From a virus: 24,372 nucleotides of DNA. Positions within the stretch are counted from its first letter, which is position 1. Each line of letters opens with the position of its first letter. The notes below the pieces were generated by a model. That model was not told where the DNA came from. It ran no database searches and was given only the letters and a program-made list of their open reading frames with translations. A program made the position numbers and the translations under genes. The stretch is from positions 1 to 24,372 of IMG/VR virus record IMGVR_UViG_3300050343_000092, one strand, 5' to 3'. This document shows, one piece after another, positions 1-24,372 of the stretch.

Positions 1-1
1 A

Positions 2-796
2 TATCCTAATATGCCACCTGATGTTCTAGCATTATTTTCTAGTGAGTGGGCAAGAACAGGAGATCCACAAGTAGCTATCGCAGAAGTAAGAAGAAGTGAT
101 GCTTATGATATAGCTTTTCCTGGTAATAAAAGACCAGATGGAACAGTTAAGTTTGATGAAGTTACATACACAGGTCTTAAAGAAAGTTACATAGGTACTT
201 TACAAGAGTATGGTATTCCAAGAAATACATCAGTAGATTTACTAACAGATAGATTCACAGGTCTTATTGAAGGCGAAGTATCTGCTAGAGAATTTGCACA
301 AAGAATTGATGCTACATTTCAAGGCATACAAGAAAACATACCAGAAGTACAATCTTTTTACAGAGATAACTTTGACTTAGATTTAACACCTGAAGCTATA
401 TTTATTGGTGCATTAGACCCAACAGTAGGTGAAGAAATTGTTGCAGGTAGAATAACTACTGCACAGATTGGTGGAGAAGCAGCAAGAGCAGGGTTTAGTA
501 TTACAGGAGATCTGGCACAAAGACTACAAAGAGCTGGTGTAACACAAGCACAAGCTAGACAAATCTTTACTTCTGCTGAAGCACAATTACCACAATTACA
601 AGAGTTACAAGCACAACAAGGTGTTGAAACATCAGAGCAGTTTGGTTTAGAAGATTTCACAGAGGCAGCAGTATTCCAAAGCCCTGAAGAACTACAGCAA
701 ATACAAAGACTTAGAGGAGAACAAGCATCAGAGTTTGCTCCTACTACAGGTGCTGCTAGAACAGGTCGTAGAGTTTCAGGATTAACTGAACTTTAA
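2..796 (+). CDS. Phage structural protein, 5' end outside the window
   Basis: The frame is open back to the first bases of the window, so the internal ATG at 11 is probably not the true start and the gene is 5'-truncated. The visible 264 codons encode an acidic, Gln- and Ala-rich, mostly helical protein with a FPGNKRPDG segment and repeated short helices (for example AQRIDATFQGIQENIP). It has no catalytic motif, signal peptide or membrane segment. It lies just upstream of scaffold and capsid genes, the usual place for a portal-associated or internal virion protein. I recall similar sequences from actinophage and marine phage head regions, but cannot verify this here. Function is inferred from position only. 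Confidence 0.6.
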   Translation, partial: YPNMPPDVLALFSSEWARTGDPQVAIAEVRRSDAYDIAFPGNKRPDGTVKFDEVTYTGLKESYIGTLQEYGIPRNTSVDLLTDRFTGLIEGEVSAREFAQRIDATFQGIQENIPEVQSFYRDNFDLDLTPEAIFIGALDPTVGEEIVAGRITTAQIGGEAARAGFSITGDLAQRLQRAGVTQAQARQIFTSAEAQLPQLQELQAQQGVETSEQFGLEDFTEAAVFQSPEELQQIQRLRGEQASEFAPTTGAARTGRRVSGLTEL

Positions 797-1037
797 TACT
801 TGTATATCCCACATATAGTGGTACTATATATTGTATAGCCTGGTAGCCTCGGCTTAAAGATGCATTGCACCCTCCAGTTTATCTCTGGCGTATAAACTGT
901 GTATTTTAAATCGCCCAGTATCGGTACAGCTAGAAGTGGCTGACAATTCTCATTTGTACTTTAATTATAACTTGTCGCCTATCGCATTATTTACCCCAGG
1001 ATAATGTAGTTAGTAGAAATCTGGGAGAGGAGAGAAT
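797..1037 (+). other. Structured non-coding spacer before the scaffold/capsid genes
   Basis: No credible ORF is present. The stretch is richer in G and C than the flanking genes and folds readily as RNA. It contains CCAC/GTGG (809-812 with 818-821), an 8-bp perfect stem CAGTTTAT/ATAAACTG (875-882 with 892-899), a GTACA/TGTAC pair enclosing a CAGCT/GGCTG hairpin (about 927-960), and CCCAG/CTGGG (995-999 with 1021-1025) just before the GAGAGGAGAG ribosome-binding site. It is probably a leader RNA, processing region or attenuator for the capsid genes. No clear promoter or U-tract terminator was found. Confidence 0.4.
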
Positions 1038-1050
1038 ATGGAAAACGATA

Positions 1051-1503
1051 GTGGAAAATACAGTGGAAAACACACAAGATGATAACAATGCTATCAAGTC
1101 AATGCGAGAACGCATTAAAGAACTTGAAGGTGTAGAGAAAGAGTATAAGTCTGTACAGATGGGTAATGCCATTAAAGATGCAGGTTTTGATCCTAGCTCT
1201 GGACAAGGTAAAGCATTGAAAGACTTGTATAAAGGCGAAATGGATTCTGATTCTATTAAGCAGTTTGCTTCTGAAAACTATGGTTGGGGTGCAAGTCCTG
1301 ATCAAGTAACAGAGCAAGAGGCTCAAAGATCCAGAGTTATAACTAGCCAAGATAGTTTAGATACTGTAATTGAAGCATCAGTACCAGTTGAACCAGTAGG
1401 CATAGATGACCAAATAAATCAGGCACAGTCTGATGGTGATTGGCAAACAAGTTCAGCTCTCAAAGCAGAAAAATTAAAAACCTTAATGGAGAGAAAATTA
1501 TAA
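1051..1503 (+). CDS. Probable head scaffolding protein
   Basis: This acidic 150-residue protein is predicted helical or coiled coil in its first third (MRERIKELEGVEKEY), has a central DAGFDPSSGQGKALKDLY segment, and a charged C-terminus. It sits immediately upstream of the major capsid gene, as scaffolding proteins usually do. The start is uncertain. In this frame the first start is GTG at 1051, 16 bases from the strong GAGAGGAGAG site. An ATG at 1038 has ideal spacing to that site but is in another frame and stops after 14 codons. Removing one base near 1050 would join ATG GAA AAC GAT to GTG GAA AAT and give MENDVENTVENTQDD. A one-base insertion, natural or from sequencing, is likely. The scaffold role is inferred from position and composition. 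Confidence 0.7.
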   Translation: MENTVENTQDDNNAIKSMRERIKELEGVEKEYKSVQMGNAIKDAGFDPSSGQGKALKDLYKGEMDSDSIKQFASENYGWGASPDQVTEQEAQRSRVITSQDSLDTVIEASVPVEPVGIDDQINQAQSDGDWQTSSALKAEKLKTLMERKL

Positions 1504-1544
1504 AAATTACTCTTTATTAATTAACAAATAAAAAAGGAGAACAT

Positions 1545-2483
1545 ATGGGTGCAATAACAGGTCAAGGACAATCCTTTAACCTCCCTAACTATGTAGGAGA
1601 ACTATTTAATGTTTCCCCTACAGATACTCCATTATTGAGTGCAATTGGTGGTATGACTGGTGGTATATCAGTTTCATCAAAACAATTTACTTGGCAGACA
1701 ACAGACCTCGCAGGTGCTACACAAACAGCAGTTGTTGAAGGTGCTGACCCTACTATGAAAGGTAGAACAAGAAGCGAAGTAAGCAATGTTACTCAAATAA
1801 TGCAGTATGGTGTTGAAGTATCATACACCAAACAAGCAGCAGTCGGAAACATAGCTGGAGAATCTATCATTGGTAATCAACCAGTTCAAGATGAATTGGC
1901 TTTCCAATTAGATATGGCTATGAAAACAGCTGCAAGAGATATTGAGCATTCCTTTATTCAAGGAGCTTATAACGCAGGTGCCAACATAACTACACCTAGA
2001 AAAACTAGGGGTATGTTAGCAGCAGTAACAACTAACGAAGTTGCTGGTGGTGCAGCTGCTTTGACACAAGCAAAAGTAGAATCAGCTTTAAAGAAAATGG
2101 CTGACTCTGGTGCTCCATTTGAGATGCCAGTTATATTCGCTAATGCTTTTCAAAAGCAGAAACTATCTTCTATCTATTCAAGTGCTTTAGCTTTAGCACC
2201 AAGAGATAGAAATATCGGTGGCGTAAATATCACAACAATAGAAACAGACTTCGGTCAAGTAGGTATCGTTTTTGAACGACACATACCAGCTGATGATGTT
2301 CTCATTGCTGATCTTGCGTTTATGAAGCCAGTTTTCTTGGACATTCCAGGAAAAGGACACTTCTTTGTTGAGCCATTAGCTCAAACTGGTGCAGCTTATA
2401 AGTACCAAGTGTATGGAGAAATTGGATTAGAATATGGTCCAGAACAGTTCCACGCAAAGATAACAAACCTATCTGTAGCCTAA
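1545..2483 (+). CDS. Major capsid protein, SU10/DUF5309-like HK97 fold
   Basis: This 312-residue protein builds the icosahedral shell. The N-terminal NLPNYVGELFNVSPTDTPLL segment, the FTWQTTDLAGA stretch and the VEGADPT strand match what I know of the SU10-like (DUF5309) capsid family, which has an HK97-type fold. Its length is typical. A strong AAAAAGGAGAA site lies 5-10 bases before the ATG. It follows the scaffold gene and is followed by a large intercistronic hairpin, consistent with high and separately tuned expression. No frame breaks are seen. This is one of the most secure calls in the window; the family name comes from memory of motifs, not a search. Confidence 0.9.
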   Translation: MGAITGQGQSFNLPNYVGELFNVSPTDTPLLSAIGGMTGGISVSSKQFTWQTTDLAGATQTAVVEGADPTMKGRTRSEVSNVTQIMQYGVEVSYTKQAAVGNIAGESIIGNQPVQDELAFQLDMAMKTAARDIEHSFIQGAYNAGANITTPRKTRGMLAAVTTNEVAGGAAALTQAKVESALKKMADSGAPFEMPVIFANAFQKQKLSSIYSSALALAPRDRNIGGVNITTIETDFGQVGIVFERHIPADDVLIADLAFMKPVFLDIPGKGHFFVEPLAQTGAAYKYQVYGEIGLEYGPEQFHAKITNLSVA

Positions 2484-2503
2484 TAAAAAGATAGATAGTA
2501 TAT

Positions 2504-2539
2504 TTATTAGAGGGAGATAAATACTTCTCCCTCTAGTAA
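2504..2539 (+). promoter_or_regulatory. Strong stem-loop after the capsid gene
   Basis: A 14-bp stem (2504-2517 with 2526-2539, one G-T pair) encloses the 8-base loop TAAATACT. The core AGAGGGAGA/TCTCCCTCT is perfect. It begins 20 bases after the capsid stop codon and ends 11 bases before the next ATG. No T-tract follows, so it is more likely an mRNA-stabilising or attenuating hairpin than a full intrinsic terminator. Confidence 0.6.
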
Positions 2540-2550
2540 TATGGAGATAT

Positions 2551-3450
2551 ATGGCAGCAGTAAGCACACTCGTAGATAGAATTTATAGAGATTACTTAAA
2601 TAAACCTGATGACTTATCAGCTTTTTCTAGGTTAGATGGTGCTATGACTAACTCACAAAACACACTTTCTTATGAAGATGGATTGTTTAGTGTAGAGGAA
2701 GAAAACCTTTTAGGCAATGGTGCAATCGTAGAGGTTGGACTAGAGCTTATGTTAGTGACCAGTGCAAACACTTCAACAAGAGTGTTGTCAGTATCAAGAG
2801 GTTACTCTGGTACAACAGCTGCTACACACGCCGACAAAGATAATATATTTATTAACCCAACATTCCCTCGTAAGTCTGTATTTGATGCAACATCAGATAA
2901 CATAGAAAGACTATATCCAACGCTATGGAATGTCACGACAGCAGATGTAACTTCTAATGCAACATACGCAGAAGTACCAGCATCAACAGTAGAAGTTCTT
3001 AACTCTTATGTACAGTCTGCATCAGGTAGTCAGTACACATCAGCAGGTATAGAATTACTAAGAGATTTCCCACCATCAAGTACAAACGCAGCAGTACAGT
3101 TTTATAACACTGCAACAGGTAAGACAGTACACCTTGTAGTTAAAAGAAGATTTGTTAGACCTACTGATGAAACAGTGGATTTAGCTACTTTCTGTTTACT
3201 AGATGATCAAACATATCATCAGATTGTAATGGTCGGTGCAGTAGCTGACATCATAGGTGCAACTGATATAGATGCCACAACACAAGAATTTATTACAGAA
3301 AAACTAGCTGCTGAAAACTATCCTGTCGGATCAGGAGAAAGATTAAGAAACGCATTACTACGACTAAGGTCATTGTTGATTGATGAAGCAAGAGGTAATC
3401 TACGCTCTCTGTATGCACAGCCAGTAGCGATAATGAACATCAATTACTAG
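2551..3450 (+). CDS. Putative head-tail connector or neck protein
   Basis: A 299-residue protein with a GGAGATAT ribosome site directly before its ATG. The N-terminal part (residues 1-110) contains a beta-rich, Thr/Ser-rich section with VEVGLELMLVTS and SRGYSGTTAATH, resembling the 'reactive-surface' repeats seen in phage tail and neck proteins. The C-terminal 100 residues are helical (ATDIDATTQEFITEKLAAENYP, then RLRNALLRLRSLLIDEARGNLR). There is no membrane segment or enzymatic motif. Its place between capsid and tail genes suggests a connector, stopper or tail-completion role. I do not recognise the family with certainty. Confidence 0.55.
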   Translation: MAAVSTLVDRIYRDYLNKPDDLSAFSRLDGAMTNSQNTLSYEDGLFSVEEENLLGNGAIVEVGLELMLVTSANTSTRVLSVSRGYSGTTAATHADKDNIFINPTFPRKSVFDATSDNIERLYPTLWNVTTADVTSNATYAEVPASTVEVLNSYVQSASGSQYTSAGIELLRDFPPSSTNAAVQFYNTATGKTVHLVVKRRFVRPTDETVDLATFCLLDDQTYHQIVMVGAVADIIGATDIDATTQEFITEKLAAENYPVGSGERLRNALLRLRSLLIDEARGNLRSLYAQPVAIMNINY

Positions 3451-3456
3451 GTTCGT

Positions 3457-5436
3457 ATGGCAGTATTACCATCACCTAGCAACACAGCACAACCACAAGC
3501 ACAAGGATTTGAAGCTAACTTAGATGATTTATTTCTTAGATTTGCTGTAGGTCCTGGTAGGCAGATGAACATAAACACTGCTCCACTACAGGCACAAGCT
3601 ATACAAACATCAGAAACACCAGAGGATTTCCAACAGGAGTTTGGTCAGATTTATTCAAGAACAAACTTTAGTGGTGGTGAAGGATTAGATAAAGCACATA
3701 GAAGAGAAGGTACACCTAATGATTTCTCTAGGTTTTGGGATAGCAAAGGTATTGATGTCTTTCACGCAGAACAAGATAACTCATACAGTGTTAGATTACT
3801 GAAAGATGTAGAACAAAAGACTTTAACTTTATCATCAGAGAATAACTACTTAGCACAAACGACTAATGGTTATATGTATATCACAGATGGTACAAGTATT
3901 TATCAATCTACTAACGAAGGTGTTACCTGGACTGCTATGACAAGCACTGGTGTTAGCTATGCAATACAAGGTATAGTTGCATTTGGTAATGATTTATTTA
4001 TAGTCACAGGAGATGGTGGATCAAACAAACAACTTATATCTTATGACTTATCTGCTACAACATTCACTACAGAAAACTTAGGTTCAGTATTTACTGGTGC
4101 TTTTACAGGGATCTGGTTTGCAAAAGGTACATTATTTGTTAGTGGTAAGTCCACAACAGCAGAGTTTTTATGGCAATCAAGTCCATTCACAGCTAACTTC
4201 TCTGGTGACTTTGAAACAACAGATGCTTTAGTTACAACAGAACCAACACATCAATTCACAAGTGTTGTTGATGCAGGTGCAGTAGTTATTGCAGGTAACA
4301 CAGATAGTAATGTCTATTCTCTAAAGATTGATGGAGGTACCTGGAGTCTTAAAGGACAAACACAGTTACCTTTTGAAGAGATCCATTCACTTGCAGCAAC
4401 AGAAGGTATTGTTTATATCGGTACAAAAGGTTATCAATCTAACACAGGTAGATTCTATACAGCAGAGTTAACTGTTGCAGATAACTTGTATGTCTTAGCT
4501 AACAGACAGTTAATAAAAGAATGGGATAATGGTGTTGACCAAAGTCCACATAGTATGTTTGTTACTAGAGATAGTGTCTATATGGGCATACACGAATCAG
4601 CAACTGAAACAAACTTGTGGAGATATTACTTACCTACTGCTGGTATAGCTAGAGATTTAAGCGTGACACATACATCAGATACAAATGCAAAAGTTACAGG
4701 TATTACACAGACTGGTACAACTGGAGGTAAATTTATCATACTTATCAGTGGTGTTGGTGTGTATAAACAGACAGATACTTTTGTCAGTACAGGTTATATT
4801 ATCTCTGCTTTAGCTGACTTCTATACATCTGAAAAGAAACAATGGGTAGGAGCAAAACTAAATACTAATGGTGTTAGTTCAGGAACTATAGCATTAGCAA
4901 CAACAACTATTCCTAATGACATAAACAACTCTGCATCTATTACTTGGACACCACAAATATCTGTTGCCTCTGGTACAGGTGGAGAAGAAGAAGTTTTAGA
5001 ATTAGTACAAGGTAGATGGATGTCTGCAAAACTTACTATAACTACAAGTGACACATCACAATCACCAGAGTTATTATCGTTTGCTGTTAGAGGTTTCCAG
5101 TTAGTCAATGACTTGGTTGTAGATATGCCAATAAATATATCTGATCAAGTAGAAAGACCATTTAGGAAAGCACTAAGAGTCAATGGACAAGGGGATTTAA
5201 TCTATCAAGCACTAAGAAATAAAGAAGGACAGAATGTCCAATTAGAGATATTCAGACCAGATACTTTATTACGAGGTATAATAGAAAATGTTAGTAGTCC
5301 TATTGAAGAAATTTCTCCAAGAGGGTCTGTAACACAATATTGTCTAGTAAGATTTAGAGGTAGTAAGGTTATTGCAACTTCAGCCAGTGGTGAAGGATTA
5401 GCCATAGGATTACTAGGTGTAGAGAGATTAGGATAG
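3457..5436 (+). CDS. Large tail protein with probable beta-propeller
   Basis: A 659-residue virion protein, six bases after the previous stop. Residues about 120-470 are a series of beta-strand blocks with aromatic/Gly turns (GYMYITDGTSIYQSTNEGVTW, FGNDLFIVTGDGG, GIVYIGTKG, DSVYMGI), resembling BNR/sortilin-like or other beta-propeller repeats. The NEGVTW element resembles the Asp-box class (S-x-D-x-G-x-T-W), although Asp is replaced by Glu here. The last 170 residues are a second beta-rich domain (FRGSKVIATSASGEGLAIG at the end). Such proteins are usually in the tail hub, nozzle or adsorption apparatus. No sialidase catalytic set is evident, so an enzymatic role is not claimed. The stop is one base before the next ATG. 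Confidence 0.6.
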   Translation: MAVLPSPSNTAQPQAQGFEANLDDLFLRFAVGPGRQMNINTAPLQAQAIQTSETPEDFQQEFGQIYSRTNFSGGEGLDKAHRREGTPNDFSRFWDSKGIDVFHAEQDNSYSVRLLKDVEQKTLTLSSENNYLAQTTNGYMYITDGTSIYQSTNEGVTWTAMTSTGVSYAIQGIVAFGNDLFIVTGDGGSNKQLISYDLSATTFTTENLGSVFTGAFTGIWFAKGTLFVSGKSTTAEFLWQSSPFTANFSGDFETTDALVTTEPTHQFTSVVDAGAVVIAGNTDSNVYSLKIDGGTWSLKGQTQLPFEEIHSLAATEGIVYIGTKGYQSNTGRFYTAELTVADNLYVLANRQLIKEWDNGVDQSPHSMFVTRDSVYMGIHESATETNLWRYYLPTAGIARDLSVTHTSDTNAKVTGITQTGTTGGKFIILISGVGVYKQTDTFVSTGYIISALADFYTSEKKQWVGAKLNTNGVSSGTIALATTTIPNDINNSASITWTPQISVASGTGGEEEVLELVQGRWMSAKLTITTSDTSQSPELLSFAVRGFQLVNDLVVDMPINISDQVERPFRKALRVNGQGDLIYQALRNKEGQNVQLEIFRPDTLLRGIIENVSSPIEEISPRGSVTQYCLVRFRGSKVIATSASGEGLAIGLLGVERLG

Positions 5437-5437
5437 A

Positions 5438-7732
5438 ATGACAGCACAAGAAACAAAGCTATTTAACGCTTTTGAAACAACCTTAACAGCAACTATGGGT
5501 TCATCAGATACAACCTTTACTGTTAATGCTGTAGTTGATAGCTACCCTACAACTCTTGCTGCACCTTTTTACATAGTTATAAACCCTGATAGTGCAACGA
5601 ACAGAGAAGTATTATTAGTTACTGCTGTCAACACAGGTACAAAACAATTAACAACATCTGTACCAAATAGGTACTTAAAAGGATCAGCAGCTAGTTCAGG
5701 ATTATCACATTCATCTGGAACTGTTGTACGAATGGCTCCTTTACAACAACACATAGAGGACATTAACGACAGAGTAGATGCAAACTTTAACGAAGCTGGT
5801 ACACAGATAGTTGCAGGTAATGCAGTTAAAGATGAGGACAATATGTCATCTGACTCTGCAACACATTTAGCAACACAACAATCTATCAAAGCGTATGTAG
5901 ATACACAAATAGGTGCAAGTGACTTAGACTTATCTGCTGATAGTGGTACGAACATTGCTATTGATCTAGATACAGAAGTATTAGATTTAGAAGGTGGTAC
6001 TGGTATAGACACAGCAACTGGTACTAACAAAATAACTTTTGGAATAGACAGTACAGTAGCAACTCTTACAGGTTCACAAACTTTAACAAACAAAACTATA
6101 AACAGTGCAAGTAATACTCTTACAGTTAATTTATCACAAGCTACTTTAACAGGTACTTTTGCACAATTTAACACAGCAGTATCTGATGCAACATTAGTAG
6201 ATTTAGATGACACACAAACTCTTACTAACAAAACAATAAACTTTGAAAACAACACAGCAATAGTTGTATATGCAGTCACAGTAGCTGGTGGCAAGTTTGT
6301 AATAGATGGAGAATCACAAGCAACAATATCATTTAGACCTGGTGTTGTTCATAGATTTGATGTATCTGATAGCTCAACTGCTACTCATCCATTTGTATTA
6401 TCAGAAACAAGCGAAGGTACAGCTTATACAACTGGTAGAACTGCTAGTGGTTCACAAGGTAGTGCTAATGCTTATATTCAATTTACTGTAAATGCTGATA
6501 CACCAGACAATTTATTTTATTATTGTTCTTCACACTCTGGTATGGGTGGAAAGATTGGTGTATTTGGTTCTACTTTAGAAGGTGGATCTGGTCTTACAAT
6601 AACAGGTAACAGTATTGCTGTAGATGCAACAGTTATTACAGGACAAACTAACGAAGGAACTGCTGACAATAATGATGTCATTCTTATTTATGATGACTCT
6701 GCTAGTGGATTAAAGAAACAAACAAGAAGTGCTTTCTTGTCTGGTACTGGTGTTGGTAATATGAATAGCTTTAATATATCAGATGGTTCTACATCAGAAA
6801 CAATAAGTGATGCAAATACAATTACATTTAGTGGTACTTCTAATGAAGTAGAAGTAGCAGTAAGTGCAACAGACACAGTCACTATAGGACTTCCTGCAAG
6901 TATTACAGCTAACCTTGTAGGTAATGTTACAGGTAACGTTACAGGTAATGTAACAGGAACTGCTGGAGGATTATCTTCCACATTAGCAGTAGGTAGTGGT
7001 GGTACAGGATTAACTTCTTTCACAGTAGGTGACTTAGCTTACGCTTCTGCGACAACAACTATAGCTAAATTAGGCATAGGTACAGCAAACCAAGTCTTAG
7101 CTGTCAATGCTGGTGCAACTGCTCCTGAATGGGTAGATGCAACAACAGGTGATATAACAGGAGTTACAGCAGGTACAAACATAAATGGTGGTGGAACTTC
7201 AGGAAATGTAACAGTCAACTTAGATACAACAATTACAGGTTTATCATCAGTAACTTCTACTGCATTTGTAGGAGCTTTAACTGGTAACGCTACTACTGCA
7301 ACAACTTTACAAACTGCTAGAACTATAGCTGGTAAATCATTCAATGGATCAGCAAACATAACTGTAGCTGCTGGAGATCTATCAGACATATCTACTTCTG
7401 GTGTATCAGATGGACAAGTATTAGTTTATAACAATACTGCTAGTCAGTTTGAACCAGGATCAGTAGGTTCTGCAACTGCTCTTATTGATGGAGATTCAGA
7501 CTTTACACTATCAGATGGTGTTGCTAATGGAATACACTACGAGTTAGACAATACAGATATGGCTGACTGGAATCAAGCAGGTATTGCATTAACAACAGCA
7601 GGTGGAATATTTACACATCACCAAACACAAGCAGCTACTTATACAGTTGCAGCTAACACAGGTTCAGTTATGGCTGGACCTATCACAATCACAGGCACAG
7701 TGACAAACAATGGTACACTTGTAGTTATCTAA
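5438..7732 (+). CDS. Tail fibre protein with cupredoxin-like insert
   Basis: A 764-residue Thr/Ser/Asn-rich fibre. Residues 1-150 form a virion-binding head ending in HIEDINDRVDANFNEAG and SDSATHLATQQSIKAYVD. Two QTLTNKTIN fibre repeats follow (near residues 215 and 260). Residues about 285-375 form a cupredoxin-like beta domain with H317, C363, H366 and M369 in the order H...C-x2-H-x2-M used by type 1 copper sites. The distal part has triple VTGN repeats and GDLAYASATT and GIGTANQVL motifs common in fibre shafts, then a beta-rich tip. The TAA stop overlaps the next ATG (TAATG). A fibre role is well supported. Copper binding is inference from residue spacing. Confidence 0.8.
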   Translation: MTAQETKLFNAFETTLTATMGSSDTTFTVNAVVDSYPTTLAAPFYIVINPDSATNREVLLVTAVNTGTKQLTTSVPNRYLKGSAASSGLSHSSGTVVRMAPLQQHIEDINDRVDANFNEAGTQIVAGNAVKDEDNMSSDSATHLATQQSIKAYVDTQIGASDLDLSADSGTNIAIDLDTEVLDLEGGTGIDTATGTNKITFGIDSTVATLTGSQTLTNKTINSASNTLTVNLSQATLTGTFAQFNTAVSDATLVDLDDTQTLTNKTINFENNTAIVVYAVTVAGGKFVIDGESQATISFRPGVVHRFDVSDSSTATHPFVLSETSEGTAYTTGRTASGSQGSANAYIQFTVNADTPDNLFYYCSSHSGMGGKIGVFGSTLEGGSGLTITGNSIAVDATVITGQTNEGTADNNDVILIYDDSASGLKKQTRSAFLSGTGVGNMNSFNISDGSTSETISDANTITFSGTSNEVEVAVSATDTVTIGLPASITANLVGNVTGNVTGNVTGTAGGLSSTLAVGSGGTGLTSFTVGDLAYASATTTIAKLGIGTANQVLAVNAGATAPEWVDATTGDITGVTAGTNINGGGTSGNVTVNLDTTITGLSSVTSTAFVGALTGNATTATTLQTARTIAGKSFNGSANITVAAGDLSDISTSGVSDGQVLVYNNTASQFEPGSVGSATALIDGDSDFTLSDGVANGIHYELDNTDMADWNQAGIALTTAGGIFTHHQTQAATYTVAANTGSVMAGPITITGTVTNNGTLVVI
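6920..6955 (+). repeat. Three tandem 12-bp repeats in the fibre gene
   Basis: Three consecutive copies of GGTAATGTTACA, with small changes (GGTAACGTTACA, GGTAATGTAACA), encode GNVT three times near residue 495 of the tail fibre. In-frame repeats of this kind can change fibre shaft length by slippage. Confidence 0.85.
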
Positions 7733-7920
7733 TGGTAACTGTAAAAGTAAACACAATAAGCACAAGCTCAACTAACAATGTTGCTATGCAGTGTGCTTTA
7801 AATTTAAAGAATTTAGCTTCTGACCCTGCTGCTAATGTAAGTTCAGCAGGAGATATATATTACAATACAACAAGTAACAAAGTGAGATTTCGTAGTAGTA
7901 GTGCTTGGGGTGATTTATAA
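7732..7920 (+). CDS. Short tail-fibre module protein
   Basis: A 62-residue protein joined to both neighbours by TAATG overlaps, so translation is probably coupled. Its sequence (NTISTSSTNNVAMQCALNLK, then AGDIYYNTTSNKVRFRSSSAW) is the same module that forms residues 1-60 of the next two genes: a short coil, a conserved N-x-V-A/S residue set, a L-x-LK-x-Y/L segment, and the AGD-IYYN beta element ending in an aromatic W. It could be a stand-alone cap or trimer-forming adaptor of the fibre, or a copy that lost its glycine-rich tip. Confidence 0.65.
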   Translation: MVTVKVNTISTSSTNNVAMQCALNLKNLASDPAANVSSAGDIYYNTTSNKVRFRSSSAWGDL

Positions 7921-8981
7921 TGTCAACTCTTGAAACTAACGCTATAGGTAAATACTCTGGTAACAATGTATCAGTTGATGATAGTTTAAATTTAAAGTCA
8001 TACACTACAACACAAATGAACGCACTTACTTCTGCTGCTGGAGATATAATTTACAACAGTACAGAAACAGTACCCTACTATTACAATGGTTCTGCTTGGC
8101 AAGAACTAGCAGCTCCACCTATTACAGTATCATATTTAGTTATTGCAGGTGGTGGAGGTGGTGGTAGTAATAGACCTACTAGTGGTAGTGGTGATTACTG
8201 GGAAGGTGGTGGTGGCGGTGGTGCTGGTGGTTATAGAAATTCATACAACTCTGAAACTTCTGGTGGTGGTGGTTCATCTGAAACAGACCTTGTTCTTGTT
8301 GCAAACACAAATTATACAGTAACAGTAGGTTCTGGTGGTGCAAGAGGTTATACAACTGGTAATGGTGTAAATGGTAATAATAGTGTTTTTGCAACAGTAA
8401 CATCAACAGGTGGAGGTTTTGGTGGTGGAGCTTTAGCTAATGCAGGAACAGGTGGCTCTGGTGGTGGTGCAAGAAGTGCAACAGCAGGTAGTGGAACTGC
8501 AAATCAAGGATACGCTGGTTCAAATAGTTCACTTCCAGCTGGTGCAGGTGGTGGTGCTGGAGAAGCAGGTGGAACTGATGGAACAGGTCTTGGAGGAGAT
8601 GGTTTAGCTTCATCTATAACTAGCTCATCAGTAACAAGAGCTGGTGGTGGTAGTGGTGGTAATTATAAAAATGTAAGTGGTATTGTTGCTGGAGGAGATG
8701 GTGGTGGTGGTGCAGGTGGTCGTGGTGCAGAAAGTAGTGGAGGTGGAAGCACTGATGGAGCTGCAGGAACAGTAAATACTGGTTCTGGTGGCGGTGGAGG
8801 TGGTGGTTGGTCTGGTGGTGCTACAGCAGGAGGTGTAGGTGGTTCAGGAACAGTAATACTTCGTTATGTTAATACTAAAACTATTACTATTGGTGCAGGA
8901 TTAACAGGTACAACTGCTACTGATGGTTCAGATAAAGTTACAACAATTACTGCAGGAACAGGAAATGTGAGCTTTGCATAA
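7920..8981 (+). CDS. Glycine-rich tail adhesin
   Basis: A 353-residue protein. Residues 1-65 are the attachment module shared with the flanking genes (LKSYTTTQMNALTSAAGD, YNGSAW). Residue 72 onward begins with YLVIAGGGGGG and continues with many poly-Gly runs separated by beta loops (NYTVTVGSGG, NNSVFATVTSTGG), ending with GSGTVILRYV near residue 318 and a short beta tip. This matches the glycine-rich adhesin type in which poly-Gly helices pack into a rigid, variable tip, as in T4-like gp38 of Salmonella phage S16. Probable role: receptor recognition at the fibre tip. Codon repeats of GGT/GGA make the gene prone to slippage. Overlaps both neighbours by one base. Confidence 0.8.
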   Translation: MSTLETNAIGKYSGNNVSVDDSLNLKSYTTTQMNALTSAAGDIIYNSTETVPYYYNGSAWQELAAPPITVSYLVIAGGGGGGSNRPTSGSGDYWEGGGGGGAGGYRNSYNSETSGGGGSSETDLVLVANTNYTVTVGSGGARGYTTGNGVNGNNSVFATVTSTGGGFGGGALANAGTGGSGGGARSATAGSGTANQGYAGSNSSLPAGAGGGAGEAGGTDGTGLGGDGLASSITSSSVTRAGGGSGGNYKNVSGIVAGGDGGGGAGGRGAESSGGGSTDGAAGTVNTGSGGGGGGGWSGGATAGGVGGSGTVILRYVNTKTITIGAGLTGTTATDGSDKVTTITAGTGNVSFA

Positions 8982-10012
8982 TGAGTGAATTAAAAACAAA
9001 TAAGATTTCAACAAATGATCAGAACAATGTAGCAATAGATAATGCACTTGGATTAAAGTCATATACTACTACTCAAAGAAATGCTTTAACTTCTGTTGCA
9101 GGTGATATGATTTACAACTCTACTTTAGATATTCCACAATTTTACAATGGTACATCTTGGATTGATACTGCACCTGGAATTAGTTTAGATTTTTTAGTTA
9201 TAGCAGGTGGAGGTTCTGGAGGTACTAACTCTGGTGGTGGAGGAGGAGCTGGTGGTATGCGTTCATCTGTAACATCTACTGGTGGTGGTGCAAGTAACGA
9301 GTCACCTTTAAAACTAGGAACTGCTGTTAACTATTCAGTAACTGTTGGAGCTGGTGGAACTGCAATAGGAAATGTCAATGTCACAGAAGGTAATGATGGT
9401 AATAATTCTATATTTGCAAGTGTAACCTCTATTGGTGGAGGTGGTGGAGGTTCTGTTAGTAGTCCTGGAACAGGTAGAACTGGTGGTTCTGGAGGTGGTG
9501 GAGGTGAACCTGGTAATGGTGGAACTGGAACAACTGGACAAGGTTTTGCTGGTGGTAATGGAGGTAATCCAGTTCAAACTGCTGGTGGTGGAGGAGGAGC
9601 TGGAGCAGTAGGAGTTAATGCAACATCTAGTGCAGGTGGTGCTGGTGGTGCAGGAGCAACTAATTCAATAACTGGTTCAAGTGTAGTTTATGCTGGAGGT
9701 GGTGGTGGTGGTTCTACTGCTACTGGAACTGGTGGAGCAGGTGGCACAGGAAGTGGAGGTAATGGTTCTGGTGGTGGAGGTGGTGGTGGAAACGCTACTG
9801 CAGGAGGAACAAATAAAGGTGCTGGTGGAGGTGGTGGTTCTGGTAACAGTAACTTTTCATCTGCTGCAGGTGGTAGTGGTTTTGTTTGTATAAAATTTCC
9901 AGATAATTATTCAATATCTGTAGGAGCAGGATTAACAAGTTCATCTGCAACTGCAGGTGGTTACAAAACAGTACAATTTACAGCAGGAACAGGTACAATT
10001 AGTTTTAGCTGA
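8981..10012 (+). CDS. Second glycine-rich tail adhesin, paralogue of the previous gene
   Basis: A 343-residue paralogue of the upstream adhesin. Residues 1-63 repeat the attachment module (NNVAIDNALGLKSYTTTQRN, YNGTSW) and DFLVIAGGGSGG opens the glycine-rich domain, which contains NYSVTVGAGG and NNSIFASVTSIGGG and closes with GFVCIKFPDNY. Both domains have the same order as the upstream gene, but loop sequences between Gly runs differ, as expected for tips that bind different surfaces. The genes probably arose by tandem duplication. Stop codon TGA at 10010-10012; a separate GGAGAT site precedes the next gene. Confidence 0.8.
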   Translation: MSELKTNKISTNDQNNVAIDNALGLKSYTTTQRNALTSVAGDMIYNSTLDIPQFYNGTSWIDTAPGISLDFLVIAGGGSGGTNSGGGGGAGGMRSSVTSTGGGASNESPLKLGTAVNYSVTVGAGGTAIGNVNVTEGNDGNNSIFASVTSIGGGGGGSVSSPGTGRTGGSGGGGGEPGNGGTGTTGQGFAGGNGGNPVQTAGGGGGAGAVGVNATSSAGGAGGAGATNSITGSSVVYAGGGGGGSTATGTGGAGGTGSGGNGSGGGGGGGNATAGGTNKGAGGGGGSGNSNFSSAAGGSGFVCIKFPDNYSISVGAGLTSSSATAGGYKTVQFTAGTGTISFS

Positions 10013-10029
10013 TATAATAGGAGATAGAT

Positions 10030-10419
10030 ATGGCACATTATACATTTTTAGATGAAGATAATATAGTAACAGAAGTTATTACTGGTATAGACGAAGATAG
10101 TACCGATACACTTCCTGAAGGTTTTGATAGTTGGGAAGCATGGTATGCAGATTTTCGTGGACAGACTTGTAAAAGAACTTCCTATAACACCAGTGGTAAT
10201 GCACATAGTGGAGATGGAACTCCTTTTAGAGGTAACTATGCAGGTATAGGATTTACTTATGACTCAGACAATGATGTATTTATAGCACCTAAAACTTATG
10301 CAAGTTGGGTAATGAATGAAAGTACTTGGACTTGGAAAGCACCAGTAGATATGCCAGATGATGGTAAACAATATATTTGGAATGACAACACAGGAGCTTG
10401 GGAAGAACTGGCTGAATAA
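10030..10419 (+). CDS. Conserved marine-phage tail protein
   Basis: A 129-residue acidic protein rich in aromatic residues. It starts MAHYTFLDEDNIVTEVITGID and carries TSYNTSGNAHSGD, FRGNYAGIGFTYD and YASWVMNESTWTWKAPVDMP, ending with a DDGKQYIWNDNTGAWEEL block. I recognise this string of motifs as a recurrent small protein of cyanophage and other marine phage tail regions. No enzymatic function is known to me. Its position among fibre genes suggests a tail or fibre accessory part. TAGGAGAT ribosome site before the ATG; stop overlaps the next ATG (TAATG). Confidence 0.7.
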   Translation: MAHYTFLDEDNIVTEVITGIDEDSTDTLPEGFDSWEAWYADFRGQTCKRTSYNTSGNAHSGDGTPFRGNYAGIGFTYDSDNDVFIAPKTYASWVMNESTWTWKAPVDMPDDGKQYIWNDNTGAWEELAE

Positions 10420-10820
10420 TGTCATCAATACTTAAAGTAGATAACATACAAGAGAAAACTGCAAGTGGCACTATACAACTAGGCAACACAGTATCAGAAG
10501 ATGTTACTGCTGTTACTTCTAGTTCAGGTACATTAACTTTAGATGCAAGTGTTGGTGGATTTTTTACAGTTGCTTTATCAGAGAACATTACTACTTGGAC
10601 AATCAGTAACCTACCAGCAGGTAGAGCTACAGTTATCACAGTACGATTTACACAAGACAGCACAGATAGAACTGTTGTTTCTACGATCAACACAGTTGCT
10701 GCTAAAACAGCAGGTGGTGGTGGTTGGACAATGACAACTGGTTCTGGAAAGATAGATATAGTTACAGTTCTCTTTGATGGAACAAATTATTATTTAGTAC
10801 CACAACAAGACTGGAGTTAA
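10419..10820 (+). CDS. Small tail-fibre or tip protein
   Basis: A 133-residue protein. The N-terminus (MSSILKVDNIQEKTASGTIQ) is a weaker version of the coil seen at the start of the adhesin genes. The remainder is Thr-rich beta structure with SGTLTLDASVGGFFTV, LPAGRATVITVRFTQDSTDR and a C-terminal FDGTNYYLVPQQDWS. It is likely a trimeric fibre component or tip. Overlap with the upstream gene by one base indicates it belongs to the same transcription unit. Confidence 0.65.
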   Translation: MSSILKVDNIQEKTASGTIQLGNTVSEDVTAVTSSSGTLTLDASVGGFFTVALSENITTWTISNLPAGRATVITVRFTQDSTDRTVVSTINTVAAKTAGGGGWTMTTGSGKIDIVTVLFDGTNYYLVPQQDWS

Positions 10821-10821
10821 T

Positions 10822-11276
10822 ATGCCTATTGGACAAGCTAAGTTTGGCTTACTAGGTGGTGTTGTAATAATATTCATATAGATGACAATAGAGACCAAAA
10901 TATAAGAGCTAAAGTTGGTGGTTCTGTGGATGCTACAAATGATTATTTTAGAGCATTTGAAAATCAATTTACAAACAATAATTGGTATGAAGATAGAGAT
11001 GCAACTTTAAATAGATTAAGAATAAATTCAGAAGTTGGAGGTTTTTCTCCAGAGTGTTGGAATGCTTATATTTATATGTACAATGCTTTAAGCAGTACTC
11101 AGTACACATTTTTTACACAATCAAATAATGTAATAGGACACGACGGATCATTAGGTAATCGTTATGGAGCTGGTGGTTATTTGGAAACTGATGCTTTAAG
11201 TGGTGTTCAATTTTTTCCAAGCAGTGGTTTTATGAGAAGTGGTACTATAACTTTATACGGAATTCGGAACTCATAA
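10822..11276 (+). pseudogene. Tail protein gene with N-terminal deletion and frame break
   Basis: An ATG one base after the previous stop opens MPIGQAKFGLLGG, an N-terminus I associate with marine phage tail proteins, but this frame ends at 10881 after 19 codons. The rest of a protein then continues in another frame, open from 10842: NNIHIDDNRDQNIRAKVGGS and, from GTG at 10926, 116 residues ending SGTITLYGIRNS. The end matches the next two genes (MRF/YIYMYN/FF...GSI...YGxK pattern). Compared with those 172-173 residue genes, a block of roughly 30-40 residues is missing between the two parts. The stop overlaps the next ATG, as in intact neighbours. This may be a real out-of-frame deletion or an assembly collapse. 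If expressed, only a short C-terminal product from GTG is possible. Confidence 0.6.
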
Positions 11277-11797
11277 TGCCTTTAGAATTTGTTAAAGAAC
11301 AAAGTAGTAGTGGAAGTACAGTGCAACTTACTGACTGTTTTAGTTCAAAATATAAAACTTACAAATTAGACATAACTGCACTTGATATGCAAAATCAAGT
11401 AAGTTTATCTATGAGATTTTTAAATAGTTCTAATGCAGAAATTGCATCAACAAATCACGATTTAGCAAGACAAACTTTATATTCCCACGCAGGTTTTGGT
11501 CAAACAAGAGTAACTGGTCAAAATAGATTTGAAATAGATTACTATGATACTGATGCTACTGCTTTTGGTATTGGTGTATCTATGTACATTTACAATCCTT
11601 TTGATAGTCTTTATACATATTTTGTTGAACAAGGTTCATATTATGAACAGATAGCTCCAGGTGGTGATGGAACAAAACAAATTGGTTGTTTAAAAGAAAC
11701 AACAAGTGCAACAGGTTTAAGTTTTTTTCAAACTACAGGTGGAAGTTTAAGTGGAAGTATTGAAGCAATAGCATTTCAAGTGTATGGTGTAAAATGA
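11276..11797 (+). CDS. Tail accessory protein, paralogue family member
   Basis: A 173-residue beta-rich protein beginning MPLEFVKEQSSSGSTVQLTD. It shares with the next gene, and with the broken gene before it, the order Y-x-x-YK-x-x-I-x-A...MRF-x-x-S, AGFGQ, MYIYNPFDSLYTY, then FFQTTGGSLSGSIE and a final YGVK. Such jelly-roll-like proteins recur in marine phage tails, often as several copies, and may be carbohydrate-binding decorations of the fibre. No catalytic motif. Its ATG overlaps the upstream stop, and its TGA overlaps the next ATG (ATGA), so all three are translationally linked. Confidence 0.65.
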   Translation: MPLEFVKEQSSSGSTVQLTDCFSSKYKTYKLDITALDMQNQVSLSMRFLNSSNAEIASTNHDLARQTLYSHAGFGQTRVTGQNRFEIDYYDTDATAFGIGVSMYIYNPFDSLYTYFVEQGSYYEQIAPGGDGTKQIGCLKETTSATGLSFFQTTGGSLSGSIEAIAFQVYGVK

Positions 11798-12312
11798 GCG
11801 ATACTTTAGTTCTTATAGAAAGTGCTACGGCTAGTAGTGATTCTGCAATTACATTAAATCCTTTAGATTCTACTTATGATGTTTACAAAGTTGTTCTAAG
11901 TAATGTAATACCAGCAACAGATAATGTTAAATTGCGTATGAGATTTGCAACATCAAGTGGTGATAGAGATTCCAGTGGTTATGATTATGTTCATAAAATA
12001 ATTAAAACTGCTTCTGGTTTTGGCGAAGATTCTGCAATAAACCAAACTTCTTTTGCGTTAACAGAACAAGAATTAGGAACAAATACAGGAGAAGTTGGTA
12101 ACGCTGTAATTTATTTGTTTAACACACAAAATAGTTCGGAGTATTCTAATTACACAATGGAATCAGTTTGTTTAGATGATAATGGTAATATGTTTGGTAA
12201 TCAAGGTGGTGGTTGGTACACTGAATTAGAGCAACACACTGCTGTAAGTTTTTTTATGGCAAGTGGAAATATAGCAAGTGGCGAATTTAAATTATATGGA
12301 CTTGTTAAATAA
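11794..12312 (+). CDS. Tail accessory protein, second intact paralogue
   Basis: A 172-residue paralogue of the upstream gene: LIESATASSDSAITLNPLDS, TYDVYKVVLSNVIPATDNVK, LRMRFATSSG, AVIYLFNTQNSSEYSNYTM and SGEFKLYGLVK align in order with the corresponding blocks of the 11276 gene. It overlaps that gene by four bases. The likely role is the same, a beta-sandwich tail or fibre decoration, and divergence in loops suggests different ligands. Not recognised as a named family. Confidence 0.65.
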   Translation: MSDTLVLIESATASSDSAITLNPLDSTYDVYKVVLSNVIPATDNVKLRMRFATSSGDRDSSGYDYVHKIIKTASGFGEDSAINQTSFALTEQELGTNTGEVGNAVIYLFNTQNSSEYSNYTMESVCLDDNGNMFGNQGGGWYTELEQHTAVSFFMASGNIASGEFKLYGLVK

Positions 12313-12335
12313 AATTATGTTAAGATAGGAGAGAT

Positions 12336-12638
12336 ATGTCAACATTAGAAGAAATGCAAGTTCAAGCAGATGCTGAAGTAGATGCAGCTAAACCTTTGTA
12401 CATTCGTAGAAACAATGAACAAATAGAAAGAACAGATGAAGAATATGCACAGCTTAAAAAAGATATAGCTGATGACAAATGGAATAAGCAACAATATGGT
12501 TATATTGAGGCAAGACAAAGACAATACAAACCAATAACAGAACAACTAGATATGCAGTACTGGGATAGTGTTAATGACACAACTACCTGGGCTGACCACA
12601 TTGCTAAAGTAAAATCTGATAACCCTAAACCTGAATAA
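12336..12638 (+). CDS. Conserved small phage protein, tail-fibre-assembly-like
   Basis: A 100-residue, highly charged helical protein with an AGGAGAGAT ribosome site. Its C-terminal half, YIEARQRQYKPITEQLDMQY followed by WADHIAKVKSDNPKP, is the common motif of a small phage family (XkdW-like and relatives: x-YP-x-I-x-EQLD, W-x-x-x-I-x-x-IK-x-x-YPKP) found at the end of tail operons. It may assist fibre folding or be a minor tail part; the biochemical role is not established to my knowledge. Last gene of the continuous tail block. Confidence 0.65.
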   Translation: MSTLEEMQVQADAEVDAAKPLYIRRNNEQIERTDEEYAQLKKDIADDKWNKQQYGYIEARQRQYKPITEQLDMQYWDSVNDTTTWADHIAKVKSDNPKPE

Positions 12639-12645
12639 GTAATCG

Positions 12646-12670
12646 TGTGATAAAATCCATAGTATGGATT
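12646..12670 (+). promoter_or_regulatory. Possible extended -10 promoter with overlapping palindrome
   Basis: TGTGATAAAATC (12646-12657) contains TGATAAAAT, which fits an extended -10 (TGN TAAAAT). It recurs with one change as TGTCATAAAATC at 14604-14615. It overlaps a perfect 8-bp inverted repeat AATCCATA-G-TATGGATT (12654-12670) that spans the ATG at 12664. A start point seven bases after the -10 would make the next mRNA leaderless, and no Shine-Dalgarno site is present there. Good sequence match, no experimental support. Confidence 0.45.
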
Positions 12671-12807
12671 ATTTAATAGGATTTCTTTTAGGGTATTTTT
12701 TAAAAGAAGCTCTCGGATTTATTAAAAGAATAAGTGATTACGATTGGGATAATCGTATTTCATACCAAGATGAATGGGATTTCCTTACACAGGATGACCT
12801 TCCATAA
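12664..12807 (+). CDS. 47-residue membrane protein
   Basis: A small protein starting MDYLIGFLLGYFLKEALGF, a single hydrophobic N-terminal helix, followed by a charged tail rich in Asp, Trp and Tyr (ISDYDWDN, DEWDFLTQDDLP). It has no ribosome site, and its ATG lies at the likely start of a leaderless transcript. The stop overlaps the next ATG (TAATG). Being first of a series of small membrane and coiled-coil proteins ending at the lysis genes suggests a lysis accessory role, but this is inference from position. Confidence 0.6.
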   Translation: MDYLIGFLLGYFLKEALGFIKRISDYDWDNRISYQDEWDFLTQDDLP

Positions 12808-12974
12808 TGACAACTTCCAATGGCTTTACACAGAAAGAACTGAATCAAATGATATTTGATAAGTTAGATGACATAGATAAAAAGCTAGATGAGAAGTTAG
12901 ATAAATCAGAATTTTATAAAGTATTGGGATTGGTTGCCACAGTTATATTAATTGTTGGTAGTCTAAGTATGTAG
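12807..12974 (+). CDS. 55-residue coiled-coil plus membrane-anchor protein
   Basis: MTTSNGFTQKELNQMIFDKL is followed by a short Lys/Asp coiled coil (DDIDKKLDEKLDKSEFY) and one C-terminal membrane helix (VLGLVATVILIVGSLSM). This architecture, a soluble coil with a C-terminal transmembrane segment, matches XhlA-type holin-associated proteins in outline. One-base overlap with the upstream gene and a GTAGGGATAT site before the next gene place it in the lysis block. Confidence 0.6.
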   Translation: MTTSNGFTQKELNQMIFDKLDDIDKKLDEKLDKSEFYKVLGLVATVILIVGSLSM

Positions 12975-12980
12975 GGATAT

Positions 12981-13193
12981 ATGAAAGCACAAGTAAATTT
13001 AAGTCAAGTATTACAAGGTGGTTTAGCTGCACTTGTTGGTTGGTTATTTAAAACAGTTAATGATCTACAACAAGAAGTTACTGCCTTACAAGTAGAAGTT
13101 ATTAATTCAAACAACAAACTTAGTGATGTATTGAACATCATACAGAATATTGATTCAGAGATTACAGAGATAATCTGGAAGATAGGTGGCTAA
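12981..13193 (+). CDS. 70-residue membrane/coiled-coil protein of the lysis block
   Basis: MKAQVNLSQVLQGGLAALVG opens a moderately hydrophobic N-terminal segment (residues 10-25, GGLAALVGWLF). A coiled coil follows (LQQEVTALQVEVINSNNKLSDVLN) and the tail is short. This is the mirror image of the preceding protein. It may be part of a small holin or antiholin set, or anchor a virion or lysis factor at the membrane. The family is not recognised. Stop codon is directly followed by the ATG of the 17-residue gene. Confidence 0.55.
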   Translation: MKAQVNLSQVLQGGLAALVGWLFKTVNDLQQEVTALQVEVINSNNKLSDVLNIIQNIDSEITEIIWKIGG

Positions 13194-13247
13194 ATGATTT
13201 GTGGTTTATGTACTGGTATGTGCAACACTTGTCCGATAGGTAAGTAA
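13194..13247 (+). CDS. 17-residue tetra-cysteine micropeptide
   Basis: The reading frame MICGLCTGMCNTCPIGK has C3, C6, C10 and C13 (CxxC-x3-CxxC), enough for one metal site. It begins immediately after the upstream stop codon and its TAA overlaps the downstream ATG (TAATG), exactly the junction type used across this operon. An AGGTGG sequence a few bases before the ATG could serve as ribosome site. Function is unknown: a zinc or Fe-S knuckle, or a short leader peptide that couples translation of the 160-residue gene. Chance fit of start and stop to both neighbours is unlikely but possible. Confidence 0.5.
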   Translation: MICGLCTGMCNTCPIGK

Positions 13248-13729
13248 TGTTTAAAAAACTTAAAGATAATCTTGGTCTAGTCGTAACAGGTATAGCTCTT
13301 ATGTCCTCTGTTGGTGCAGGTATTCAATCTCTTAACGCTGTACTTATAACTCTTACAGGAATTGATGACAGGATGAATAACATTGAGTATGAATTTGTAA
13401 CTCTTAAAGATAGCACTTATGTACAAAATGATATAGCTGTATTGTATGAGAAGATACAATCCTTAGAGATGGCTGCACAGAATGTAGGCAAGTTCAATGA
13501 AGAGATAGCTACCTTACAAGCTAACTTATATAACTTAGAACAAACAGTTAGAGATGGTGGGTTTGATTTAGATAGATATTACTTACTAGAAAAGTGGGAG
13601 TATCAAGACCTTAATGATTCGTTAACTAGAGTAGAAACACAAGTACAAACTGTTAACAATAATATGTGGGAACTTAACGATTTAAAAACTAGACTGGCAT
13701 ACCTTGAAGCTAACAACCATAGCCACTAA
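13247..13729 (+). CDS. 160-residue membrane-anchored coiled-coil protein
   Basis: Residues about 10-37 (LGLVVTGIALMSSVGAGIQS) form a membrane helix. The remaining 120 residues are mostly heptad-like helices (DDRMNNIEYEFVTLKDSTYV, EKIQSLEMA, EIATLQANLYNLEQTV, LTRVETQVQTVNNN) ending in NNHSH. This looks like a membrane-tethered extended coil. Position just before the presumed endolysin-type gene suggests a spanin-like or other envelope-linked lysis factor. No lipobox or second membrane segment is visible, so the role is a guess. Confidence 0.55.
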   Translation: MFKKLKDNLGLVVTGIALMSSVGAGIQSLNAVLITLTGIDDRMNNIEYEFVTLKDSTYVQNDIAVLYEKIQSLEMAAQNVGKFNEEIATLQANLYNLEQTVRDGGFDLDRYYLLEKWEYQDLNDSLTRVETQVQTVNNNMWELNDLKTRLAYLEANNHSH

Positions 13730-13738
13730 GATAAAGGT

Positions 13739-14320
13739 ATGAAATTACAAGTAGTTAGGACACAATTTGGTAAGGATGCAACTAATGGGATGCTGTTTAT
13801 TGATGGTAAGTTTGAGTGTTATACTTTAGAGGATCAGTATCAAGCAGTCAAAGTAATGCACGAAACCTGCATACCAGAAGGTACATACAAACTTAAACTT
13901 AGAACAGTTGGTGGATTCAATTCTCGTTACACAAAGAAATATCCTACCTTTCATAGAGGTATGTTATGGTTAGAAGATGTACCAGGTTTTGAATATATCC
14001 TGATCCATCAAGGTAACACTGATGAACATACCAGTGGTTGCTTAATCGTAGGAGATACACAACAAGACTTAGATGTAAACTTTAATGGTATGGTTGGCAG
14101 TAGTGCTAACGCTTACAAGAAACTCTATCCTAAAGTATCTGGTGCAATACTTAAAGGTGATGATGTCACCATAGAATATACAAAGATAAATCTTAATGGT
14201 GGTGATAACAAAGCTAAAGACCATATGATACTAGCTGATAGCGTATATGAAAAACTTCAAGAGATAAATGGAAATGTTATCAAAACAAATGCAATGTTAA
14301 AAGGTAGACTTATTACATAA
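13739..14320 (+). CDS. DUF5675-like protein, possible cell-wall enzyme
   Basis: A 193-residue protein: MKLQVVRTQFGKDATNGMLF and the block FECYTLEDQYQAVKVMHETC followed by IPEGTYKLKLR resemble the DUF5675 family of phages and prophages. Residues 86-103 contain ILIHQGNTDEHTSGCLIVG with H90, H97, S99, G100 and C101, similar to the H...S-x-G-C active-site layout of L,D-transpeptidase (YkuD-like) folds. The last 60 residues are an extra helical tail. A role in peptidoglycan processing or lysis fits its neighbours, but has not to my knowledge been proven for this family. An AAAGG site precedes the ATG; stop overlaps the holin-like gene. Confidence 0.65.
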   Translation: MKLQVVRTQFGKDATNGMLFIDGKFECYTLEDQYQAVKVMHETCIPEGTYKLKLRTVGGFNSRYTKKYPTFHRGMLWLEDVPGFEYILIHQGNTDEHTSGCLIVGDTQQDLDVNFNGMVGSSANAYKKLYPKVSGAILKGDDVTIEYTKINLNGGDNKAKDHMILADSVYEKLQEINGNVIKTNAMLKGRLIT

Positions 14321-14598
14321 TGTTTGAGAAATTCAAAAGAAAAAGAAAAGAGGATGGTACATTCAAGAAGGATGTAGGGTGGACACCTTGGAACGAAGCC
14401 TGGAGTTATAAAATGAATGAAGAACTAAAAGATATGTTAGAGAGAGCTGTATGGACTTTCATAGAAGCCTTTCTAGGTGCATTAGTTATCAGCCCAATGG
14501 TAGGAATAGAGGCATCAGCCCTTGAAATTGCTGCTATATCTGGTGGTGGTGCTGCTTTATCTGTCATCAAGACATTCGCAAAGAAAAAAATAAGCTAA
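14320..14598 (+). CDS. Holin-like membrane protein
   Basis: A 92-residue protein with a basic N-terminus (MFEKFKRKRKEDGTFKK), an amphipathic linker, and two membrane helices: about residues 42-62 (VWTFIEAFLGALVIS) and 66-86 (ALEIAAISGGGAALSVIKTF), then KKK at the end. The second helix with small-residue runs followed by a basic tail is typical of small class II holins, including the r1t type of Gram-positive phages. It follows the presumed cell-wall enzyme with a TAATG overlap, a common endolysin-holin arrangement. Confidence 0.7.
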   Translation: MFEKFKRKRKEDGTFKKDVGWTPWNEAWSYKMNEELKDMLERAVWTFIEAFLGALVISPMVGIEASALEIAAISGGGAALSVIKTFAKKKIS

Positions 14599-14603
14599 GA
14601 AAC

Positions 14604-14644
14604 TGTCATAAAATCTGATTATACTAAGCCTTAACAGAAAGGCT
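14604..14644 (+). promoter_or_regulatory. Possible promoter and SD-masking hairpin before the phosphoesterase
   Basis: TGTCATAAAATC (14604-14615) repeats the motif found at 12646-12657. Further on, TATACT (14620-14625) could be an alternative -10. A 6-bp stem AGCCTT/AAGGCT (14627-14632 with 14639-14644) holds the AAAGG ribosome site of the next gene, so it could limit translation until opened. No T-tract follows, so it is not an intrinsic terminator. Confidence 0.35.
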
Positions 14645-14648
14645 GCGT

Positions 14649-15801
14649 ATGAAGAAAGATAAAAAAGACTTAGGTAACAACTATTTTAAGTCAGGTTGGC
14701 AACCATCAGCAGAGTTTGATGAGTCCACAGGCTTAGGAGAGATTACTCACATAGGTCAAGACCCTAATTACAAATCTAAATTTGATACTATCTTAAAAGA
14801 TTGGGGCTTTGATCCAGAACATTACGAGATAGATGGCAAAGTAAAAGCATCATCTTGGAACACACAACTTAAAGGTGGCACAGTTGAAACCTTTTATGCG
14901 TTCAAAGGAGTGGTCAGAAGGCGACATCCACAGCGTGATGAATGGTATGACAAGTTACTTAAAGAAGTATCAAAGAAGAAACCACTACAGAAAAAGAAGA
15001 TTAAGAGTGATCTGGCGTACATCTTCACGCTAAGTGACTGGCAACTCGGCAAAGTGGATCTAGGAGTAGAGAAAACGCTTCAGAGATACGACAAGGCACT
15101 TGATAGAGCAGTAGCAGAGGTTAGGCGACTAGGTAGCGTAGATGAAATTTATTTGCTTTCTATGGGCGATTTAACCGAAGGTTGTTACGGATTCTACGAT
15201 TCTCAACCACATAATGTATCGTTAAATCTATCTCAACAGTATCACTTAGCAAGAAAGCTCATAATGAAAACTGTTGATACATTTCTACCCTATGCAAACA
15301 AGATTATACTGTCTGGTGTACCTGCTAATCACGGAGAGATGGCTAGATCAGGCAAAGGACAGGTAGTTACATCACGATTAGATAACTCTGACACTATGCA
15401 CTTGGAGATATGCCAAGAGATTATGGAACAGAACCCACGATATGACAAGGTAAGTGTGTCCATACCAGAGGGTTTCCATCATACATTAGACATCAAAAAT
15501 GTGACTGTGGGGATGGACACACGGGCATATGCACGCTGGTGGTCAGGGTCCAGAGGGAAAGATAATGAAGTGGTGGCAAGGACAAATGTTTGGTGACTTT
15601 CCAGTAGGAGATGCAGAGATTCTTATTACAGGACATTTTCATCACCCTCGTATGATGCAGCAAGGTAACAGAACTTGGTTTCAATGTCCATCTATTGATG
15701 CAAGTATAGACTTTACTGCACGAACTGGTATGTGGAGTAAGCCTGGAGTGTTAACCTTTACTATTGATAAAGATGGTTGGGATAATTACAAGATAGTTTA
15801 A
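14649..15801 (+). pseudogene. Mre11-like metallophosphoesterase, broken by one inserted base
   Basis: Calcineurin-like phosphoesterase of about 384 residues if the frame is restored. Metal-site motifs in order: LSDWQLGK (D130, Gln in place of the usual His at 132), GDLTE (D174), ANHGE (N227, H228), and downstream GHFHHP. The reading frame from 14649 ends at 15596, and the rest of the protein continues from 15529 in the next frame. Deleting one G of GATGGACACAC (15512-15520) restores VGMTHGHMHAGG, a motif that fits the family's H-x-G-H region, so the break is an insertion. Such Mre11/SbcD-type enzymes act on DNA ends and occur in actinobacteriophages. As written the enzyme would lose its last metal ligands; a sequencing error is equally possible. 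Its stop overlaps a convergent minus-strand stop. Confidence 0.8.
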
Positions 15802-16151
15802 TACTTGTTAAGATCCAATCTAAAATCTACACATTCTGGAGTACAATACCACCAATACTCTGACTTTAAACCTGCATCTAGGTATGGTTCATCAGTGTAA
15901 ATCATAGTCTTTTTAGGATAATAATAAAAACATTCAGTACATAGTTGTTGTTTTAAGTATTTTATTCTTAATTTGTGTATGTTTCTATCAAAATTTATTT
16001 TAAATTTATTATTCCCATAATCGTTTGGGTGCATTTTACTTGGATTTGTTTCAACATAATCTTTAAAATGATTATAGCTGTTACTTAATATTCTTTTATA
16101 CACCACAATAGCCAGAACATTCATCATCAAACAATCCATACTGTGGATCAT
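15798..16151 (-). CDS. Small putative zinc-binding protein
   Basis: The frame gives up to 117 residues, but the first ~19 lie inside the upstream PP-loop gene, and a later non-ATG start (for example GTG near residue 16) is more likely. The visible core is YNHFKDYVETNPSKMHPNDY, a basic middle, and QQLCTECFYYYPKKTM...YWWYCTPECVDF: CxxC paired with CxxxC, consistent with one zinc ribbon or treble-clef site. Last gene of the minus-strand set; its stop overlaps the convergent phosphoesterase gene by four bases. Function unknown. Confidence 0.5.
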   Translation of the reverse strand: MIHSMDCLMMNVLAIVVYKRILSNSYNHFKDYVETNPSKMHPNDYGNNKFKINFDRNIHKLRIKYLKQQLCTECFYYYPKKTMIYTDEPYLDAGLKSEYWWYCTPECVDFRLDLNKY

Positions 16152-16965
16152 CTTCTGCTATAAAATCTATATCAGATAGTGGCTCCATTTTCCTATGCAA
16201 AAATAATTCACCATCTAATTTACTAACAAACTGACTTTCTTTATTTGACCTAAGTTGTTTGTCAAAGTCTAATGCGTATTCAAATTCTTTTGGATGTTTT
16301 ACTTTGATCCTCTGCCATTCTTTATTGTCGTGATAAGGACAAATAATACAAGCTGATCTTGGTGGTTGTGGAAAACCTAATGTTTCAAAGTAATGCAAAC
16401 AATCGTGTCTTGATATGTTGTTCTCTATCAATGGATAACAATTTATAGCCCATTTATTAGGTGGTTGTTTTGCTCTCTGGATCTCATCAGAAGATATACC
16501 CATAACAACTTCAACAACTTTACCACGAAGATTTGTAACATCAAGTAACTCTCTTATTTTTTTATTTATTGGTTGTATTTTATACCTATCAGTACAAGTT
16601 CTTAAAGTAAGACCTTGTTTTCCATTAGAATTTTTAACAAAAACTGGTATTGAAGCAAAGAAACCAGATGGAGAAAGTATATCTTTTGTTATATCTCCTG
16701 TGTTCCTATCGTTGTTTACAATTATTATAGGAATTTTGTGTGAAACTTTTTCTTTTAGAAACTCAAACCATTCATAGACTTCTTTAGGTTCATTGCCAGT
16801 GTCAGCAAATATTGCTGCATCAACAGGTGCTATCTCACCATTGTATATTTTCATAAGTAATGTAGATGATTGCACACCTGCACCAAGTGATAGTATTCTT
16901 AGATCAGGTTTTCTTACTAAAGTATCTTCGTGTCCTAATCGCATCTCTTTTAGATATTTACTCAT
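16096..16965 (-). CDS. PP-loop ATP pyrophosphatase, PAPS reductase-like
   Basis: A 289-residue enzyme of the adenine-nucleotide alpha-hydrolase fold. The PP-loop is LSLGAGVQSST (residues 25-35). Further family motifs are FADTGNEPKEVYEW (53-66), LRTCTDRYKIQPI with C124, VVMGISSDEIQRAK, SACIICPYHDNKEW with C206 and C209, and a C-terminal DECSGYCGV with C283 and C287. This is a widespread phage family usually labelled PAPS reductase, though true sulfate reduction is doubtful. Nucleotide activation and thiolation or DNA/RNA modification chemistry are alternatives, and the cysteines could bind Fe-S or zinc. Its ATG overlaps the SET gene stop by four bases, so the two are coupled. Confidence 0.8.
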   Translation of the reverse strand: MSKYLKEMRLGHEDTLVRKPDLRILSLGAGVQSSTLLMKIYNGEIAPVDAAIFADTGNEPKEVYEWFEFLKEKVSHKIPIIIVNNDRNTGDITKDILSPSGFFASIPVFVKNSNGKQGLTLRTCTDRYKIQPINKKIRELLDVTNLRGKVVEVVMGISSDEIQRAKQPPNKWAINCYPLIENNISRHDCLHYFETLGFPQPPRSACIICPYHDNKEWQRIKVKHPKEFEYALDFDKQLRSNKESQFVSKLDGELFLHRKMEPLSDIDFIAEDDPQYGLFDDECSGYCGV

Positions 16966-17249
16966 ACACTATACATTCTATACTTAACTGTTAGCTCTGA
17001 TCCAGCAATTATAAATTCCTCTGTAAATAAATAGCGTGTCATCTTTCCTGTAATTTTACAGTTAGGTGTTTCGCTATGGTTAATGAAACCACCAAGAGGT
17101 GTACGCAGTAGGTTGTTATCTTCACCAAACCAGTGTGCGTGTGTCATACCTAGTGACTCGTAAGGTTCTAAATCTTTTAAGGTAAATAGACCTAAGCCCT
17201 CTATTTTGCTTGGTTGAATAGTTAGGTATTCAGGTAAAGGTCTATACAT
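16962..17249 (-). CDS. Compact SET-domain protein (lysine methyltransferase-like)
   Basis: From the ATG at 17249 (preferred; a TTG nine bases earlier is also in frame) the product is 95 residues. It is almost only a SET core: IQPSKIEGLGLFTLKDLEPY (residues about 11-30, the GxGxFT strand), LGGFINHSETPNC (the NHS...PNC pseudoknot motif for S-adenosylmethionine binding), and GSELTVKYRMY (the second motif with the catalytic-type Tyr). The motifs are intact, but it is smaller than the 119-residue viral vSET and has no post-SET cysteines. It probably methylates lysine in a host or phage protein; the substrate is unknown. ATGA overlap with the PP-loop gene and overlap with the upstream zinc-finger gene show co-expression. 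Confidence 0.75.
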   Translation of the reverse strand: MYRPLPEYLTIQPSKIEGLGLFTLKDLEPYESLGMTHAHWFGEDNNLLRTPLGGFINHSETPNCKITGKMTRYLFTEEFIIAGSELTVKYRMYSV

Positions 17250-17418
17250 CTTCTTCAATTGTATGATCTCTAGGTAATCTTTTATTTATATTTTCAATTC
17301 TTTTTTGTGTAACTATAAAATTACAATCTGTACAAACTCTACCTCGCCATACTGGTACACCATTATGACTTGTTTCATTTGTTATTTCATTTTCACAAAA
17401 ATAATTAGAACATATCAT
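17242..17418 (-). CDS. 58-residue zinc-finger protein
   Basis: Starts MICSNYFCENEITNETS and continues NGVPVWRGRVCTDCNFIVTQ, with C3, C8, C29 and C32 forming a CxxxxC...CxxC zinc site, then a Lys/Arg-rich tail (RIENINKRLPRDH). A small nucleic-acid or protein-binding finger is likely. It overlaps the start of the SET gene by eight bases. A possible 13-codon frame directly upstream ends with an ATGA overlap on this ATG, but has no ribosome site. Confidence 0.6.
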   Translation of the reverse strand: MICSNYFCENEITNETSHNGVPVWRGRVCTDCNFIVTQKRIENINKRLPRDHTIEEDV

Positions 17419-17460
17419 TCTTCTTCTTGTGTTACTTCTTTATTAGTAATAGTCATAGTA

Positions 17461-17586
17461 TTAGAGGTAGATTGCAGCAATCTCTTGCTTACCATCTGGT
17501 TTATTAAATATAATTGTTTTAAAGCTACCTCTCTTCTCTAACTCTGCTAATAGTTCTAGCATATTTACTTTAGATAAGTCTGTCAT
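17461..17586 (-). CDS. 41-residue conserved-looking small protein
   Basis: The peptide MTDLSKVNMLELLAELEKRG is a helix, followed by a beta hairpin (SFKTIIFNKPDGKQEIAAIYL). The ATG overlaps the end of the nuclease gene (ATGA junction), supporting translation. It is acidic to neutral, with no cysteines or membrane helix. Possibly a small regulator or inhibitor. Not recognised. Confidence 0.5.
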   Translation of the reverse strand: MTDLSKVNMLELLAELEKRGSFKTIIFNKPDGKQEIAAIYL

Positions 17587-17978
17587 ATCTTCCTTCCATA
17601 CTGTTCATATAAATAGCCTACCTCTTTTAACACTGCTTCATTGTGTTCAAAGGCAGTTGTTTGTGGCATCTCTTTGATCTCCCAACCGAAAGTTGTAACC
17701 ACTTGCAACTAAGTCATTTATATTCCAAGTAATAATTTTAGTCTTGTGTTCTGTAAGATAGATAAACTCTTTACCTACCTCTATTGCTTTGTCATAGTTT
17801 GCTATAAGTTTAGCTCGTTCAATGAGCCAGGATTATATTTCCTATCTCTTGATTTAATCTCCATTAAATACTGCTTGTTCTCACAATCATAATGAGAGTA
17901 TTGATCAGCACATTTTTGTAAGGAATCCATAACAGGAAACATCACATTAAGTCTGTTGATAATTTCTTCTTCTGTCAA
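17583..17978 (-). pseudogene. PD-(D/E)XK-like nuclease gene with two frame breaks
   Basis: Three overlapping frames read as one protein. Part 1 starts at TTG 17978 (AAAGG site upstream): MTEEEIINRLNVMFPVMDSL, then HYDCENKQYLMEIKSRDRKY, with D31...E40-x-K42 fitting a PD-(D/E)XK site. Part 2 (break near 17827-17834): WLIERAKLIANYDKAIEVGK, then EFIYLTEHKTKIITWNINDL and VASGYNF. Part 3 (break near 17688, one extra C): GWEIKEMPQTTAFEHNEAVL, then KEVGYLYEQYGRKI, stop 17583. Repaired length is about 130 residues. It lies next to the annealing gene, as phage exonuclease-annealase pairs do. No homopolymer explains the breaks; sequencing errors or a decayed gene are both possible. Recognition is from motif and context only. 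Confidence 0.6.
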
Positions 17979-18081
17979 TGTACATAACCTTTCTACACTC
18001 TTCGCAGTAATTATTGATTAAGTTAGTTGGCTCACCAAACAAGTCAAGCTCACCTATATTACAACTAAGACACTTGTTCAC
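17947..18081 (-). CDS. 44-residue zinc-ribbon protein
   Basis: MNKCLSCNIGELDLFGEPTN leads to NNYCEECRKVMYIDRRRNYQ, with two CxxC pairs (C4/C7 and C26/C29) separated by 18 residues, a zinc ribbon. Translation starts at GTG (18081) overlapping the TGA of the annealing gene, and the 3' end overlaps the start of the nuclease gene by 32 bases. This tight packing supports expression. Likely a small DNA-binding or accessory factor of the recombination genes. Confidence 0.6.
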   Translation of the reverse strand: MNKCLSCNIGELDLFGEPTNLINNYCEECRKVMYIDRRRNYQQT

Positions 18082-19089
18082 GAGCCGTCTTTAAGACTCC
18101 AAGTTTCTGTGTCAACCCAATCAAAGATGTTACCTTTGTTAATAGATCCATCTGCTAATGCTGATTTTGCTTTTGCAGCTAGTTCATCATCTCCATTGTC
18201 AATAGCTTTAGTAAGACAGTTGTTAAATGTATTCATCTGCTTCTCACTAGGTTGCTCTTGCATCCAAGGTCCTTCTTTTACTTCTCCCACTTCTTCCTCC
18301 TTATTATCTGACACTTTTGCATCAAGTACATCAATGATGTTATTGATAGTGTCTGTGTTTCCTTCTCGTTCTTTGTATTCATCTGCGTAGTTAGTAACAA
18401 ATGTTTCTACATTGTCTAAGAATGTTTTGATTGTACTTTCTTTCCAAGTAGCAACATCTCCTGTTACTTTTGCTTTTAGTTTGGTCATCTCCATAGAGGT
18501 TTTCCAACACTTGTTAGCAAAGTTCTTGTCCTCATTACAGGATATAAATACCATCTCTTGTAATATTTTTTGTGTAATCTTTGGTTCTGTTGGTTGCATA
18601 ATATCTTTAGCAAAGTTTTCTTTAGCTTTCTTTAAAGCCTCATCCTCTTTTTCTATGACCTGATCTTTAACTGTACCTGTCTTTTGTATTGGTTGTGGTG
18701 CAGAGTAATGTTCTTCCTCTGTCACACCACCATTCCAGAGTTGGTCTAACCCAAACCAAATCGCATACAACATCGCTTGATACCATCTGATACTGCAAGT
18801 TTAAGTAGTTCGCTTTCAGTTAACTTCGATTGAAGCGTGTACATCTACATCTCCTACACTTCTTCCATACCAAGACCAGGTATCTCTAAACTGCACTTCG
18901 CACCTACAATAGCGTTATCTTTATCTCTGAGTACTTCATAGTGAAGTTATACTTCTGGTGCTACATCAATCTAATCTTTTAGTGATGATGCCGTGACTTA
19001 TGTAATCTCCGAACTTACCTTGTGGTGCTTTGTTAATAACATTCTTTGGGAAGTCTTTAGATTAACTTTTTTTGTGTTTCTTTATTCAT
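18078..19089 (-). pseudogene. Rad52/ERF-like annealing protein gene, multiply frame-broken
   Basis: A strong AGGAGATAA site precedes the ATG at 19089. Reading resumes in successive frames: MNKETQKKLI (to 19060), KDFPKNVINKAPQGKFGDYI and SHGIITKRLD (19058-18969), DVAPEV-stop-LHYEVLRDKDNAIVGAKCSL (18967-18857), GDVDVHASIEV (to about 18819), LTESELLKLAVSDGIKRCCM and RFGLG (to about 18749), then LDQLWNGGVTEEEHY to the end at 18078. The KRCCMRFGLGL block and FGDYISHG resemble Rad52/Sak/ERF single-strand annealing proteins of phages. The C-terminal half is acidic and helical. About five frame shifts and one in-frame TAA lie in 350 bases, while the last 696 bases are open. The largest intact product is a C-terminal fragment of up to 231 residues. 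The family call is from motifs and context. Confidence 0.6.
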
Positions 19090-19106
19090 TATTTATCTCC
19101 TATTTT

Positions 19107-19117
19107 CCTACATTATA
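19107..19117 (-). promoter_or_regulatory. Candidate early promoter: TATAAT with GTAGG
   Basis: On the minus strand TATAAT (19117-19112) is followed at once by GTAGG (19111-19107), then the AGGAG ribosome site and ATG of the annealing gene. The same TAnAnT-GTAGG layout recurs in this part of the genome. No clear -35 at 17 bases, so activity is inferred from the -10 and repeated context. Confidence 0.45.
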
Positions 19118-19196
19118 GTTACTAAGTATGACAATATCTACTAGACTGAAACTGATAAACAGATTATTCAATGTTTATTTCCTTTCTGAAGTAGAT

Positions 19197-19216
19197 AACC
19201 TCTAGCAATAGAGGTT
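19197..19216 (-). terminator. Hairpin after the small HTH gene
   Basis: Perfect 8-bp inverted repeat AACCTCTA/TAGAGGTT with a four-base loop, three bases after the HTH gene stop on the minus strand. The bases after it (ATCTACTTC) are not a good U-tract, so it may be an attenuator or RNA-stabilising hairpin between the HTH gene and the annealing gene. Confidence 0.5.
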
Positions 19217-19218
19217 GT

Positions 19219-19467
19219 TTACTTAACAATCCTATGGATCATTTGTCTAGTTAGTTCAGTAGTCGTTGCTAATGACTGTGCTGATATGCCTACATTGTAT
19301 AGGTCTTTGATTGCCTTATCTCTTAACGCTTTGTATATTTTATTTAGTTCTTCTAATCCTGATAGCTCATTCAAGCTCTCTTGCAGTACTAAATATAACT
19401 TCTCTTTCTCTTGCTTGTCTACATTCTCGCTAATGTTCTCTTGTGCTTGTTGTAATAGTTCCTCCAT
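19219..19467 (-). CDS. Small helix-turn-helix protein
   Basis: An 82-residue protein with a helical acidic first half (MEELLQQAQENISENVDKQE) and a C-terminal helix-turn-helix, about residues 43-82: KALRDKAIKDLYNVGISAQS, LATTTELTRQMIHRIVK. The helix-turn-helix spacing resembles sigma-70 region 4/AraC-like or other small phage HTH proteins; an Arg-Gln-rich recognition helix is visible. Probable transcription regulator of early or accessory genes. Its ATG overlaps the stop of the 39-residue gene (TAATG), and a hairpin follows it. Confidence 0.65.
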   Translation of the reverse strand: MEELLQQAQENISENVDKQEKEKLYLVLQESLNELSGLEELNKIYKALRDKAIKDLYNVGISAQSLATTTELTRQMIHRIVK

Positions 19468-19586
19468 TACATATCCTTTCTGATCTGGTCTAAAAATTCT
19501 TGTGATAATCCCTGTGATTTTCGTTGTTGTTCTTCTAAGCGTACTCGTTTATAGAACTTGTATCTATATATTAATTTACTAAACAT
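19467..19586 (-). CDS. 39-residue basic small protein
   Basis: MFSKLIYRYKFYKRVRLEEQ then QRKSQGLSQEFLDQIRKDM: a very basic, aromatic N-terminal helix followed by an amphipathic helix. An AAAGGAATT ribosome site precedes the ATG and the stop overlaps the HTH gene start, so it is probably real. It may bind nucleic acid or the HTH product. Not recognised. Confidence 0.5.
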   Translation of the reverse strand: MFSKLIYRYKFYKRVRLEEQQRKSQGLSQEFLDQIRKDM

Positions 19587-19605
19587 AATTCCTTTCTGTT
19601 ATTTA

Positions 19606-19700
19606 TAGTTAGCTTGTAACACACAAAACATCTGTACTAGGTTTAGAAGTTCTTGGCTCTTTTAAACCACTAACCCATAGTATGTGCTACAAGCTAACTA
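19606..19700 (-). ncRNA. 95-nt inverted-repeat element, candidate structured RNA
   Basis: Two perfect 13-base arms, TAGTTAGCTTGTA (19606-19618) and TACAAGCTAACTA (19688-19700), enclose 69 bases. Inside are a TACTA/TAGTA pairing and a GGTTTA/TAAACC stem, so the whole can fold as one long nested stem-loop. It fills the gap between two minus-strand genes with no ORF. The strand is uncertain because the repeat is symmetrical. It lacks a T-loop consensus and has too long an outer stem, so it is not a tRNA. It could be an operon-internal RNA, a processing site or a DNA element such as an origin. Confidence 0.5.
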
Positions 19701-19708
19701 CAACTTGT

Positions 19709-19897
19709 CTATATTGTACTGTCTGCTCTTTTAAGAGTGACAATGAATGATCCCATTTGACTTTCTTGGCTGACTACTTCTAATCTATTACGCCTACAGT
19801 ATCGTTCTACCTCGCTTGTGCTAGGGAAGATACGAAAGCTCTTATTAAAAGCTACGACTATCTGCCTACAATCTCGTGGCATATCAATCTTTATCAT
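19709..19897 (-). CDS. 62-residue hypothetical protein
   Basis: MIKIDMPRDCRQIVVAFNKS, then FRIFPSTSEVERYCRRNRLE and VVSQESQMGSFIVTLKR. A beta-alpha-beta-beta pattern with a basic helix (ERYCRRNR) suggests a small RNA- or DNA-binding fold, but no family is recognised. AAAGG ribosome site eight bases before the ATG. Two GCCTACA motifs fall within it. Confidence 0.55.
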   Translation of the reverse strand: MIKIDMPRDCRQIVVAFNKSFRIFPSTSEVERYCRRNRLEVVSQESQMGSFIVTLKRADSTI

Positions 19898-19925
19898 AAA
19901 TAACCTTTCATTACAGTATAAACAG

Positions 19926-19949
19926 AAGTTTACAATAGCGTGTAAACTT
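19926..19949 (-). terminator. 9-bp hairpin in a small intergenic gap
   Basis: AAGTTTACA/TGTAAACTT (19926-19934 with 19941-19949) with loop ATAGCG. On the minus strand it follows the stop of the 50-residue gene by about 20 bases and precedes the next start by 30. It is followed by CTGTTTATAC, a weak U-run only. Possible weak terminator or regulatory hairpin. Confidence 0.4.
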
Positions 19950-19967
19950 ATTTGACTTTGTTATTCT

Positions 19968-20120
19968 CTACAGATCCTTTGAAGATATGTATGTTAGTGC
20001 GTTTATATAACCCTCATCATAATAAATATCTTCTTTGCTCATATTGTGTCTGTCTTTATCTAGATCTGCTTGTGTATCGTTTATAAGTTTATCTATTTTT
20101 TGTCTTAATTGTTCGTTCAT
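19968..20120 (-). CDS. 50-residue acidic hypothetical protein
   Basis: MNEQLRQKIDKLINDTQADL, then DKDRHNMSKEDIYYDEGYIN and ALTYISSKDL. Helical, charged, with an alternation typical of small phage accessory proteins. The ATG overlaps the stop of the CxxC gene (TAATG). No motif; function unknown. Confidence 0.55.
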   Translation of the reverse strand: MNEQLRQKIDKLINDTQADLDKDRHNMSKEDIYYDEGYINALTYISSKDL

Positions 20121-20338
20121 TATTCTCCCTCTCCTCTAAACATTTCTTCAAAACATTCTGGGTGTACCCCATTTAACAGTTGCTCTCGCTCTGCTCTGCT
20201 ATGATCTGGGAATATATCCTGGATTAATCTGCGTAAGTGTCTTGGTGTTTCAATAAACTCTTTATATTTCTCCTCATCTACCATAACTGTACCTGTCTGC
20301 CTACAATGTATACATTCTTTAGTTGTTACTGCGAACAT
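20120..20338 (-). CDS. 72-residue CxxC phage protein, actinophage-type
   Basis: Starts MFAVTTKECIHCRQTGTVMV with a CIHC knuckle at C9/C12, then IQDIFPDHSRAEREQLLNG followed by VHPECFEEMF. I recognise the pattern of CxxC, then IQ-x-x-x-P...ERE-x-L-x-(S/N)G-x-x-(P)-x-C(W/F) as a small protein common in actinobacteriophages, of unknown function. Full length for that family. A GAGAGGAA site precedes the ATG and a promoter-like region lies upstream. Useful as weak host evidence. Confidence 0.7.
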   Translation of the reverse strand: MFAVTTKECIHCRQTGTVMVDEEKYKEFIETPRHLRRLIQDIFPDHSRAEREQLLNGVHPECFEEMFRGEGE

Positions 20339-20364
20339 TATTCTTCCTCTCTTTAATTAACCTA

Positions 20365-20397
20365 CCTACATTGTAACTACTATGTTACATAATGCAA
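20365..20397 (-). promoter_or_regulatory. Promoter-like region before the 20338 gene
   Basis: On the minus strand TTGCAT (20397-20392), 16 bases, then TACAAT (20375-20370), directly followed by GTAGG. A reasonable sigma-70-type match. The region up to 20480 also holds further copies of the TGTAGG motif (20406-20411, 20422-20428, 20452-20458) and a TGTAAC/GTTACA inverted repeat, consistent with a control region between the terminator at 20481 and the 72-residue gene. Confidence 0.55.
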
Positions 20398-20480
20398 GTT
20401 ATATACCTACATTTTCTATGTGCCTACAATATCGCTAGATAGTTTTGATCTGCCTACACTTTAGTTATACAGATCCATAG

Positions 20481-20512
20481 AAAAAACCCTAGCTATAAGG
20501 GGATAACTAGGG
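20481..20512 (-). terminator. Rho-independent terminator, minus strand
   Basis: On the minus strand CCCTAGTTAT/ATAGCTAGGG forms a 10-bp stem with one G-T pair (20512-20503 with 20496-20487), loop CCCCTT, followed at once by TTTTTT (20486-20481). It ends the gene set that finishes at 20536, separating it from the promoter-like region just beyond. Confidence 0.85.
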
Positions 20513-20535
20513 CTTAATCTTGTTGTTAGTTACTT

Positions 20536-20697
20536 TTAATATCTAATAATTTCAAAGTTAGTTTTAAAATCGTTCTTTGTTTCGCTACACCAACGCAATA
20601 TATAATCTATTGGTGCGTAAGTGCTATCCTCTAAATCAATAAAATCTTTACCCTTAAAGATCTTTTTTGCTATTTCTGTTTTTGCTTTTAACTTCAA
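20536..20697 (-). CDS. 53-residue hypothetical protein
   Basis: TTG start overlapping the upstream TGA by four bases (TTGA). The product MKLKAKTEIAKKIFKGKDFI, DLEDSTYAPIDYILRWCSET and KNDFKTNFEIIRY is a basic then acidic helical protein. It is the last gene before the strong minus-strand terminator. Not recognised. Confidence 0.5.
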   Translation of the reverse strand: MKLKAKTEIAKKIFKGKDFIDLEDSTYAPIDYILRWCSETKNDFKTNFEIIRY

Positions 20698-20894
20698 TAT
20701 CTTACCTCTATTAATTGCTCTAACTTTTCATAAAAATACAAATAGACTTTCCCCCTTCGTGTATTACAAATCCAACAACTTGAATTTGTTTCGTAAAATT
20801 CACCATAAACGCCGTTCTTCCATTTTAAATAACTTCCGTGGTAACAGAAGTATTGTTCAATTTTGATATAAATTAGTTCTATTATTTTTCTCAT
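20694..20894 (-). CDS. 66-residue hypothetical protein, CxxC-containing
   Basis: The start chosen is ATG at 20894, which has a GGGGGAA site; a TTG 12 bases earlier is in frame but less likely. Product MRKIIELIYIKIEQYFCYHG, SYLKWKNGVYGEFYETNSSC, WICNTRRGKVYLYFYEKLEQ. Aromatic-rich with SCWIC (CxxC) in the middle. May be a small metal-binding or beta-sheet protein. Stop overlaps the next TTG start. Confidence 0.5.
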   Translation of the reverse strand: MRKIIELIYIKIEQYFCYHGSYLKWKNGVYGEFYETNSSCWICNTRRGKVYLYFYEKLEQLIEVRY

Positions 20895-21037
20895 TACTTC
20901 CCCCAAACTTCTGGAAATAGTCTTTTATATTCCCTTATCATTCTGTAATGTCTTACTTCGTTTAATGTGCCTACAATAGCCACTCGTAACACGATTATAA
21001 AACCGATCGTTATTATTAAGCCCTCTATACTATACAT
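20894..21037 (-). CDS. 47-residue membrane protein
   Basis: MYSIEGLIITIGFIIVLRVA is one hydrophobic helix, then a basic cytoplasmic-type tail (RHYRMIREYKRLFPEVWGK). Stop overlaps the next ATG (TAATG), and the ATG lies eight bases inside the upstream gene, so it is tightly packed. Possibly a small phage membrane factor. No known family. Confidence 0.55.
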   Translation of the reverse strand: MYSIEGLIITIGFIIVLRVAIVGTLNEVRHYRMIREYKRLFPEVWGK

Positions 21038-21209
21038 TATTTAACAACCTCTTTAAATCGTCTTTAAATAGCTTTACGCATTCATTTATTGAATAACCAA
21101 TATATTGTTGTATATAATTATTATCAATAGAGCTTATTTCAATAACTCCAGAATGATTATATTTATAAACATTATATGTTTTATTTTCTTTTATTAATGT
21201 TGGATACAT
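21030..21209 (-). CDS. 59-residue hypothetical protein
   Basis: MYPTLIKENKTYNVYKYNHS and GVIEISSIDNNYIQQYIGYS, then INECVKLFKDDLKRLLNNV: a beta hairpin followed by an amphipathic helix. A very strong AGGGAGG ribosome site precedes the ATG, implying good expression. The C-terminal KDDLKRLL helix may mediate dimer or partner contact. Not recognised. Confidence 0.55.
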   Translation of the reverse strand: MYPTLIKENKTYNVYKYNHSGVIEISSIDNNYIQQYIGYSINECVKLFKDDLKRLLNNV

Positions 21210-21287
21210 TTTTTTAACCTCCCTTTAGCGTTTAACCTTTAAACACTATAAGCACCCTACAACAAAGGAAACAGAGTGCCTAACTGT

Positions 21288-21563
21288 TTATTCTTCTTCT
21301 TGTGTTAGCTCATCAATAATATTATAAATTATTTCATAGCCGTTATTCTCAAATAAATTTAAACACTCGGCTAACATTGTAAACTCTAAATACCCTAAAC
21401 ATTCGCTTGGATTTTTAACGATCGTTTCACCATAATACGATTCGCTATACCCTATTAAGTCAAGATATACACAATATGGATTGTTTCCACTTTCATAATT
21501 ATGTGACCACTCAAACAATCTTTTAATTGTTTCTTTCGGTGTTGTTGTTTCTTTTATATCCAT
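21288..21563 (-). CDS. 91-residue acidic hypothetical protein
   Basis: MDIKETTTPKETIKRLFEWS, NYESGNNPYCVYLDLIGYSE, then ESYYGETIVKNPSECLGYLE and a helical acidic tail (LTQEEE). GGGAAGTAATG start region; the ATG overlaps the upstream stop. After the stop, AGGCACTC/GGGTGCTT and GTTTAA/TTAAAC (21230-21244) hairpins lie before the next gene. The aromatic-acidic character resembles phage anti-host or DNA-mimic-type proteins, but that is speculation. Confidence 0.5.
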   Translation of the reverse strand: MDIKETTTPKETIKRLFEWSHNYESGNNPYCVYLDLIGYSESYYGETIVKNPSECLGYLEFTMLAECLNLFENNGYEIIYNIIDELTQEEE

Positions 21564-21757
21564 TACTTCCCTTCTTTCTTTTCTATATCTTTATCTATAA
21601 ATAAATTTAAAGTATGTAAATGAGTTATAACAAACTCTAAATTAATCTTGTTAGTTGTAGAGATCCTTAAATCATTTTTAATATTCTTTAACAATTCCTT
21701 ATTTTGATTATTTCTTAATTTAATTAAGTCTAATAATTCTTTTGTATCTTTATCCAT
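21563..21757 (-). CDS. 64-residue hypothetical protein
   Basis: MDKDTKELLDLIKLRNNQNK, ELLKNIKNDLRISTTNKINL, EFVITHLHTLNLFIDKDIEK: helical, charged, with leucine heptads in the first half. Ribosome site AAGGGGAAG. It is the first gene of the minus-strand early set and is preceded by an AT-rich TATAAT-bearing region (about 21790-21810 on the minus strand). Function unknown. Confidence 0.5.
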   Translation of the reverse strand: MDKDTKELLDLIKLRNNQNKELLKNIKNDLRISTTNKINLEFVITHLHTLNLFIDKDIEKKEGK

Positions 21758-22458
21758 TACTTCCCCTTATATAGTTTGTAACCTTTATGTTACTACATAC
21801 TTATTATATGTATAGTATTTCTTTTAATTTCTTTTATCAATCGGGTTACGATCTTGTTAGTTGGTAGAGGTTGGAGGGTTAGGGGATAATATTAATTCCT
21901 AGTGTCGCTCTCTCATTCCAAATCATACCACCCCCATTATTTGAAAAAAATATCCTATTGTTTTACAGAATGCATTCTTTCTAGGTTATTTTAGATTAAA
22001 GCCTATAAACATTAGCTAGCCTATAATATCCATTATGTTGCGTTAGCCCTTAGACCTTGTAAATAAGTGCATAATGCCAATATGACACGTGCCTAAGCGT
22101 AGCGTAACACACCACTCAATCCATGGCAACTGTTTAGTTAGAAGTGTTCACGATCTTGGTAGATTGTGTACATACAGTAGGAGAGGAATTGCAGTAATAA
22201 ACATCTTTTCTAATCTGTTTGAGGTGTACTTCACACTCTATACATTTCATACTGTTTATTCTACTTGTTTATCTTTTATTGTGGTTCTAACCCTGTGTCA
22301 CTCCCTCCCAAAAACCAGAATGAACTCAATTAAGTAACATTTAAATATGTGAAGTAATAGGCTTTTACCCTAGTTATGATGGTCTAGCTAATCCACTTTC
22401 CCTTTAGTGTTGATCCAACATATCTTTCCTAAGAGCTAGAGAAATGTTTTGTTTGTTG
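21758..22458. other. Gene-free region upstream of the early genes
   Basis: No convincing coding frame: short frames here lack ribosome sites. Contents seen: a minus-strand TATAAT-like stretch near 21800 (possible early promoter); direct GCCTATAA repeats (22001-22008 and 22019-22026); an inverted repeat CATTATG/CATAATG (22031-22037 with 22070-22076); and two ACGATCTTG elements (about 21849 and 22150). A TTAGTTGGTAGAGG stretch near 21858 resembles a tRNA D-arm, but no acceptor or T-arm fits. It may hold regulatory or replication elements; nothing certain is visible. Confidence 0.5.
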
Positions 22459-22487
22459 TTGTCATACTATCACACCATTACTAATAT
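22459..22487 (+). promoter_or_regulatory. Sigma-70-type promoter for the structured RNA
   Basis: TTGTCA (22459-22464), 17-base spacer, TAATAT (22482-22487). The predicted start, about seven bases on (22494), coincides with the first base of a hairpin, supporting a defined RNA 5' end. Confidence 0.55.
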
Positions 22488-22493
22488 GCAAGT

Positions 22494-22680
22494 ACCTGGA
22501 AAATCCAGGTGCAGCGTATGAGGATACGCTTCTATTTATAATAAGAAAGAAAAACTTTCATCTAAGTAAACAGTACTGTGGTGTACAGTGTAAGAGAGGA
22601 ATGTTTTTGTGGATTGTTATATTTTTCATAACAGTTTGGACAACTGTACGGAACAAGCCCCACCTAGGTGGGGTTTTGTT
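22494..22680 (+). ncRNA. Candidate structured non-coding RNA
   Basis: About 187 bases from predicted start to terminator, without an ORF. Hairpins in order: ACCTGG/CCAGGT (22494-22499, 22505-22510); AGCGTAT/ATACGCT (22513-22519, 22524-22530); ACTGT/ACAGT (22575-22579, 22585-22589); TGTTAT/ATAACA (22615-22620, 22628-22633); ACAGTT/AACTGT (22631-22636, 22642-22647, which shares three bases with the previous stem and so could alternate with it); terminator CCCCACCTAGGTGGGG. A promoter lies just upstream. No match to 6S, tmRNA or tRNA is evident. Function unknown; stem switching hints at a regulatory RNA. Confidence 0.55.
22658..22680 (+). terminator. Rho-independent terminator, plus strand
   Basis: The 16-bp perfect palindrome CCCCACCTAGGTGGGG (22658-22673; stem of six with a CTAG loop) is followed by TTTTGTTT (22674-22681). 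Good intrinsic terminator on the plus strand; it ends the candidate RNA. Confidence 0.8.
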
Positions 22681-22682
22681 TA

Positions 22683-22711
22683 TTGACTTAGTTTCTGATC
22701 TGGTATATAAT
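22683..22711 (+). promoter_or_regulatory. Strong sigma-70-type promoter, plus strand
   Basis: TTGACT (22683-22688), exactly 17 bases, TATAAT (22706-22711): the best promoter match in the window. It starts two bases after the plus-strand terminator and points toward the small basic proteins and terminase, though it would also make an antisense transcript through the 22793 gene. Confidence 0.75.
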
Positions 22712-22747
22712 GGAGTATCAAAAACACTTCCCTGTTTGTGATTAACC

Positions 22748-22771
22748 AAAAAACCCCTAGTTCTTCTAGGG
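22748..22771 (-). terminator. Rho-independent terminator, minus strand
   Basis: On the minus strand CCCTAG-AAGAA-CTAGGG (22771-22755), then G and TTTTTT (22753-22748). It lies about 20 bases after the stop of the minus-strand zinc-finger gene and probably ends its transcript. Confidence 0.75.
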
Positions 22772-22792
22772 TATGAAAATAAAAAATTTTTT

Positions 22793-22999
22793 TTAGCTCA
22801 GTGGATCTTGTAGGTCGGTAGGAGCATTTCTTCCTTTGATTCTAGGATACGATCTAGGTTTATGTTTATTACAGTATTTAAACTTATTGTACTTAGAAAT
22901 AACTGTGTCACATCCTTTGTGAACACAGACTCTTCCACTACTATATGAAGTAGAGGGTTTGCTATTAGGATATTTATTACCTTTTATGTAATCACTCAT
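22793..22999 (-). CDS. 68-residue zinc-finger protein
   Basis: Start chosen at ATG 22999 (longer in-frame upstream region overlaps the divergent genes and is unlikely). Product MSDYIKGNKYPNSKPSTSYS, GRVCVHKGCDTVISKYNKFK, YCNKHKPRSYPRIKGRNAPT. Cysteine/histidine pattern C-x4-C...C-x2-H (VCVHKGC, YCNKH) is the small phage zinc finger with the D-T-x-x-S-x-Y-N motif that I associate with actinobacteriophages. No ribosome site; TATACT (23014-23009) places the transcript start about three bases before the ATG, so the mRNA may be nearly leaderless. A terminator follows. Confidence 0.7.
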   Translation of the reverse strand: MSDYIKGNKYPNSKPSTSYSSGRVCVHKGCDTVISKYNKFKYCNKHKPRSYPRIKGRNAPTDLQDPLS

Positions 23000-23023
23000 A
23001 CAACATATAGTATAGGAGATACA

Positions 23024-23089
23024 ATGCCGAAAAAAGGTTACAGCCCTAAAAAAGGGATGAAAAAAAATAAAGTTAGAAAGAAAAAGTAA
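23024..23089 (+). CDS. 21-residue lysine-rich micropeptide
   Basis: Eleven of 21 residues are Lys or Arg (starts MPKKGYSPKKGMKK, ends RKKK). An AGGAGATAC ribosome site is well placed and its TAA overlaps the next ATG (TAATG), so translation is likely. Could bind packaged DNA or the terminase, or be a short coupled leader; function unknown. Confidence 0.55.
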   Translation: MPKKGYSPKKGMKKNKVRKKK

Positions 23090-23346
23090 TGGCTGAATGG
23101 CGAGGAATGAAAGTGAAGTTAAATTCACCTAGCCCTATATCAAAGGGTGAGCCTGGCTATGGTCGTAAAAAGTCTAAAGTCTTTGTAATGAAAAATGGGA
23201 AAGTCAAGAAAATAATGTTTGGCGACCCTAATATGAAGATAAGAAAAAATAACCCTAAAGCTCGTGCTTCGTTTCGTGCTAGACACAAATGCAGCACAGC
23301 TAAGGATAAAACATCTGCACGATATTGGTCGTGTAGAGCTTGGTAA
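23089..23346 (+). CDS. Conserved basic phage structural protein
   Basis: An 85-residue basic protein: GRKKSKVFVMKNGKVKKIMF, GDPNMKIRKNNPKARASFRA and RHKCSTAKDKTSARYWSCRA. The KV-(F/Y)-V-K...GDP-M-IKK-N-NP...SFRARH-x-C...K-ARYWSC-x-W order is a family recurrent in marine T4-like and T7-like phages next to capsid or packaging genes. Role undefined; two cysteines may bind metal. Translationally coupled to the 21-residue gene. Confidence 0.7.
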   Translation: MAEWRGMKVKLNSPSPISKGEPGYGRKKSKVFVMKNGKVKKIMFGDPNMKIRKNNPKARASFRARHKCSTAKDKTSARYWSCRAW

Positions 23347-23355
23347 GGAGAGAGA

Positions 23356-23490
23356 ATGGCTAAAGTAAGTTGGATGTATGGTGGCAAAAGATATAGTGGC
23401 ACCTTGATCCCTAGTAGAGAAACAAAGACACATAGGTTTGCTAGAACAGAAAATGGAAAGATAAAGAAACTTCCTAAAAATAAAAAATAA
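23356..23490 (+). CDS. 44-residue basic small protein
   Basis: MAKVSWMYGGKRYSGTLIPS, RETKTHRFARTENGKIKKLP, then KNKK. A beta-rich start with a basic tail. An AAGGAGAGAG site precedes the ATG, and its stop is three bases before the terminase ATG, so it is co-transcribed with packaging genes. May be a DNA- or terminase-associated small protein; not recognised. Confidence 0.6.
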   Translation: MAKVSWMYGGKRYSGTLIPSRETKTHRFARTENGKIKKLPKNKK

Positions 23491-23493
23491 ATA

Positions 23494-24372
23494 ATGGCTG
23501 AACGCAAACAATGTAGCAATCCTGGCTGCGAAAAAAAGTTTACTGCAAAACACGGAATGAGTAGGTACTGTAGTCAACTGTGTTCTAATAAAGCTAAGTG
23601 GAAACGAGCTAAAGAACGAGAGCGACTTAAAGCTATAGATAAACTTGATATAAACGAAACTACTCTTAATCGTGGTGAACACTATGAGAACTATGTAAAA
23701 AACTACGCACAGTTAGTTGAACAGAAAAAAATAACAAGAGCTGATGTTGCACGAATGATTAGTGTTGCAGATGATATTGTTAGTAAGATGCACAATGCGT
23801 ATCGCATAGATAAAGATAATGCAGATAAACGAGAAGAGTGGACAACACCACAAGAAGCAATTAAGTCACTACAAAAGTTTGAAGATTTTAGAGATAGGTA
23901 TTTCCAAACAGAAACTGGAGAGATATACGAAACAGCTGACTTTCACCAAAGATGGATTCAATCTATTTTAGATGCTATTGATACAGGTGGAGAGCAAATG
24001 ATTCTTAGCCCACCACGACACGGCAAGACTGACTTACTTACACATTTTGCTATATGGCAGATATGTAGAAATCCTAATGTAAGAATTATGTGGGTAGGTG
24101 GTAACGAAGAGATAGCTAAGAACGCAGTAGGTGCAGTAGTTGACCACTTAGAACATAATGAAAAACTTATAGAGGATTTCTGTGGACCAGGAAAAACATT
24201 TAAACCTAAGAATAGATCAGGTAAATCTTGGACATCAGGACAGTTTACAACAGCTACCAGAACTGTTACTGGAATTAAATCACCAACAATGGTTGCAGTA
24301 GGTAAGGGTGGAAAGATACTTTCTCGTGACTGTGACTTGATTATTGCTGATGACATTGAGGATCACGGAACT
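23494..24372 (+). CDS. terL: Terminase large subunit, 3' end outside the window
   Basis: The frame stays open for 293 codons to the window edge. Residues 1-40 form a zinc finger, C7, C12, C26 and C30 (CSNPGC...YCSQLC). About 120 helical residues follow, then the packaging ATPase: PPRHGKT Walker A at 173-179, FTTATRTVTG, and CDLIIADDIED with Walker B Asp/Asp-Ile-Glu at 280-290. The motor drives DNA into the head; the nuclease domain must lie beyond the edge. The N-terminal finger and helical part could replace or fuse small-terminase functions, as no separate small subunit is seen nearby. Gene starts three bases after the upstream stop. Confidence 0.9.
   Translation, partial: MAERKQCSNPGCEKKFTAKHGMSRYCSQLCSNKAKWKRAKERERLKAIDKLDINETTLNRGEHYENYVKNYAQLVEQKKITRADVARMISVADDIVSKMHNAYRIDKDNADKREEWTTPQEAIKSLQKFEDFRDRYFQTETGEIYETADFHQRWIQSILDAIDTGGEQMILSPPRHGKTDLLTHFAIWQICRNPNVRIMWVGGNEEIAKNAVGAVVDHLEHNEKLIEDFCGPGKTFKPKNRSGKSWTSGQFTTATRTVTGIKSPTMVAVGKGGKILSRDCDLIIADDIEDHGT

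Follow-up and report, generated by a model that had tools for sequence, protein, structure and literature searches.

Comparative evidence for a structured noncoding RNA, probably an independent gene, at the early/late gene boundary of uncultured marine tailed phages

The DNA analysed here, called the window below, is the whole of a 24,372 bp IMG/VR virus record. Its late genes (terminase, head and tail, recognised by PHROG matches) lie on the + strand. Its early genes, which are small, lie on the − strand, and the two sets are separated by about 1.2 kb without a recognisable gene; an earlier note on this DNA had likewise described a gene-free stretch there. The note had placed in this stretch a new structured phage RNA with a promoter and terminator of its own. 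The features that we recognise there and at the start of the late genes are as follows:

22459–22487, + strand: sigma70-like promoter of the RNA, TTGTCA (22459–22464), 17 nt, TAATAT (22482–22487)
22493–22681, + strand: noncoding RNA of about 190 nt, its predicted start placed from the distance to the −10 and the edge of P1; match to covariance model R1 at 22490–22656, 155 bits
22492–22512, + strand: P1 hairpin at the 5' end, GUACCUGGA AAA UCCAGGUGC; compensatory changes CG/UA, GC/AU and AU/UA
22513–22530, + strand: P2 hairpin with purine tetraloop GAGG; 20 compensatory cells
22537–22621, + strand: P3 long-range helix, 22537–22544 with 22614–22621; compensatory changes
22548–22563 with about 22595–22610, + strand: inner extension of P3; six pairs with two-sided changes jointly with outer P3
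22573–22586, + strand: P3a inner hairpin, its loop UGUGGUG conserved in clade A; AU/GC and GC/UA exchanges, 99% paired
22631–22650, + strand: P4 hairpin ACAGUU-UGGAC-AACUGU followed by ACG; invariant core
22655–22683, + strand: intrinsic terminator CCCCACCUAGGUGGGG-UUUUGUUU; a terminator is present in 125/126 loci
22683–22711, + strand: separate late-gene promoter TTGACT, 17 nt, TATAAT; 11/12 match
23494–24372, + strand: start of the terminase large subunit gene (terL), PHROG 38, E 9e-31; constant downstream neighbour

A terminase search and pattern scans of viral contigs yielded more than 200 related loci, 126 of them distinct and carrying the core motif CAGT-(6–10 nt with TGGAC)-ACTGTACG; the record set is one of uncultured viruses, mostly fragments. 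The terminator follows directly after the core in all but one of the 126, and in 113 terL follows further downstream on the same strand; these are all the loci with enough DNA, the coordinates of the other 13 leaving only about 0.1–1.25 kb of downstream DNA, too short for the spacing in their clade. The covariance model R1, built only from the close homologues (clade A), finds copies in the divergent clade B with E-values down to 5e-15. Of 15 long records, each has exactly one copy by this model, and multiple copies per phage were rejected on this count. No DNA match to the region was found among the cultured phages in the collection, where a 70-nt query of the core matched only terminator-like pieces of 24–30 nt; bacterial genomes gave four pattern matches, coding-like, apparently due to chance and with no T-run terminator after them, and none by R1. 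An actinobacterial host, considered through WhiB genes, was also rejected, none being present in 14 records.

The + strand of the window RNA folds at −64.5 kcal/mol (z −5.7), as well as which none of 200 shuffles did. According to the earlier note, its proposal would be refuted if related phages showed no conserved pairing; they do show it. Among the 33 clade A sequences of alignment A1, a 42-pair structure consisting of P1, P2, P3 with its extension, P3a and P4 has 95.6% of its cells paired, and 13 pairs change on both sides. There are 89 compensatory cells compared with 1–25 in slid controls (these were counted without trees, and 89 is not a number of independent events), and the covariation score, which does not exceed 0.065 in slid controls, is 0.227, reached by 0 of 500 shuffles. 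The P1 stem is rewritten in clade B, with up to four pair types per pair, and column-shuffled alifold z scores are −7.8 for clade A and −5.6 for clade B. The note's further idea that two of the stems could switch does not survive the comparison: the GTACAGT/ACTGTAC complementarity is specific to the window, and relatives have GTACTTG, GTAACAG or GTACTGG in its place. A riboswitch-like switch involving the terminator was rejected as well, since by eye the terminator stems vary freely and have no covarying upstream partner.

The sole listed ORF overlapping the RNA is a TTG-initiated antisense frame of 63 amino acids, and the homologous bodies have no consistently open frame, their lengths being spread evenly modulo 3; a coding region was rejected on these grounds. 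This agrees with the note, which had seen no ORF in the roughly 190 bases, and no ORF is conserved in relatives. No match to tRNA, tmRNA or 6S shape had been evident in the note either; ARAGORN finds no tRNA or tmRNA gene in the window, Rfam 15 gives no match in the window at gathering scores, all matches at E ≤ 10 over 22250–22800 are far below threshold, and eight related loci have no Rfam match. Covariation, the lack of a conserved ORF and the lack of an Rfam match together support the note's proposal that this phage RNA is new, structured and provided with its own promoter and terminator. Open-literature searches found no description of it. Fremin and colleagues reportedly described, in 2023, more than ten thousand phage RNA candidates from viral contigs, and the present element may already be among the unnamed motifs of their list. 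Set against Rfam and against the literature apart from that list, it appears to be a new RNA family of uncultured marine viruses of bacteria. Marine and cyanophage motifs are among those listed in a survey, published in 2010, of RNAs from bacteria and metagenomes, the text of which does not contain the word terminase (PMC2864571).

The TTGTCA-17-TAATAT promoter of the note is present, though a 9/12 match is by itself no more than chance would give, 14 such sites being found where 18.9 are expected. It is credible because a −10 hexamer ends 3–9 nt ahead of P1 in 99 of 99 relatives with enough DNA, as against 37% with shuffled upstream DNA; the −10 matches at ≥5/6 positions in 61 of these 99 (shuffled, 12%). 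The first hairpin does begin at the predicted start point, about 22493–22495. Promoters differ among relatives, the window clade having TTGTCA-17-TATAAT with a near-invariant TTGTCATA.TATCACA and TATAAT/TAATAT, and others having no good −35. The intrinsic terminator seen in the note is real at 22655–22676, and terminator stems have many unrelated sequences across the 126 loci. Promoter and terminator are kept as functions in the related loci while their sequences change; by this comparison a promoter and an intrinsic terminator of its own are conserved, as they should be for an independent sRNA gene. The comparison of relatives establishes a structured noncoding RNA whose predicted signals for starting and stopping are conserved.

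The explanation that we favour, at a probability of roughly 0.55, is that a group of uncultured marine tailed phages carries, at the early/late boundary, a noncoding RNA gene that is independent and present in single copy, and that its product probably acts in trans via P4. That the gene is independent is argued from the covariation, the single copy, the exchangeable terminators, a separate late promoter, relocation of the RNA in one record (L001) and genes inserted beside it. A second promoter lies right after the RNA terminator in 113 of the 126 loci (TTGAC-type in 56, extended −10 in 57). The terminase query region of L001 is identical to that of the window, with 96.5% identity downstream, and its RNA body has been relocated to a place that corresponds to the interval from about 22792 to about 22808 of the window, where another promoter lies upstream of it; the homologous block corresponds to window 22492–22683, its ends equal to the predicted start and terminator. 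In four loci (L030, L056, L057 and L059) about 860 bp is inserted between the RNA and the late promoter, and L078 has a smaller piece. As far as these comparisons go, the RNA body behaves as a cassette, whose promoter, terminator and neighbours can be exchanged while the body is kept.

The constant same-strand position just 5' of the late operon fits a cis-acting leader too, and this is the main rival, although we think it rather unlikely. Polymerase would halt at the terminator until an antiterminator permits transcription of the packaging and capsid genes, the antiterminator being a protein or else P4 itself as a nut/boxB-like site, in the manner of λ pR'-6S-tR' or HK022 put. The RNA is always on the same strand as terL and upstream of it, P4 keeps its place near the terminator in the short forms too and is preceded by a pyrimidine-rich UUUCAU tract, and the λ 6S leader is similar to the present RNA in length and, like it, a short terminated transcript (here a predicted one) from a promoter that heads a late operon. 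On the other hand, the late genes here have their own promoter 3' of the terminator, genes have been inserted between the two, and in L001 the cassette has moved relative to a neighbouring conserved element; the body, unlike that of 6S, is a cassette-like, covarying multi-hairpin structure, of which a leader has no obvious need for P1–P3.

P4 is the most constant part of the RNA. Its loop is 6–10 nt long and always contains UGGAC in the 126 loci; its stem, ACAGT/ACTGT, is invariant in the 33 clade A sequences, so its pairing is without covariation support there. The loop list for the 126 loci shows a sixth pair that is T-A in AGTT/AACT forms and A-T in AGTA/TACT forms. The variable loop length, the retention of UGGAC and the two forms of the sixth pair favour an RNA hairpin over a DNA operator of fixed spacing. 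A DNA element (operator or origin) whose palindromes merely resemble RNA hairpins is in our view highly improbable: palindromes do fold on either strand (the minus strand has z −4.8) and the adjacent upstream block is also highly conserved noncoding DNA, but the P4 half-sites vary in spacing, the long-range helix P3 shows compensatory changes, and the conserved body begins at the start defined by the −10 and ends at the terminator. Four loci (L051, L071, L075 and L080) keep only P4 and the terminator of the RNA, and L079 has neither at the site, where the RNA may be dispensable or may have moved elsewhere. P4 joined to the terminator is, on this comparison, the core of the RNA.

The loop also bears on whether the RNA is a decoy that, like RsmY or CsrB, sequesters a host translational regulator (CsrA/RsmA) through GGA motifs in its loops. 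RsmY, RsmZ and CsrB are likewise free-standing RNAs with a promoter, GGA-presenting hairpins and a terminator, the window RNA has six GGA compared with 2.4 in shuffles (p 0.004), P4 and P2 show GGA in or at their hairpin loops, and there is a weak resemblance to RsmY (E 0.062). Against this, the RsmY score is 17.2 bits where the gathering score is 57, much of that match is the terminator, and GGA averages 3.7 against 2.5 family-wide and is universal only in P4; we consider such a decoy very unlikely.

Under the favoured reading, that of an independent gene, host RNA polymerase would make a stable RNA, about 190 nt long here and less in some relatives, with the terminator forming its 3' end. 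The RNA would act in trans, the fixed stem and UGGAC loop of P4 being its working part, either recognised by a protein or paired with a target RNA, and P1–P3 may protect or scaffold P4. Action in trans via P4 is inferred because no other part is retained by every copy, the P4 loop does not change its motif and the unit stays intact when moved. UGUCCA sites in the window, inspected by eye and with low power, form no pattern at gene starts. Lying as it does where the packaging operon begins, the RNA may serve the switch to the late phase or its execution.

A part in packaging itself, with the RNA belonging to the terminase motor or procapsid as φ29 pRNA does, seems unlikely to us. Both are single-copy structured phage RNAs, the present one is always linked to terL, and a non-exhaustive search of the window proteins recognised no separate small terminase. 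Linkage to terL is, however, expected from shared synteny anyway, and the present RNA differs from φ29 pRNA in having no match in Rfam, which includes a phage pRNA family, in its hairpin order, in its intrinsic terminator end and in the existence of short forms without P1–P3, down to a minimal P4-only form. More tentatively, and with some doubt, we suggest that the invariant hairpin ACAGU...UGGAC...ACUGU ACG might work with the terminase or procapsid or be a dedicated late-phase regulator, that its mechanism might be new among phage RNAs, and that the family might be widespread.

Other phage-linked ornate RNAs such as GOLLD and ROOL share with it an origin in phages or marine metagenomes and are much larger, and manA, wcaG and PhotoRC-II are marine phage motifs that, unlike the present RNA, lie ahead of metabolic genes (PMC2864571, PMC12286853); none of these five matched in the Rfam scans of the window and related loci. 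Few structured RNAs are both well supported and conserved across divergent phage lineages, and the present one is tied to terL in a large uncultured group of marine phages. It is a compact, testable object of about 60–190 nt with an invariant 20-nt core, its covariance model can be used for metatranscriptome searches, and it is a possible handle on late-gene timing in small marine phages in which no RNA polymerase is recognised.

Several other features of the region were observed. A second highly conserved noncoding block, window 22284–22459, lies directly 5' of the RNA promoter, with about 85% identity among phages whose terminases are only 73% identical; it contains a hairpin AACATATCT/AGAAATGTT (22417–22425 with 22440–22448) in which some changes are compensatory (alifold z −3.0 on the + strand and −2.3 on the −), and is possibly an early-gene leader or another regulatory element. 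Just 3' of the late promoter, window 22713–22790 has a conserved element (ACTCATTTCTTATGAGT)..CTTCCCTGTTTGATTAACC..CCCTAG-hairpin-CTAGGG..AAAAAATTTTTTTT, which in L001 is upstream of the RNA and not downstream. Clade B loci (e.g. L123, L135 and L170) have just 5' of the RNA a run of about eight A and then about eight T, often with a G run next, ahead of the −10; the window has AAAAAATTTTTTTT at about 22784–22797. A further conserved noncoding stretch, GGTACTGGGTTTGC..CCGATTCCCAGCTTTCTGACTCCTGATGCCACCTTCACCTGTA, is present at 2680–2800 of L001 and upstream of P4 in L197, L212 and L232, in loci without the window's upstream block. The N-terminus of terL (window 23494–23620) has a zinc-finger-like extension, with a weak CGNR zinc-finger match (E 5e-4) below the Pfam cut-off. 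The insert of about 860 bp in L030, L056, L057 and L059 encodes a protein whose C-terminus by eye resembles the PAPS-reductase-like protein of window 16096–16965, and it apparently brings its own extended −10 promoter (also by eye).

Finally, about 16 loci (L068, L077, L108, L125, L158, L162, L186, L190, L204, L208, L215, L253–L255, L262 and L274) have an optional domain of about 55–95 nt between P3 and P4. It resembles no Rfam family and is self-contained and foldable, with the pattern GAGT..GTAGGTGCGAGGACC..AACAACTGCCTAC..ACTC and conserved GGTGYGAGGAC and AAACAACTGCC.
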